Assembly: GCF_002736105.1 (NCBI RefSeq)
Contig: NZ_CP024123.1
Coordinates: 984,001 to 1,048,000 of the forward strand
Source of the DNA: Solibacillus sp. R5-41
Lineage (GTDB): Bacteria; Bacillota; Bacilli; Bacillales_A; Planococcaceae
DNA: 64,000 nt
Reading direction: 5' to 3'
Below, piece by piece: positions 1 through 64,000 of the stretch. Positions within the stretch are counted from its first letter, which is position 1, and each line of letters starts with the position of its first letter. The notes beneath the pieces are model-generated. The model worked only from the letters and a program-made list of their open reading frames with translations. It did no database searches and was not told the DNA's origin. A program made the translations under genes and the position numbers.

Positions 1-90
1 CAAGAAGTACCTGAAGATATTGAGCAGGCGAATTTAGATAGTTTATTGGAACTGTTTTTCAAGGAGAATGTAGATGAGAGACCAAGCTGA
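1..90 (+). CDS. flhF: Flagellar GTPase FlhF, C-terminal end (partial)
   Basis: The reading frame is open from base 1 and stops at TGA 88-90, giving 29 residues that end in ENVDERPS. The segment VPEDIEQAN looks like the usual C-terminal tail of FlhF, the SRP-type GTPase that places flagella. Assignment rests mainly on context: flhF directly precedes flhG in Bacillales. The downstream flhG start at 74 overlaps the end of this gene by 17 bases, so the two are probably translationally coupled. The GTPase domain lies outside the window. Confidence 0.75.
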   Translation, partial: QEVPEDIEQANLDSLLELFFKENVDERPS

Positions 91-946
91 GAAACTTCGA
101 TTAAGAATGCTTGAAAGTCAAGGAGCCTTAGGAAAATCTATCGCAGTTGTTAGTGGTAAAGGCGGTGTAGGGAAGAGTAATTTTACGACAAATTTCGCTA
201 CACTTTTAGCCAAATCAGGTAAAAAAGTCGTTATACTAGATATGGATATTGGAATGGGAAATATCCATATTTTAATAGGTAAAGCTGTGAAATATAGCTT
301 AAAGGATTATTTGGATGGCAATTTAGCTATACAAGATGTCATGTTTGAAGGGCCTTGTGGGTTGCACTATATTTCTGGTGGTTCAGGAATGTCTTCGATT
401 ATGGAATGGTCTGAAAAAATGTTTGAGCGCCTAATTGAAGGATTTGAAATGTTACAAAAAGAATACGATTATGTGTTGTTTGATATGGGGGCGGGAGTGG
501 CCAACTGGTCGTTAGATTTACTCACGTCAATAGATGAAATTATTGTCATTTCTACGGCCGAGCCCACTTCAATTATGGACGCGTACTCCATGATGAAATA
601 TATTCATATGAAAGATGAACATAAGACGTTTTACTTATTATGTAATCGGGCATTCAACATAGAAGAGGGACAAGATACAATTAATCGATTAAAAACAGTA
701 ATGGAACGTTTTTTATCGAAAGAGGTTGTTGTACTAGGATCATTACCAGAAGATGCCGTCGTACGCAAAGCAGTAAGACAGCAAACACCATTTTCATTAT
801 TATATCCAGATGCACCGATTTCAAAAACGATTCAAAAAATTGTAGAGCGATTTCTTCATCACCAAACAGAAGAAGCTCATTCAACAGTAAAAACGAATAA
901 GTTTTTATCAAAGTTAAAAAGTATCTTTTCGAAAGGGCGTGAGTAA
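74..946 (+). CDS. flhG: MinD-like ATPase FlhG (YlxH), flagellar number/placement
   Basis: A 290-residue ParA/MinD-superfamily ATPase. A deviant Walker A motif (SGKGGVGKS, about residues 27-35) and a Walker B-like VVILDMDIGMGN near residue 54 are visible. FlhG works with FlhF to set flagellar number and position at the membrane; in Bacillus it also contacts C-ring assembly. The N-terminal extension before the P-loop (DQAEKLRLRM, about 20 residues) resembles the FlhF-activating segment known in the family. It overlaps flhF upstream and abuts cheB downstream, so it is part of the fla/che operon. Length is normal for the family. Confidence 0.93.
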   Translation: MRDQAEKLRLRMLESQGALGKSIAVVSGKGGVGKSNFTTNFATLLAKSGKKVVILDMDIGMGNIHILIGKAVKYSLKDYLDGNLAIQDVMFEGPCGLHYISGGSGMSSIMEWSEKMFERLIEGFEMLQKEYDYVLFDMGAGVANWSLDLLTSIDEIIVISTAEPTSIMDAYSMMKYIHMKDEHKTFYLLCNRAFNIEEGQDTINRLKTVMERFLSKEVVVLGSLPEDAVVRKAVRQQTPFSLLYPDAPISKTIQKIVERFLHHQTEEAHSTVKTNKFLSKLKSIFSKGRE

Positions 947-2089
947 TTGGACTTCTCAAATAAAAGTAAGCTTTTAGTTGTTGACGATTCTGCATTTATG
1001 CGAAAGCTAATAAGTGATTTTTTCGCCGACAATTCTAAAGTAGAGGTAGTTGGTACTGCTCGAAATGGAAAAGATGCAATCAAAAAGATTCAGCAACTTA
1101 AGCCCGATGTCGTCACAATGGATGTTGAAATGCCAGAAATGAACGGACTTGAGGCATTACAAAGGATTATGCAAATATGTCCAGTTCCTGTCGTTATGCT
1201 ATCAAGTACAACACAACAAGGAACGGATAATACATTAACTGCTATGGAATACGGTGCTGTTGATTTAGTAGCAAAGCCAAGTGGAACGATTTCATTAGAC
1301 TTACATAAAATCCAAGATGAATTGGTGCGTAAAGTGATTCAGGCAGCTCAAATTCCAATTGCAAAATTAAAAAAAACGATTTCGAAGTCAAGTGTATCGA
1401 CACCACCTGTTAGCCAGTCAATTAGAGCCAAGAAAACGATAAGTTCGCCTGTTATCCAAAATACAGTAGCACCTGTATTAACGGTGAATAAAAATGTAGA
1501 ATGGCATAAAAATTCCAAAAAAATCATTTTAATTGGCACTTCAACAGGAGGACCTAGAGCACTGCAGGAAGTCATTACTAAAATACCAGCAGATGTAGAT
1601 GCTCCGATTTTAATTGTTCAGCATATGCCAGCAGGGTTCACAAAATCACTTGCTACGCGATTGGATCAATTGAGTCAAATCCACGTGAAAGAGGCAGAGC
1701 ACGGGGATATTATACAAAAGGGTACAGCCTATATTGCACCAGGTGGCTATCATTTGAAGTTAAGAAAAGTAGGCGCTACGTTCGCAATAGTTACAGATCA
1801 AACCGAACCACCTCGCTCAGGACATCGCCCATCAGTAGATGTCATGTTTGAAGATGTCAGTCAATATTCAGAGTTTGATAAAATCGCAATAGTGATGACT
1901 GGCATGGGTTATGATGGCGCAAAAGGCTTAGTCGCTCTAAAGAAAACAGGAAATGTAATGGCAATTGCTGAGTCAGCGGAGACGTGTATTGTATATGGAA
2001 TGCCAAAAGCTGCCGTGGAAACGCAGCTTGTAGATGAAGTGGCAGATGTAGATGATATTGCAAAAACGATTATGAAATATATGTCCTAA
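947..2089 (+). CDS. cheB: Chemotaxis response regulator protein-glutamate methylesterase CheB
   Basis: 380 residues starting at TTG 947, directly after the flhG stop. The N-terminal receiver domain (about 1-125) carries the acidic pair VVDDS and the phospho-acceptor Asp59 in TMDVEMPEM. A linker of about 60 residues rich in Ser, Thr and Val precedes the methylesterase domain (about 188-378). That domain shows the catalytic triad Ser199 (GTSTGGP), His226 (QHMPAG) and Asp323 (GMGYDG). CheB removes methyl groups from, and can deamidate, chemoreceptors after phosphorylation by CheA. Position between flhG and cheA matches the Bacillus fla/che operon. Confidence 0.96.
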   Translation: MDFSNKSKLLVVDDSAFMRKLISDFFADNSKVEVVGTARNGKDAIKKIQQLKPDVVTMDVEMPEMNGLEALQRIMQICPVPVVMLSSTTQQGTDNTLTAMEYGAVDLVAKPSGTISLDLHKIQDELVRKVIQAAQIPIAKLKKTISKSSVSTPPVSQSIRAKKTISSPVIQNTVAPVLTVNKNVEWHKNSKKIILIGTSTGGPRALQEVITKIPADVDAPILIVQHMPAGFTKSLATRLDQLSQIHVKEAEHGDIIQKGTAYIAPGGYHLKLRKVGATFAIVTDQTEPPRSGHRPSVDVMFEDVSQYSEFDKIAIVMTGMGYDGAKGLVALKKTGNVMAIAESAETCIVYGMPKAAVETQLVDEVADVDDIAKTIMKYMS

Positions 2090-2106
2090 AAAGGGGTGCC
2101 TTCTAA

Positions 2107-4185
2107 ATGGAATTAAATCAATATTTAGAAATGTTCATCGAAGAAAGTAAAGAACATTTACAAGCATGTGGCGAACATTTATTAGAATTAGAAAAAAATC
2201 CTGAAGATTTAGCGATTGTTAGTGAAATATTCCGTTCTGCGCATACGCTTAAAGGAATGTCAGCGACGATGGGATTTGAAGATTTAGCAGATTTAACGCA
2301 TAAAATGGAAAACGTGTTAGATGCGATTCGTAACGAGAAAATTAAAGTAACTTCGGAAATCTTTGATGTCGTATTTGAATCGGTAGACCATTTAGAAGAA
2401 ATGGTTTATGACATTGCAAATGGTGGAAACGGGAAGCGTGACGTTCAATTAACGGTAGAAAAATTAAAGCTGATAGAATCTGGCGAAACAGCAGCTACGA
2501 CTGTTGCGAGCGTACCTGCAATAGCAATGCCAAATGCTGAAACAAAAATGGATGCTGCCAAGCTAAAATTATCATATGATGATTTTGAAAAAACAGTGTT
2601 ACTCCAATCTTCAGAACAAGACTACACTGCTTATGAAATTACAGTCGCTTTACGCGAAGATTGCTTATTAAAAGCAGCGCGTGTATTTATGGTTTTTGAA
2701 ATTTTAGAGAAAAATGGAGATGTCATTAAATCTCATCCAACTGTAGAGCGATTAGAAGAAGAGCAATTCGATCATGAATTTTATGTTGCTTTTATTTCGA
2801 AAGAAAATGCCGAAGACTTACAAAAAATGTTGATGAAAGTATCTGAAGTTGAATCGGTTGAAGTGAATGAAATACATCAAGACGTATTTACTCAATCAGT
2901 GACTTCTAATGCGCAAGTAGAAGAGCATGTACAAGTAATAAACGTACCGACTACTGTTGAAGCCGAACCTGCAGCACAACCTGCTCAAAAGTCGCAAGCA
3001 ACAAACAATAGTAGTAAGGCAACAGGTCATACTTCAAGTAAAACAATTCGTGTAAATATTGAACGATTAGATATTTTAATGAATCTTTTTGAAGAGCTTG
3101 CGATTGACCGTGGGCGTTTATTATCGATTGCATCGGAAGTAAATCATGGTGAGCTAAATGAAACAGTAGAGCGCATGAGCCGTACAATGGGCGACCTACA
3201 AAATATTGTTTTAACAATGCGCATGGTACCAGTGGAAACAGTATTTAACCGTTTCCCTAAGATGGTTCGCCAATTATCTCGTGATTTAAACAAAAAAATT
3301 ACACTGGATGTAATTGGTGCTGAAACAGAGCTAGATCGTACTGTAATTGATGAGATTGGTGATCCACTTGTTCACTTAATCCGTAATTCTGTGGATCATG
3401 GTATTGAAAGTCCAGAAGATCGTCGGGCAAAAGGTAAACCAGAAGAAGGTACAGTTCAATTACGTGCATACCACAGTGGTAACTATGTATTTATTGAAAT
3501 TGAAGATGATGGTGCTGGGATTAATCGCGATCGTGTATTGGCGAAGGCACTTTCAAAAGGGATTGTTACACAAGAACAATCTTTAACGATGACCGATAAG
3601 CAAATTAACGAGCTTATTTTAGCTTCTGGTTTCTCTACTGCAGAAGTTATTTCAGATGTTTCAGGTCGTGGTGTTGGTTTAGATGTTGTGAAAACAACAA
3701 TCGAATCATTAGGCGGGAATATTTCAATTGATTCCACACAAAATGTAGGCTCGGTCTTCTCCATTCAATTACCGTTAACACTATCGATTATTTCCGTTAT
3801 GTTAGTTGAAATTGAAAAAGAGATTTACGCGATTCCATTATCATCTATTATTGAAACATCAATTATCCGTAACACAGATATTTTAAATGCTCATAATCAA
3901 AAAGTAATAGATTTCCGTGGGAAAGTTGTTCCACTTGTATTCCTTGAAGAAATTTTTGAAGTGCCGCGTAAAGAGCTGAAAGAGGACGGGTTCCATTCAG
4001 TTGTTATTGTGCGTAAAGGCGATAAACTAGCAGGATTGGTTGTCGATTCATTCATCGGGCAACAAGAAATTGTACTAAAATCACTTGGAAATTACTTAAC
4101 GAATATTTTTGCGATTTCAGGTGCCACTATTTTAGGTAATGGTAAAGTTGCGTTAATTGTAGATTGTAATGCACTGATGAAGTAA
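2107..4185 (+). CDS. cheA: Chemotaxis sensor histidine kinase CheA
   Basis: 692 residues with the full CheA architecture. The HPt domain carries phospho-acceptor His46 (RSAHTLKGMS). A P2 response-regulator docking domain lies at about 155-260, followed by a linker rich in Ala, Gln, Ser and Thr (270-312). The dimerisation domain is at about 313-380. The HATPase domain shows the N box (HLIRNSVDHGIE, 423-434), EDDGAGI (466-472) and SGRGVGLD (519-526). A C-terminal CheW-like domain runs from about 560 to 692. CheA autophosphorylates in response to receptor signals and passes phosphate to CheY and CheB. It starts 17 bases after cheB with an AAGGGG-type RBS. Confidence 0.97.
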   Translation: MELNQYLEMFIEESKEHLQACGEHLLELEKNPEDLAIVSEIFRSAHTLKGMSATMGFEDLADLTHKMENVLDAIRNEKIKVTSEIFDVVFESVDHLEEMVYDIANGGNGKRDVQLTVEKLKLIESGETAATTVASVPAIAMPNAETKMDAAKLKLSYDDFEKTVLLQSSEQDYTAYEITVALREDCLLKAARVFMVFEILEKNGDVIKSHPTVERLEEEQFDHEFYVAFISKENAEDLQKMLMKVSEVESVEVNEIHQDVFTQSVTSNAQVEEHVQVINVPTTVEAEPAAQPAQKSQATNNSSKATGHTSSKTIRVNIERLDILMNLFEELAIDRGRLLSIASEVNHGELNETVERMSRTMGDLQNIVLTMRMVPVETVFNRFPKMVRQLSRDLNKKITLDVIGAETELDRTVIDEIGDPLVHLIRNSVDHGIESPEDRRAKGKPEEGTVQLRAYHSGNYVFIEIEDDGAGINRDRVLAKALSKGIVTQEQSLTMTDKQINELILASGFSTAEVISDVSGRGVGLDVVKTTIESLGGNISIDSTQNVGSVFSIQLPLTLSIISVMLVEIEKEIYAIPLSSIIETSIIRNTDILNAHNQKVIDFRGKVVPLVFLEEIFEVPRKELKEDGFHSVVIVRKGDKLAGLVVDSFIGQQEIVLKSLGNYLTNIFAISGATILGNGKVALIVDCNALMK

Positions 4186-4206
4186 AAAGGAAAAGAGGTG
4201 TAAAAG

Positions 4207-4653
4207 ATGGCGAATGCGGTAGAGCAAAAAAATCTGAAAGTCATAGTATTTCAGTTAGCAGATAAAGAGTATGCCATTCCTGTTTCTCACGTTAAAGGAA
4301 TAGAAAAATTGATGCATATAACACGAGTACCGAAAACAGCACGTTTTGTAAAAGGTGTCATTAATTTACGTGGTGTTGTAACGCCGGTAATTGATTTACG
4401 TGAACGTTTCGAACTTCCTATTTCGGAAAATGAAGAAACAACGCGTATAATAATTATCACTCTTGAAACAATGGAAGTAGGATTTGTTGTAGATTCTGCT
4501 AATGATGTATTAGATATTGATTCTGAATCGATTGAGCAACAACCAGAAGTGGTTGGTTCATTAGAAGAAGAATTTATTGCCGGGGTAGCAAAATTAGACA
4601 ACCGTTTATTAATTTTACTTCACTTAGATAAAGTGTTAAATCCGCTCGATTAA
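4207..4653 (+). CDS. cheW: Chemotaxis coupling protein CheW
   Basis: A 148-residue single CheW domain that couples chemoreceptors to CheA. The segments VFQLADKEYAIPVSHV near the N terminus and VKGVINLRGVVTPVIDLR in the middle are typical of the two SH3-like subdomains. The gene starts 21 bases after cheA behind a GGAAAAGAGGTG ribosome binding region. A stable intercistronic hairpin separates it from cheC. Confidence 0.95.
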   Translation: MANAVEQKNLKVIVFQLADKEYAIPVSHVKGIEKLMHITRVPKTARFVKGVINLRGVVTPVIDLRERFELPISENEETTRIIIITLETMEVGFVVDSANDVLDIDSESIEQQPEVVGSLEEEFIAGVAKLDNRLLILLHLDKVLNPLD

Positions 4654-4659
4654 TTAATT

Positions 4660-4686
4660 TTCTAGGGGGTGTGATTCCTCCTAGAA
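4660..4686 (+). other. Intercistronic hairpin between cheW and cheC
   Basis: Arms TTCTAGGGGG (4660-4669) and CCTCCTAGAA (4677-4686) can pair over ten positions, including one G-U, around a 7-base loop. No U-run follows, so it is not an ordinary terminator. It lies within the 55-base gap between the cheW stop and the cheC start, 22 bases before the cheC ATG. It could stabilise or punctuate the operon mRNA; the role is inferred. Confidence 0.5.
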
Positions 4687-4708
4687 TCTATTAAAGTAGG
4701 GACTATAT

Positions 4709-5347
4709 ATGAACTTTAGTGACAAAATTACATCGCTACACCTAGATGTACTAAAAGAAATTGGAAATATAGGAGCAGCTCACGCGGCTACGGCATTGTC
4801 GGATTTACTGCAAAAGAAAATCGATATGCACGTTCCAATGGTAGAGATGGTTTCTTTTAATGACATGATGGAATTAGCTGGTGGTTCGGAAAATGTAGTG
4901 GTGGGTATTTTTTTACGCATTGAAGGTGATGTGGAAGGTAGCATGTTTTTCATCCTTCCGATTGAACAAGCAAATCGTTTTATTCGTCGATTAATCCGCG
5001 ATGATTCGTTTGATTTTTATGCGCCACCTGTTTCAGAAATAGGTTTATCTGCGATGCAGGAGATGGGGAATATTTTATCGGGCTCCTATTTATCCGCATT
5101 GTCTGATTTTACAGGATTAAAGATTTATCCAACAGTACCTGGACTGAGTGTAGATATGTTTGGTGCAATAATTAGCATTGGTTTAATTGAACTATCCCAA
5201 GTGAGCGACACTGTAATTGTAATTAATACATCCATTTTTGAAGAAGATATTATAGATGATGAAGCAGTAAGAGGACACTTTTTCCTATTGCCAGATCCAA
5301 AATCGTTTGAAACAATATTTAAAGCATTAGGAGTATCGACTGAATGA
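4709..5347 (+). CDS. cheC: CheY-P phosphatase CheC
   Basis: 212 residues, close to the usual CheC length. Both phosphatase half-sites are present: Glu17/Asn20 in KEIGNIG, and Glu118/Asn121 in QEMGNIL. CheC dephosphorylates CheY-P and is stimulated by binding CheD, which feeds back on receptor adaptation. The stop overlaps the cheD start by four bases (ATGA), which fits the known CheC-CheD partnership and suggests coupled translation. Confidence 0.95.
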
Positions 5348-5847
5348 TACTTTCACAAATTAATGAAGTCGTTAAAGTTGGAATAGCTCAAATGGATGTA
5401 GTAAAAATGCCAAATACGATTCGAACTTCAGGTTTAGGTTCCTGTGTTGGCGTGGTCATTTATGATGAATCAAAAAAAATCGCTGGGTTAGTGCATGTTA
5501 TGTTACCAGATTCTAGTTTAGGAAGAACAGAATCGGTAAATGAAGCGAAATTTGCGGATACTGGTGTTGCTGCTTTAGTAAATTTAGTGAAACTCCAAGG
5601 TGCTCAAAGCTTTAAACTTAAGGCGAAAATAGCTGGTGGCGCTCAAATGTTTCAATTTACATCAGATAAAAACTCGATGCGAATAGGACCAAGAAATGTA
5701 GAAGCGGTTAAAGAGCAATTAAGAAAATTGAATATCCCCATTATCGCTGAAGATACAGGTGGTAATAGTGGGCGAACAATTGAATTTAATCCAGAGACGA
5801 GTATGTTAAATATTCGTACGGTCAATCGAGGGGTAAGTGATATATGA
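5344..5847 (+). CDS. cheD: Chemoreceptor glutamine deamidase CheD
   Basis: 167 residues, the normal size. The catalytic Cys34 lies in GLGSCVGVV, with His51 (LVHVMLP) and Thr28 at the expected spacing for the Cys-His-Thr deamidase triad of the family. CheD deamidates receptor glutamines and is sequestered by CheC. The ATG overlaps the cheC stop. The gene ends at TGA 5845-5847, which overlaps the start of the next small membrane-protein gene. Confidence 0.95.
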
Positions 5848-6218
5848 TGTTTGGTTCGTTATTTTATAATTTTTGGGCAGCATTATGTACATTCGCTGTA
5901 TATTTTATATGGGCAGTGCAAGATCCTTTTGCTTATCCATTACCGACAATTGGTGTCTCATTAGTGGTAGCTCTCATCGGTTTTATCGCGATGTTTTTCA
6001 TACGGGCTTTTATAGGTTATGTTTTGTATACACCTGAGAATATTGCATACTCAGAAGGAAATCCGACTTCAAGTGTAGAGACATTCAATTCAGAGCAGCA
6101 GCAATTCGTTCCACAAAACGAACGAACAACAGTTGAGTTTGAAGAGGATAATACAGAAGAAATTGCCAAAGTTGTACGTACAATGTTACACGGTCAAGAA
6201 GGAGCGGTATCAAAATAG
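5844..6218 (+). CDS. Small two-pass membrane protein of unknown function in the che operon
   Basis: A 124-residue product I do not recognise. Two hydrophobic segments are visible (about residues 3-25 and 32-60), followed by an acidic soluble tail (about 65-124) rich in Glu, Gln and Thr. The start ATG overlaps the cheD stop by four bases, so it is very likely co-translated with cheD. A terminator follows directly. B. subtilis, as I remember it, has no gene between cheD and sigD. The coupling suggests a motility or chemotaxis link, but there is no direct evidence of function. Confidence 0.75.
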
Positions 6219-6220
6219 GG

Positions 6221-6248
6221 AAAAAGTCGACATTTGTCGGCTTTTTTT
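6221..6248 (+). terminator. Intrinsic terminator between the che operon and sigD
   Basis: The arm AAAAAGTCGAC (6221-6231), loop ATTT and arm GTCGGCTTTTT form an 11-bp stem with one G-U pair, ending in a run of seven T. It lies just after the small membrane-protein gene and before the sigD promoter. Confidence 0.75.
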
Positions 6249-6312
6249 GATTAAAAAACGACAAAAATGGAAATGTATCATTCTTCTGTCACATGTTTAT
6301 TTGTCGAATTTT

Positions 6313-6321
6313 TGCTATAAT
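6313..6321 (+). promoter_or_regulatory. Extended -10 promoter for sigD
   Basis: TGCTATAAT (6313-6321) is a perfect TATAAT preceded by the extended TG motif. No good -35 is visible, as is common for extended -10 promoters. It lies 42 bases upstream of the sigD GTG and downstream of the terminator at 6221-6248. Confidence 0.6.
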
Positions 6322-6362
6322 AGTGAATAACTAAGTTTAGATGTCAAGGAGGATGGATTCGG

Positions 6363-7133
6363 GTGACTCAGCAAAGGCATATGGAAGAGCAAGCACTATG
6401 GATTCGTTGGACAACTGACCGAGATACCGATGCGGGTGAGCTGCTTATAAGAAAATTTAAGCCACTCGTGTCCTATCATGTACAACGTATTGCGGTAGGT
6501 TTACCCAAAAATGTTTCACGAGACGATTTGACTAGTCTGGGAATGATGGGTTTATTTGATGCGCTTAACAAGTTTGATATAAATCGCGATTTGAAATTCG
6601 ATACATACGCCTCTTTTCGAGTTCGTGGCGCAATCATTGATGGGTTACGAAAAGAGGATTGGTTACCACGCTCTGCTCGTGAAAAGGCTAAAAAGTTAGA
6701 AGGACAAATCGAAAGTTTAGAACAAAAGTTGATGCGTCATGCAACACCAGAAGAGCTAGCAGAACATATGAATATACCTATTGAAGAAATCTATCAAACT
6801 TTCCATGAACATTTTTATTCGAATGTTTTATCTATTAATGAACAATTAGATCAAGATGAAAATGAAGGTAAGTCTTTCGTTATTCGAGATGATCATAATA
6901 AAACACCCGAACAACAAATTGTGCATTCGGAACTATTAGGGGATTTGGCCCAAAACATCCAAAAGTTAAATGAAAAAGAACAACTTGTCGTTAGTTTGTT
7001 TTATACAGAGGAAATGACTTTAACCGAAATTGGTGAAATGTTGGAATTATCTACGTCACGTATTTCTCAAATTCACTCGAAAGCGTTATTTAAATTACGT
7101 AAACTATTAACTTCTGAAATGATTAATGCATAG
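6363..7133 (+). CDS. sigD: RNA polymerase sigma factor SigD (FliA/WhiG family, motility)
   Basis: 256 residues starting at GTG 6363, ten bases after AAGGAGG. Region 2 (DDLTSLGMMGLFDALNKFD followed by FDTYASFRVRGAIID), the region 3 segment DWLPRSAREKAK and the region 4 helix-turn-helix (MTLTEIGEMLELSTSRISQIHSKAL) are all visible. SigD directs late flagellar, chemotaxis and autolysin genes and is held by the anti-sigma factor FlgM. Here it has a terminator and a promoter of its own immediately upstream, so its expression may be partly separate from the fla/che operon. Confidence 0.95.
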   Translation: MTQQRHMEEQALWIRWTTDRDTDAGELLIRKFKPLVSYHVQRIAVGLPKNVSRDDLTSLGMMGLFDALNKFDINRDLKFDTYASFRVRGAIIDGLRKEDWLPRSAREKAKKLEGQIESLEQKLMRHATPEELAEHMNIPIEEIYQTFHEHFYSNVLSINEQLDQDENEGKSFVIRDDHNKTPEQQIVHSELLGDLAQNIQKLNEKEQLVVSLFYTEEMTLTEIGEMLELSTSRISQIHSKALFKLRKLLTSEMINA

Positions 7134-7144
7134 GAGGAATTGTT

Positions 7145-7456
7145 ATGAGTTTAAAAGGCGTAGAGTTGCAAATTGCCATTCCTAAAACGTTCGATGCTGG
7201 GAAAATGGCTGATCAGCATCATCAAAAAACAATCAATCAACAACTTGATGCAAACGAAGCGTTAAATCGTGAAATTGAGCGGAAGCAATTAGCTGTGAAT
7301 AAATCAGAAGGTATGGATGCCATTAGTGAGGAAGATGAAAATGACGCTTCAAACAATGGGCAAACATCGAGTGAACAAAATAAGAAAAAAAAGCAACAGC
7401 AGGAACAGGATGCACAACACCCTTTTAAAGGCAATCTGTTCGATTTTAGCGGCTAG
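7145..7456 (+). CDS. Small hydrophilic protein of unknown function between sigD and swrB
   Basis: 103 residues that I do not recognise. It starts 11 bases after sigD with TAGGAGG six bases ahead of the ATG. The N terminus (KGVELQIAIPKTFDAGKM) is moderately ordered. The middle is highly charged, with an acidic Glu/Asp patch followed by a Lys/Gln-rich stretch, and the C terminus is HPFKGNLFDFSG. Short motility-operon proteins with a terminal KG..D..G motif occur in other Firmicutes, as I recall, but the function is unknown. The surroundings suggest a motility role. Confidence 0.72.
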   Translation: MSLKGVELQIAIPKTFDAGKMADQHHQKTINQQLDANEALNREIERKQLAVNKSEGMDAISEEDENDASNNGQTSSEQNKKKKQQQEQDAQHPFKGNLFDFSG

Positions 7457-7464
7457 GAGAAAAA

Positions 7465-8088
7465 ATGATTACAGGAATAATAATTGCTTTGTTTATCATT
7501 CAATTAATAACTATATTTTTCATTATCCTTCTAAATAGCAGACTTTCGAAGTTTAAAGATTTAGAAATTCGTCAAAACCAGCTTATTCGTGAAATGGACG
7601 ATTCAATTAGCCTATATTTATTAGAAATGAAGGAAGAAAATGATCGTCTCATTACAGAGCTACAACAAATGAACGTCAATGTGAAAGTTCCTCAGGTGAC
7701 AAATCCCCTTTCGCCTGTTGAGATTGAGGCCCCTCATTCGCAGCAATCTATTCAACAAACAAAGGCTGACCAAAAAGGACAATCTGCACCATCAACAGAG
7801 GATATGTTGATGCTCGAAACACGTCAATTTATTCCGAAAAAAAAGGCTACAAACGCTTATAGTCAGCACAAGGCGCAATCAACTGAAGAAGTATTGCAAG
7901 TGGAATTGGAGCTAAATAAGCAGCAACCGTTTGAAGAAGAAATTGTTGAAGAAGCAATTCGAAAAGAACAAACGTATGAAGCGCAAGTTATTTCGTATTA
8001 TAAAGCAGGAATGAGCGTTGAAGATATAGCAAAGACGATGCAAAGAGGTAAAACAGAAATAGAACTCCTTATTAAGTTTCATGCGTAA
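7465..8088 (+). CDS. swrB: Swarming motility protein SwrB-like (YlxL)
   Basis: 207 residues with one N-terminal membrane anchor (about 3-24), a coiled-coil-like segment (about 28-70), a low-complexity Gln/Pro linker and a C-terminal helix-turn-helix-like segment (YYKAGMSVEDIAKTMQRGKTEIELLI). That layout and the position after sigD match SwrB, which in B. subtilis promotes flagellar basal-body maturation. It is about 40 residues longer than I remember for B. subtilis SwrB, because of the linker. It ends just before the rpsB promoter. Confidence 0.75.
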   Translation: MITGIIIALFIIQLITIFFIILLNSRLSKFKDLEIRQNQLIREMDDSISLYLLEMKEENDRLITELQQMNVNVKVPQVTNPLSPVEIEAPHSQQSIQQTKADQKGQSAPSTEDMLMLETRQFIPKKKATNAYSQHKAQSTEEVLQVELELNKQQPFEEEIVEEAIRKEQTYEAQVISYYKAGMSVEDIAKTMQRGKTEIELLIKFHA

Positions 8089-8093
8089 AGTAG

Positions 8094-8122
8094 TTGCACT
8101 TGCCAGCTCAGTATGTTATATT
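8094..8122 (+). promoter_or_regulatory. SigA-type promoter of rpsB
   Basis: TTGCAC (8094-8099), a 17-base spacer and TATATT (8117-8122), with TG one base before the -10. Transcription would start near 8129. That leaves a leader of about 120 bases before rpsB, which contains a small CTAGA...TCTAG hairpin around 8172-8186. Confidence 0.75.
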
Positions 8123-8247
8123 AACAAGCGGTGTTAAACATTACACACGTATTTTGATGTAGTAAGTGGTGCTAGACATATTCTAGTAGCTTGTTGCAGA
8201 TGAAAAATGCGGAGGGAAAAAACCAAACATTTTAGGAGGAAACACAC

Positions 8248-8964
8248 ATGTCAGTAATTTCAATGAAACAATTACTTGAAGCTGGTGTACATTTCGGTCA
8301 CCAAACTCGCCGTTGGAACCCAAAAATGAAGAAATTTATCTTCGTTGAGCGTAACGGTATCTACATTATCGATTTACAAAAAACAGTTAAAAAATTAGAG
8401 GAAGCTTACAACTTCATGCGTCAAGTTGGTCAAGACGGTGGTAAAGTTTTATTCGTTGGTACGAAAAAACAAGCACAAGAAGCGATCAAAGATGAAGCAG
8501 AACGTTCAGGCAACTATTACATTAACCAACGTTGGTTAGGTGGTACTTTAACTAACTTCGGTACAATTCAAAAACGTGTTCAACGTATGAAAAATATCGA
8601 AAAAATGGAAGAGGACGGCACTTTTGACGTACTTCCTAAAAAAGAAGTAATCCAACTTAAAAAAGAACACGAACGTTTAGTGAAATTCTTAGGCGGTATC
8701 CGCGATATGAAAGCTATTCCGGACGTAATGTTCATCGTAGATCCTCGTAAAGAGCGTATCGCAGTTGCTGAAGCAATCAAATTAAACATCCCTCTAGTTG
8801 GTATCGTAGACACTAACTGTGATCCAGATGAAATTGATTACGTAATCCCTGCAAACGATGATGCTATCCGCGCTGTTAAATTATTAACTGCAAAAATGGC
8901 TGACGCTTTATTAGAAGCTAAACAAGGTGAAGAAGAAGCTCCAGTAGTAGAATCTGCTGAGTAA
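8248..8964 (+). CDS. rpsB: 30S ribosomal protein S2
   Basis: 238 residues with typical S2 sequence: [19 protein letters not shown] at the N terminus, [12 protein letters not shown] in the middle and [19 protein letters not shown] toward the C terminus. S2 binds the 30S platform late in assembly. An AGGAGG RBS sits upstream, the gene has its own promoter at 8094, and it is closed by a strong terminator before tsf. Codon use is biased toward highly expressed codons, like tsf and rpsO in this window. Confidence 0.98.
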
Positions 8965-8973
8965 TTCACCGTC

Positions 8974-9016
8974 AAAAAAGGTGATAAGTGGCTGATACCC
9001 TTATCACCTTTTTTTG
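8974..9016 (+). terminator. Intrinsic terminator after rpsB
   Basis: AAAAAAGGTGATAAG and CTTATCACCTTTTTTT form a perfect, long stem with a GC-containing core and a T-run. Confidence 0.85.
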
Positions 9017-9030
9017 AGAGAACTTTAACT

Positions 9031-9102
9031 TGATTTTTAGGGGAGTATTTTCGAGCATGCTCGAAAAAAATCTGAACGCAATTACGCCGAGGTGTAATTG
9101 AT
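9031..9102 (+). repeat. Half copy of the dispersed double-hairpin repeat
   Basis: This stretch carries the distal half of the repeat seen in full at 22788-22970. It includes the palindrome TCGAGCATGCTCGA (9051-9064), the linker AAAAAAATCTGAACG and the hairpin CAATTACGCCGAGGTGTAATTG. The proximal part is missing. It sits between the rpsB terminator and the tsf promoter. Confidence 0.75.
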
Positions 9103-9107
9103 GAAGG

Positions 9108-9137
9108 TTGCCTCCATCGTCAACTATCGAGTATAGT
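9108..9137 (+). promoter_or_regulatory. SigA-type promoter of tsf
   Basis: TTGCCT (9108-9113), 18-base spacer, TATAGT (9132-9137). It lies directly after the half repeat and would give a leader of about 50 bases before tsf. Confidence 0.5.
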
Positions 9138-9195
9138 AAGGCTGAAAGTACGATTCACTAAATAAATTAATATAAATTTTAGGAGGAAACTCAAT

Positions 9196-10080
9196 ATGGC
9201 AACAATTTCTGCACAATTAGTAAAAGAATTACGTGAAAAAACTGGCGCAGGTATGATGGACTGCAAAAAAGCATTAGTAGAAACTGAAGGTAACTTAGAA
9301 GCTGCAATCGACTTCTTACGTGAAAAAGGTTTAGCTGCTGCAGGTAAAAAAGCGGACCGTATCGCTGCTGAAGGTACAACATACATTTTAGAAAACGGTA
9401 ATGAAGCAATCCTTATCGAAGTAAACGCTGAAACTGACTTCGTTGCGAAAAATGAACAGTTCCAAGCATTAGTTTCTTCTTTAGCTGAGCAATTACTTAC
9501 TGCTAAACCAGAATCAGTTGAAGCTGCTTTAGAATTAGAAAAAGACGGCGTGAAAATTGCTGATCAAATTTCTACAGCTACTGCAACAATCGGTGAAAAA
9601 ATTTCATTACGTCGTTATGAAATTAAAACAAAAACAGATGCAGATGCATTTGGTGCTTACTTACACATGGGCGGTCGTATCGGTGTATTAGTAGTTCTTG
9701 AAGGTTCTACTGAAGCTGCTGCTGCAAAAGACGTTGCAATGCACATTGCTGCAATCAACCCAACTTACGTATCTCGTGATGAAGTTTCTGCTGATGAAGT
9801 TGAACGTGAGCGCAAAGTATTAACTGAGCAAGCGTTAAACGAAGGTAAACCAGAAAACATCGTTGCGAAAATGGTAGAAGGTCGTCTTAGCAAATATTTC
9901 GAAGACGTATGTTTATTAGATCAAGCATTCGTTAAAAACTCTGACCAAAAAGTACGTGACTTCGTTAAATCTTTAGGTGGTACAGTGACTAGCTTCACTC
10001 GTTACGCTGTAGGTGAAGGTATCGAAAAACGTGAAGATAACTTCGCTGAAGAAGTAATGAACCAAGTTAAAGGTAACTAA
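9196..10080 (+). CDS. tsf: Translation elongation factor Ts
   Basis: 294 residues, the usual length. The N-terminal UBA-like domain ([20 protein letters not shown]) and the EF-Tu-contacting core ([12 protein letters not shown]) are clear. EF-Ts exchanges GDP for GTP on EF-Tu. A TTAGGAGG RBS precedes the ATG by eight bases. The gene follows rpsB as in most bacteria but is separated from it by a terminator, a half repeat and a promoter. A terminator also follows. Confidence 0.98.
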
Positions 10081-10123
10081 TTTATTATATCGCTTTAGTT
10101 AGCGGTAAATTAAGCAAAAAGAG

Positions 10124-10156
10124 TAGGGAGCACCATTTGCGTGTTCCCTATTTTTA
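10124..10156 (+). terminator. Intrinsic terminator after tsf
   Basis: TAGGGAGCAC and GTGTTCCCTA pair over ten positions (one G-U) around CATTTGC and are followed by a T-run. TATAAT at 10203-10208 downstream is a possible -10 for pyrH, but I see no convincing -35. Confidence 0.8.
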
Positions 10157-10274
10157 ACAGATGGGAAAGGTCACTTTTTTCTATTTGTAACTAGAAGTAC
10201 GATATAATCAATGTAAGTGAAATAGTTTACATATGTAGAAAGTAAATGCTATTTCCTTTTAAATAAATGAGTAA

Positions 10275-11011
<737 letters not shown>

Positions 11012-11012
<1 letters not shown>

Positions 11013-11569
11013 TGTCAAAGCAAGTATTAGATCAAGCTCAAGAAAAAATGACGAAATCAATTGGTGCTTTCTCACGAGAACTAGCATCAATTCGTGCGGG
11101 TGTGGCCAATGCGTCACTACTTGACCGTATTCAAGTAGACTATTACGGTTCACCAACACCAATTAACCAACTAGGCGGTGTTGCTGTACCTGAAGCGCGC
11201 CTATTAGTAATTACACCTTACGACAAAACAATTTTAGGTGAAATTGAAAAAGCAATTATGCGTTCAGATCTTGGTATTACACCAACAAACGATGGAAATG
11301 TAATTCGTTTAGCGATTCCTGCTTTAACAGAAGAGCGTCGTAAAGACTTAGTAAAACAAGTGAAAAAAACAGCTGAAGAAGCAAAAATAGCGGTTCGAAA
11401 CGTTCGTCGTGATGCAAATGATGACCTTAAAAAATTAGAAAAAAATGGAGAAATTACTGAAGACGAATTACGCGGTTTCGGTGAAGATATCCAAAAGTTA
11501 ACAGATAGCTCAATCGTTAAAGTAGATGAGCTTGTAAAAGAAAAAGAAAAAGAAATTTTGAAAGTCTAA
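11012..11569 (+). CDS. frr: Ribosome recycling factor
   Basis: 185 residues, the canonical RRF length. It begins [25 protein letters not shown] and has the [20 protein letters not shown] core. RRF splits post-termination ribosomes together with EF-G. The start overlaps the pyrH stop by one base. Two hairpins follow the stop, of which the second is a clear terminator. Confidence 0.98.
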
Positions 11570-11650
11570 TTTCTTCCAAAATTTAATGCTATCGCGTTAT
11601 GATGAATGGCGCAATAGCATTTTCTACATGCAAGTGAACTTTAAATGGAT

Positions 11651-11681
11651 AAAAACGTCCTGTTAGTTAGGACGTTTTTTT
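11651..11681 (+). terminator. Intrinsic terminator after frr
   Basis: AAAAACGTCC (11651-11660) and GGACGTTTTTTT pair around the loop TGTTAGTTA, giving a compact stem with a T-run. An imperfect hairpin at about 11587-11620 (GCTATCGCG / CGCAATAGC) lies just upstream and may assist. Confidence 0.85.
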
Positions 11682-11842
11682 AAGTGGATTACCATAATTT
11701 TTTTATGCTTTATGGGGTATTCTAATAAGATGAAAATTGAAAAAGTTTAGCAAATAGTCATTTCATTACGAAATACATAATAGATTAAAAAGAGAAGTGT
11801 ATGATAGAGGCTTTATAAAAGAGTGCATATTAGAATTAAACA

Positions 11843-11871
11843 AGGACATGAATACACTTTTTTGATATGAT
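11843..11871 (+). promoter_or_regulatory. Promoter of the uppS-cdsA-dxr-rasP cluster
   Basis: Within the 344-base gap between frr and uppS, TATGAT (11866-11871) is preceded by TGA (extended -10) and, 17 bases upstream, by the weak -35 AGGACA. Apart from this and the frr terminator I see nothing in the gap. Confidence 0.5.
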
Positions 11872-11913
11872 AAACTAAAAATAGTCCGATATGTGCAGTT
11901 GGGGGAATTAACG

Positions 11914-12708
11914 ATGTTTAAAAAACTTTTAATGAAAAAAACAAATACGATTGCGCCAACAATTAACGAAAGTGTAGGCTTAGTTAAAGGTGAAGACATT
12001 CCTACCCATATTGCGATCATCATGGACGGTAATGGTCGTTGGGCAAAAAGACGTTCAATGCCACGTGTTGCAGGGCACCATGAGGGAATGAAAACTATTC
12101 GTAAAATTACGCGCTGTGCTTGTGATTTAGGGGTTAAGGTATTAACGCTGTATGCATTTTCAACCGAAAATTGGAAGCGCCCTAAATCAGAAGTAGAATT
12201 TTTAATGAAATTACCTGAACAATTTTTAACTTCATTTTTACCAGAGTTGATGGAACGTAATATTCGAATTGAGATGATCGGTGTTATGGAAACGTTGCCG
12301 AAATATACGCAAGCAGCATTAAAAAATGCAATGGATGCTACGAAAAATAATACGGGACTCATTTTAAACTTTGCAATGAACTACGGCGGTCGTGCCGAAA
12401 TTGTGATGGCTGTGCAACATTTGATGAAAGAAGTAGAAGCAGGCTCGCTTGCAATTGAATCGATAAATGAACAACATATTTCACAACAACTCATGACGGG
12501 TCATTTACCAGAGCCTGATTTACTCATTCGAACGAGTGGTGAAGTGCGAATTAGCAACTTTATGTTATGGCAGCTTGCATATACGGAGTTTTGGTTTACA
12601 GATACACATTGGCCTGATTTTGATGAGGCATGCTTAAAGGAAGCAATCACAGTGTATCAAAACCGTAACCGCCGTTATGGAGGGCTGAAAGGAGAAGAAA
12701 CGAATTGA
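11914..12708 (+). CDS. uppS: Undecaprenyl diphosphate synthase (UppS)
   Basis: 264 residues from ATG 11914. I chose this start over the upstream in-frame GTG 11893 because GGGGGAA lies about eight bases before the ATG. The catalytic motif IAIIMDGNGRWAK (Asp38) and the C-terminal DLLIRTSGEVRISNFMLWQLAYTEF identify a cis-prenyltransferase. It makes C55 undecaprenyl diphosphate, the lipid carrier for peptidoglycan and teichoic acid precursors. The stop overlaps the cdsA TTG start by four bases. Confidence 0.96.
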   Translation: MFKKLLMKKTNTIAPTINESVGLVKGEDIPTHIAIIMDGNGRWAKRRSMPRVAGHHEGMKTIRKITRCACDLGVKVLTLYAFSTENWKRPKSEVEFLMKLPEQFLTSFLPELMERNIRIEMIGVMETLPKYTQAALKNAMDATKNNTGLILNFAMNYGGRAEIVMAVQHLMKEVEAGSLAIESINEQHISQQLMTGHLPEPDLLIRTSGEVRISNFMLWQLAYTEFWFTDTHWPDFDEACLKEAITVYQNRNRRYGGLKGEETN

Positions 12709-13502
12709 AACAACGCATTATTACCGGAGTAGTAGCTGCGGCATTATTTATACCATTTGTTATTTATGGAGGTGCTCCATTTGCACTTGTTGTATGTGCA
12801 CTAGCCATTATCGGATTTTATGAAATTTTAAAAATGAAAGATATTTCTATCGTTTCGATTCCGGGAATTTTAGGTGTGTTCGCACTGTTGCTGCTTGTTG
12901 TTCCAGAAGCATGGTCAGCAGAGGGTGTTCTATTTTTAGGCTATGCATCAAAATTAATGGTTGTTTACGGGATTGTAGCACTATTGTTAATTTATATAGT
13001 GGTCGTGAAAAATAAAATGACTTTTGATGAAATTGGCTTTATTTTATTAGGGATATTTTATGTCGGACTGGGCTTTCATTACTTTATCGAAACTCGAATT
13101 ATCGGTCTAGAATTTGTTGTCTATGCATTGCTCGTTGTTTGGACAACTGATTCAGGGGCGTACTTTGTTGGACGGAAACTAGGGAAAAATAAATTATGGC
13201 CAGAAATTTCTCCTAAGAAAACAGTAGAAGGTTTTGTTGGAGGTATCGTCATTGCCGTCCTTTTTGCTATCGCGATGCAAATGATTTACCCATTCGCTGC
13301 AAGCTATTTGCAATTAATTTTTGTCACAATCATCGCATCGATTGTCGGTCAAATGGGCGATTTAGTCGAATCAGCGATAAAGCGTCATTATGGTGTGAAA
13401 GATTCAGGAACCATTTTACCAGGTCATGGGGGCATATTAGACCGCTTTGACAGTTTATTATTTGTTGTGCCATTACTGCATTTTTTACATTTCTTTGCGT
13501 AA
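12705..13502 (+). CDS. cdsA: Phosphatidate cytidylyltransferase
   Basis: 265 residues with about eight hydrophobic segments. The CDP-diglyceride synthetase signature is near the C terminus (SAIKRHYGVKDSGTILPGHGG followed by LDRFDS). It makes CDP-diacylglycerol for phospholipid synthesis, the substrate later used by PgsA (also in this window). The TTG start overlaps the uppS stop, with AAAGGAGA in the uppS coding end as RBS. Confidence 0.96.
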   Translation: MKQRIITGVVAAALFIPFVIYGGAPFALVVCALAIIGFYEILKMKDISIVSIPGILGVFALLLLVVPEAWSAEGVLFLGYASKLMVVYGIVALLLIYIVVVKNKMTFDEIGFILLGIFYVGLGFHYFIETRIIGLEFVVYALLVVWTTDSGAYFVGRKLGKNKLWPEISPKKTVEGFVGGIVIAVLFAIAMQMIYPFAASYLQLIFVTIIASIVGQMGDLVESAIKRHYGVKDSGTILPGHGGILDRFDSLLFVVPLLHFLHFFA

Positions 13503-13524
13503 TTAAAAGAGGGGAAGTATTACT

Positions 13525-14670
13525 GTGAAAAAGATTAGTTTACTAGGAGCAACAGGTTCAATTGGGTGGCAAACATTTGATATTTTACTTGCACACCCAG
13601 ACCAATTTAAGCTTGTTGCTTTTTCTGCCGGACAAAACATTGAAAAATCACGTCAAATTATAGAAAAGCTTAAACCAGAATTAGTGTCGATGCAAACAGA
13701 GGAAGCGGCACGTTTGTTGCAAAAGGATTATCCGACGATTGCATTTACATATGGCGAGAAAGGTCTTGTTGACGTGGCGACGCATCCTGAATCGACGGTA
13801 TTAGTGAACGCCGTTTTAGGTAGTGTTGGTTTAGAGTCGACGCTTGCTGCCATTCGCATGGGTAAAACGATTGCTATTGCGAATAAAGAAACATTAGTAA
13901 CAGCGGGTCATTTAGTGATGGCGGAAGCGAAGAAGTATAATGCACCGATTTTGCCAGTAGATAGTGAACATTCGGCATTATTTCAATCGATGAACGGTGA
14001 AAATAAAAAACGAATCGAACGTCTTATTTTAACAGCCTCTGGTGGTTCATTCCGTGATAAAACGCGCGAACAATTAGTCGGCGTAACGGTAAAGGATGCA
14101 CTTAATCATCCGAACTGGTCGATGGGCGCAAAAATTACAATTGATTCCGCAACAATGATGAATAAAGGGCTTGAAGTGATTGAAGCACATGTGTTATTCG
14201 ATATGTCTTATGACAATATTGATGTTGTTTTGCACCGAGAGAGTATCATTCACTCAATGGTTGAATTTGAAGATACAAGTGTCATTGCGCAACTAGGTAC
14301 ACCGGATATGCGCGTTCCAATTCAATACGCACTTAGCTACCCGGATCGCTTACCATTACAAAATGGACAACGTTTAAATTTAGCGCAAATTGGTCAACTT
14401 CATTTTAAAGAGGTTGATTTTGATCGCTTCCGTGCCTTAAAGCTTGCTTATGAAGCGGGGAGAATGGGTGGTACGATTTTAACAGCAATGAATGCAGCAA
14501 ACGAAGCAGCAGTTGCGTTATTTTTACAAGAAAAAATAACGTTCCTACAAATTGAGGAATGCATTGAACGTGTGATGAATATGCATAATAATATTTTATT
14601 GCCAGATTTACAAACAATTTTACATGTCGATAGTGAAACGAGAAAAACTGTTGTAAGCATGGTAGAATAG
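13525..14670 (+). CDS. dxr: 1-deoxy-D-xylulose 5-phosphate reductoisomerase
   Basis: 381 residues from GTG 13525, behind AGAGGGGAAG. The NADPH-binding [10 protein letters not shown] at the N terminus, the NKETLVTAG segment and the metal/substrate region [11 protein letters not shown] are typical. Dxr makes 2-C-methyl-D-erythritol 4-phosphate in the non-mevalonate isoprenoid pathway, which feeds UppS next door. This fits the conserved frr-uppS-cdsA-dxr-rasP order of Bacilli. Confidence 0.97.
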
Positions 14671-14731
14671 GGAAGTATAAGGGTGAACTGGGATACTTTA
14701 GCGAAGTTTACTCAAACGAAGGTGGGAGATT

Positions 14732-15988
14732 ATGCAAACAGTTATTGCCTTTATCGCAATTTTTGGCTCACTAGTATTTTTCCATGAGCTGGGTCACTTT
14801 ATATTTGCAAAGCGCGCGGGTATTATGGTACGTGAGTTTGCCATTGGGATGGGTCCGAAAATTTTTGGCATGACAAAAGGTGAAACGGTTTATACGCTAC
14901 GCCTTTTACCAATCGGTGGTTATGTTCGAATGGCGGGTGAGGACACAGATACCGTTGAGTTACAGCCAGGGTATCGTGTAGCACTCGTGACAAACGAAGA
15001 AAATTTAGTTGAAAAAATCGTATTAAATCAAAAAACACAATATCAAAATGTAATTTTCTTAGAAGTTGAACGTGCTGATTTAGAAAAAGAGCTTTGGATT
15101 GAAGGTTATGATGAAGAGGACAAACTTGTTCGTTATAACGTATCACGTACAGCAACTATCGTTGAAAATGGGACAGAGTTGATCATTGCACCATTAGATC
15201 GCCAATTTAACTCTAAATCAGTTCGTGCGCGTGCGATGGCCATTTTTGCAGGACCATTATTCAACTTTATTTTAGCATTCTTCATTTTTGTTATAATCGG
15301 TTTATTCCAAGGAATACCTTCAAGTGAGCCGATCATTTCTGAAGTTATCGACGATCGTCCAGCGAGTGCAGCGGGACTTCAAGACGGCGACCGTGTAATG
15401 AAAATTAATGGTGAATCAATTAGCACTTGGGAGCAATTGTCTACAATTATTCAAAAAAATCCGGAGCAACGCTTACAGTTTGAAGTGGATCGAAAGGGTA
15501 CAATCGTAACGGCCAATGTTGTCCCACAAGGTGTCGAACAAGGAGAGGGTACAACAGTTGGTCAAATTGGTATTATGCGTCCACTAGAAACAAACCCTGT
15601 AAAGGCGGTCGTCTATGGAGCAGAGCAGACGTATGATGGGATTGTTTTAATTGGTACTCTTTTAGGCAAGCTAGTTACAGGACAGTTTTCAATTGATGCA
15701 CTTTCTGGACCAGTAGGCATTTATAAGACGACTGAAACGGTTGTGACTTTTGGTTTTTACAATGTACTCTACTGGGCTGCGATGTTAAGTATCAATTTAG
15801 GAATTATGAACTTATTACCACTACCTGCTTTAGATGGTGGTCGCTTATTGTTCTTCGCGTTTGAAGCAGTGCGTGGAAAACCGTTGGATCGCCAAAAAGA
15901 AGGAATGGTTCACTTTGTTGGAATTGTTTTATTAATGATTTTAATGGTAGTCGTTACATGGAATGATATTCAACGCTTCTTCTTCTAA
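14732..15988 (+). CDS. rasP: Intramembrane site-2 metalloprotease RasP/RseP
   Basis: 418 residues. The zinc motif HELGH (His18, Glu19, His22) sits in the first membrane helix. A PDZ domain lies at about 200-275 (ASAAGLQDGDRVMKING), and the third metal ligand is in the NLLPLPALDGG motif (Asp368). This protease cuts anti-sigma factors such as RsiW, as well as FtsL and signal-peptide remnants, within the membrane. The ATG follows GGTGGGAG. It ends the isoprenoid/phospholipid cluster before a 519-base gap. Confidence 0.95.
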   Translation: MQTVIAFIAIFGSLVFFHELGHFIFAKRAGIMVREFAIGMGPKIFGMTKGETVYTLRLLPIGGYVRMAGEDTDTVELQPGYRVALVTNEENLVEKIVLNQKTQYQNVIFLEVERADLEKELWIEGYDEEDKLVRYNVSRTATIVENGTELIIAPLDRQFNSKSVRARAMAIFAGPLFNFILAFFIFVIIGLFQGIPSSEPIISEVIDDRPASAAGLQDGDRVMKINGESISTWEQLSTIIQKNPEQRLQFEVDRKGTIVTANVVPQGVEQGEGTTVGQIGIMRPLETNPVKAVVYGAEQTYDGIVLIGTLLGKLVTGQFSIDALSGPVGIYKTTETVVTFGFYNVLYWAAMLSINLGIMNLLPLPALDGGRLLFFAFEAVRGKPLDRQKEGMVHFVGIVLLMILMVVVTWNDIQRFFF

Positions 15989-16029
15989 CGGTTAATGCAG
16001 ATTTGAAATGAATATTGATTAAAAAAGGA

Positions 16030-16078
16030 AGCTTTGAGCGTTTTGTACGATTAGTACTAGCGTTCAAAGCTAAATTTT
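16030..16078 (+). terminator. Probable terminator after rasP
   Basis: AGCTTTGAGCG (16030-16040) and CGTTCAAAGCT (16061-16071) form an 11-bp stem with one G-U pair, with a second small GTAC/GTAC pairing inside the loop. The T-run after it is short (AAATTTTA), so termination may be inefficient. Confidence 0.5.
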
Positions 16079-16215
16079 ATTAGTATATAAGAAGGTAGAA
16101 TTTCTTAGGTTATTATTGATTTTATCTTACTATATAACTTGAACATGTGGATCTTGCTTTATAATGGGGGAAAACTCCAGCAAAGTAAGCTAACAACACT
16201 TTATAAGAATGCAAG

Positions 16216-16384
16216 TTGATTGGAATGAAAGGGGAGGCGACTCCAGCGGGAACAGCTCTAATGGAACGAAGGATAAAATCGTTATGTTCTGTGACAACGA
16301 CTTCGTGACTAATATCGTGTTGGCCCGAGACTACAGGCTCAGGCCGTGCCCGTGGAAAGCATCCGGACCGGAATAAAAATCAAT
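16216..16384 (+). repeat. GC-richer intergenic repeat of a Bacillaceae-wide type
   Basis: The 519-base gap between rasP and proS holds a stretch more GC-rich than its surroundings. It runs from TTGATTGGAATGAAAGG to CCGGAATAAAAATCAA. Segments such as GACTCCAGCGGGAACAG, GGCTCAGGCC and CGTGGAAAGC match, from memory, a repeat often found between genes in Bacillus and relatives. The outer ends (TTGATT / AATCAA) are inverted. An imperfect 10-bp hairpin (16386-16414) follows. No ORF or tRNA is visible. A database search would be needed to name it. Confidence 0.55.
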
Positions 16385-16492
16385 CCCCCTGTTATGGCAG
16401 ATATCTAACAGGAGGAATTCTTTAGTTTAACTTATATAGACATGAATTGAGTAAGATGTTTTATTCTATTGCTAAATAATTATGAATTATAA

Positions 16493-18214
<1,722 letters not shown>

Positions 18215-18319
18215 TCTACTAGTAAAACATAATTTTAAAAGGTAGATAAATCAAAAAACAAATTGATGTATTTTGATTAAGCGCATAAGTCAATACTTAA
18301 CATTAGCTAAATAAAAAAG

Positions 18320-18359
18320 ACAACAACTCGCGCTATTTTGGCGTGAGTTGTGTTTTTTT
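18320..18359 (+). terminator. Intrinsic terminator after proS
   Basis: ACAACTCGCGC and GCGTGAGTTGT pair over eleven positions around TATTTTG (one wobble pair) and are followed by G and a long T-run. Confidence 0.85.
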
Positions 18360-18385
18360 ACCGTAAAGTTTTACAGTTCATATGC

Positions 18386-18414
18386 TTGCATTTCAATAAG
18401 CCTATGAGTAATAC
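18386..18414 (+). promoter_or_regulatory. Candidate promoter of polC
   Basis: TTGCAT (18386-18391), 17-base spacer, TAATAC (18409-18414), between the proS terminator and the polC start. Confidence 0.45.
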
Positions 18415-18461
18415 TTCGTGTGAAACTAATAATATTGAAGTAAATAAGGAAGGTGAAGGAA

Positions 18462-21400
18462 TTGGCACAACAGGAGGCAAAACAAAAGTTCTTACTTCTG
18501 TTACAACAACTTGAACTAACAGATGACGTCTATATGTCCTTCTTTGAAAAAGGTGAGCTCGAACGAGTAACGGTCCATAAAAAGAAACGTGTATGGCATT
18601 TTAAAATAAAGGTTAACAATATTTTGCCCTTCGAAGTATATCAACTATTACGAGCGCGGATGGCAGAAAAGTTTTCTCATATCGCGTCGGTTTCACTAAC
18701 AATTGATTCTTTTAATCCCATTGTTAATGAGCAGCATATTTTAGATTATTGGTACCCTACGATCGAACAAATTTCAGATATGTCGCCTTTATTACGTGAA
18801 AATTTATCACAACAAGTACCTAAGTGGACAGGTCATAAGCTTGTCGTCACTTCGATGCTAGAAGTAGAATATTTATCATTGAAGGCGAAATATACGGATA
18901 AGATTGCAGAATCTTATCGCGCATTTGGTTTTCCGCATATCCCACTAGAATTCAAGCTTGTAGAAGAATCGGAAGAATTTATTGCACAACAAGAAGCATT
19001 CTATATGCAACGACAAGTAGAAGAAGAGCGATTATCGAAACAGGCAATGGCGGATTTTGCAATGCGTGAAAAGGAAAAGTCGGACAATCCAGGTGCGGTA
19101 ACAAGCGATGCACCATTCCAATTAGGCTCTTTTATCAAAAATGCAGAATCGGCTGATATTCGAACTATTTTAGAAGAAGAGCGTTCCATTATCATTGAAG
19201 GATTTATTTTTGCGGTAGATATTAAGGAATTACGAAGTGGCCGCTCACTTCTTGAGATGAAAGTATCAGATTATACGGATTCCTTAATGGTGAAAATGTT
19301 CTCTAATAGCGATGAAGATGTTGCGAAAATGAACATGATTAGTAAAGGTATGTGGGTAAGACTACGTGGCTCGATCCAAATGGATACATTCGCACGTGAT
19401 TTAGTCATGATGGTAAAAGATATTAATGAAATCAAAAAAGAGCCACGTAAAGATTATGCACCAGAAGGCGAAAAGCGTGTGGAATTGCATTTACATACGC
19501 CGATGAGCCAAATGGATGCGATGACACCCGTCGACAAATTAGTAGCACAGGCCGCAAAATGGGGACACCCTGCCATTGCCATAACAGACCATGCCGTTGT
19601 TCAATCTTTCCCAGAAGCCTATTCTGCTGGAAAGAAAAATGGCATTAAAGTCATTTATGGTGTAGAGGCAAATTTAGTAGACGACGGTAAGCCAATTGCC
19701 TACGATCCGATTGATTCATTACTCGAGGATACGACCTATGTTGTATTTGACGTAGAAACAACGGGCTTTTCAAATGTGTATGATACCATTATTGAATTAG
19801 CGGCAGTTAAAATCAAAAATGGCCAAGTACTGGATACGTTTGAGCGCTTTTCGAATCCACACCGTAAATTAACGGCGAAAATTATAGAATTGACACATAT
19901 TACGGATGATATGCTCGTGAATGCACCGGAAATTGAGGAAGTCATTAAAGAATTCCATGATTTTATTGGCGATGCAGTAGTAGTAGCTCATAATGCGGCA
20001 TTTGACTTAGGCTTCCTCTATGTAGCTTATAAAAAAGCTGGCTTGGAGCATGTTCGTCATCCAGGGATTGATACGGTTGAGTTATCACGCTTAGTTAATC
20101 CCGCACAAAAATCACATAGCTTAAAAACGTTAACGAAAAAATACAATATTGAATTAACGCAACATCACCGTGCGATTTATGACACGGAAGCGACAGGGGA
20201 ATTATTGCTTCATTTACTGAAGCAAACAGCTGATTTAGGCATTCAAAATTTAAATGAATTAAATGACCATGTAGGTGGTGAAGAAGGTTATAAACAAGCG
20301 CGTCCAAGCCACTGTACGATTTTAGCCGTAGATGATGCGGGATTGAAAAATTTGTTTAAGCTAATTACCATTTCCCACACCCAAACATTTTATCGTGTAC
20401 CACGGATACGTCGTTCGGATTTACAAAAGCTACGTCAAGGTTTGATTATCGGGTCAGGTTGTTCGAACGGTGAGTTATTCGAAACGATGATGAATAAAAC
20501 ACCAGAGGAAGCGGAACGAATTGCGCAGTTTTATGATTATTTAGAAGTGATGCCAAAACCAGTTTATTCTCAGCTTGTTGATGGTGGTACGGTGCATGAT
20601 GAATGGGCATTAGAAGATATTATTCGCCGCATTGTCAAGCTAGGGAAAAAATTAAATTTGCCCGTTGTCGCAACAGGAAATGTGCATTATTTACACGAAA
20701 CGGATGCAAAGTTCCGTCAAATTTTAATTGGCTCTATGGGTGGGGCAAATCCATTAAATCGCCAGCCTTTACCGCAAGTTCATTTCCGTACAACGGATGA
20801 TATGTTGAAGGAATTTGATTTTTTAGGACCTGATTTAGCAAAAGAGGTCGTTGTGAAGAATACGCAGCTCGTTGCCGATATGATCGGTGATGTGAAGCCG
20901 ATTAAAGATGACCTATATACGCCGAAAATTGAGGGTTCTGATGATGAGGTAACAAATTTAACGTATGAAATGGCGCATGAAATATACGGAGAGACTTTAC
21001 CGGAAATTGTGCAAGCGCGTATTGATAAGGAATTAAAATCAATTTTAGGTCATGGCTTCGGAGTAATTTATTTAATTTCAGCAAAGCTCGTGAAAAAGTC
21101 ACTAGCGGATGGCTATTTAGTTGGGTCACGTGGTTCAGTAGGCTCGTCACTTGTGGCAACCTTCATGGAAATTACCGAAGTGAATCCATTGCCACCGCAT
21201 TATGTATGTCCGAACTGTAAGCATTCCGAATTTATTGCAGATGGTTCCGTCGCATCAGGCTATGACTTGCCGAACAAAGAATGTCCTGAATGTGGCGCGC
21301 ATTATAAAAAAGACGGGCAAGACATCCCGTTTGAAACATTCCTAGGATTCAAAGGAGATAAGGTACCCGACATCGATTTGAACTTCTCAGGTGAGTACCA

Positions 21401-22787
21401 ACCACAAGCCCATAACTATACGAAAGTACTGTTTGGGGAGGATTATGTATTCCGTGCAGGTACAATTGGAACCGTTGCCGAAAAAACGGCTTATGGATAT
21501 GTTAAAGGTTATGGCAATGATCATGGCATCACCTATCGCAATGCAGAAGTGGACAGACTTGTACAAGGGTGCACCGGAGTAAAGCGAACTTCAGGACAAC
21601 ACCCAGGGGGAATTATTGTTGTACCAGATTATATGGATATTTATGATTTTACACCAGTACAATTCCCTGCAGATGCACAAGATTCAGAGTGGAAAACAAC
21701 GCATTTTGATTTCCACTCGATTCACGATAATATTTTGAAACTTGATATTCTAGGGCACGATGATCCGACGGTTATTCGTATGCTACAAGATTTATCAGGA
21801 ATTGACCCGAAAACTATTCCGACAGATGACCCGATTGTTATGGAAATCTTTAGTTCAACGAAATCTCTTGGTGTAACGGAAAAGCAAATTGGAACAAAAA
21901 CAGGGACGCTTGGTATTCCTGAGTTCGGGACTAAGTTCGTTCGCCAAATGCTTGAAGAAACGAAGCCATCAACATTTAGTGAGCTCGTGCAAATTTCAGG
22001 ACTGTCACACGGAACGGACGTATGGTTAGGAAATGCTTCTGATTTGATTAAAGATGGCACATGTGTTTTGGCCGAAGTAATTGGTTGTCGTGATGACATT
22101 ATGGTGTATTTAATTTACCAAGATCTTGAGCCATCCTTTGCCTTTAAAATTATGGAATCCGTACGTAAAGGGAAAGGTTTATCCGATGATATGGAAGCCG
22201 AAATGCGTGCGAAGAAAGTGCCGGAGTGGTATATCGATTCTTGTAAAAAGATAAAATATATGTTCCCTAAAGCCCACGCAGCTGCCTATGTTTTAATGGC
22301 GGTACGTATTGCTTGGTTTAAAGTGCATCACCCAATTTTATATTATGCTGCGTACTTTACAGTGCGAGCATCTGATTTTGATTTAATTGCTATGACGCAA
22401 GGCTCTGTCATGATTCGCAAAAAAGTCGATGAAATCAATATGAAAGGTTTGGATGCGGCGCCTAAAGAGAAAAGTTTATTAACCGTGATGGAAATTGCTT
22501 TAGAAATGTGTGAGCGTGGAATGACCTTTAAGAAGATTGATTTATATCGTTCTCAAGCAAGTGAATTTATCATTGAAGGCAATTCGTTGATTCCCCCATT
22601 TGATGCGATTCCAGGACTTGGAACAAACGTTGCAAAACAAATTGTCGAAGCACGTAAAAACGGTGAGTTCTTGTCAAAAGAAGATTTGCAACAACGTGGA
22701 CGTGTATCGAAAACATTGATTGAATATATGGATGAACTTGGTTGTTTAGAAGGAATGCCAGATGCAAACCAATTATCGCTTTTCTAA
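18462..22787 (+). CDS. polC: DNA polymerase III alpha subunit, Gram-positive type PolC
   Basis: 1441 residues from TTG 18462. I preferred this to GTG 18453 because GGAAGGTG lies at a good distance only for the TTG. In order: N-terminal domains, an OB-fold region from about 190, the PHP domain ([10 protein letters not shown] near 342) interrupted by a DEDD 3'-5' exonuclease ([11 protein letters not shown] near 427; HNAAFDLGF), a four-cysteine zinc module (CPNCKH...CPECG near 915-945), and the palm acidic motif [10 protein letters not shown] near 968. PolC is the replicative polymerase with built-in proofreading. A dispersed repeat begins immediately after the stop. Confidence 0.97.
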
Positions 22788-22970
22788 CTTGCTTCAGCAG
22801 AAATCCTCCACTTCTATAAGTGGGAGATAAATATACAACTATCCGTTTTATTCAGTGATGGATTTAAACCCGTCTGAATCAAGTTAATGCCCCCCGGCGT
22901 ATGTCACAGATTTTTTTCGAGCGTGCTCGAAAAAAATCTGGACGCAATTACGCCGAGGCGTAATTGATTT
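22788..22970 (+). repeat. Full copy of the dispersed double-hairpin repeat, abutting the polC stop
   Basis: It begins CTTGCTTCAGCAG on the base after the polC TAA. A CTCCACTTCTATAAGTGGGAG hairpin-forming part follows, then a variable middle with GAATCAAGTTAATG. Next come TCGAGCGTGCTCGA and a ten-bp perfect hairpin with arms CAATTACGCC and GGCGTAATTG. Similar copies are at 56314-56504 (inverted) and 63138-63326, with decayed or partial copies at 30931-31090 and 9031-9102. No ORF is apparent. It occupies the first half of the 430-base gap before rimP. Confidence 0.8.
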
Positions 22971-23004
22971 ATAAAGCAAGTGAAAGTTTCGATAAGTAGC
23001 AAAA

Positions 23005-23034
23005 TTTGCAATCAAAATGGCTTTGTGCTATGCT
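23005..23034 (+). promoter_or_regulatory. Promoter of the rimP-nusA-infB operon
   Basis: TTTGCA (23005-23010), 18-base spacer, TATGCT (23029-23034) with TGC ahead (extended -10). Transcription would start near 23041, leaving a leader of about 177 bases before rimP. Confidence 0.6.
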
Positions 23035-23065
23035 AAACGTAATAATTTGTTGATAGTTCGCCAGC

Positions 23066-23103
23066 AAAAGAGTGGGATTTCCCGCTCTTTTCTGTTGTTT
23101 AGA
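23066..23103 (+). terminator. Terminator-like hairpin (possible attenuator) in the rimP-nusA leader
   Basis: AAAAGAGTGGG (23066-23076), loop ATTT, CCCGCTCTTTT (23081-23091) form an 11-bp stem with one G-U. The following T-tract is interrupted (CTGTTGTTT). It lies about 25 bases after the predicted transcription start and 125 bases before rimP. A weak, interrupted U-tract is what NusA-dependent terminators look like. As I recall, NusA limits its own operon this way in B. subtilis. Confidence 0.6.
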
Positions 23104-23217
23104 CAACTATTTACACAAATTTTTCAATGAAAACACGTCCTGTTTGAATGAAAATATTCACAAGCTACAAAATGCTGGATTTTTGAACTTGTTAAACAGT
23201 GGCGTAAGGAGGATACG

Positions 23218-23703
23218 ATGAGTAAAATTACGTCGATCATTGAAGAGCTAGTGACACCAATCGTTGAAGAGCTTGATTTAGAATTAGTTGACATCGAGTT
23301 CATAAAAGAAGGACGCGACTGGTTCCTTCGTGTTTATGTAGACACACGAGCAGGAGGCATTGACATTTTACAATGCGCTCAAGTAAGTGAACGTTTAAGC
23401 GAAAAATTGGATGAAAATGATCCAATCGAGCAAAACTATTATTTAGAAGTTTCTTCACCAGGCGCTGAACGCCCATTAAAAAAGCAAGAGGACTTCGAGA
23501 ATGCAATTGGCAAATATATTTATGTGAAGACGTATGAACCAATAAAGGATTTAAAAGAATTCCTTGGTTATTTACGTGCATATACTGAAACATATTTAGA
23601 AATTGAAATTCGTATTAAAACCCGCAAACTAACAGTACAAATTGACAAAGAAAAAATTGCGCAAGCCCGACTTGCCATTGATTTTTCAGATAAGCAAATT
23701 TAG
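23218..23703 (+). CDS. rimP: Ribosome maturation factor RimP
   Basis: 161 residues, the YlxS/RimP family. LELVDIEFIKEGRDWFLRVYVD and YYLEVSSPGAERPL are characteristic of the N-terminal domain, with an SH3-like C-terminal domain after about residue 90. RimP helps assemble the 30S subunit. A GTAAGGAGGATACG RBS precedes the ATG. First gene of the conserved nusA-infB operon. Confidence 0.95.
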   Translation: MSKITSIIEELVTPIVEELDLELVDIEFIKEGRDWFLRVYVDTRAGGIDILQCAQVSERLSEKLDENDPIEQNYYLEVSSPGAERPLKKQEDFENAIGKYIYVKTYEPIKDLKEFLGYLRAYTETYLEIEIRIKTRKLTVQIDKEKIAQARLAIDFSDKQI

Positions 23704-23716
23704 GAGTGAAAACAAA

Positions 23717-24844
23717 ATGAGTAGTGAATTACTAGATGCCCTAACTGCCCTAGAGGAGCAAAAAGGTATTTCAAGAGATGTGTTAATTGAAGCGATTGAA
23801 GCCGCTTTAGTTACAGCCTATAAACGCAACTTTAACCAAGCGCAAAATGTACGCGTAGACTTAAATCTTAATACAGGATTAATGGTTGTTTATTCACGTA
23901 AAGACGTTGTAGAAGATGTAGAAGATGAACGTCTAGAAATTGCATTAGAAGATGCAAAATATATTAATGAAGCCTACGAAATTGGTGACGTGGTAGAAGA
24001 AGAAGTAACACCTCGCAATTTTGGTCGTATTGCAGCACAAACTGCGAAACAAGTTGTAACACAACGTGTTCGTGAAGCAGAGCGTGGTCTTATTTATGAA
24101 GAATATGTAGACCGTGAAGATGATATTGTAACAGGTGTTATTGAGCGTCAAGATGCACGTAATATTTACGTAAGCATTGGTAAAGTAGAAGCGGCATTAC
24201 CTGTAAATGAGCAAATTCAAGGTGAAGTTTATAAGCCACAATCACGTATTCGTGTTTATATTACGAAGGTAGAACGTACAACTCGTGGTCCACAAGTAAT
24301 TGTATCTCGTACTCATCCTGGTTTACTACGTCGCCTATTTGAAATGGAAGTACCAGAAATTTATGATGGTACAGTAGAAGTGAAATCGATTGCACGTGAA
24401 GCGGGAGACCGTTCTAAAATTTCAGTTTATGCACATAACGAAGAAGTGGATCCAGTAGGTTCATGTGTTGGTGCAAAGGGTGCACGTGTACAAACGATTG
24501 TAAACGCATTAAATGGTGAAAAAATCGACATTGTGGAATGGTCTGAGGATCCAGTTGTTTTCGTAGCAAATGCACTTAGCCCTTCAAAAGTTTTAGACGT
24601 TCAAGTTAATGAAGAAGAAAAATCAACAACAGTCGTAGTACCAGATTACCAATTATCGCTTGCAATTGGTAAACGCGGTCAAAATGCTCGATTAGCTGCT
24701 AAGTTAACGGGTTGGAAGATTGATATTAAGAGCGAAACAGATGCTCGTGAATTAGGATTATATCCTTCAGAAACGAGCACATTCATTCCCCAAGAAGATT
24801 CACAAGAAGTTGCTTTCGACTTATATGGTGATGACGAAGAATAA
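23717..24844 (+). CDS. nusA: Transcription termination/antitermination factor NusA
   Basis: 375 residues from ATG 23717, with TAGGAG eleven bases upstream. The frame stays open further upstream, but only within rimP. The N-terminal RNA polymerase-binding domain (SSELLDALTALEEQKGISRD), an S1 domain (about 135-200) and two KH domains (GSCVGAKGARVQTIV and LAIGKRGQNARLAAKLTGWKIDI) are visible. NusA pauses polymerase and aids intrinsic termination. It may act on the hairpin in its own operon leader. Confidence 0.97.
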   Translation: MSSELLDALTALEEQKGISRDVLIEAIEAALVTAYKRNFNQAQNVRVDLNLNTGLMVVYSRKDVVEDVEDERLEIALEDAKYINEAYEIGDVVEEEVTPRNFGRIAAQTAKQVVTQRVREAERGLIYEEYVDREDDIVTGVIERQDARNIYVSIGKVEAALPVNEQIQGEVYKPQSRIRVYITKVERTTRGPQVIVSRTHPGLLRRLFEMEVPEIYDGTVEVKSIAREAGDRSKISVYAHNEEVDPVGSCVGAKGARVQTIVNALNGEKIDIVEWSEDPVVFVANALSPSKVLDVQVNEEEKSTTVVVPDYQLSLAIGKRGQNARLAAKLTGWKIDIKSETDARELGLYPSETSTFIPQEDSQEVAFDLYGDDEE

Positions 24845-24883
24845 TTCATCATTCGTTGGAGTTTTGTAAGGAGGGTGAGTAAA

Positions 24884-25162
24884 ATGGCTGTAAATAAAAA
24901 GGTCCCATTACGAAAATGCGTGGCAACAGGTGAAATGTTACCGAAAAAATCATTGATTCGTGTCGTCCGTTCAAAGGAAGGCGAAGTAAGCGTTGATGTT
25001 ACGGGGAAGAAACCTGGGCGTGGAGCTTATGTTTCGAAAACAGAAGCGGTTGTTGACATTGCGCGTAAAAAGAATATTTTAGATCGCCAGCTTGATGTAA
25101 AAGTGCCAGATGAAATCTATGAGGAATTATTGACCCTTATTCGTAGGGAGTCAATCGTATGA
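24884..25162 (+). CDS. rnpM: RNase P modulator RnpM (YlxR, DUF448)
   Basis: 92 residues from ATG 24884, chosen over GTG 24875 because AAGGAGGGTG sits at the right distance. PLRKCVATGEMLPKKSLIRVVR and GKKPGRGAYV are hallmarks of the YlxR family, which was recently described as an RNA-binding modulator of RNase P in Firmicutes. It ends with a four-base overlap with ylxQ in the nusA-infB operon. Confidence 0.9.
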   Translation: MAVNKKVPLRKCVATGEMLPKKSLIRVVRSKEGEVSVDVTGKKPGRGAYVSKTEAVVDIARKKNILDRQLDVKVPDEIYEELLTLIRRESIV

Positions 25163-25467
25163 CAAATCCCGCATTGCTTCAGCTGTTAGGCTTAGCAGCA
25201 CGTGCACGAAAAACAATCTCTGGAGAAGAACTAGTGGTCAAGGAGATACGTGGTGGAAATGCAAAATTAGTGCTACTTGCATCAGATGCTTCCAAAAATA
25301 CTAGTAAAAAAATTCAAGATAAATGTACGTTTTACAACGTTGAGTATTATATTTTTGGGGATCGTTATGATCTTGGACATGCTACCGGGAAGGAAGCTCG
25401 TGTAGCGATTGCTATTACTGATAGCGGATTTGCTAAAAAAATGTCTAGTCTACTCAACGAAAATTAA
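25159..25467 (+). CDS. ylxQ: L7Ae-family K-turn RNA-binding protein YlxQ
   Basis: 102 residues with the L7Ae/L30e/S12e/Gadd45 fold signature ([37 protein letters not shown]). The family binds kink-turn RNAs; the cellular target of YlxQ is not settled. The ATG overlaps the rnpM stop (ATGA). Conserved member of the nusA-infB operon. Confidence 0.92.
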
Positions 25468-25481
25468 TCGGGGGTGAGCAG

Positions 25482-27782
25482 ATGAGCAAAGTAAGAGTTC
25501 ATGAATATGCGAAAAAGGTAAATAAAACGAGTAAGGAAATTATTGACCATTTAACAAAAATTGATCAACCCGTGAAAAATCACATGGCGGTCATTGATGT
25601 TGAAACTGTTTCGAAACTTGATTCTGTCTTTAAGCAAGTAGCAGAACCAACAAAAAATACTTCAATAAAACCAACTGTTAAAGCTGCCAATGAAACACCA
25701 AGAGTACAGCAGGGGCAACCGAAAAGAGAAAATCAAGCACGTCAACAAGCTGTTTCAACGAATCAGCAACAAAAGCAAACAAACATTGCCACAGGGCAAC
25801 CACAATCGCAACAGGGCGAAAAACAAAAGAATGCAAAAGGTAACCAAAACAGAAATATGACTCAAAATACAAACAATAACCGCAAAGGCGGCAATCCAAG
25901 TAATAATAGCAACAACAATAATAAGGGGGGTTTCCAACAACGTAGAAAGCCAGGTATTAATGGCGGTAAACGTCGTACAAATCGTCCAGCACCACAACCA
26001 ATGGTGCAAAAAGAACTACCAGAAAAAATTACATTCTATGAAAGCTTATCAGTAGCTGAATTAGCAAAAAAATTGCACCGTGAGCCATCAGAAATTATCA
26101 AAAAATTATTTATGCTTGGTGTTATGGCAACAATTAACCAAGAATTAGATAAGGATGCAATTGAATTAATTTGTACAGACTATGGTGTAGAAGTTGAAGA
26201 AGAAATCCGTATCGACAAAACAGACCTGGATACGTACTTCGATGAGTCAATCGTAGAAGTAGACGAAAATGCATTAGAAGAGCGTCCACCAGTTGTGACA
26301 ATTATGGGTCACGTTGACCACGGTAAAACATCGTTACTTGACTCAATCCGTAAAACGAAAGTAACAGCGGGCGAAGCAGGTGGGATTACGCAACATATCG
26401 GTGCGTATCAAGTTGAAATTAATGAAAAGAAAATTTCATTCTTAGATACCCCTGGTCACGCAGCATTCACAACGATGCGTGCTCGTGGTGCATCAATTAC
26501 AGATATTGCAATTATCGTAGTAGCAGCTGACGACGGTGTAATGCCTCAAACAGTGGAAGCGATTAACCACGCGAAAGCTGCTGAAGTACCAATTATCGTA
26601 GCAATCAACAAAATGGATAAACCATCTGCTAATCCGGACCGTGTACAACAAGAGTTAACAGAGCACGGTTTAGTACCTGAAGCATGGGGTGGAGATACAA
26701 TCTTCGTACCAATTTCAGCGTTAAAAGGTGAAGGGATTGACCAACTTTTAGAAATGATTTTATTAGTTTCTGAAGTAGGTGAATTAAAAGCAAATCCAAC
26801 TCGTACTGCAATCGGTACAGTTATCGAAGCACAACTTGATAAAGGTCGTGGAGCAGTTGCAACATTACTAGTTCAAGATGGTACATTACGTGTTGGTGAC
26901 CCAATCGTAGTAGGTCATGCATATGGTCGTGTACGTGCAATGGTAAATGATCTTGGTCGACGTATTAAATCAGCTGGTCCATCTATGCCAATTGAAATAA
27001 CTGGCTTGAACGAAGTGCCACAAGCGGGTGACCGTTTCGTCGTATTCCAGGATGAAAAAACTGCTCGTCAAGTTGGTGAGTCTCGTTCAATGACAGCGAT
27101 TCAAGCACAACGCTCTGAAAAACAACGTGTGACGCTTGATAACTTATTTGAACAAATGAGCCAAGGTGAAATGAAAGAGCTTAACTTAATCGTAAAAGCT
27201 GACGTACAAGGTACTGTGGAAGCAATGGCTTCATCATTAATGAAAATTGATGTTGAAGGTGTAAATGTTAAAATTATCCACACTGGTGCGGGCGCAATTA
27301 CAGAATCAGATATCTCTCTTGCGGCAGCTTCAAATGCAATCGTTATTGGCTTCAACGTACGTCCAGATACGAACGCAAAACGAGCAGCAGATGAGGAAGG
27401 CGTAGACATTCGTCAACACCGTATCATCTATAAAGTAATTGAAGAAATCGAACAAGCGATGAAAGGTATGCTAGACCCTGAGTACGAAGAAAAAATCGTT
27501 GGTCAAGCAGAAGTTCGTCAAGCGATTAAAGTATCAAAAGTGGGTACAATTGCTGGTTCTTACGTTATCGAAGGTAAAATGGTTCGTGACGCAGGCGTTC
27601 GTATTATCCGTGAAAATGTTGTTATTTTTGAAGGCGAATTAGATTCATTAAAACGCTTCAAAGATGATGCAAAAGAAGTAGCAAGAGGCTATGAGTGTGG
27701 TATCACAATTAAAAACTACAATGATGTTAAAGAAGGCGACATTATTGAAGCATTCATTATGGAAGAAATTATTCGTAAATAA
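25482..27782 (+). CDS. infB: Translation initiation factor IF-2
   Basis: 766 residues. A short N-terminal IF2N domain ([21 protein letters not shown]) is followed by a low-complexity Gln/Asn/Lys-rich linker (about 60-175) and a second IF2N module (about 185-240). The GTPase domain has G1 GHVDHGKTS near 276, G3 DTPGHAAF and G4 NKMDK. IF-2 delivers fMet-tRNA to the 30S subunit and promotes subunit joining. GGGGTGAGCAG precedes the ATG. The TAA overlaps the ylxP start by one base. Confidence 0.98.
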
Positions 27783-28060
27783 TGATTGTATATGCAGAAG
27801 TTGAATTCTTGATTCCTACTGCCCACTCATTGAAAGAAAAACGCGCTGTTCTTCAGAGAATGGTGACCCGTACAAAACAAAAATTTAATGTTTCCGTTGC
27901 TGAGATTGACCATCAAGATGTTTGGCAGCGCACAAGGTTAGCACTTGTTTCCGTCGCTTCTTCAAAAGATGCTGCGGAACGAGAGTTGATGCATGCTATT
28001 CATTTTTTACAGTCAAATCCACAATGGGAACAACTCGAATTTTATCGAGAATATTTATAA
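27782..28060 (+). CDS. ylxP: YlxP-like conserved protein (DUF503)
   Basis: 92 residues typical of the DUF503 family: [30 protein letters not shown] and SVAEIDHQDVWQRTRLALVSVAS. The function is unknown, though position between infB and rbfA in Firmicutes suggests a translation or ribosome-assembly link. The ATG overlaps the infB stop by one base. Confidence 0.9.
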   Translation: MIVYAEVEFLIPTAHSLKEKRAVLQRMVTRTKQKFNVSVAEIDHQDVWQRTRLALVSVASSKDAAERELMHAIHFLQSNPQWEQLEFYREYL

Positions 28061-28111
28061 CAAAAGTCCATTAACAGAATGGCAACTTAGTCGTAAAATG
28101 AGGTGACTTTT

Positions 28112-28456
28112 ATGTCTCTACGTTCTAACCGTGTTGGTGAACAAATAAAAAAAGAACTTGTTGAAATTATTGGACGCAAAATTAAAGATCCGCGTGTGGG
28201 GTTTGTGACTGTGACAGAAGTAGCTGTTACTGGTGACTTACAACAAGCGACCGTATATATCACATCTTTAGGCAATGAACGCGAGCGTGCAGAAACACTG
28301 AAGGCTTTAGAAAAAGCATCTGGATTTATCCGATCAGAAATCGGCACTCGCATTCGTTTGCGTCGCACACCTGAGTTCTTTTTTGAATTCGATACAGCAA
28401 TCGAGTATGGAAATAAAATCGATGCATTGCTTCGTGGCTTACACGAGAGTCAATAA
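28112..28456 (+). CDS. rbfA: Ribosome-binding factor A
   Basis: 114 residues from ATG 28112, with TGAGGTGAC eight bases ahead; the GTG at 28103 lies inside that [37 protein letters not shown] and [25 protein letters not shown] identify the KH-fold RbfA, which acts in late 30S maturation. It is the last gene before a strong terminator. Confidence 0.96.
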
Positions 28457-28464
28457 AATGCAAC

Positions 28465-28503
28465 AAAAGCCTGCACTGCATAATTTATGCAGGCAGGCTT
28501 TTT
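28465..28503 (+). terminator. Intrinsic terminator after rbfA
   Basis: AAAAGCCTGC and GCAGGCTTTT pair perfectly, with an inner CTGCATA/TATGCAG stem and a T-run. It closes the rimP-rbfA operon. Confidence 0.9.
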
Positions 28504-28587
28504 ATCTTTCATTCACCAAAAAAATCCTATCTCTTTAGGTAGCTAGATGATAGCGTTAAAAAAAATATAAAGGGGACTTTCACGACA

Positions 28588-29499
28588 ATGAATGGCATTC
28601 TTCCATTATGGAAAGAGCGCGGAATGACGAGTCATGACTGCGTTTTTAAACTTCGCAAAATTTTAAAGACAAAAAAAGTAGGGCATACGGGCACGCTGGA
28701 CCCTGGTGTTGAAGGGGTTTTACCAATATGCATTGGGCAAGCAACTCGAATTGCAGAATATTTAACAGATACAGGAAAAACATATGAAGCGGTTGTTTCA
28801 ATCGGTCGTACAACAACGACTGAGGATGCAGAAGGTGAAACAGTAGCACAGGATGGAACGTTCAAATCATTGGACCGTTCGCAAATTTTACAAGCCCTTC
28901 ATTCGTTAACAGGTGAAATTGAACAAACGCCACCAATGTTTTCAGCGGTGAAAGTAAATGGTAAAAAGTTGTATGAATATGCACGTGCCGGTCAAACAGT
29001 GGAACGACCTACACGAAGAATTACAATTCATGAACTCGAATTATTAGACGATGCACAACATTACGAAGGGGAAGAAATTCATTTTTCAATTCGAATTAAG
29101 TGCTCGAAGGGGACGTATATTCGTACACTTGCCGTTCAAATAGGAGAAGCATTAGGATTCCCAGCCCATATGCATGAACTTGTTCGCACAGCATCGGGTA
29201 CTTTTACAAAAGAAAATTGTTTGAAGCTTGCTGAAGTTGCGGAATTAATGGAAGCAGAGCAGCCACAACAATTTTTATTACCAGTAGAATACGCGCTCTC
29301 TAATTACCCGTATATCGAAATAACACCAGACATCGAAAAGCAAATTTTCAATGGACAAGTACTTCCAATCCATACATTACTAAAGGAACATGATAAAATT
29401 GTATATGGATTAGAAGGAAGAGCATTTGCGGTATATATCGCACATCCGACAAAATTAGACCAAATGAAACCGGATAAAATGTTTCCCGAACTAGATTAG
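28588..29499 (+). CDS. truB: tRNA pseudouridine(55) synthase TruB
   Basis: 303 residues. The catalytic Asp38 sits in KVGHTGTLDPGVEGVLP, and the Tyr-containing GKKLYEYAR and CSKGTYIRTLA motifs follow as in the family. A PUA-like C-terminal domain follows (about 240-303). TruB makes pseudouridine 55 in the T-loop of tRNAs. The ATG follows AAAGGGGAC. It has its own transcription unit after the rbfA terminator, apparently shared with ribF. Confidence 0.97.
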   Translation: MNGILPLWKERGMTSHDCVFKLRKILKTKKVGHTGTLDPGVEGVLPICIGQATRIAEYLTDTGKTYEAVVSIGRTTTTEDAEGETVAQDGTFKSLDRSQILQALHSLTGEIEQTPPMFSAVKVNGKKLYEYARAGQTVERPTRRITIHELELLDDAQHYEGEEIHFSIRIKCSKGTYIRTLAVQIGEALGFPAHMHELVRTASGTFTKENCLKLAEVAELMEAEQPQQFLLPVEYALSNYPYIEITPDIEKQIFNGQVLPIHTLLKEHDKIVYGLEGRAFAVYIAHPTKLDQMKPDKMFPELD

Positions 29500-29509
29500 G
29501 AGGCACAGT

Positions 29510-30460
29510 ATGAACGTCATTCATTTAAAATATCCGCATCAATTGAACCAAGAGCATCATGCAGAAGCTTACTCTTTAGCAGTTGGTTTTTTTGATGGTG
29601 TGCATAAAGGACACCAAGCGGTTATCCAAAAAGCAAAAGAGAAGGCAAAGCAACTCGGTATTAAATCGGCGCTTATGACATTTGATCCGCATCCGTCGAT
29701 CGTACTTGGTGAACGCAACGAGAAAGTGTTTTATATTACACCGCTTGCTCAAAAATTAGATACATTAACAAGCTTAGGAATCGATACGGTATTTGTAGTG
29801 AACTTTACATCTGACTTTGCTAAGCTGACACCCGAGCAGTTTATCCAACACTTTATAACGGATTTGAATATTCAGCATGTAACAGCAGGCTTTGATTTTT
29901 CTTTTGGAGCATTTGGCAAAGGGAATATGCAAATGATGGAACAGTTAAGTAAGGGCAAATTTGGTGTAACGATTGTTGAAAAGCAAGAAGATGTTGCAGA
30001 TAAAATTAGTTCAACGCGCATTCGAAAATCTTTGCAAGACGGTGATATGGAGCAGGTTCGTTCCCTATTAGGCCGTGCCTTTGAAGTTCCAGGGATTGTT
30101 GTTCATGGCGATAAACGAGGTCGTACAATGGGCTTCCCAACAGCCAATGTCCAACCAATGGCAGGCTGCTACATACCAGCGACAGGTGTTTATGCTGTTA
30201 AAATTTCAGTGCAAAATGAGTGGTATAACGGCGTATGTAATGTCGGATATAAGCCAACATTTAATAATCCGGATGAAAAACAATTATCAGTAGAAGTTCA
30301 CATTCTTAATTTTGATAAAAATATATATGGTGAAGAAGTTGTTGTTGGCTGGTACAATCGTATTCGCAGTGAGCGAAAGTTTAATGGGATTGATGCCCTC
30401 ATCCAACAAATCGAACTAGATAAGCAACAAGCAATTGAATATTTTGAACAGCTATCATAA
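29510..30460 (+). CDS. ribF: Bifunctional riboflavin kinase / FAD synthetase
   Basis: 316 residues. The N-terminal FAD synthetase domain has the nucleotidyltransferase motif GFFDGVHKGHQ and SSTRIRKSLQDGD. The C-terminal riboflavin kinase domain has GRTMGFPTAN and a YGVAK-like GVYAVKI region. It converts riboflavin to FMN and FAD. TTAGGAGGCACAGT RBS, ten bases after truB, in the usual truB-ribF-rpsO order. Confidence 0.96.
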   Translation: MNVIHLKYPHQLNQEHHAEAYSLAVGFFDGVHKGHQAVIQKAKEKAKQLGIKSALMTFDPHPSIVLGERNEKVFYITPLAQKLDTLTSLGIDTVFVVNFTSDFAKLTPEQFIQHFITDLNIQHVTAGFDFSFGAFGKGNMQMMEQLSKGKFGVTIVEKQEDVADKISSTRIRKSLQDGDMEQVRSLLGRAFEVPGIVVHGDKRGRTMGFPTANVQPMAGCYIPATGVYAVKISVQNEWYNGVCNVGYKPTFNNPDEKQLSVEVHILNFDKNIYGEEVVVGWYNRIRSERKFNGIDALIQQIELDKQQAIEYFEQLS

Positions 30461-30463
30461 TAG

Positions 30464-30493
30464 TTGATTTGTACAGCTTATCTATGTTATTAT
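30464..30493 (+). promoter_or_regulatory. Promoter of rpsO
   Basis: TTGATT (30464-30469), 18-base spacer, TATTAT (30488-30493) with TGT before it (extended -10). Transcription would start near 30500, giving a leader of about 95 bases. Confidence 0.55.
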
Positions 30494-30531
30494 CCATAAG
30501 TACGAATTTAACGTACGAACCTTAGCTCGGC

Positions 30532-30569
30532 TATCCGCAACTCCAGCGATTGCTGTGCTAGTGGGGATA
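30532..30569 (+). promoter_or_regulatory. Structured leader hairpin of rpsO (candidate S15 autoregulatory site)
   Basis: TATCC/GGATA, ACT/AGT and CAGC-GATT-GCTG pair in series to form an interrupted hairpin ending about 12 bases before the AGGAGG of rpsO. An additional CGTAC/GTACG hairpin lies just upstream. S15 is known to repress its own translation through leader RNA structures in several bacteria. That this leader does so is an inference. Confidence 0.45.
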
Positions 30570-30595
30570 TAATAAAATTTAGGAGGTCATTTCAA

Positions 30596-30865
30596 ATGGC
30601 AATTACACAATTACGTAAAAACGAAATTATCGCTGAGTACCGCACTCACGAAAGCGACACGGGTTCTCCAGAAGTACAAATCGCTGTATTAACTGCAGAA
30701 ATCAACGCGTTAAACACACACTTATCAACTCACAAAAAGGATTTCCACTCTCAACGTGGTCTTCTTAAAATGGTAGGTCGTCGTCGTCACTTATTAAAAT
30801 TCTTACGTGAAAAAGACGTACAACGTTACCGTGAATTAATTAATAAACTTGGATTACGTCGTTAA
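30596..30865 (+). CDS. rpsO: 30S ribosomal protein S15
   Basis: 89 residues with typical S15 sequence ([22 protein letters not shown] and [25 protein letters not shown]). S15 is a primary 16S rRNA-binding protein of the 30S platform. A strong AGGAGG RBS precedes it. It has its own promoter and structured leader and ends at a terminator; codon use is that of a highly expressed gene. Confidence 0.98.
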
Positions 30866-30874
30866 TCTGACAAT

Positions 30875-30903
30875 AAAAAGCGGGATTTTTTCCCGCTTTT
30901 TAT
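30875..30903 (+). terminator. Intrinsic terminator after rpsO
   Basis: AAAAAGCGGGA and TCCCGCTTTTT form a perfect stem around TTTTT. Confidence 0.88.
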
Positions 30904-30930
30904 TATGTTTATCTTAATTCAGTATAGTAC

Positions 30931-31090
30931 TCCTACCACTATGATGGCGGGATGAATGCGATTTGACTTTAGATGTGTATTTAAGTCAAATTAAACACAA
31001 TATAGTATTTTTCTATCATGCAATTTTAATGCGCCTAAATGAAAATTATCTTCAAAATCCGGACGCAATTACGCCAAGGTGTAATTTAAT
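30931..31090 (+). repeat. Decayed copy of the dispersed double-hairpin repeat
   Basis: TCCTACCACTATGATGGCGGGATGAATGC at the left resembles the CTCCACTTCTATAAGTGGGxGATGAATGC part of other copies. At the right, ATCCGGACGCAATTACGCCAAGGTGTAATTTAAT matches the terminal hairpin. The middle, including the TCGAGC palindrome, is not recognisable. It fills much of the 341-base gap between rpsO and pnp. TGATACACT at 31141-31149 is a possible extended -10 for pnp. Confidence 0.55.
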
Positions 31091-31206
31091 AAATTAATGA
31101 ATATTTTTAATGAAAAAATTTAGCATAGAAATAGCTTTTTTGATACACTAACTATAGTACATAAAAAGATACGTAAAGTGTTTCAAATAAGAAAGGGGTT
31201 CATTTA

Positions 31207-33318
31207 ATGAACGAAAAAAAGGTCTTTTCGTATGAATGGGCTGGCCGTCCACTAGTAATAGAAGTTGGACAGTTAGCAAAACAAGCAAATGGTGCAGCAC
31301 TTGTGCGCTATGGCGAAACAGCAGTATTATCAACAGCAACAATGTCAAAATCTCCAAAAGCATTAGATTTCTTCCCATTAACAGTAAACTATGAAGAAAA
31401 ACTATACGCAGCTGGTAAAATCCCAGGTGGTTTTATTAAACGTGAAGGACGTCCATCAGAGTCAGCTATTTTAGCCTCTCGTTTAATCGACCGTCCAATC
31501 CGTCCAATGTTCCCAGATGGCTTCCGTAACGAAGTACAAGTTATTTCAATGGTTATGTCAAATGACCAAAACAATCCTTCAGATGTAGCAGCAATGTTTG
31601 GATCTTCATTAGCATTAGCTGTATCTAATATTCCTTTTGACGGACCAATTGCAGGCGTACATGTTGGATATGTTGATGGCGAATTTGTGATCAACCCAAC
31701 AGTAGAGCAAGCTGCAAAATCAACGATCCAATTAACAGTAGCAGGTAATAAAGACGGCATCAACATGGTTGAGGCAGGTGCATTAGAAGTAACAGAAGAA
31801 ATCATGCTTGAAGCAATCATGTTTGGTCATGAAGAAATCAAGAACTTAATCGCTTTCCAAGAAGAAATTGTAGCAGCAGTTGGAAAAGAAAAAGTAGAAG
31901 TGGTACTTTACGAATTAGATGCACAGTTAACAGCGGACATTAAAGCGGCTTGTGAAACAGAAATGAACACTGCGATTCAAACAGTTGAAAAGCATGCACG
32001 TGAAGAAGCGATCAATGTTGTCAAAGAACGCATCATCACTTCTTATGTAGAGCAAGAAGTAACGGACGAAACGATGAAGCAAGTAAAAGGCATTTTAGAT
32101 CAAATGGTCAAAGATGAAGTTCGTCGTTTAATTACGGAAGATAAAGTACGTCCAGATGGTCGTAAATTAGATGAAATTCGTGCACTTTCTTCTGAAGTTG
32201 GTCTATTAGATCGTACACATGGTTCAGCACTATTCACACGTGGTCAAACGCAGGCACTTTCAATCTGTACATTAGGTGCTTTAGGCGATGTGCAAATTAT
32301 TGATGGTCTTGGTGTTGAAGAGTCAAAACGTTGGATGCACCATTATAACTTCCCTCAATTCTCAGTAGGGGAAACAGGTCCAATTCGTGGTCCGGGTCGT
32401 CGTGAAATCGGTCACGGTGCATTAGGTGAGCGCGCATTACTAGCAGTTATTCCAGATGAAGAAACATTCCCATATACAATTCGTTGCGTATCAGAAGTTT
32501 TAGAATCTAACGGTTCAACTTCTCAAGCGTCAATTTGTGCATCAACATTAGCAATGATGGATGCAGGTGTTCCTTTAAAAGCACCGGTAGCAGGAATTGC
32601 GATGGGTCTTATTAAAAAAGACGAGCACTACTCTATTTTAACAGACATTCAAGGTATGGAAGATCACCTTGGTGACATGGACTTTAAAGTTGCAGGTACA
32701 GCTAAAGGTGTAACGGCACTTCAAATGGACATTAAAATTGATGGTTTATCACGCAATATTTTAGAAGAAGCGTTAACACAAGCGAAAATCGGCCGTATGC
32801 ATATTTTACAGTCAATGCTTGCAACATTAACGGAATCACGTACAACGCTTTCAAAATACGCACCAAAAATTACGGTTATTAAAATCAATCCAGATAAAAT
32901 CCGTGATATTATCGGACCTGGTGGTAAACAAATTAATAAAATTATTGACGAAACAGGCGTAAAAATTGATACAGAGCAAGATGGTACAATTTATATCGCT
33001 TCATCAGATGAGTCAATGATTAACCGTGCTCGTGAAATTATTGAATCAATCGTACGTGAAGCAAAAGTTGGCGAATACTACATGTCAACAGTTAAACGTA
33101 TCGAAAAATTCGGTGCATTCTGTGAAATCTTCCCAGGTAAAGATGGTTTACTACACATTTCAGAAATTCAAGAAGAACGTACGAAAGCAGTAGAAGACGT
33201 ATTAAAATTGGGCGATCAATTACTTGTAAAATGTATCGAAATTGACAATCAAGGACGAGTAAACTTATCTCGTAAAATTGTTGTTAAAGAAGAAAAAGAA
33301 CGTGCAGAGCAAGCATAA
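31207..33318 (+). CDS. pnp: Polyribonucleotide nucleotidyltransferase (PNPase)
   Basis: 703 residues with two RNase PH-like domains ([27 protein letters not shown] in the first; [29 protein letters not shown] in the second), a KH domain ([21 protein letters not shown] near 563) and an S1 domain at the C terminus ([19 protein letters not shown]). It degrades RNA 3' to 5' phosphorolytically and is part of the RNA degradation network with RNase Y, also encoded here. GAAAGGGG RBS. Confidence 0.98.
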
Positions 33319-33350
33319 TTCACTTCAAATGAATGAGTAATGAGCTTTAT

Positions 33351-33386
33351 AAATGCCATTTTGACGAAAATCAAAATGGCATTTTT
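33351..33386 (+). terminator. Intrinsic terminator after pnp
   Basis: AAATGCCATTTTGA and TCAAAATGGCATTTTT form a perfect stem of about 13 bp around CGAAAA with a T-run. Confidence 0.88.
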
Positions 33387-33461
33387 GCATATAAGCTCGC
33401 ATATTTACATTGTATAAAAACGATATTTCAATTAATGATGATTATTAGATAGGAGAATTTC

Positions 33462-34688
33462 ATGGTACAAGTACTTACATGTCAAAATGGTGTACGCATT
33501 GTGGCTGAGCAAATGCCAGATGTGCGTTCTTTATCAGTTGGGATTTGGGTCAATGCCGGCTCACGCTATGAAACCATTGAAGAAAATGGCATTACGCATT
33601 TTATTGAACACATGCTATTTAAAGGAACAAAAAATCGAACAGCTCGTCAAATTGCTGTAGAATTTGACCGTATTGGTGGTGAAATCAATGCGTTCACATC
33701 AAAAGAGCATACTTGTTATTTTGCTAAAGTATTAGACCATCACGCGGAACTCGCAGTGGAAATTTTAGCAGATATGTTTTTCAATTCACTATTTAGTGAA
33801 GAAGATATCGGACGTGAACGTCAAGTTGTTCTCGAAGAAATTTATATGAGTGAAGATGATCCAGCAGATGATGTACATGAAAAGCTATGGTCCGTCATGT
33901 ATCCAAATGATGCACTAGGGCGCCCGATTTTAGGGACACCTGAAACGTTGGCAACATTTAATGAGACGATGATTCGTAGGTATTTGGCAAAGCATTATGG
34001 TCCTAAAAATGTCGTTATTTCAGTAGCTGGTCATATTACAGATGGTTTAATCGAAGTGATTGAACAATTATTTGGTACGTATTCCGCGAGTGCTGAATCA
34101 GAAGTAGCACAACCTTCGTATCCAGTATTTACGGCAGGCGAAGTTGAAAAAACACGCGATACAGAGCAGGCCCATATCGCCATTTCTTTCCCAGCAATCG
34201 GCGTGAAGGATCCTCAAACATATAGCTTTATCGCGTTAAATAATATTATTGGTGGTAATATGAGCTCACGCCTATTCCAAGATATTCGTGAGGAGCGTGG
34301 GCTAGCGTATTCGGTATTTAGCTATCAATCATGCTATGAAGATGTTGGGGCCTATACGATTTACGCATCCACATCCAAGCAAAACTTAGATACGTTGCAA
34401 CAGCAAATCGATCAAACCTTATTTGATGTGGTCGCAGGTGGCGTAACGGAAATCGAACTTGAAAATGCAAAAGAGCAATTAAAGGGAAGTTTCGTGCTCG
34501 GCTTAGAAGGAACAGAAGAACATATGAATCGTAATGGTGTGAACGAACTAATCCATCAACAGCATCGCTCAGTTGATGAAGTGCTATCAAAAATTGACGC
34601 CATTTCGATGGACACCATTGATGCATTAATTACAAAAATTTTATTAAATGAACCAGCCATTGCGATTATTGGTCCAGAAAATGAATAA
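33462..34688 (+). CDS. mlpA: M16 family zinc protease MlpA (YmxG)
   Basis: 408 residues with the inverted zinc motif HFIEH (His46, Glu49, His50) and the distal acidic motif ERQVVLEEIYMSEDDPAD (Glu125/126). A second, non-catalytic half follows. It belongs to the processing-peptidase-like M16 family, and its place between pnp and the dpa genes matches mlpA/ymxG of B. subtilis. TAGGAGAATTTC RBS. Two further M16 proteins lie at 50057-52627. Confidence 0.93.
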   Translation: MVQVLTCQNGVRIVAEQMPDVRSLSVGIWVNAGSRYETIEENGITHFIEHMLFKGTKNRTARQIAVEFDRIGGEINAFTSKEHTCYFAKVLDHHAELAVEILADMFFNSLFSEEDIGRERQVVLEEIYMSEDDPADDVHEKLWSVMYPNDALGRPILGTPETLATFNETMIRRYLAKHYGPKNVVISVAGHITDGLIEVIEQLFGTYSASAESEVAQPSYPVFTAGEVEKTRDTEQAHIAISFPAIGVKDPQTYSFIALNNIIGGNMSSRLFQDIREERGLAYSVFSYQSCYEDVGAYTIYASTSKQNLDTLQQQIDQTLFDVVAGGVTEIELENAKEQLKGSFVLGLEGTEEHMNRNGVNELIHQQHRSVDEVLSKIDAISMDTIDALITKILLNEPAIAIIGPENE

Positions 34689-34691
34689 ACA

Positions 34692-34731
34692 ACGAATCGG
34701 AGTTTTTGGCTAAACTCTGATTCGTTTTTTT
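34692..34731. terminator. Bidirectional terminator between mlpA and the minus-strand island
   Basis: ACGAATCGGAGTTT and AAACTCTGATTCGT pair over about 14 positions (one wobble) with a T-run on the + strand. On the minus strand the stem directly follows the original stop of the broken ABC ATPase gene, so it may serve converging transcripts. Confidence 0.75.
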
Positions 34732-35330
34732 ATAACTCTGCTTGTTCAAACTTTGTGATGGCAGATTGGCAAAGCTTGTAATGGCATGTTCATCATTTTC
34801 CATAAATTGTTGTAAGAGTTCTAGCACTTCATCACGTACAATCGGGTCAAGCCCGCTCGTTGGCTCATTTAATAACAGAAGTTTCGGGTGATAGGACAAG
34901 GCTAAAATAAGGCCTAATTTCATTTACGTGCCGCGTGACATCGTTTTCACTTTATCGAATTTAGGCACATCTAATTGGTCTACTAGGCGGTAAAAATAAT
35001 CGCAATTCCAAGTCGAATAAACTTTCGAATAAATGTTATTTAGTTCTTTGACCGTTAAATTATTAGGTACGTGAAGTTCATCAAATACAACACCGATTTG
35101 AGCTTTTAAAGCGATTTCATGTAAAAGATGGTCTTTGCCGAAAATAAGAATTTCTCCAGCTTGTTTTTTGAGTAAATTTAAATTGAGCTTGATAGTCGTC
35201 GACTTTCCGGCACCATTTTGGCCGATGAATCCTGCAATTGTCCCACATGCTACCGTAAACGAAACATCATTTAAACGAAAACTTTTAAGTGCTTTGAAAC
35301 ATGTTTTACCTAGATTGCGTTCATCATCAT
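34730..35330 (-). pseudogene. Broken ABC transporter ATPase (YtrB/YhcG type)
   Basis: Read on the minus strand, the frames together spell an ABC ATPase. The N terminus is MMMNAI-stop-VKHVSKHLK, then a one-base frame change, then FRLNDVSF, Walker A (GFIGQNGAGKST), SRGT-stop-MKLGLILAL and Walker B (LLLLNEPTSGLDP). Lesions seen: TAG at 35310-35312, a frameshift near 35285-35295, TAA at 34924-34926, and a C-terminal deletion and frameshift after DEHAIT. The apparent original stop is TAA at 34730-34732. Its ATG overlaps the GntR stop by four bases. No permease gene remains. Confidence 0.88.
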
Positions 35331-35698
35331 TCCTCCAATAATAGGCTTAGTAATTCAAACAATTCCTCCGACTGGATATTTGCTACTTTTGCGATTGACA
35401 CAGCTTTTGTCAAATGTCCTTCAATTTGATTGACCAACTCTTCACGCAAAAAATCCTGATTGCGCTGTGAGACAAAGCTGCCTTTCCCTGCAACGGTTTC
35501 GATAAAGCCGTCCCGCTCTAATTCGGAATAGGCTCGTTTTGTTGTCATGACGCTAATTTTTAATTCAATAGCCAATGCCCGTATCGAAGGTAGTACATTA
35601 CCCGCAACGAGCGCACCAGTTAAAATGGCTTGCTTCAGTTGTTCTGTAATTTGCTCGTAAATCGGCTGGTTGCTCGCATTGCTCAATTTTATAAACAT
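35327..35698 (-). CDS. GntR-family regulator, YtrA subfamily
   Basis: 123 residues. The N-terminal winged helix (PIYEQITEQLKQAILTGALVAGNVLPSIRALAIEL) is typical of GntR proteins. The short C-terminal tail without an effector domain marks the YtrA subfamily, which usually represses a linked ABC transporter operon. The minus-strand RBS GAGGTGG precedes the ATG. A perfect inverted repeat at 35724-35750 upstream is the likely operator. The reading frame is intact although the partner ATPase gene is broken. Confidence 0.88.
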   Translation of the reverse strand: MFIKLSNASNQPIYEQITEQLKQAILTGALVAGNVLPSIRALAIELKISVMTTKRAYSELERDGFIETVAGKGSFVSQRNQDFLREELVNQIEGHLTKAVSIAKVANIQSEELFELLSLLLEE

Positions 35699-35723
35699 GT
35701 ATCAAATCCACCTCACTCGGCTT

Positions 35724-35750
35724 AACTGTATATGTACAGTATATACAGTT
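35724..35750 (-). promoter_or_regulatory. Candidate YtrA-type operator
   Basis: Perfect 10-bp arms AACTGTATAT and ATATACAGTT flank the 7-base spacer GTACAGT. YtrA-type regulators bind TGTATA...TATACA sites. It lies 26 bases upstream of the GntR start and could cover its promoter (TATACT on the minus strand), which fits autorepression. Confidence 0.7.
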
Positions 35751-35792
35751 GGAACGTGGAATTGTCTAATAGAAATTTTAAATCCAAGTCCG

Positions 35793-35821
35793 CACAATCA
35801 AAACTTTCAATGCATATAGTA
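35793..35821 (+). promoter_or_regulatory. Sigma-K-type sporulation promoter for ymxH-dpaA-dpaB
   Basis: CATATAGTA (35813-35821) matches the CATAnnnTA -10 of mother-cell sigma factors. AC (35794-35795) lies 17 bases upstream, as in the sigma-K consensus. The dpa operon is sigma-K-controlled in B. subtilis, so location and motif agree. Confidence 0.6.
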
Positions 35822-35851
35822 ATCATAAGCTCATTGAAGAGGAGGTTGAGG

Positions 35852-36121
35852 ATGCTATTATCTGAGCTTGCTGAAAAGGAATTAATCGAAATGGAAAAGG
35901 GGATTCGCTATGGTTTTTTAGCGGAGACGGAATGTATTTTTGATCCAAAGACGGGGAAAATTATCGGATTTGAAATGCCTGCACAAATGGTGAAGATGCC
36001 ATTCCAAAAAAAGAAAACCCCTACGATTAAATATATTCCATGGGAAGAAATTTTGTTAATTGGCGAGGATCGTATTTTATTTCAAAAAACTACTTCATCG
36101 ATTGACCATCCAACCGAATGA
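35852..36121 (+). CDS. ymxH: YmxH/YlmC-family PRC-barrel sporulation protein
   Basis: 89 residues from ATG 35852 with GAGGAGGTTGAG just ahead; the longer open frame upstream lacks an RBS. MLLSELAEKELIEMEKGIRYGFLAETECIFDPKTGKIIGF is typical of the PRC-barrel YlmC/YmxH family. The biochemical role is not known. It precedes the dipicolinate synthase genes as in Bacillus, and its stop overlaps the dpaA ATG by four bases, so co-expression in the mother cell is likely. Confidence 0.85.
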   Translation: MLLSELAEKELIEMEKGIRYGFLAETECIFDPKTGKIIGFEMPAQMVKMPFQKKKTPTIKYIPWEEILLIGEDRILFQKTTSSIDHPTE

Positions 36122-36894
36122 CAGAACGTTGGCTGATTGTTGGAACTGATGAACGTATGAAATTGCTCGCGAAGGAATTAACTGATAATCAACGTACGGT
36201 GTATTACAAGTGCACAAATAAGTGGGATGACGCCTTAAATAAGGCCGCACTTGAATTCCATCCAACGATACTGGTGTTACCAATCCAGCCATTAAAAATT
36301 GAAGTCGCTGAATTATTTGGTATCAATCAAGTCCTCATTTTTGCAGGTCGTTTAGATGAACAATGGAATGAAAATTTGCGAAATACAAAACCTGTTTATT
36401 ATTTGCAAAATGAAGCTTTTATTTGGAAAAATGCTGCACTTACCGCAGAAGGGTTTTTAGCCCACATTTATCAGCAACGGGTAAGTGTTCAACGTAAAAA
36501 AATTATTATTACAGGCTTTGGTCGAGTGGCAAAAATCCTCGCATTGTTTTTAAGTCGTATGCATGCCGATATTCATATAGCTGTAAACTCGGAAACACAA
36601 TGTGCCGAGGCGATTGCGTATGGCTATACAGGAATTCATTTAGATAAGAAAAATCAATGTACAGCCGATATGATCATTAATACAATTCCAGATGCTTGGT
36701 TGACAAAAGAGTATACACAATTCATTGAATGTCCGATTTATGATATAGCATCTGCACCGGGATGCTTGAAAGAACTCACATTATCACAATACGAGTTGTT
36801 GCCAGCATTACCTGGGAAATACTTTCCGCAAGCAGCAGCTAAAATCATGTATGAAACGATGCTCGAGCTCATTAGGAGGGAAAGAAATGCTTGA
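36118..36894 (+). CDS. dpaA: Dipicolinate synthase subunit A
   Basis: 258 residues. A central dinucleotide-binding segment (IIITGFGRVAKILALFLSRM) and the C-terminal ALPGKYFPQAAAKIMYETM match SpoVFA/DpaA. With DpaB it oxidises dihydrodipicolinate pathway intermediates to dipicolinic acid for the spore core. It is about 40 residues shorter than I remember for B. subtilis DpaA, mostly in the N-terminal half. The start overlaps ymxH and the end overlaps dpaB by eight bases. Confidence 0.88.
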   Translation: MTERWLIVGTDERMKLLAKELTDNQRTVYYKCTNKWDDALNKAALEFHPTILVLPIQPLKIEVAELFGINQVLIFAGRLDEQWNENLRNTKPVYYLQNEAFIWKNAALTAEGFLAHIYQQRVSVQRKKIIITGFGRVAKILALFLSRMHADIHIAVNSETQCAEAIAYGYTGIHLDKKNQCTADMIINTIPDAWLTKEYTQFIECPIYDIASAPGCLKELTLSQYELLPALPGKYFPQAAAKIMYETMLELIRRERNA

Positions 36895-37477
36895 AGGAAA
36901 GCGAATAGGACTTGGAATAACGGCTTCACATTGTACGTATGAGGAGGTTGTCCCTAAAATCCAGCAATTTCGTGATGCAGGGGCAACCGTCGTACCAATC
37001 ATTACCCCTTCTGTATTACATGCGGCAACCCGATTTGGTACAGGGGAGGAATGGATTGAAAAAATTGAAGCTTTAGCGGGAGAAAAAGTAGTAAGTTCCA
37101 TTGTAGAAGCAGAGCCATTTGGTCCGAAAAATCCACTCGACTGCATGGTTATTGCACCGATGACGGGAAATTCAATAAGTAAATTTGCCAATGCTGCTAC
37201 GGATAGTGCTGTTTTAATGGCAGCGAAGGCGACGTTACGAAACGGTTCACCTGTTGTTCTTGGTATTTCAACGAATGATGCTCTTGGATTAAACGGGATG
37301 AATTTAATGAAATTAATGAATGCAAAAAACATTTATTTTATTCCATTTGGCCAGGATGATCCGATTTTGAAACCGACGTCGCTAATAGCGGATTTCACAA
37401 AAATGCTCGAAACTGTGGAGTATTCGCTCGCTCATAAAAAACAGGTTCAGCCAATATTTATACAATTTTTTAAATAA
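36887..37477 (+). CDS. dpaB: Dipicolinate synthase subunit B (flavoprotein)
   Basis: 196 residues from ATG 36887, with AGGAGGG in the end of dpaA as RBS. The protein starts MLEGKRIGLGITASHCTYEEV and has the flavoprotein-family segment VIAPMTGNSISKFANAATDSAVLMAAKATLRN, as in SpoVFB. It overlaps dpaA by eight bases, consistent with a stoichiometric two-subunit enzyme. Made in the mother cell if the sigma-K promoter upstream is real. Confidence 0.93.
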   Translation: MLEGKRIGLGITASHCTYEEVVPKIQQFRDAGATVVPIITPSVLHAATRFGTGEEWIEKIEALAGEKVVSSIVEAEPFGPKNPLDCMVIAPMTGNSISKFANAATDSAVLMAAKATLRNGSPVVLGISTNDALGLNGMNLMKLMNAKNIYFIPFGQDDPILKPTSLIADFTKMLETVEYSLAHKKQVQPIFIQFFK

Positions 37478-37508
37478 TCAAATAAACTCACACAATTGAA
37501 ATTATTTA

Positions 37509-37517
37509 TGATACAAT
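37509..37517 (+). promoter_or_regulatory. Extended -10 promoter of asd-dapA
   Basis: TGATACAAT (37509-37517) fits an extended -10. No clear -35 is seen at standard spacing. It would serve asd and dapA independently of the sporulation operon. I see no lysine riboswitch in the 82-base gap. Confidence 0.4.
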
Positions 37518-37559
37518 ATCCAACATTATGTATCTAGTTTAATTTAGGAGAGATGAGAA

Positions 37560-38600
37560 ATGACAAAACAATTAACAGTTGCAGTAGTTGGAGCAACAGG
37601 GGCAGTAGGTTCAAAAATGATGGAGAAACTTATTGAGCGTAAGTTTCCGATTAAACATATAAAGTTTTTAGCTTCAGCACGTTCGGCAGGGAAGTCTATC
37701 GAATTTAATGGCCAGACGTATACAATTGAAGAAGCAACACCAGAAAGCTTTGAAGGTGTGAATGTTGCTTTATTCTCAGCAGGTGGTTCCGTTTCAGAAA
37801 AACTTGCGCCAGAAGCAGCGAAACGAGGGGCAATTGTAATAGACAATACGAGTCATTTCCGCATGGATCCAGAAGTGCCGCTAGTCGTGCCAGAAGTAAA
37901 TCGCCATGTGCTAAAAAATATTCCAAAAGGGATTATTGCCAACCCGAACTGTTCAACAATTCAAATGGTAGCAGCACTTCAACCGATCCGTGAAAAATTT
38001 GGTTTAACAAAAGTAATCGTTTCAACTTATCAAGCAGTATCAGGCTCTGGAATTGCAGCAATTGATGAGTTACGTGAACAAAGTGCGCAGTGGGAAGCTG
38101 GTAAAAATGTGGAAGCGAACGTTCTTCCCGTTAAATCAGATGTAAAACATTATCCAATTGCACGTAATGTTATCCCACAAATTGATAAGTTCACGAATAA
38201 CGGATTTACATATGAAGAAATGAAAATGATTAATGAAACGAAAAAAATTATGGAAGCACCAGAATTGAGTGTCGCAGCAACTTGTGTGCGTGTTCCTGTC
38301 GTATCTGGTCACTCAGAATCGGTTTATATCGAGTTAGAACAGGAAGCGACTGTGCAAGACATTTTTGCGGCATTACAAGACGCACCAGGCATTGTTTTAC
38401 AAGATGATATTACGCAACAATTGTATCCTATGCCTCTTTATGCTGAAAATGAAGATCCAACTTTTGTAGGTAGAATTCGCCAAGATTTAGATAATAAAAA
38501 AGGCTTCCACCTATGGATTGTTGCAGACAACTTATTGAAGGGTGCGGCATTAAATTCTATTCAAATAGCTGAAGCAATGTTAGAGGATAACTTACTATAA
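37560..38600 (+). CDS. asd: Aspartate-semialdehyde dehydrogenase
   Basis: 346 residues with the NADP-binding GATGAVGSKM at the N terminus and the catalytic Cys131 in ANPNCSTIQM. It converts aspartyl phosphate to aspartate semialdehyde, the branch point to lysine, DAP, threonine, methionine and dipicolinate. It lies between dpaB and dapA. TTTAGGAGAGATG RBS. Confidence 0.97.
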   Translation: MTKQLTVAVVGATGAVGSKMMEKLIERKFPIKHIKFLASARSAGKSIEFNGQTYTIEEATPESFEGVNVALFSAGGSVSEKLAPEAAKRGAIVIDNTSHFRMDPEVPLVVPEVNRHVLKNIPKGIIANPNCSTIQMVAALQPIREKFGLTKVIVSTYQAVSGSGIAAIDELREQSAQWEAGKNVEANVLPVKSDVKHYPIARNVIPQIDKFTNNGFTYEEMKMINETKKIMEAPELSVAATCVRVPVVSGHSESVYIELEQEATVQDIFAALQDAPGIVLQDDITQQLYPMPLYAENEDPTFVGRIRQDLDNKKGFHLWIVADNLLKGAALNSIQIAEAMLEDNLL

Positions 38601-38616
38601 GAGGGGTGTATTTTAC

Positions 38617-39531
38617 ATGGATTTTGGTCGTATCGGAACGGCTATGATTACGCCGTTCACGAAAGATGGCGCCATCAATTATAAAGAGTTAGAACGCATT
38701 ATTAATTTTTTAATAGAGAACGGAACCGATGCCATTGTTGCTTGCGGTACAACTTCTGAAAATCCGACGATGTCTACGGAAGAAAAGATTGAAGTTGTTC
38801 GTTTTACAGTAGAAAAAGTGGCAGGGCGTGTGCCAGTCATTGCGGGTACAGGAGATAATGAGACGGCCTATTCAATCGCCATGACGCATAGAGCAGAAGA
38901 GAATGGCGCAGATGGAATCATGCTCGTAACACCATATTACAATAAGCCAAATCAACGCGGCATGCATGCTCACTTTGAGACAATCGCTAAGGAAACGGCA
39001 CTCCCAATCATGCTTTATAATGTACCAGGACGTACGGGTGCCAATATTTTAGCGGAAACAACGATCGCCTTAAGCAAGGATGTTGAAAATATTGTTTGCA
39101 TTAAAGAAGCGAGCGGTAATTTAGATCAAATGGGCGATATTATTGAAAATGTAAATTCAGATTTCTACGTGTATTCAGGTGATGATGGTTTAACATTACC
39201 ATTACTTGCAATTGGTGGTCGTGGGGTTATTTCAGTCGCTTCGCATGTTGTTGGTAATGATATGCAACAAATGATTCGTGCATTTGAGCAAGGTCGACAT
39301 GAAGAAGCGGCACAAATTCACCGTGCATTATTGCCTTTAGTGCGCGCGTTATTTGCACAACCAAACCCATCGCCAATCAAATATGCAATGACAAAGCTTG
39401 GTTTTGATACATTAGATGTACGCCTACCTATGATGGAAATGCTACCAGAAGAAAAAGCAGCATTCGATCAAATTTGGGATACGTATCAATTAAAAGCAAA
39501 AGAATTCCGTGCTTTACACCAAAAAAAATAA
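38617..39531 (+). CDS. dapA: 4-hydroxy-tetrahydrodipicolinate synthase
   Basis: 304 residues. The Schiff-base Lys163 is in VCIKEASGN, catalytic Tyr134 in MLYNVPGRTGAN, and the substrate motif CGTTSE is near residue 43. It condenses aspartate semialdehyde with pyruvate for DAP, lysine and dipicolinate. It starts 16 bases after asd. In B. subtilis, dapG lies between asd and dapA; here it is absent. Confidence 0.96.
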   Translation: MDFGRIGTAMITPFTKDGAINYKELERIINFLIENGTDAIVACGTTSENPTMSTEEKIEVVRFTVEKVAGRVPVIAGTGDNETAYSIAMTHRAEENGADGIMLVTPYYNKPNQRGMHAHFETIAKETALPIMLYNVPGRTGANILAETTIALSKDVENIVCIKEASGNLDQMGDIIENVNSDFYVYSGDDGLTLPLLAIGGRGVISVASHVVGNDMQQMIRAFEQGRHEEAAQIHRALLPLVRALFAQPNPSPIKYAMTKLGFDTLDVRLPMMEMLPEEKAAFDQIWDTYQLKAKEFRALHQKK

Positions 39532-39544
39532 ACTAAAAGAACAA

Positions 39545-39586
39545 AAAATGGCGTTTTGACAATATGTCGAAATGCCGTTTTTTTTT
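39545..39586 (+). terminator. Intrinsic terminator after dapA
   Basis: AAAAATGGCGTTTTGACA and TGTCGAAATGCCGTTTTT pair over about 18 positions with several wobbles, followed by a long T-run. Confidence 0.8.
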
Positions 39587-39713
39587 ATTAAAGCATATTA
39601 TCGCTCTTCATTTAAAGACTTGTTTAATAAAATACCCAAAAGTATCAAATGAGAAAAAGAGGTTGGAAAGGAATGACGAAATTACATTCAATTAGAAATT
39701 CACTTTTTTTTAT

Positions 39714-39742
39714 TTGTGCTCTCGTCATTCTCACCGTATAAT
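39714..39742 (+). promoter_or_regulatory. Promoter of rnjB
   Basis: TTGTGC (39714-39719), 17-base spacer, TATAAT (39737-39742), 47 bases before the rnjB start. Confidence 0.65.
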
Positions 39743-39788
39743 GAAATTTAAGTGGTTGCTGTTCGGAACAATTTAGGAGGAAAAAAAA

Positions 39789-41456
39789 GTGACAAAAAAT
39801 AAAAATGAACTAATCCGTGTCATTCCGTTAGGCGGAGTTGGCGAAATCGGAAAATCTATGTATGTAATTGAAATAGACGAAGAGCTTTTCGTAGTAGACA
39901 GTGGGCTAATGTTCCCAGAGGACGAAATGCTCGGTATTGATATTGTCATTCCAGATATTACGTATTTAGAAGAAAACAAAGATCGTGTAAAAGGAATCTT
40001 CTTAACACATGGACATGAAGATGCAATTGGCTCGATTGCCTATGTATTGAAAAAAGTGAAGGCACCTGTATACGGCTCAAAGCTAACGATTGCCTTAGCA
40101 AAAGAACATTTAAAAGAATTACCTGTACCTTATCAAGTAAAATTCTTTGAAGTAACAAGTAATAGCCGCATGAACTTCGTTACAACACATGTAACGTTCT
40201 TCCATACGACACATAGTATCCCGGATTCTTTAGGGATTGTATTCCACACGTCTGAAGGGGCAATTGTTCATACGGGAGAATTTAAATTTGATCAATCAGC
40301 AACAGGTAAATTTAAACCGAATTTAGCGAAAATGGCGATGCTTGGTGAAGAAGGCGTATTGATGCTTCTATCTGAATCGATTGAGGCAGAACGTCCAGGT
40401 CATACAACGAGTGAATCGGTTATTGCAGAGGAACTACAAAAAACGTTCCATTCCGCACCGGGTCGTATTATCGTTGCACTATATGCATCAAACTTTATTC
40501 GTATTCAGCAAGTATTTAGTCAAGCAGCCAAATCTTATCGTAAAGTGGCGGTTGTCGGAAAGTCTTTAGAAAAAATTGTTGATATCGGTGTAAACCTTGG
40601 CTATTTAGAAGTGGACGAGGATACATTAGTACCTGTCAATGAAATTCATAAATATCAAGATGATGAAATTATTATTATGGCAACGGGTAATAAAGGTGAA
40701 CCACTTGATGCACTAGATAAAATTGTGCGAAAACACCACCGTGATGTCAAAATTAAAAATACCGATACAGTATTAATTACATTTACACCATCTCCAAGCA
40801 TGGAAGTGCAAATGTATAATACAATGAACCAACTAGCTAAAGCTGGTGCAACAGTGATGACTTCTAACAAGAAAGTTCACGTTTCAGGTCATGGCAGTGC
40901 GGAAGACTTAAAGTTAATGTTAAACTTTATGAAACCAAAGTATTTTGTACCAATCCAAGGTGAGTACCGCATGTTAATTGCCCACTCTAAACTTGCACAA
41001 CAGGTCGGCTTACAAAAATCACAAATTTTTATCGCAGACAAAGGTGATATTGTCGAATATAAAAACGGTAAAGTACGTATGACAGGACGTGTACAAGCTG
41101 GTAACGTCTTAATTGATGGAATCGGTGTAGGGGACGTAGGAAATATTGTATTACGTGACCGAAAATTATTATCACAAGATGGTATTTTTATCGTTGTCGT
41201 GACGTTAAACCGTGCACAGAAGAAGATTGCATCTGGCCCAGAAATTTTATCACGTGGTTTCGTTTACGTTCGTGAATCAGAGCAACTAATGGAAGAATCA
41301 GCAGATATCGCGCGTGAAGTTATAGAAAAATATGTTGGAAAAGATACGTTCGAATGGACAAATATTAAACAAGAAATTCGTGACTCATTAAACCAATATT
41401 TATTCCAAAAAACAAAGCGTCGACCAATGATTATTCCGATTATTATGGAATATTAA
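39789..41456 (+). CDS. rnjB: Ribonuclease J2
   Basis: 555 residues from GTG 39789 with AGGAGG upstream. Metallo-beta-lactamase plus beta-CASP architecture is visible: IPLGGVGEIGKSMYVIE, THGHEDAIG (His74, His76, Asp78) and, near 365, SGHGSAEDL. The usual HxHxDH motif has Ala79 in place of the final His, as expected for the less active J2 paralogue rather than J1. J2 partners J1 in 5' RNA processing and decay. Position after dapA matches rnjB/ymfA in B. subtilis. Confidence 0.9.
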   Translation: MTKNKNELIRVIPLGGVGEIGKSMYVIEIDEELFVVDSGLMFPEDEMLGIDIVIPDITYLEENKDRVKGIFLTHGHEDAIGSIAYVLKKVKAPVYGSKLTIALAKEHLKELPVPYQVKFFEVTSNSRMNFVTTHVTFFHTTHSIPDSLGIVFHTSEGAIVHTGEFKFDQSATGKFKPNLAKMAMLGEEGVLMLLSESIEAERPGHTTSESVIAEELQKTFHSAPGRIIVALYASNFIRIQQVFSQAAKSYRKVAVVGKSLEKIVDIGVNLGYLEVDEDTLVPVNEIHKYQDDEIIIMATGNKGEPLDALDKIVRKHHRDVKIKNTDTVLITFTPSPSMEVQMYNTMNQLAKAGATVMTSNKKVHVSGHGSAEDLKLMLNFMKPKYFVPIQGEYRMLIAHSKLAQQVGLQKSQIFIADKGDIVEYKNGKVRMTGRVQAGNVLIDGIGVGDVGNIVLRDRKLLSQDGIFIVVVTLNRAQKKIASGPEILSRGFVYVRESEQLMEESADIAREVIEKYVGKDTFEWTNIKQEIRDSLNQYLFQKTKRRPMIIPIIMEY

Positions 41457-41467
41457 CATTGAAAATA

Positions 41468-41509
41468 AAAGGGTTTTCTTGCCGGATGGTGTAGGAAATC
41501 CTTTTTTTC
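41468..41509 (+). terminator. Terminator after rnjB
   Basis: AAAGGGTTTTCTT and AGGAAATCCTTT pair with two wobbles around GCCGGATGGTGT and are followed by a T-run. Confidence 0.65.
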
Positions 41510-41629
41510 TCTAAATTAATGAAATGAATGCCTGTACGATGCAGGTTCGTTAGCCTAAATGAGCGTAAACTAAAGTTTGAACGCAATATTCGTGGAGGCT
41601 TAATTGATATAAAGAAGGTGAATCACTCG

Positions 41630-43915
41630 TTGAAACGTAAAACTAAAAATACAAAAGCAAAATCAAAGACACAACCAAAAACAAAGGCAACAAGTCAAGA
41701 TAAAGAGCTTCATCCGCTTGCCTACGAAATCATTGGTTTACTTTTAATTGCCTTTGCTATTATCGAATTTTTTGAATTTGGAATCATAGGGAGATGGACA
41801 TTTTCCATTGCTGTCTTTTTCTTTGGGAACTTACATTTTATTGTGCCAGTCCTTTGCTTTTTAATTGCAGGGATGCTAATGGTACGTAGAAGAGGAGTTG
41901 CCTTTAATAATCGCATTGTCTCCGGTGTTTTATTTGTCGGGGCAAGCTTAACCATTTTCAGCCATAGTATGCTATTCGAACAACTATATGCAGCCAATTC
42001 TTTAATTTCTAATTCTGTCTTAAAGGAAACATGGCGGATTTTAATTAGTACAGAGGGCATAGCCAATCGAAGTCATGCATTAGGTGGCGGAATGATTGGT
42101 GGACTTCTATTTAGTATGTTACACGTTTTATTTGATGCCGCTGGGGCGAAAATAGCAGCAACAGTCATTTTTGCGATTGGGATTATATTAATTACGGGAA
42201 AGGCTTTTGTCCCTTTATTAATAGAAAAGGCACCTAAATTAAAGGGAAAGCTACAGAGAAACAATCGGAATTCAAGATCAAGGACGGTGCAGGAAAATCG
42301 TTCACGGCGCACACAAGAGCAACACTTAGCAGAGGAAGCCGCTGCTGAGGAACATGTCGTAATTATGAATTCGCCTATACAAGAAGAGCCAGTTATTTCG
42401 AACTTTGTGGAACACATAAGAAATGAACAAATGAAAGAACCAAAAACCGAGGAAGAGAGCGTATCTCTTGAAGAAGTGAATTTGCCAAACTCTGCTTTAG
42501 AGCAGTCGTATATACTACCATCTATCACGTTGTTAAATGCGCCACCAGAACAAGATCAAAGCGGCGAATATTCGGTTATTCAGCAAAATGCAAAAAAATT
42601 AGAGCAAACATTTTCAAGTTTTGGTGTTAAGGCAAAAGTAACGCAAGTTCATTTAGGTCCTGCAGTGACAAAATACGAAATCATGCCAGATACAGGTGTG
42701 AAAGTAAGTAAAATTGTTAGCCTACAAGATGATTTAGCCCTTGCGTTAGCAGCGAAGGATATTCGAATTGAGGCGCCTATTCCAGGAAAATCCGCTGTTG
42801 GGATAGAAGTGCCAAATAGCGAAGTAGCAATGGTGACATTACGTGAAGTAATCGAGGCAAAGGAACAGTACAAACTCGATTCAAAATTGTTAGTGAGTTT
42901 AGGGCGAGATGTGACAGGGCAAGCAATTACAGCCGAATTAAATAAAATGCCTCATCTACTCGTTGCAGGTTCAACTGGTAGTGGGAAAAGTGTTTGTATT
43001 AATGGCATTATTGTTTCGATTATTATGCGAGCGACACCTACTGAAGTACGCATGATGATGATTGATCCGAAAATGGTGGAATTAAGTGTTTATAATGGAA
43101 TTCCCCATTTATTAGCACCTGTCGTAACGGATGCACGAAAAGCAGCCCAAGCGTTACAGAAAGTAGTTGCAGAAATGGAACGACGATATGATTTATTTTC
43201 AATGTCGGGCACAAGGAATATAGAGGGCTATAATGAGCATATAAATCACTGTAATGAACAAGCAATTGAGCACCAACCGAAATTGCCATACATTGTCGTC
43301 ATTGTCGATGAGTTGGCAGATTTGATGATGGTTGCATCAAATGAGGTAGAGGATGCGATAACACGTCTCGCTCAAATGGCACGTGCAGCGGGGATTCATT
43401 TAATTATTGCGACACAACGTCCTTCTGTGGATGTCATTACGGGCATTATTAAAGCAAATATTCCATCGCGCATTGCCTTTGCTGTATCTTCAGCAGTCGA
43501 TTCGCGTACCATTTTGGACATGGGAGGTGCAGAGCGCTTACTCGGGCGTGGGGACATGCTTTATTTACCAGCAGGTGCATCGAAACCTACACGTGTTCAG
43601 GGAGCTTTTGTAAGTGATAAAGAAGTAGGTCATGTCATTGATAGTGTCATCCAGCAACAAAAGGCCCAATACGAAGAGGCAATGATTCCAACGGATGAAC
43701 CTGTTCGAAATGAACTTGATGAAACGGACGAGTTATTCGATGATGCGGTAAGACTTATTTATGAAATGCAAACCGCATCTGTATCAATGTTACAGCGCAA
43801 ATTCCGTATCGGATATTCCCGCGCGGCAAGGATAATAGATCAAATGGAACAACGGGGAATTGTTGGACCACCAGAAGGCAGTAAACCAAGACAAGTATTA
43901 GGAAACCGCTCATAA
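41630..43915 (+). CDS. spoIIIE: DNA translocase SpoIIIE (FtsK family)
   Basis: 761 residues from TTG 41630, with GAAGGTG nine bases ahead; the frame is open further upstream but lacks an RBS there. A Lys-rich N terminus is followed by about four membrane segments (about 30-200), a variable linker, and the motor with Walker A (AGSTGSGKS near 446) and Walker B ([14 protein letters not shown]). The C-terminal gamma winged helix recognises DNA polarity motifs. SpoIIIE pumps the chromosome into the forespore. The order rnjB-spoIIIE-ymfC supports SpoIIIE over the soluble paralogue SftA. Confidence 0.92.
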
Positions 43916-44046
43916 AAGTCTATTAATTCGAAAGTGCCATAATAATCAAATTATCAATATTTACATACAAATTTCAAATAAATTTACTAAAAATGAAATA
44001 TTGTATGTCACATTACGATAAAAGTGTTTTCTTTTATTAGTGAAAA

Positions 44047-44055
44047 TGTTATATT
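44047..44055 (+). promoter_or_regulatory. Extended -10 promoter of ymfC and the nup operon
   Basis: TGTTATATT (44047-44055) is an extended -10; the -35 region (TTTTCT) is poor. Transcription would start near 44062. Confidence 0.45.
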
Positions 44056-44082
44056 AATCACGAATTAGTAGGAATGTTGTAC

Positions 44083-44096
44083 ATCAGATGTCTGAT
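44083..44096 (+). promoter_or_regulatory. Palindromic operator candidate in the ymfC leader
   Basis: ATCAGA and TCTGAT flank a central TG and lie about 20 bases downstream of the predicted transcription start. The spot suits a roadblock operator for the GntR regulator encoded immediately downstream. Recognition is inferred. Confidence 0.4.
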
Positions 44097-44121
44097 CTCT
44101 ATGTTATGGTGGTGATACAAA

Positions 44122-44850
44122 ATGACAATTAAAGCGGATCATCGTCATTTGTATTTACAAGTGATTGACCGATTAAAGTCAGATATCGATAAAGAGATTT
44201 ATCGTGAAAATGAAAAACTGCCATCTGAATTTGAACTTTCAAAAACACTTGGTGTTAGTCGTGCAACGCTACGAGAAGCGCTTCGACTATTGGAAGAAGA
44301 AAACATTATTGTAAGACGCCACGGTGTAGGGACATTTGTAAATCCGAAGCCACTTTTCACATCTGGCATTGAACATTTATCGAGTATTTCTTCGATGATT
44401 GAAAATGCTGGTATGGTTCCAGGCACAATTTTTATGAGTGCGCAGGAAGAAAATGTGACCGAGGAAGATATCGAACGATTCCAGGCAGACATTGATGACA
44501 ATGTAATCACGATTGAACGTGTTAGAACGGCAGATGGCGAGCCAGTCGTGTATTGTGTCGATCGTGTTCTTGCAAGCTTATTACCATCAGAATTTATAAA
44601 GAACCAAACCGTTTCAATTTTTTCAGCACTTGAACAAACAGGAAATATTCGTGTTGCCTATGCTGTAACGTATATTGACCCTGTTGGTTACCATGAGTTG
44701 GTCTCACCTATTTTGAAATGTGGACCAGAATCAGCGTTGCTTGTTTTGAAACAACTTCATTACGACGAGAATGATCGCGTCGTACTTTATTCAAAAAATT
44801 ATTTTAGAGCTGATAAATTCAGCTTCCATGTAGTGCGTAAAAGGGTGTAG
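44122..44850 (+). CDS. ymfC: GntR/HutC-family regulator with UTRA domain (YmfC-like)
   Basis: 242 residues. The N-terminal winged helix ([63 protein letters not shown]) is followed by a UTRA-type effector domain (about 80-240). It sits where ymfC lies in B. subtilis, after spoIIIE. The lipoprotein and ABC genes of a nucleoside importer follow without a visible terminator, so it probably regulates them and itself. The effector is unknown; a nucleoside or related metabolite is a reasonable guess. Confidence 0.87.
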
Positions 44851-44912
44851 AACAAGTAATTCAACTTATTTAATTCCTGCTAATTACAAATACCTTTGAG
44901 GGGGACTCATTA

Positions 44913-46001
44913 ATGAAAAAGCGTAAATTAGGTTTATTAATCTCATCAGTAGTAGCAACAGGTGCTATTTTAGCGGCATGTGGTAGCGGCGAGGACAAAG
45001 AAAAAGATACTTCAAACAACAATTCAGGTTCTGATGCAAACACAGAAGAAGCTGGTGACGCATTTACAGTAGCAATGGTAACTGACGTTGGTGGCGTAGA
45101 TGATAAATCATTTAACCAATCAGCTTGGGAAGGTATTAAAGATTTCGGAGCTGAAAATAAGCTAACTGAAAAAGAAGGCTATGATTACTTACAATCAAAC
45201 ACGGATGCAGATTACAACACAAACTTAAACAACTTATTACGTCGTGACTTCGATTTAGTATTCGGTGTTGGTTTCATGATGGGTGACGCAATTGGTGAAG
45301 TAGCAGCTGAAAATCCAAAAGCAAAGTTAGCATTAATCGATGCTGAAGTAGAGGCTGAAAACGTAGCAAACATTATGTTTAAAGAGCAAGAAGGTGCTTT
45401 CTTAGCGGGTGTTGTTGCTGCTTCAATGTCTGAAACTGGTAAAGTAGGTTTCGTAGGTGGCGTAAACATTCCAGTAATTAACCGCTTCGAAGCAGGTTTT
45501 GTTGAAGGTGCTAAAGCAGTAAATCCAGATATCGTAATTGAAAGCAAATATACAGAAGCATTTGATGACGCATCTAAAGGTAAAATTACTGCAAACGCAA
45601 TGTACTCTTCAGGCGTAGATATTATTTTCCACGCGGCTGGTGCAACGGGTAACGGTGTATTCTCTGAAGCAAAAGAGCGTAAAGCAAAAGATCCGAATGC
45701 AAACGTATGGGTAATCGGTGTAGATGCTGACCAATACGAAGAAGGTAAAGTGGATGACAAAACAAATATTACTTTAACTTCGATGTTAAAAGGTGTTAAC
45801 AAAGCGGTAGTGGATATTTCTAACAAAGCAAAAGAAGGCAAATTCCCTGGTGGTACAACAACTGTTTACGGTTTAGCTGAAGACGGTGTTGGCTTAGCAG
45901 ATTCTCGTGGAGCTATTCCACAAGACGTATTAGATAAAGTAGAAGAATATAAACAAAAAATCGCTTCTGGTGAAATTACTGTTTCTGAATCAGTTAAATA
46001 A
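44913..46001 (+). CDS. nupN: BMP-family nucleoside-binding lipoprotein (NupN-like)
   Basis: 362 residues with a lipoprotein signal peptide and lipobox LAAC (Cys23), a short Ser/Asn/Asp-rich linker and a BMP/PnrA-like periplasmic-binding-fold domain (VAMVTDVGGVDDKSFNQSAWEG). It would capture nucleosides at the cell surface for the ABC importer encoded next. GAGGGGG RBS. A hairpin after the stop probably lowers expression of the downstream ABC genes relative to this binding protein. Confidence 0.92.
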   Translation: MKKRKLGLLISSVVATGAILAACGSGEDKEKDTSNNNSGSDANTEEAGDAFTVAMVTDVGGVDDKSFNQSAWEGIKDFGAENKLTEKEGYDYLQSNTDADYNTNLNNLLRRDFDLVFGVGFMMGDAIGEVAAENPKAKLALIDAEVEAENVANIMFKEQEGAFLAGVVAASMSETGKVGFVGGVNIPVINRFEAGFVEGAKAVNPDIVIESKYTEAFDDASKGKITANAMYSSGVDIIFHAAGATGNGVFSEAKERKAKDPNANVWVIGVDADQYEEGKVDDKTNITLTSMLKGVNKAVVDISNKAKEGKFPGGTTTVYGLAEDGVGLADSRGAIPQDVLDKVEEYKQKIASGEITVSESVK

Positions 46002-46018
46002 TTCATTTAGGTACGATT

Positions 46019-46054
46019 ATCATCATAGGGGAAAATATCTCCTATGATGATTTT
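46019..46054 (+). terminator. Partial terminator/stabilising hairpin between nupN and nupO
   Basis: ATCATCATAGG and CCTATGATGAT form an 11-bp perfect stem followed by only four T. The rest of the 330-base gap to nupO is AT-rich. It contains a small ATGAAAGAT/ATCTTCAT hairpin and nothing else I can name. Confidence 0.6.
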
Positions 46055-46331
46055 GTAGTTTTTAGCCTATTCAATCAACTAAACTACGAAATGGTAAGGG
46101 GAAAAATGTAAGCGTTCTTTTATTTGTGGAAAACGATCATATTTTTTTTGAACAGTGCGAGTATGCGGTAGAAATCATAAAAAAATGAAGGTTATTTTTA
46201 TTATTTAGCGAAAGTATATTAATGAAAAAATTAATAGATGAAAGATTTTATCTTCATTAGTGGGAATAGAAAATCTCTCATGTGTTAATTTAAAAAAATT
46301 ATCCTAATATTAGCCTAAAGGAGTGAATCAA

Positions 46332-47873
46332 GTGGAACATGTGATTGAGATGCTAGGAATACGCAAAGAGTTTGGCAATTTCGTAGCAAATAATAATATC
46401 ACCCTCCAATTAAAAAAGGGCGAAATTCATGCGCTACTAGGAGAGAATGGTGCAGGTAAGTCGACTTTAATGAATGTGCTTTTCGGTCTTTATCAACCTG
46501 AAGCCGGTGAAATAAAAGTACGTGGGGAATCAGTTAAAATTACAGACCCAAACAAAGCCAATGATTTAGGGATTGGGATGGTACACCAACACTTTATGTT
46601 AGTTGGAAACTTCACTGTTACAGAAAATATTATTTTAGGCAGTGAACCTACTAAACTAGGTATGATTAATATAAAGGACGCAGCAAAAGATATTGCAGCA
46701 TTATCTAAAAAATATAATTTAGATGTTGATCCTTATGCAAAAATTGAAGATATATCTGTTGGTATGCAACAACGTGTGGAAATTTTAAAAACATTGTACC
46801 GCGGTGCAGAAATTTTAATTTTCGATGAACCAACAGCTTCCTTAACGCCACAAGAAATTACAGAGTTAATGAGCATTTTAAAGCTTCTTATAAAAGAAGG
46901 AAAATCTATCATTATTATTACACACAAACTAAAAGAGATTATGGAAGTATCTGATCGTGTAACCATTATTCGTAAAGGTGAAGGGATTGGTACAGTGATT
47001 ACAGCTGAAACGAATCCAGATGAACTCGCGGAATTGATGGTCGGACGTCAAGTTGATTTTAAGACGGTGAAAAAAGACGCTACACCAGCCGAAGAAATAT
47101 TAGCAATCGAAAATTTAGTTGTTACCGATTACCGCAATATTGAAAAAGTAAAAGGGTTAAACTTAAATGTTCGCAAAGGTGAAATTGTCGGAATAGCGGG
47201 TATTGATGGCAACGGCCAATCTGAACTAATTGAGGCCATTACAGGTTTACGAAAAGTGAAGAGCGGTAAAATTTCGTTAAATGGCAAGGACATTACGGGA
47301 TTAAAGCCACGTAAAATTACGGAATTAGGTATTGGGCATATTCCACAGGACCGTCATAAACACGGACTTGTATTAGATTTCCCGATTGGACATAACATTG
47401 CATTACAAACGTATTACAAAGAGCCGATTTCTAAGGGCGGCATTATGAATTATAAAAAAATAAACGAAAAAGCACGACAAGTAATTGAAGAGTTCGATGT
47501 TCGTACAGGGCAAGGGGAAATGACTCCTGCACGTGCGCTTTCAGGTGGTAACCAGCAAAAGGCTATCATTGGGCGTGAAGTCGACCGAAATCCAGATTTA
47601 CTAATTGCAGCATTACCGACACGTGGTTTAGATGTGGGTGCCATTGAATTTATTCACTCGCGCTTAATTGAACAACGTGATAAAGGAAAAGCAGTTCTAT
47701 TAATTTCATTTGAGCTAGATGAAGTGATGAACGTTTCAGACCGCATTGCTGTCATTTATGATGGGACAATCGTGGATATTGTCAATCCAAAAGATACGGA
47801 TGAGCAAGAGCTTGGATTATTAATGGCTGGTGAAGAAAGAAAAGTGAAGGCTGTTAAGGAGGGGAACGAATAA
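46332..47873 (+). CDS. nupO: Nucleoside ABC importer, duplicated ATPase (NupO-like)
   Basis: 513 residues from GTG 46332, with AAAGGAG nine bases upstream; the in-frame GTG at 46323 overlaps that RBS. Two ABC domains in tandem: the first with LLGENGAGKST near 36 and Walker B LIFDEPTASL, the second with GIAGIDGNGQSEL and LSGGNQQKAIIGRE. The second has degenerate nucleotide-binding motifs, as usual for sugar/nucleoside importers of this type. It energises uptake of the ligand bound by the lipoprotein. Confidence 0.93.
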   Translation: MEHVIEMLGIRKEFGNFVANNNITLQLKKGEIHALLGENGAGKSTLMNVLFGLYQPEAGEIKVRGESVKITDPNKANDLGIGMVHQHFMLVGNFTVTENIILGSEPTKLGMINIKDAAKDIAALSKKYNLDVDPYAKIEDISVGMQQRVEILKTLYRGAEILIFDEPTASLTPQEITELMSILKLLIKEGKSIIIITHKLKEIMEVSDRVTIIRKGEGIGTVITAETNPDELAELMVGRQVDFKTVKKDATPAEEILAIENLVVTDYRNIEKVKGLNLNVRKGEIVGIAGIDGNGQSELIEAITGLRKVKSGKISLNGKDITGLKPRKITELGIGHIPQDRHKHGLVLDFPIGHNIALQTYYKEPISKGGIMNYKKINEKARQVIEEFDVRTGQGEMTPARALSGGNQQKAIIGREVDRNPDLLIAALPTRGLDVGAIEFIHSRLIEQRDKGKAVLLISFELDEVMNVSDRIAVIYDGTIVDIVNPKDTDEQELGLLMAGEERKVKAVKEGNE

Positions 47874-48920
47874 ATGTCAAACCGTGTAGTGAATATACTC
47901 GTTCCTGTTGTTTCAATCATTATTGGTTTAATCGTTGGCGCAATCGTAATGGTTGTCAGTGGTTATGATCCAGTACAAGGTTATATAGCTTTATGGAATG
48001 GTATTTTTGGAGATTCCTATTCAATAGGAAATACAATTCGACAAATTACTCCTTATATTTTATCAGGTCTTGCGGTCGCATTTGCGTTCCGTACAGGGCT
48101 ATTTAATATCGGGGTAGAAGGGCAATTATTAATGGGCTGGTTAGCTGCGGCATACGTTGGATATGCATTTGAGCTACCACGATTCATTCACTTGCCATTA
48201 GCATTACTTGCGGCAGCTGCAGCAGGTGCCTTCTGGGCATTTATTGTAGGCTTCTTGAAAGCGAAATTATCGGTGCACGAAGTAATTGCTTCGATCATGT
48301 TAAACTATACAGCGTTATACATTACGAACGCTGTGATTAGAAACTTGTCAGATGGTGGGTTTAAAACACCTACTGTTGTCGAAAGTGCAACATTGCGTAT
48401 GCCATGGTTACGCGAAATTACGGACAATTCAAGCTTGCACTTAGGGATTATCGTAGCTTTATTAATGGTGTTCGTAATGTGGTTTATTTTAGAAAAGACG
48501 ACACGTGGTTACGAGTTGAAATCTGTCGGATTTAATAAAAATGCCGCTGAATATGCAGGGATGAATGTCAACAAAAATATTATTTTAGCGATGACGATTT
48601 CAGGTGTATTTGCCGGCCTTGCAGGTGCGATGGAAGCATTAGGTACTTTCCAAAATGCATCGATTAAAGCGGGATTCTCCGGTATTGGGTTTGACGGAAT
48701 CGCGGTTGCCTTACTTGGTGCAAACACACCACTTGGGGTCGTATTCGGTGCTTCTTTATTCGGATCATTGAAATATGGTGCATTAAATATGCCAAACGAA
48801 GCCGGTATTCCAGAAGAAATCGTATCAATCATTATTGCATTGATTATTTTCTTCGTAGCGAGCGGCTATATTATTCGAGTAGCTTTACAAAAATTTGGAA
48901 AGAAAAAGGAGGGCCAGTAA
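47874..48920 (+). CDS. nupP: Nucleoside ABC importer permease (NupP-like)
   Basis: 348 residues, hydrophobic, with about eight to nine membrane segments. LFNIGVEGQLLMGWLAA and HEVIASIMLNYTALYI are typical of the BPD_transp_2 (ribose/guanosine-type) permeases. It forms a heterodimeric channel with the next protein. The ATG follows the nupO stop directly, with AAGGAGGGG as RBS inside nupO. Confidence 0.92.
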   Translation: MSNRVVNILVPVVSIIIGLIVGAIVMVVSGYDPVQGYIALWNGIFGDSYSIGNTIRQITPYILSGLAVAFAFRTGLFNIGVEGQLLMGWLAAAYVGYAFELPRFIHLPLALLAAAAAGAFWAFIVGFLKAKLSVHEVIASIMLNYTALYITNAVIRNLSDGGFKTPTVVESATLRMPWLREITDNSSLHLGIIVALLMVFVMWFILEKTTRGYELKSVGFNKNAAEYAGMNVNKNIILAMTISGVFAGLAGAMEALGTFQNASIKAGFSGIGFDGIAVALLGANTPLGVVFGASLFGSLKYGALNMPNEAGIPEEIVSIIIALIIFFVASGYIIRVALQKFGKKKEGQ

Positions 48921-48921
48921 C

Positions 48922-49881
48922 ATGAGTTTGTTAGAAATGTTATATTTCATTGTCCCTTCTGCGATTTTATATGCGACACCGTTAATTTTTGCAGGTATCG
49001 GTGGGGTATTCTCTGAGCGCTCTGGTGTTGTCAACATCGGGTTAGAAGGGATTATGGTCATTGGTGCTTTCACTGGGATCTATGTCAATTTAGAGTATTA
49101 TGATGTATTTGGACATAATGTTATTTGGGTAGCGATTTTAGCATCATTAGTCACTGGATTATTATTCTCCCTTTTACTGGCGGTTGCAGCGGTATCATTC
49201 CGTGCCGATCAAACAGTTACAGGGGTAGCATTAAATATGCTTGGGGTTGCCATTGCGGTATTTCTAGTAAAAATGATTTATCAAAAAGGGCAAACAGATA
49301 TGATTCAAGCACCGATTCAACGCTTTGAAATTCCTTATTTATCTGATATCCCGTTCTTTGGTAAACTATTATTCCATGATGTTTATAGTGTATCGATCTT
49401 AGCGTTTGCGGTAGCGATACTTGCGTGGTTTGTCATTTATAAAACACCATTTGGCTTGCGTTTACGTGCAGTTGGGGAACACCCGATGGCAGCAGATACA
49501 ATGGGTGTCAATGTGACGAAGATGCGTTACATCGCTGTAATGATTTCGGGTGCGCTTGGTGGTATTGGTGGAGCAGCATTTGCGATGACTGTCGCATCAG
49601 ACTTTTCAGGCTCTACTATTGCGGGACAAGGTTTCATGGCCATTGCCGCGATGATTTTTGGTAAATGGCATCCACTTGGTACGTTAGGTGCGGCACTTTT
49701 CTTCGGTTTAGCACAAACATTAAGTATTACGGGCGCGCAAATTCCTTATATTAAAGAAATTCCAGCTGTCTATCTGCAAATTTTACCTTATGTATTAACA
49801 ATTTTTGCACTTGCAGGATTTATTGGGAAGGCCATAGCTCCGAAAGCTTCCGGTCAACCGTATATTAAAGGAAAACGATAA
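48922..49881 (+). CDS. nupQ: Nucleoside ABC importer permease (NupQ-like)
   Basis: 319 residues from ATG 48922, with AAAAGGAGGG in the end of the previous gene. Multi-pass membrane protein of the BPD_transp_2 family with ERSGVVNIGLEGIMVIGAFTG, the counterpart of the LFNIGVEGQLLMG segment in the partner permease. It closes the importer operon before a strong terminator. Confidence 0.92.
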   Translation: MSLLEMLYFIVPSAILYATPLIFAGIGGVFSERSGVVNIGLEGIMVIGAFTGIYVNLEYYDVFGHNVIWVAILASLVTGLLFSLLLAVAAVSFRADQTVTGVALNMLGVAIAVFLVKMIYQKGQTDMIQAPIQRFEIPYLSDIPFFGKLLFHDVYSVSILAFAVAILAWFVIYKTPFGLRLRAVGEHPMAADTMGVNVTKMRYIAVMISGALGGIGGAAFAMTVASDFSGSTIAGQGFMAIAAMIFGKWHPLGTLGAALFFGLAQTLSITGAQIPYIKEIPAVYLQILPYVLTIFALAGFIGKAIAPKASGQPYIKGKR

Positions 49882-49889
49882 ATAAAGTT

Positions 49890-49929
49890 CTGCCCACACA
49901 AAGAAAAAAATGTGTGGGCAGTTTTTTTC
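49890..49929 (+). terminator. Intrinsic terminator after the nup operon
   Basis: CTGCCCACACA and TGTGTGGGCAG pair perfectly over 11 bp and are followed by seven T. Confidence 0.9.
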
Positions 49930-49986
49930 TTGCTTATAACTTTTTTGATTTGGGAACACTACATTGAGTGACGGAAAATAATAATT

Positions 49987-50015
49987 TTCACAAATTAACA
50001 AAACAGATGTATAGT
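49987..50015 (+). promoter_or_regulatory. Promoter of the ymfF-ymfH-ymfI cluster
   Basis: TTCACA (49987-49992), 17-base spacer, TATAGT (50010-50015), 42 bases before ymfF. Confidence 0.55.
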
Positions 50016-50056
50016 AGGAGTATAAGTATTTATTTAGGTAGTCAGGAGGAGTTTTT

Positions 50057-51319
50057 TTGTTTTTAACGACACAATTAGCGAAGGGTGTTTCGCTGCATAT
50101 ACGACAAACAGCCCAATTCAAAACAGTCAATTTTTCGGTGAAATGGAGAACACATTTAACCGAAAAAAGTGCTTCTGAACGTACAGTTTTATCCAATGTA
50201 CTCCAGCATAGTAATGCGCGCTTTTCAACGTCCGCTGCGTATCGTAGTTATTTAGATGATTTATTCGGGACGGTACTCTATTTTGATACGACAAAACGTG
50301 GGGAAGAGCATACAGTACTAATGAACGTAGAAACTGTAAATGACAACTATTTAGCGCATGATAGTGTATTAAATGAAGTGATTGGATTACTGCAGGATGC
50401 GATTTTCAAACCGAATTTTGAACAAAATGTATTTAAAAAAGCTATCGTTGACCGTGAAAAGGAAATGGTTATTCAACGTATTCAATCGATTTTTGATGAT
50501 AAATCTCGTTTTGCACAAAAGCGCATAATGGAAATTTTACGTCCAAATCACCCAGCATCTATTTCAGCGAATGGAACAATTGACGAAATTAGAGCAATAT
50601 CACCAGAGTCTTTAACGGCGGCATATGAAAATATGTTAAATCATGACGTAATCGATATTTATGTAGTCGGTGATATCGACGTTGAGCAAATCACAGCCAA
50701 AATTAAAGAAGCATTGCCATTTAAAGATCGTGAAGTGAAGAAAATCGAACGGAATATGGAAGTTCCTAAAGATATACAGGGATACACGAAAGAAACACAA
50801 GAAATGAAACAAGGGAAGCTACATATCGGTTATTATACACCGGTCGTTTTTGGTGATGAAGACTTCCCTAAAATGCAAATTTTCAATGGGATTTTTGGTG
50901 GGTATGCCCATTCCAAAATATTTATAAATGTTCGTGAGCGCGAAAGCTTGGCTTATTACGCTTCTAGCTCCTATGCCGCACAATATGGCTTACTGTTTGT
51001 CGTTTCGGGAATTGAACCAGCAAATGAAGTGAAAGCGCGTGAAGTAATAGCGGAGCAGTTAATCGCAATACAAAAGGGTGAAATTACAGATTTAGAATTA
51101 GCGCAAACAAAGGCGATGTTAATCAATCAATTAAAAGAAGCACTTGATTCAGCGCGTGGTCAAATTGAAATTTTTGACCAATACAAAGAATTAAATGATC
51201 CGTTTTCATTAGATAAATGGACAGCGAGATGGCAGGCAGTAACGAAAGAAGATGTTCAGAAAATGGCCCAGCAATTGAAGCTTGAAGCAACGTATTTTTT
51301 ATGCGGTAAGGAGGACTAG
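50057..51319 (+). CDS. ymfF: M16-family peptidase-like protein YmfF (no zinc motif)
   Basis: 420 residues from TTG 50057 with CAGGAGG upstream. The fold-family signatures of M16 peptidases are visible in the second half (RERESLAYYASSSYAAQYG). The zinc motif HxxEH is absent where it should be (VLSNVLQHSNARF), so it is probably non-catalytic. It is paired with the zinc-motif-bearing YmfH three bases downstream, which suggests a heterodimer like mitochondrial processing peptidase. The substrate is unknown. Confidence 0.88.
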   Translation: MFLTTQLAKGVSLHIRQTAQFKTVNFSVKWRTHLTEKSASERTVLSNVLQHSNARFSTSAAYRSYLDDLFGTVLYFDTTKRGEEHTVLMNVETVNDNYLAHDSVLNEVIGLLQDAIFKPNFEQNVFKKAIVDREKEMVIQRIQSIFDDKSRFAQKRIMEILRPNHPASISANGTIDEIRAISPESLTAAYENMLNHDVIDIYVVGDIDVEQITAKIKEALPFKDREVKKIERNMEVPKDIQGYTKETQEMKQGKLHIGYYTPVVFGDEDFPKMQIFNGIFGGYAHSKIFINVRERESLAYYASSSYAAQYGLLFVVSGIEPANEVKAREVIAEQLIAIQKGEITDLELAQTKAMLINQLKEALDSARGQIEIFDQYKELNDPFSLDKWTARWQAVTKEDVQKMAQQLKLEATYFLCGKED

Positions 51320-51322
51320 TCC

Positions 51323-52627
51323 GTGAAAAAGATTGAATTTAAACAACTAGATGAAACACTGTACTATAAACAATTAGCAAACGGTTTAGATGTCTATATT
51401 TTACCTAAAAAAGGGTTTTCGAAAACATTTGTAACCTTTACAACAAAATATGGTTCGATTGATCGTACATTTGTGCCACTTGGTGAAACGGAACAGATTA
51501 CAGTTCCGGACGGGATTGCTCATTTTTTAGAGCATAAAATGTTTGAAAAAGAAGATGGCGACGTTTTCCAAAAATTTAGTGAGGTCGGAGCGCAAGCAAA
51601 TGCCTATACGTCATTTACAAGAACGGCTTATTTATTTTCTGCAACAGATCACCTTTATAAAAGTACAGAAACATTACTGAATTTCGTTCAAGAACCTTAT
51701 TTTACGGAAGAAACGGTCAATAAGGAAAAAGGGATTATTGGGCAAGAAATTACGATGTATGATGATTCACCAGATTGGCGTCTTTATTTTGGTGCGATTG
51801 AAAATATGTATCACCAACACCCTGTTAAAATTGATATTGCGGGTACGATTGAATCGATTGACGGCATTACGGCAGAACATTTATACACTTGCTATAATAC
51901 GTTTTATCATCCTTCAAACATGCTACTATTCGCCATTGGCGCAGTTGATCCAGTGGAAATGATGACATTTATTGAGGAAGACCAAAATAAAAAGCAATTC
52001 CCGAAAGCGACTGAAATTACGCGTTTATTTGATGAGGAGCCAACGACGGTTGCAATTAAAGAGCGTGTCCTTCATATGGATGTTCAAAAGCCAAAAGTGT
52101 ATGTCGGCTTAAAAGCGAAGGAAACAAACTTAAGTGGCGAGCAAATGTTAAAGCATGAGCTTGCTGTACAAATTGGATTAGAATGTTTATTTGGCCGCGC
52201 AGCACAATTTTATACAGACATTTATGAAAACGGCTTAATTGATGAATCGTATGCGTATGATTTTTCACTTGAAAAAGGGTATGGATTTGCGCTCATTGGC
52301 TCAGATACTGAACGACCTAACGAGTTAGTGAAAGCGATTAAGGATAAATTAGCGCAAGCAACACAAACAAATTTATTTACGACTGATGATGTAGAGCGTA
52401 TTAAACGTAAAAAAATCGGCTTCTTCCTACGCGCATTAAACTCGATTGAATTTATTGCTAATCAATTTACGCGCTATGAATTTAATGAGATGAATTTATT
52501 TGATGTTGTACCTGCTCTCGAGCAACTGACAGTCGAGGATGTTACAGAAGCATTTAAGACGATTCAAGGAGAAGAACAACAAACGGTATTTACGGTTTTA
52601 CCGGTGAGTGAACGCGCGACACAATGA
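51323..52627 (+). CDS. ymfH: M16-family zinc peptidase YmfH
   Basis: 434 residues from GTG 51323 behind TAAGGAGG. The inverted zinc motif HFLEH (His67, Glu70, His71) and the downstream acidic motif KEKGIIGQEITMYDDSPDW are present, so it should be the active partner of YmfF. The stop overlaps the ymfI ATG by four bases. In Bacillales, ymfF/ymfH-type pairs are conserved, but a substrate has not been firmly assigned to my knowledge. Confidence 0.9.
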   Translation: MKKIEFKQLDETLYYKQLANGLDVYILPKKGFSKTFVTFTTKYGSIDRTFVPLGETEQITVPDGIAHFLEHKMFEKEDGDVFQKFSEVGAQANAYTSFTRTAYLFSATDHLYKSTETLLNFVQEPYFTEETVNKEKGIIGQEITMYDDSPDWRLYFGAIENMYHQHPVKIDIAGTIESIDGITAEHLYTCYNTFYHPSNMLLFAIGAVDPVEMMTFIEEDQNKKQFPKATEITRLFDEEPTTVAIKERVLHMDVQKPKVYVGLKAKETNLSGEQMLKHELAVQIGLECLFGRAAQFYTDIYENGLIDESYAYDFSLEKGYGFALIGSDTERPNELVKAIKDKLAQATQTNLFTTDDVERIKRKKIGFFLRALNSIEFIANQFTRYEFNEMNLFDVVPALEQLTVEDVTEAFKTIQGEEQQTVFTVLPVSERATQ

Positions 52628-53352
52628 AAAAATTCGCATTAGTTTGTGGTGCATCGGGTGAAATCGGTCAATCCATTTGCCGAAAATTGGCTGAAGATGG
52701 CTGGTCACTCTATTTGCATTACAATGCGAACGTAGAAAAAGTGCAAGAGCTTTTAGAGCAATTAGCAGTGCGTTATCCTAAACAAGAATTTTTAATCGTA
52801 CACGCAGATTTTAGTTTAGACGATGGCGCACAAACGTTAGCTAGTCAAATTTACTCATTACAAGCCATACTATTTGCAAATGGTCATGCATACTATGGGC
52901 TATTAGAGGATACACCAGTGAATGAAATGGTGAAGCTTTGGAAGGTGCATGTTCAAAACCCAATGCATGCAACGGCATTACTGGCATCGAAGCTAAGAGC
53001 GAATCCGAGCAGCTATATCCTTTTAATTGGCTCTATTTGGGGAGATGCAGGCGCGGCTGGTGAAGTTGTGTATTCTGCTGTAAAAGGTGCGCAACATAGC
53101 TTTGTGAAAGCATATGCTCAAGAAGTGGCCTATAATGGCATTCGCGTAAATTGCATTGCACCAGGGATTATTGATACGAATATGAATGCTATGTTGAATG
53201 ATCAAGAACGTGCCGATATTGTAGAACAAATTCCGCTACAAGCCTTTGGGAAACCAGATGATATTGCCAATATGGTTGCATTCCTGTTCAGCGGCCAAGC
53301 AGATTATATGACGGGGCAAATATTACGAGTAAATGGTGGATGGTACATATAA
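52624..53352 (+). CDS. ymfI: SDR oxidoreductase YmfI (EF-P 5-aminopentanone reductase)
   Basis: 242 residues of the short-chain dehydrogenase family. The nucleotide-binding GASGEIGQSI is at the N terminus, Ser in LIGSIWG near 137 and the YxxxK pair in VVYSAVKG near 150. In B. subtilis YmfI reduces the 5-aminopentanone on EF-P, a modification needed for swarming. Motif and position support the same role. The ATG overlaps the ymfH stop. Confidence 0.88.
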   Translation: MKKFALVCGASGEIGQSICRKLAEDGWSLYLHYNANVEKVQELLEQLAVRYPKQEFLIVHADFSLDDGAQTLASQIYSLQAILFANGHAYYGLLEDTPVNEMVKLWKVHVQNPMHATALLASKLRANPSSYILLIGSIWGDAGAAGEVVYSAVKGAQHSFVKAYAQEVAYNGIRVNCIAPGIIDTNMNAMLNDQERADIVEQIPLQAFGKPDDIANMVAFLFSGQADYMTGQILRVNGGWYI

Positions 53353-53398
53353 TAATTGCTTTTTGCACATAATACATGTGTGAAAGGGAGTGAAATAT

Positions 53399-53656
53399 AT
53401 GGATATTTTGCAAAGCTGGGAAAAATGGACAAGTTTTTTAGGAAAGCAAGTAACAGATGCAAAGGAAAATGGCATGCCAAATAAAGTCATTGAAAAGGCG
53501 GCTGTTCAAATTGGCGAGTATTTAGCTAAAAATGTTGATCCTCAAAATGAACAGGAGCGCGTACTTTCGGATTTATGGTCTGTTGCAGAGAAAGATGAAA
53601 AGCAGGCAATCGCAAGCTGTGTAATGAAACTTGTTCAACAAAAAACGACCCACTAA
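53399..53656 (+). CDS. ymfJ: YmfJ-like conserved protein (DUF3243)
   Basis: 85 residues from ATG 53399, with AAAGGGAG ten bases ahead (the GTG at 53390 overlaps it). A small soluble, helical-looking protein of the DUF3243 family (WEKWTSFLGKQVTDAKENGMPNKVIEKAAVQIGEYLAKNVDP). No function is known. It sits between ymfI and ymfK as in B. subtilis. Confidence 0.85.
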   Translation: MDILQSWEKWTSFLGKQVTDAKENGMPNKVIEKAAVQIGEYLAKNVDPQNEQERVLSDLWSVAEKDEKQAIASCVMKLVQQKTTH

Positions 53657-53671
53657 TTACCATTTCCTGAT

Positions 53672-53710
53672 AAAAGATGTCACTCAGTAAAAGTGAGCGG
53701 CATCTTTTTT
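53672..53710 (+). terminator. Intrinsic terminator after ymfJ
   Basis: AAAAGATGtC and GGCATCTTTT pair, with an inner CACTCA/TGAG stem and six T. Confidence 0.75.
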
Positions 53711-53918
53711 GGGCATATGTAAAGAGGAATACCATACATAATGTGAATTTCAAATAGCAATGATTTTTATACACTGGATGTGCTCATATAAATTGAAGGA
53801 TAAATATTTTAAAATAAGGTAAAAAACCGTACATTCGAACTTTTAATTGCTTAGAAAATCAGCTATCATGGAACTAATAAAGAAACTATGCGTTTTATCA
53901 ATGAGGGGACCGATTTTA

Positions 53919-54716
53919 ATGGGCGAATGGTATTTTGAATATGAAATTCAAGTAAATAGACCTGGACTATTAGGGGATATCGCTTCATTGCTTGGTTTGC
54001 TTCGTGTCAATATTGTCTCCATAAATGGCGTAGATGAGGCACACCGTGGAATGCTATTATTTACAGACAACGAAGAATCCATTCAACGTTTTATTTCCAT
54101 TGTATCCACAATGGAAAATATCAATGTAACAAGATTTCGCCAGCCAAAATTGCGAGATCGTTTGGCAGTACGACACGGTCATTATATTCCAAAAGACGCC
54201 GATGAAAAAAATACATTTCGCTTTGTCCGTGACGAGCTAGGTATTTTAGTTGATTTTATGGCAGAATTATTTAAAAAAGATGGTCATAAGCTCATTGGAA
54301 TACGAGGCATGCCGCGTGTAGGGAAAACTGAATCAATTGTTGCAGCTAGCGTTTGTGCGAATAAACGCTGGATATTTATTTCTTCGACAATGATTAAGCA
54401 AACAGTTCGAAATACATTGATGGGCGATGAATTTAATGGCAATAATATCTTTATTTTAGATGGGGCAGTGACGCGTCGTTCCACAGATGAGCGACATCAG
54501 CAACTAGTGAGAGAAATGATGGGCATGTCTACAATCAAAGTAATCGAACATCCCGATTTATTTGTCCAACATTCACCGTATAAAATAGAAGATTTTGATT
54601 ACATTATTGAGTTACGTCATCATCCCGATGAAGAAATCACTTATGAAATTATTGAAAAAAATAATGGATTATCTGAATCTGATAATTTTGGAGGATTTGG
54701 TGGTTTTAACCTCTAG
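53919..54716 (+). CDS. ymfK: YmfK-like protein (DUF3388) with ACT-like and P-loop segments
   Basis: 265 residues from ATG 53919, with GAGGGGAC upstream; earlier in-frame ATGs lack an RBS. The N terminus (about 3-75) reads like an ACT domain (NRPGLLGDIASLLGLLRVNI). The C-terminal half has a Walker A-like GMPRVGKT (130-137) and Walker B-like NNIFILDGA (Asp181). The tail is Gly-rich (NFGGFGGFNL). DUF3388 has no known function. The segments suggest an ATPase controlled by a small ligand, which is my inference. It lies upstream of rodZ as in Bacillus. Confidence 0.85.
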   Translation: MGEWYFEYEIQVNRPGLLGDIASLLGLLRVNIVSINGVDEAHRGMLLFTDNEESIQRFISIVSTMENINVTRFRQPKLRDRLAVRHGHYIPKDADEKNTFRFVRDELGILVDFMAELFKKDGHKLIGIRGMPRVGKTESIVAASVCANKRWIFISSTMIKQTVRNTLMGDEFNGNNIFILDGAVTRRSTDERHQQLVREMMGMSTIKVIEHPDLFVQHSPYKIEDFDYIIELRHHPDEEITYEIIEKNNGLSESDNFGGFGGFNL

Positions 54717-54790
54717 AGCACAGAGGATGTCGCTACCTTTTCACATAAGGTATAATAGAAAATGAATAAATTAAGAAGTAGGTGTTTTTT

Positions 54791-55687
54791 TTGACAGAAC
54801 TAGGAGCTCGCTTGAAAGAAGCGAGATTAGCTAAAGGCTATAGCTTAGATGATCTACAAGAAATTACGAAAATTCAAAAACGGTACTTAATCGGGATTGA
54901 AGAAGGCAATTATTCAATTATGCCAGGTTCTTTCTATGTACGAGCATTTATTAAACAATATGCCGAAGCAGTTGGAATCGATGCGGATCAACTATTTATG
55001 GAGTATCGAAAAGATGTGCCAGAAGTGCAAAAAGAAGAAGTGGCACAATCCTTTTCACAAAGCCCAAGTCGTCGTAGAATGGCTGCAAGCACTACAAGTA
55101 AAACGATGGAGTCCATGCCAAAAATAATGTTCGGTTTATTTTTAATTGTCATTATCGTAGTTATTTGGACATTAACCGTACAAAAATCAGGAAGTATTCC
55201 GGATGTAACAGATGATAGTGATAAACCACTTGAATATGAACAAAATAATAAACCAAATAAAGAGACACCAGAAAAACCGCTTGAGCCAATTGAAGAGCCA
55301 GATACAGAGCCAGACGAACCAGTCATAACAGAGCCAGTCGAAACACAAGCAATTAGTGCAGGTGTTGTAAATGGAGAAAATACAGTTTATGAAGTTTCAG
55401 GAACAGAAACGTTAAATATTCGATTGGAAGTTTCTGGAGATACGTGGTTAGGTATCCGAAGTGAAGCAATTTCAGGTAAAAGAGCAGAAGAACAAATTGA
55501 GGCCCGAGTATACAAAGCGGGAGAAGTTGTTGAACATGATTCGACAGCAAATGCGTATGCACGAATTCGATTAGGGAATTCAAAATTGGTAAAAGTATTT
55601 GTAAATGATGTAGAATTAGTTTACACACAAGATCGTACTACACAAAACATTATTTTGAAGTTAGTTATGGAACAACAGGGACAATAG
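54791..55687 (+). CDS. rodZ: Cell-shape protein RodZ (YmfM)
   Basis: 298 residues from TTG 54791; an in-frame GTG at 54782 is possible but lies within the weak RBS AGTAGGTG. The N-terminal HTH_25 domain (LGARLKEARLAKGYSLDDLQEITKIQKRYLIGIEEG) is followed by one membrane segment (about 110-132), an acidic Pro/Glu linker and a C-terminal extracellular DUF4115 beta domain. RodZ links MreB to the wall-elongation machinery. TATAAT at 54751-54756 is a possible -10. Position before pgsA is typical. Confidence 0.92.
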   Translation: MTELGARLKEARLAKGYSLDDLQEITKIQKRYLIGIEEGNYSIMPGSFYVRAFIKQYAEAVGIDADQLFMEYRKDVPEVQKEEVAQSFSQSPSRRRMAASTTSKTMESMPKIMFGLFLIVIIVVIWTLTVQKSGSIPDVTDDSDKPLEYEQNNKPNKETPEKPLEPIEEPDTEPDEPVITEPVETQAISAGVVNGENTVYEVSGTETLNIRLEVSGDTWLGIRSEAISGKRAEEQIEARVYKAGEVVEHDSTANAYARIRLGNSKLVKVFVNDVELVYTQDRTTQNIILKLVMEQQGQ

Positions 55688-55734
55688 TCATCTTTTCAGG
55701 TGGCAATTTGCTTTCAAATGAAAGGTGTTAGAAA

Positions 55735-56313
55735 ATGAATATTCCAAATAAGATTACAGTCTCACGCATACTTTTAATCCCAATATTTGTGATTGTAATG
55801 ATGTTTGATTTCGACTGGGGTAATATGACGCTGTTTGGTGCAGAAATGCAAGTAAACTATTTTGTCGGGGCGTTAATCTTTATTTTTGCTTCAGCAACGG
55901 ATTGGGTCGATGGTTATTATGCACGTAAATACAATTTAGTTACAAATTTAGGGAAGTTTTTAGATCCGTTAGCGGATAAATTACTCGTTTCAGCAGCATT
56001 TATTTTACTTGTTGAAATCGGATTAGCTCCTGCTTGGATTGTCATTATTATTATTTCTCGCGAGTTCGCTGTAACAGGTTTACGCTTAATTTTAGCAGGA
56101 CAAGGAGAAGTTGTAGCGGCGAATCAACTCGGAAAAATTAAAACGTGGGCACAAATTGTCGCTATTTCAGCTTTAATTTTACACAATACGATTTTTACAT
56201 TAGTAGGTATTCCATTTGACGTTATTATGCTGTACATTGCATTAATCTTCACAGTATGGTCAGGCTGGGATTATTTCTATATTAATCGTCGTGCATTGCT
56301 GGAATCAAAATAA
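55735..56313 (+). CDS. pgsA: CDP-diacylglycerol-glycerol-3-phosphate 3-phosphatidyltransferase
   Basis: 192 residues, multi-pass membrane protein with the CDP-alcohol phosphotransferase signature (DWVDGYYARK...GKFLDPLADK). It makes phosphatidylglycerol phosphate from CDP-diacylglycerol (see cdsA) and glycerol 3-phosphate. GAAAGGTG RBS. An inverted copy of the dispersed repeat starts right after the stop. Confidence 0.96.
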   Translation: MNIPNKITVSRILLIPIFVIVMMFDFDWGNMTLFGAEMQVNYFVGALIFIFASATDWVDGYYARKYNLVTNLGKFLDPLADKLLVSAAFILLVEIGLAPAWIVIIIISREFAVTGLRLILAGQGEVVAANQLGKIKTWAQIVAISALILHNTIFTLVGIPFDVIMLYIALIFTVWSGWDYFYINRRALLESK

Positions 56314-56504
56314 AATCAATTACGCCTTGGCATAATTGCGTCCAGATTTTTTTCGAGCTTGCTCGAAAAACTCCTCTAAAAATCTGTGACATCCGCTCGG
56401 GACATTAACTTGATTCAGCTTGGGTTTGAATGCCCGCTAAATTAAGACCATAGTTGGCATTCATCCCCTACTTATAGAAGTGGAGGACTTCTGTTGAAGC
56501 AAGG
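56314..56504 (-). repeat. Full inverted copy of the dispersed double-hairpin repeat, abutting the pgsA stop
   Basis: Read on the minus strand it runs CTTGCTTCAACAGAAG, CCTCCACTTCTATAAGTAGG, GATGAATGCC, GAATCAAGTTAATG, TCGAGCAAGCTCGA, then the terminal hairpin with arms CAATTATGCC and GGCGTAATTG. It thus faces opposite to the polC and LCP-gene copies. Its hairpin end, not its CTTGC end, lies next to the stop codon of pgsA. Confidence 0.8.
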
Positions 56505-56535
56505 TAAATAAGTGCGCAATTGATATGATACAGTC

Positions 56536-56577
56536 AAAAAATCATCATTTTGGTCTTAACCGAAATGATGATTTTTG
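56536..56577. terminator. Terminator between pgsA and cinA
   Basis: AAAAAATCATCATTT and AAATGATGATTTTT pair around GGTCTTAACCG with a T-run on the + strand and an A-run that makes it usable on the minus strand. It follows the inverted repeat in the 312-base gap. TATAAT at 56592-56597 is a possible -10 for cinA without a clear -35. Confidence 0.75.
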
Positions 56578-56625
56578 GATTATGCAGTTTCTATAATGGA
56601 AAATTGGACAGGATGGTGGAATTTC

Positions 56626-57894
56626 ATGAATGCAGAAGTTATTGCAGTAGGCTCGGAATTATTGCTAGGTCAAATTGCCAATACGAATGCGAAATTTATT
56701 TCAAATCAATTATCTGAACTAGGCATTAATGTTTTTTATCATACGGTAGTAGGGGACAATGCGAATCGACTAGTGGAAGTTATTAAAATTGCAGAAAGTC
56801 GTGCGGATTTAATTATTTTTTCTGGTGGTCTTGGTCCGACAAAGGATGATTTAACAAAAGAAGTGATTGCAAAGCATTTGAATACCGAATTAATTATGGA
56901 TGAAGTGGCTCTTCGTTCAATCGAGGCCTTTTTTGCAAAACATCAACAACCAATGACTGAAAATAATCGCAAACAGGCACTTGTTTTAAAAGGGTGTGAT
57001 GTGCTCGAAAATCGTCATGGGATGGCACCTGGGATGCTGTTAAAAAACGCCAAGCGTACGTATATTTTATTACCTGGACCGCCAAAAGAATTAGAGCCAA
57101 TGTTCCAGTTCGAAGCGAAGCCTAAACTAGCAGCGAAAATGCATGATGGTGCAGTCATAATATCACATGTCCTACGTTTTTATGGTATTGGTGAAGCCGC
57201 ATTAGAAGTACAAGTACAAGCGATTTTAGATGACCAATCTAATCCAACAGTGGCGCCACTTGCCTCTGATGGTGAGGTGACGCTTCGTATTACAGCAAAG
57301 GCTGAAAATGAGCTAAGCGCTTGGCAATTAATTAACGAGAAAAAACAGCAAATCCTAGCGCTTGTCGGGGACTATCATTACGGCATTGATGATGATTCGC
57401 TGGCATCAAAATTAGTAGAACTATTAATGGATAATCACCTGACGATTGCGGTAGCTGAAAGTTTAACAGCAGGTCTATTCCAATCAGAGCTTGCCGAAGT
57501 TCCAGGGGTAGGTGGGACACTTGTTGGTGGTGTTGTTACTTATACAGAGCAGGCGAAAATAGAACAATTAGGCATTTCAAAAGCATTACTCGATCAACAT
57601 AGCGTTGTTAGTAGTGAATGCGCGGCAGCTATGGCAGTACAAGTAAAGGGAAAATTCCAAACGAATATTGGTGTAGGTTTGACTGGTGCAGCCGGTCCTA
57701 CTGGTCATGGCAATCAACCGGCAGGTACAGTATGGGTAGCGATTTGTATCGGGGATGAACAACCACTCACATATCAATTACACCTTTCTGGCTCGCGCAA
57801 TACGAATCGACTGCGCGCGGTAAAATTTACGTACAGTTATTTGATGCGCGAATTAGTGAAAAGCGGATATAAAAGGCGCCAAATGTTTAAATAA
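56626..57894 (+). CDS. cinA: CinA-like protein (competence/damage-inducible)
   Basis: 422 residues from ATG 56626 with GGATGGTGG ahead. The N-terminal MoCF-like domain (AEVIAVGSELLLGQIANTNAKFIS; FSGGLGPTKDDLTKE) belongs to the ADP-ribose/NMN-processing CinA family. The C-terminal CinA amidase domain (VAESLTAGLFQSELAEVPGVG) is the NMN deamidase type. It often lies directly before recA, as here; recA has its own LexA-type promoter, so the two are probably transcribed separately. Confidence 0.94.
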   Translation: MNAEVIAVGSELLLGQIANTNAKFISNQLSELGINVFYHTVVGDNANRLVEVIKIAESRADLIIFSGGLGPTKDDLTKEVIAKHLNTELIMDEVALRSIEAFFAKHQQPMTENNRKQALVLKGCDVLENRHGMAPGMLLKNAKRTYILLPGPPKELEPMFQFEAKPKLAAKMHDGAVIISHVLRFYGIGEAALEVQVQAILDDQSNPTVAPLASDGEVTLRITAKAENELSAWQLINEKKQQILALVGDYHYGIDDDSLASKLVELLMDNHLTIAVAESLTAGLFQSELAEVPGVGGTLVGGVVTYTEQAKIEQLGISKALLDQHSVVSSECAAAMAVQVKGKFQTNIGVGLTGAAGPTGHGNQPAGTVWVAICIGDEQPLTYQLHLSGSRNTNRLRAVKFTYSYLMRELVKSGYKRRQMFK

Positions 57895-57956
57895 ATCGAG
57901 GAAGTTGTCATTTTAAATGAAAAAAGAGGCTTATTTCATAAATTTGAAGCAAAAAC

Positions 57957-57970
57957 CGAAAATACGTTCG
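57957..57970 (+). promoter_or_regulatory. LexA (SOS) box upstream of recA
   Basis: CGAAAATACGTTCG matches the Gram-positive SOS consensus CGAACnnnnGTTCG with a single change at the fifth position. It lies nine bases upstream of the recA -35. Confidence 0.8.
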
Positions 57971-57978
57971 CTTTTTTC

Positions 57979-58007
57979 TTGAATGTTATCTCATTTCCAA
58001 GTATAAT
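57979..58007 (+). promoter_or_regulatory. SigA-type promoter of recA
   Basis: TTGAAT (57979-57984), 17-base spacer, TATAAT (58002-58007), directly downstream of the SOS box. Confidence 0.8.
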
Positions 58008-58053
58008 AGAGACATCAGTAAAAAATAGGCTTTTTTCTTAAGGAGGAAATAGT

Positions 58054-59124
58054 TTGAGCGATCGTAAAACAGCGTTAGATATGGCGTTAAAACAAATTGA
58101 AAAGCAATTCGGTAAAGGCTCTGTGATGAAGTTAGGGGAATCAACAGACCGCAAAATTGAAACATCTTCTTCAGGCTCTATTGCACTTGATACAGCACTT
58201 GGTGTTGGTGGATACCCACGTGGACGTATTGTAGAAGTTTATGGACCTGAATCTTCAGGTAAAACAACCGTAACACTTCACGCCATTGCAGAAATTCAAG
58301 CAAACGGTGGTACAGCTGCATTTATTGATGCTGAGCACGCATTAGATCCAGTTTATGCACAAAAGCTAGGCGTTAATATTGATGAATTATTATTAGCACA
58401 GCCGGATACAGGAGAGCAGGCACTTGAAATTGCCGAGGCGTTAGTGCGTTCAGGCGCAATTGATATTATCGTTATTGACTCAGTAGCTGCATTAGTACCT
58501 AAAGCGGAAATTGAGGGTGAAATGGGTGACTCGCACATGGGTCTCCAAGCACGTTTAATGTCTCAAGCGCTACGTAAATTATCAGGTGTTATTAATAAAT
58601 CAAATACGTTAGCTATTTTCATTAACCAAGTTCGTGAAAAGATTGGGGTAATGTTCGGAAATCCTGAGACAACAACTGGTGGACGCGCGTTAAAGTTCTA
58701 CTCTTCGATTCGTTTAGAAGTTCGTAGAGGTGAAGCTATTAAGCAAGGTACGGATATTGTTGGAAACAAAACAAAAATTAAAGTTGTAAAAAATAAGGTA
58801 GCACCACCATTCCGCACAGCAGAAGTTGATATTATGTACGGTGAAGGGATTTCAAAAGAAGGAGAAATCGTGGACATTGGTGCAGAATTAGATATTATTC
58901 AAAAAAGTGGTTCATGGTATTCTTACAATAATGACCGTATTGGCCAAGGCCGTGAGAACGTGAAGCAATTCTTTAAGGAAAATCCAGCAATTCGTGATGA
59001 AGTAGCTGAGAAAATCCGCCAAAACTTTGGAATTGGTGAGTTAGGCTATACAATTGGCGCTCATGATCACCAAGATAAAGAAGAGGAAGAATTAGAATTA
59101 GACTTATTGAAAGATGAAGAATAA
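58054..59124 (+). CDS. recA: Recombinase RecA
   Basis: 356 residues from TTG 58054 behind TAAGGAGG. Walker [11 protein letters not shown] near 67 and typical RecA segments ([47 protein letters not shown]) are present. The acidic C-terminal tail ([14 protein letters not shown]) is normal for the family. RecA pairs homologous DNA and triggers LexA self-cleavage; the SOS box upstream shows it is itself LexA-controlled. Confidence 0.98.
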
Positions 59125-59165
59125 GTAATTCGCATTTTCTCGCGTAATAATATAGAACCTAAATT

Positions 59166-59212
59166 AAGTAAAAATATCATTTTGACTAACGGTCAAAATG
59201 ATATTTTTACTT
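59166..59212. terminator. Very long perfect terminator after recA
   Basis: The 21-bp arms at 59166-59186 and 59192-59212 are perfectly complementary around TAACG, and each ends in an A/T-rich run, so the stem can terminate in both directions. The remaining gap to rny holds the promoter and hairpin listed separately. Confidence 0.85.
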
Positions 59213-59313
59213 ATTAGGCGTTTTTATAAACGGAGGAATCGTTTTACAACATTTGGAATAAGTATTATTACGCAGGAACTTAGATATAAAAATCACATGC
59301 AATGCGGCTATTC

Positions 59314-59342
59314 TTGACATAGCTAAATTGGAATTATACAAT
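59314..59342 (+). promoter_or_regulatory. SigA-type promoter of rny
   Basis: TTGACA (59314-59319), 17-base spacer, TACAAT (59337-59342). The consensus -35 makes it a strong promoter. Inverted arms AATTATAC (59332-59339) and GTATAATT (59349-59356) overlap the -10 and start site. Confidence 0.75.
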
Positions 59343-59377
59343 TAACATGTATAATTTCTAAATTTTGAAATGAAATA

Positions 59378-59410
59378 GGCAAAATGTTATTTTCGTAGGA
59401 CGATTTTGCC
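59378..59410 (+). other. Leader hairpin upstream of rny
   Basis: GGCAAAAT (59378-59385) and ATTTTGCC (59403-59410) are perfectly complementary around a 17-base loop within the roughly 100-base rny leader. No U-run follows. It could be a processing or stability element. Confidence 0.35.
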
Positions 59411-59450
59411 GTCTTGAACATCAGACATATGGGCTTAGGAGGAGAATGCT

Positions 59451-61007
59451 ATGATGGAATCAATACTCCTTGTTTTGCTAGGATTCGCTGTCGGTGTTGC
59501 TGTTATCTATTTCTACATGAAAAAAGTGAATGAATCAAAAGTGACTGGTGCAAAGCATGTTGCAGAGCAAATCGTTGAAGAGGCGAAACGTGAAGCAGAT
59601 GCTCTGAAAAAAGAGGCACTACTTGAAGCAAAGGATGAAACTCACAAATTTCGTACTGAAGCAGAAAATGACATCCGTGACCGTCGTGGAGAGCTTCAGA
59701 AACAAGAGAACCGTTTATTGCAAAGAGAAGAAAATCTTGACCGCAAAGATGATGCTCTGAACAAAAGAGAGACAAGCTTGGAGCGTAAAGATGAAGCGCT
59801 AACAAGCAGACAACAGCATATTGAACAGATGGAAAGCAAAGTGGAAGAACTGGTTGCAAGTCAAAAGACAGAGCTTGAGCGCATTGCAGCACTTACTCGT
59901 GAGGCAGCGAAGGAAATCATTCTGAAGGAAGTTGAAAAAGAGCTTTCAACAGATATCGCAGTCATGACGAAAGAATCTGAAACGCGTGCGAAAGAGGACT
60001 CTGACAAAAAAGCGCGTGAAATTTTATCGCTTGCTTTACAACGTTTTGCAGCGGATCACGTTGCAGAAACAACAGTGTCGGTTGTAAACTTACCGAACGA
60101 TGAGATGAAAGGTCGTATTATCGGACGTGAAGGACGAAATATTCGTACACTGGAAACGCTTACGGGCATCGATTTAATTATTGATGATACACCAGAAGCA
60201 GTGATTTTATCTGGTTTCGATCCAATTCGCCGTGAAACAGCACGTCTAGCGCTTGAAAAATTAGTGCAAGATGGTCGTATTCACCCAGCGCGTATCGAAG
60301 AAATGGTTGAAAAATCTCGCCGTGAAGTGGATGAACAAATCCGTGAAACGGGAGAGCAAACAACATTTGAAGTCGGTATACACAACTTACACCCAGATCT
60401 AATGAAAATTCTTGGGCGTATGAAATACCGTACAAGTTATGGTCAAAACGTCTTGAAGCACTCGATTGAGGTTGCGCATTTAGCAGGCTTACTTGCTGCC
60501 GAGCTAGGTGAAGATGTGACATTAGCACGTCGAGCTGGCTTATTGCATGACATTGGAAAAGCTATTGACCATGAAGTAGAAGGTAGTCACGTAGAAATTG
60601 GTGTAGAGTTAGCAACGAAGTATAAAGAGCATCCAGTTGTCATTAACTCGATTGCATCTCACCACGGAGATACAGAAGCAACATCTGTAATTGCAGTGCT
60701 TGTTGCGGCAGCCGACGCATTATCAGCGGCTCGTCCAGGTGCTCGAAGTGAAACGCTTGAAAACTACATTCGTCGCCTTGAAAAGCTTGAAGAAATTTCT
60801 GAAAGCTATGAAGGTGTTGAAAAATCATTTGCGATTCAAGCAGGCCGTGAAGTACGTATTATCGTACAGCCAGAGAAAATTGATGATCTGGCTTCACATC
60901 GTTTAGCGCGTGATATTCGAAAACGAATTGAAGAAGAGTTGGATTACCCAGGGCATATTAAAGTCACAGTAATCCGTGAAACGCGTGCTGTCGAATATGC
61001 AAAATAA
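59451..61007 (+). CDS. rny: Ribonuclease Y
   Basis: 518 residues from ATG 59451 (a second ATG follows directly) with AGGAGGAG upstream. An N-terminal membrane anchor (about 3-20) precedes a long charged coiled coil (about 25-190). A KH domain ([26 protein letters not shown]) and an HD domain with [12 protein letters not shown] and the metal-binding His/Asp pairs follow. RNase Y starts bulk mRNA decay at the membrane. In B. subtilis it also follows cinA-recA. Confidence 0.97.
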
Positions 61008-61110
61008 TTCATTATATTTTATCTTCTAATTGTGGCAACGGATCAATGCCAATAGCCCATTTTACGCAGGAAATATTATAACAATGCGCAATTATACTGA
61101 ATAATAGCGA

Positions 61111-61149
61111 AACACCCATTTGACTTTTTACTATCAAATGGGTGTTTTT
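61111..61149 (+). terminator. Intrinsic terminator after rny
   Basis: AACACCCATTTGA and TCAAATGGGTGTT pair perfectly around CTTTTTACTA and are followed by T-run. Confidence 0.85.
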
Positions 61150-61247
61150 TCTGCGTTTCTTAATGCAATATACAAAAAAATCACATAGAAATTGAGGGGG
61201 GGTTGTAATATTTTTTGATTTTATGAATATTATTGATAGTTCAATTC

Positions 61248-61286
61248 TATAATAAATAGTAAATCTATAATGTGGTTATATAACCA
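61248..61286 (+). promoter_or_regulatory. TATAAT and adjoining palindrome upstream of the ywqE-like gene
   Basis: TATAAT (61248-61253) lacks a good -35 at 17 bases. The 14-bp perfect palindrome TGGTTATATAACCA (61273-61286) sits about 20 bases downstream, followed by another TGGTTA half. It is an operator candidate for an unknown regulator of the polysaccharide genes. The rest of the 362-base gap is plain AT-rich DNA. Confidence 0.4.
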
Positions 61287-61369
61287 TAAGATGGTTAATT
61301 TCTGTGGAAAAGCGTCTTTACAGTAAGGAAGGATTTGTTAATCAAATAGGAACTTAAAGGGGTAATACA

Positions 61370-62134
61370 ATGGTCGATTCACATAGTCACCTGTTATGGA
61401 ATGTTGATGATGGTCCAAAAAGTAAGGAACAAGCTTTACGCGTTGTTGAACAAATAATAAAAGCCGGTGTAACAGATATTATTTCTACCTCACATTTTAT
61501 GCATCCACAATTTCATGTTGATGTAGCAGCTACAACAAAAGGTATCCAACAATTGCAAGAGGAGTTATTAAAAAATCAACTGCCGCTAACGATCCATACA
61601 GGACATGAGGTGCGATTACATGATAAATTAATCTCCTATTATTCGATGCAGCAAATCTTTACATTAGCAAAATCAAATTATCTTCTAATCGAACTCCCAT
61701 CCTATTCTGTGCCACATTACACAATAAAAATCATCCAACTACTACGAGAAAAGGGGATTACCCCGATCATTGCCCACCCTGAGCGTAATAAAGTGTTCCA
61801 AGACAATCCAACAAAATTAGAACAATACGTATATGCAGGCGCCACAACCCAACTGACTGCGGGCAGTTTAACAGGACAATTCGGAAGGACCGTTCAAAAA
61901 TTTGCTTTAAATTTAGTAAAAGCAAACTTAGTGCATACGTATGGTTCTGATGTGCATAATGATACGACGCGCCCATTTTTATTTAATGAGGGGCTCTTTT
62001 ATTTAGAGAAGAAAAAAGAAGGAAATGCGGCAGATATTCTCCTTGAAAATAACACGAGAATCCTAAAGAATGAACCGTTTATTTACCATGACCCAGAGAA
62101 AGTAGAATCTATGAAATGGTGGAAAATAATCTGA
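61370..62134 (+). CDS. ywqE: PHP-type protein-tyrosine phosphatase (YwqE/CpsB family)
   Basis: 254 residues. The metal-binding PHP motifs DSHSHLLWNVDDGP (N terminus), TSHFMHPQF, GHEVRLH and YGSDVHND are in order. These manganese-dependent phosphatases dephosphorylate the tyrosine kinase that controls capsule or exopolysaccharide synthesis. AAAGGGG RBS. No matching kinase or modulator lies in the window; the next gene is an LCP-type ligase, so the locus probably continues to the right. Confidence 0.9.
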   Translation: MVDSHSHLLWNVDDGPKSKEQALRVVEQIIKAGVTDIISTSHFMHPQFHVDVAATTKGIQQLQEELLKNQLPLTIHTGHEVRLHDKLISYYSMQQIFTLAKSNYLLIELPSYSVPHYTIKIIQLLREKGITPIIAHPERNKVFQDNPTKLEQYVYAGATTQLTAGSLTGQFGRTVQKFALNLVKANLVHTYGSDVHNDTTRPFLFNEGLFYLEKKKEGNAADILLENNTRILKNEPFIYHDPEKVESMKWWKII

Positions 62135-62228
62135 AAAATAGATTGGGACGAATAAAATACTATAAAATCACATAAATATAAAGATACCTAATAGATTGAT
62201 TTGTTCATACAATTCTCGGAGGGGTACG

Positions 62229-63137
62229 ATGAAAAAAGCTTATAAAATTGTAGCAATACTAACAATGGCAATCATTGGCGTGATTGTTATTGTATTTTCT
62301 ACAATCTATCACGACATTAAAACGACAGCACATGAAATATATATACCAGTAATTGCTGAGTTACCTGCATCTAGGGAAGAGGAAATAGATATTGAAATAG
62401 GCGAACCTTTTGCAGCACTTATTTTAGGGGTCGATGAACGGCAAGGAGATAGAGGTCGTTCAGACACAATGATTGTTTTAACGGTGAATCCTTCACTAGA
62501 AACAACAAAACTATTAAGTATTCCACGTGATTCGTATACGGAAATTATCGGGAAAAACGTTCAAGATAAAATTAATCATGCATATGCCTTTGGCGGAATT
62601 GAAATGTCAGTGAAAACCGTGGAACATCTGTTAGATATTCCGATTGATTACGTAGCAAAAATTAATATGGAAAGCTTTGTTGAACTGATTGACATTGTTG
62701 GAGATATTCCGGTTGAAAATAAATTAGACTTTGAATACGAAGGGCAGCATTTTCAAAAAGGTCCATTGCAGCTTGATGGTGAAAGTGCATTGAAATATGT
62801 TCGAATGCGCTATGACGATCCAGAAGGGGATTTTGGTAGACAAAATCGGCAAAAGGAAATTATTCAAGGGGTCATGAAAAATAGTCTGCATGTTAATACC
62901 GTTTTAAATTATAAATCGATATTAAAAACATTAGAAAACCATGTTGAAACGAATGTAAAGCTAGATGAAATGCTAGTGATACGCAAAAATTATTCGAATA
63001 GCCTTAAAAATATCGAACAGCATTATTTAAAAAATGGTACAGGAAAAAAGATGAACGGCATTTATTATTATTTATTAAATGATACAGAACTTGAATTATT
63101 ACAAGGAACATTAAAAAAACATTTAGAAATCGATTAA
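62229..63137 (+). CDS. LytR-CpsA-Psr (LCP) family protein
   Basis: 302 residues from ATG 62229, with GGAGGGGTACG upstream. An N-terminal signal anchor (about 7-29) is followed by the LCP domain with LGVDERQGDRGRSDTMIVLTV, LLSIPRDSYT and INHAYAFGG, which hold the Arg and Asp residues that bind polyprenyl phosphate substrates. LCP proteins attach teichoic acids or capsule to peptidoglycan (TagTUV type in B. subtilis). The neighbour CpsB-type phosphatase suggests a capsule or exopolysaccharide role. A repeat copy abuts the stop. Confidence 0.9.
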   Translation: MKKAYKIVAILTMAIIGVIVIVFSTIYHDIKTTAHEIYIPVIAELPASREEEIDIEIGEPFAALILGVDERQGDRGRSDTMIVLTVNPSLETTKLLSIPRDSYTEIIGKNVQDKINHAYAFGGIEMSVKTVEHLLDIPIDYVAKINMESFVELIDIVGDIPVENKLDFEYEGQHFQKGPLQLDGESALKYVRMRYDDPEGDFGRQNRQKEIIQGVMKNSLHVNTVLNYKSILKTLENHVETNVKLDEMLVIRKNYSNSLKNIEQHYLKNGTGKKMNGIYYYLLNDTELELLQGTLKKHLEID

Positions 63138-63326
63138 CTTGCTTCAGCAGAAGTTCTCCATTTCTATATGTGTGTGGAATGAATGCTGAATATCCCTGTA
63201 ATTTAACGGGTTCTACCCTAGGCTAAATCAAGTTATAGCCCCTGCCGGATGTCCCAGTTTTTGGGTGATCTTTTCGAGCATGCTCGAAAAAAATCTGGAT
63301 GCAATTGCAACGAAGCGCAATTGATA
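63138..63326 (+). repeat. Full copy of the dispersed double-hairpin repeat, abutting the LCP-gene stop
   Basis: It begins CTTGCTTCAGCAGAAG on the base after TAA and continues with CTCCATTTCTATATG, AATGAATGC, AAATCAAGTTATAG, TCGAGCATGCTCGA and a terminal hairpin with arms CAATTGC and GCAATTG. The hairpin sequence differs from the other copies on both arms in a compensating way. It fills the first half of the 344-base gap before the pgi-like gene; 63327-63450 holds nothing I can name. Confidence 0.8.
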
Positions 63327-63481
63327 GTAGAAAACTCTAGCCAATCCGTAGCAAATGATACTCCCTACTAGACGACGCCATAAAACACCCAATCTCAATA
63401 ATCACACTCGAATAACTACTACTATCCTACACAAGTATCCTGAAAGTCTAATCTATTACTAATAAAACCGATAAACTTGAA

Positions 63482-64000
63482 ATGAGTGAGAATGTGGTCA
63501 ATAAATTAATTGCAAATATGAGTTTAGATGAATCGTTAATTGGAATAAATATAAATTGGACTAAGTATTTTCCGACAGTAGCACTCATACACAGGCATTT
63601 AGAAAATGTTACTGAGCAATTAAATGGCTGGGTAGATAACCCGTTACAGCAAAGCCCGAAACTAATTCATGAAATTAATAAAACTGCATGTGAAATTAAA
63701 TCAAACGCGGATGTATTAGTGGTGATCGGGATTGGTGGTTCATATTTAGGGGCAAAGGCGGTACAAGATGCCTTAACACCGTATTTTGGACTTCAAGAAA
63801 ATGGAGTTGAAGTGCTCTATGTTGGTCATAATTTGAGTGGCACCTATATGAAACAACTAGTAAATAATCTTAATAATAAAGAAGTTTATATAAATGTCAT
63901 TTCAAAGTCTGGTGAAACGATGGAAACGATGCTAGCCTTTCGCGTACTTCGAAACTATATGAAAGATAGATATGGCAATGCTCACGAAAATCGAATCATC
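63482..64000 (+). CDS. pgi: Glucose-6-phosphate isomerase, N-terminal part (runs off the window)
   Basis: 173 codons, open to the last base. LNGWVDNP, DVLVVIGIGGSYLGAKA (residues 77-93) and VISKSGETMETMLAFRVLRNYM match the sugar-phosphate-binding loops of Pgi. The ATG at 63482 puts the GIGGS motif at its usual distance, but no RBS is visible, so the start is uncertain. The phosphate loop reads SKSGETME instead of SKSGTTTE in common Bacillus enzymes. Its neighbours suggest a polysaccharide-precursor role, making fructose/glucose 6-phosphate available. Confidence 0.85.
   Translation, partial: MSENVVNKLIANMSLDESLIGININWTKYFPTVALIHRHLENVTEQLNGWVDNPLQQSPKLIHEINKTACEIKSNADVLVVIGIGGSYLGAKAVQDALTPYFGLQENGVEVLYVGHNLSGTYMKQLVNNLNNKEVYINVISKSGETMETMLAFRVLRNYMKDRYGNAHENRII

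What the first reader, a model, noticed from the sequence alone, without database searches (positions are those of the whole stretch)
22788..22970. Dispersed intergenic repeat with a conserved multi-hairpin layout
At least three full copies (22788-22970, 56314-56504 inverted, 63138-63326), one decayed copy (30931-31090) and one half copy (9031-9102) share the same order of blocks. These are CTTGCTTCAGCAG, CTCCACTTCTATAAGTGGG, GATGAATGC, ATCAAGTTA, TCGAGCxxGCTCGA, ATCTGGACG, and the hairpin CAATTACGCC/GGCGTAATTG. No ORF is visible. Five copies in 64 kb implies a high genome-wide number. It could be a non-autonomous mobile element (the CTCCACTTC/AAGTGGG hairpin recalls IS200/IS605 ends), a 3'-end RNA element, or both.
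Basis: seen in the sequence. Interest (0 to 1): 0.72.

Follow-up and report, generated by a model that had tools for sequence, protein, structure and literature searches.

The report
Modular mobile hairpin repeat in Planococcaceae
Short, strongly folded DNA elements without genes have inserted many times between the genes of a Solibacillus bacterium and its relatives, and the longer ones carry a catalogued RNA of unknown function as a swappable part.

Summary
The repeat is real: five copies in the window at the stated places, 29 in 464 kb of this Solibacillus genome (about 270 genome-wide by extrapolation), and model matches in 151 of 250 sampled genomes of the family. Its hairpins show compensatory changes above shuffles. 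It is mobile: at six orthologous sites the relative has a seamless empty site. The element sits 3' of TTTAA-like sequence, usually ends in TTGAT (23 of 28 copies), duplicates no target and has no overall terminal inverted repeats. That is how IS200/IS605 elements insert, but this genome has no detectable Y1 transposase or TnpB, so likeness is supported and membership is not; the mobiliser is unknown. The element is modular: long forms carry Rfam RF01690 (Bacillaceae-1 RNA) at fixed points, and 26 of 31 RF01690-like hits in 944 kb lie in copies, five of them judged by eye. It is not an intrinsic terminator. A copy between pdhB and pdhC in five Psychrobacillus is far more conserved than fourfold sites in distant pairs. 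bcr1 of the B. cereus group is the nearest described kind; my searches found no description of this family.

The parts
22783..22968 (+). Full short copy behind polC: target TCTAA (22783-22787) plus element 22788-22968
   Evidence: G011 has the empty site TCTAA|TAGGAAACC
22785..22787 (+). TAA of the target, also the stop codon of ORF 18453-22787 (polC, name recalled)
22783..22798 (+). P1 5' arm, including the target letters
22874..22887 (+). P1 3' arm CTGAATCAAGTTAA
22805..22826 (+). H1 hairpin CCTCCACTTCTATAAGTGGGAG
22903..22943 (+). P2 stem GTCACAG...CTGGAC with apical hairpin P2b; this copy lacks the AGAGGAG loop present in most aligned copies
22945..22966 (+). P3 right-end hairpin CAATTACGCCGAGGCGTAATTG; TTGAT end at 22964-22968
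56314..56507 (-). Full copy, right end directly behind a stop codon
63134..63325 (+). Full copy; target TAA is the stop codon of ORF 62196-63137
   Evidence: empty site in G011
30910..31086 (+). Decayed copy
9024..9102 (+). Internally deleted copy: target and left end joined to the P2-P3 part
16257..16323 (+). Bacillaceae-1 RNA (RF01690) outside this element, in a second repeat type; the same RNA family is the module of the long forms elsewhere in the genome

Best explanation
A family of non-autonomous, highly structured mobile elements of Planococcaceae (shown). They insert directly 3' of TTTAA-like sequence without target duplication, and their right end is a hairpin usually followed by TTGAT (shown at six clean sites and in alignments). 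The most likely mechanism, inferred, is single-strand DNA transposition of the IS200/IS605 type: one folded strand is recognised through its hairpins by an HUH-type enzyme supplied in trans, which has been lost or is not recognisable here. Because TAA is a stop codon, insertion right behind a stop leaves the gene intact, which fits the intergenic placement (inferred). The inside tolerates insertions and has repeatedly taken up Bacillaceae-1 hairpin modules (presence shown, route inferred). Most copies then decay (inferred); single copies, such as the pdhB-pdhC copy in Psychrobacillus, may have been kept as structured mRNA parts (inferred).
For: Seamless empty sites for six copies, none with a repeated target (polC and 63134 also). 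24 of 28 anchored G000 copies and 25 of 27 anchored G011 copies have no profile hit at the orthologous place. Compensatory cells above the shuffled maximum in P1, the flank pairs, P2b and P3 and on 36 cross-genus cores (32 against a mean of 9.5; slid structures 2-5). 58 of 59 copies intergenic with about 88% of sequence coding; in 8 of 30 left-complete copies the target TAA is the upstream stop codon. RF01690 modules in 15 of 20 chosen loci.
Against: No Y1_Tnp or TnpB match in this genome, and Y1 counts do not follow repeat counts across the genus (rho -0.15). No ORF-bearing copy found. Long forms lose the internal GTTAAA that would pair with the target, so that pairing is not required for all forms. 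Copies in this genome are at most 92% alike, so no recent jump is seen here. The fork-direction bias (105 of 156) is no stronger than that of genes (382 of 460 and 374 of 462). Several 'empty' places hold remnants by eye.
Confidence: 0.55

Rival explanations
1. RNA-mediated spread: the transcribed, folded element is inserted by reverse splicing or reverse transcription, like an ORF-less group II intron or retroelement.
For: Strong RNA folding (z -5.4), no target duplication, copies oriented along genes, RNA-family modules inside.
Against: No G-T over A-C preference in P1, P2, P2b and P3 (121 against 149); H1 and H2 do favour G-T, giving 341 against 268 overall. The other strand and DNA parameters fold about as well (z -4.4 and -6.0). 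Reverse transcriptases were not searched for.
Confidence: 0.15
2. bcr1-like insertion by a site-specific-recombination-like route at a TTTAN motif, as suggested for the B. cereus repeats.
For: Same size range, mainly chromosomal and intergenic habit, and a TTTAT motif at bcr1 ends against TTTAA here (passages of PMC6542083; PMC3446304).
Against: Here the motif is on the left only and not repeated on the right. bcr sequences were not at hand, so no sequence comparison was made.
Confidence: 0.12
3. A functional cis-acting RNA element inherited vertically, with gain and loss rather than transposition.
For: Near-unchanged copy between pdhB and pdhC in five Psychrobacillus; stems keep pairing.
Confidence: 0.06
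4. A classical MITE moved by a DDE transposase.
For: Short, high-copy and non-coding.
Against: No overall terminal inverted repeats and no target duplication at six clean sites.
Confidence: 0.04

Closest known systems
bcr1 (and bcr2, bcr3) repeats of the Bacillus cereus group
   Same: 100-400 bp, mostly chromosomal, uneven copy number, mobile-element features, TTTAT motif, often within transcripts (passages of PMC6542083 and PMC3446304)
   Different: Other host group; TTTAA on the left only, TTGAT on the right; RF01690 modules. Sequences not compared.
IS200/IS605 family and its non-autonomous derivatives
   Same: Insertion 3' of a short target, no duplication, subterminal hairpins, possible internal guide pairing with the target (family features recalled)
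   Different: No Y1 transposase or TnpB in this genome and no shared ends found
REP/REPIN elements with RAYT (TnpA-REP) enzymes
   Same: High-copy intergenic palindromes; CGTC-type REPs likewise lack an associated transposase gene (passages of PMC3733652; abstract of PMC8266576)
   Different: REPs are 20-40 bp; this unit is 190-380 bp with several stems, and no Y1/RAYT domain was found here
Bacillaceae-1 RNA, RF01690
   Same: Present at up to 78.8 bits (gathering 35) as a module of long forms
   Different: Catalogued as a free-standing candidate RNA (Table 1 of PMC2864571); here it sits inside a larger dispersed element
BOX elements of Streptococcus pneumoniae (recalled)
   Same: Modular, variable internal units, intergenic, stable stem-loops
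   Different: Other host and layout; compared from memory only

Membership tests
IS200/IS605 non-autonomous derivative | Insertion 3' of a short conserved target without duplication | tested here: met
   Six clean filled/empty sites
IS200/IS605 non-autonomous derivative | No terminal inverted repeats, hairpins near both ends | tested here: met
   Alignment and fold; covariation
IS200/IS605 non-autonomous derivative | Cognate Y1 transposase in the genome, or an autonomous relative with the same ends | tested here: not met
   (none in G000); Y1 in 9 of 16 congeners, no repeat-profile hit in those 20 loci, no shared ends in six read loci
IS200/IS605 non-autonomous derivative | Internal guide sequence paired with the target (recalled) | tested here: inconclusive
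   Flank letters TTAA covary with an internal arm (15 cells, shuffled maximum 8), but long forms lack that arm
IS200/IS605 non-autonomous derivative | Activity of one single strand, lagging-strand preference (recalled) | tested here: inconclusive
   Bias with the fork exists but genes show it too
bcr1-type repeat | TTTAT motif repeated at both ends | tested here: not met
   TTTAA-like on the left only at six sites
bcr1-type repeat | Sequence homology to bcr1-bcr18 | not tested
   Consensus sequences not at hand; model R2 found 18 of 398 class genomes, 2 outside the family, unnamed
MITE of a DDE transposon | Terminal inverted repeats and target duplication | tested here: not met
REP/RAYT system | RAYT (Y1) gene in the genome | tested here: not met
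Intrinsic terminator | GC-rich hairpin followed by a T run on the coding strand | tested here: not met
   On the + strand only the separate terminator 23066-23091 is found; one weak 5-pair call on the - strand inside the copy
Bacillaceae-1 RNA (module of long forms) | Match above the Rfam gathering score | tested here: met
   16 matches in 15 of 20 chosen loci; the short copy in the finding has none

The most novel reading that the evidence does not exclude
A new class of self-folding mobile element, moved by an enzyme that is not a recognisable Y1 or TnpB protein. Its short form chooses the insertion site by pairing an internal guide (TTAAA) with the target TTTAA, and the family is the vehicle that spread Bacillaceae-1 RNA modules, so that this orphan candidate RNA is mobile cargo rather than a free-standing RNA. 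Single copies were recruited as mRNA parts, as between pdhB and pdhC.
Probability: 0.2. Interest if true: 0.85.

Novelty: new variant of a known kind. Interest (0 to 1): 0.62.

Why it matters
It gives a large repeat family of Planococcaceae, undescribed as far as my searches show, a defined unit, insertion rule and fold. It re-reads an orphan Rfam family (RF01690) as largely a nested module of dispersed elements in this genus, which changes how hits to that family should be annotated and makes its role testable. And many copies with matching empty sites, in genomes without the expected transposase, pose a concrete question: what moves them?

Tried and rejected
Terminator: the hairpin has T before and A after the stem, and the only + strand terminator called lies downstream at 23066-23091. 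CsrA-sponge reading of the module: PMC4333381 (passages) puts the CsrA-like motif on the reverse complement, whereas 18 of 21 in-element hits lie on the element's strand; G-T against A-C does not single out a strand of the module (40 against 55, p = 0.15). Fork orientation as proof of single-strand transposition: dropped because genes show the same bias (assumes origin near position 1 and terminus opposite, and merges capped lists of 100 of 136 and 100 of 121 places). Autonomous partner: searches gave none; two of the large spans proved to be two copies around an ordinary gene and a third two copies in tandem; plasmids and phages no match; viral contigs 0 and 1, the one being an ordinary copy. 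Model R1 had a poor automatic structure and was replaced by R2.

Caveats on counts: the 80 named loci (of 109 stretches) were picked by an exact core 20-mer, so its conservation across genera is by construction; it was left out. The 20 loci were chosen for unusual spacing or a missing right end. Searches scored at most 40 candidates per genome and at most 150, so their counts are lower bounds, and some of their pieces are the palindrome matching itself. Dropped before counts: two partial copies from the alignment and 25 of 299 profile hits as redundant. A pair printed at the end (A54603/B66537) is not established as orthologous and is not used.

Full report
Observation. The five window copies exist at the stated places. 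The window is C1:984001-1048000 of a 4.28 Mb single-contig genome. The genus is Solibacillus by inference: congener G001 has a contig of 1,422,349 bases, the length of S. palustris MA9 contig 1. Genome-wide there are 136 right ends and 121 left ends with up to 3 mismatches, reversed controls 0 and 0. A profile finds 29 copies in 464 contiguous kb, 18 complete at both ends, and 30 copies (7 complete) in 480 kb of the relative G011, which is 92% identical over the 3' part of polC.

Anatomy. From 28 full copies the unit is TTTAA | CTTGCTTCAGC - H1 - H2 - GCTGAATCAAGTTAAA - CCCCGGCGGATGTCAC - P2 with apical hairpin P2b - P3 (CAATTACGCC/GGCGTAATTG) - AT. P1 joins the 5' end to the middle. One copy folds at -73.2 kcal/mol against a shuffled mean of -48.7 (z -5.4); the reverse strand gives z -4.4 and DNA parameters z -6.0. 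Against: RNAalifold on the 28 copies gave 5 of 31 pairs with double changes and a covariation term of +0.36, that is, no support. The wider set of 274 non-redundant hits gives compensatory cells of 52 (P1, shuffled maximum 22), 15 (flank pairs, maximum 8), 68 (H1, maximum 47), 58 (H2, maximum 40), 12 (P2, maximum 4), 38 (P2b, maximum 11) and 56 (P3, maximum 19). Within this genome alone H1 (11, maximum 18) and H2 (11, maximum 12) do not exceed shuffles, while the others narrowly do. On 36 cross-genus cores 32 cells were seen against a mean of 9.5, slid structures 2-5. Shuffles ignore relatedness, so these are not probabilities.

Mobility. Of 28 anchored G000 copies 4 were occupied in G011, and of 27 anchored G011 copies 2 were occupied in G000. 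By eye some 'empty' places hold remnants (G000 copies 70754, 320173 and 328112, perhaps 391413, and the place of G011 copy 247298; coordinates), so some are decayed shared copies. Six junctions are clean to within a base or two: polC (TCTAA|..|TTATAAAGC, empty TCTAA|TAGGAAACC), 63134 (GATTAA|..|AGTAGAAAAC, empty GATTAA|AGATGAAAAC), A 137525 (GAATTAA, empty GAATTAG), B 295588 (GTTTAA|..|TCATGTCTT, empty GTTTAA|CCATATTTA), B 310932 (CTAA|..|TAAGGGAG, empty TTAA|TAAGGGAG) and B 340644. In none is the left target repeated on the right. The right end is TTGAT in 23 of 28 aligned copies, one letter off in the other five. Nearest-neighbour identity of 36 copies here has median 0.88 and maximum 0.92, so no recent burst is visible in this genome.

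Placement. 58 of 59 copies are intergenic by a simple ORF rule with about 88% coding; in 8 of 30 left-complete copies the target TAA is the upstream stop codon. Copies follow the fork in 105 of 156 merged places, but genes do so in 382 of 460 and 374 of 462, so this adds nothing.

Modules. Sixteen RF01690 matches, all above the gathering score and up to 78.8 bits, lie in 15 of 20 chosen loci. The module sits after CTGAAT, replacing CAAGTT of the P1 3' arm, or in the P2b apex, sometimes in the opposite orientation, and can be nested in itself. In 944 kb, 21 of 31 RF01690-like hits overlap annotated copies; of the other 10, five lie in copies by eye and five do not, at least two of these (A_86230 and A_216259, the latter in the window) in a second repeat type.

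Mobiliser. PF01797 and PF07282 gave no match in this genome, while the named controls rang in 5 and 6 of 14 genomes. Y1_Tnp occurs in 9 of 16 congeners, not in G000, G001 or G002, and does not follow repeat abundance (rho -0.15, p = 0.57). Six of eight chosen Y1 loci were printed and none shows the repeat's ends; the repeat profile gave no hit at E <= 1e-3 in the 20 Y1 loci. Other transposases, recombinases and reverse transcriptases were not searched for. So the IS200/IS605 likeness rests on insertion pattern and fold.

Distribution. R2 matches 151 of 250 family genomes, 13 of 19 genera, 161 of 261 of the order, largely the same genomes, and 18 of 398 in a class sample at E <= 1e-5, of which G292 and G388 lie outside the family. 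Named hosts from the 20-mer scan include Solibacillus, Sporosarcina, Lysinibacillus, Psychrobacillus, Metasolibacillus and Bacillus ndiopicus (80 of 109 stretches listed). Plasmid and phage collections gave no match (records very near the window's genome may be left out there).

Possible recruitment. In five Psychrobacillus a copy lies between genes read as pdhB and pdhC (names recalled), starting at the pdhB stop codon. L179 against L152 shows 2 of 62 substitutions and 2 gap positions in the P2-P3 part outside the selecting 20-mer, against 51 of 84 and 32 of 45 fourfold sites, and 7 of 45 in the P1 part with a paired change. The contrast rests on the distant pairs: for the close pair L189/L159 the part shows 3 of 64 against 0 of 15 and 2 of 47 fourfold sites. 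A sixth locus found by model score (L299) matches L159. Of 19 further stretches fetched, 3 showed this site, all from species already seen. All five were picked by the 20-mer, and concerted evolution with other copies of the genus could give the same.

Strand. In P1, P2, P2b and P3 G-T is seen 121 times and A-C 149 times; with H1 and H2, whose consensus already holds G-T, it is 341 against 268. Selection for the sense RNA fold in fixed copies is therefore not indicated.

Literature. bcr1 is the nearest described kind (passages of PMC6542083 and PMC3446304). RF01690 was listed as a candidate RNA (Table 1 passage of PMC2864571) and its strand was uncertain to its discoverers (PMC4333381 passage). 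Searches listed no paper whose title or abstract start describes this repeat or RF01690 as a mobile module; the library lacks most subscription journals, and I read listings and passages, not whole papers.

Noticed in passing
window 16230-16420: A second dispersed repeat type (GACTCCAGCGGGAACAGC...CCGTGCCCGTGGAAAGC) holds the window's only Rfam hit, Bacillaceae-1 at 16257-16323; the similar A_86230 suggests a family of its own.
   Followed up: partly
L152, L159, L179, L189, L200 (Psychrobacillus, between pdhB and pdhC): Orthologous copy inside an operon, far more conserved than fourfold sites in distant pairs.
   Followed up: partly
L176 and L208 (records titled Arthrobacter beigongshangensis): Copies of the element in records named Arthrobacter whose 8 kb stretches are only 42-43% G+C, so the name or assembly looks doubtful.
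   Followed up: partly
L284 (IMG/VR contig IMGVR_UViG_2791355087_000006): An ordinary copy of the element lies on a contig classed as viral, perhaps a prophage edge.
   Followed up: no
G000:C1:816686-817235 and 840098-840791 (A 32686-33235 and A 56098-56791): Two elements flank a single small gene on each side; the genes look like DUF5325 and ylbG by recall.
   Followed up: no
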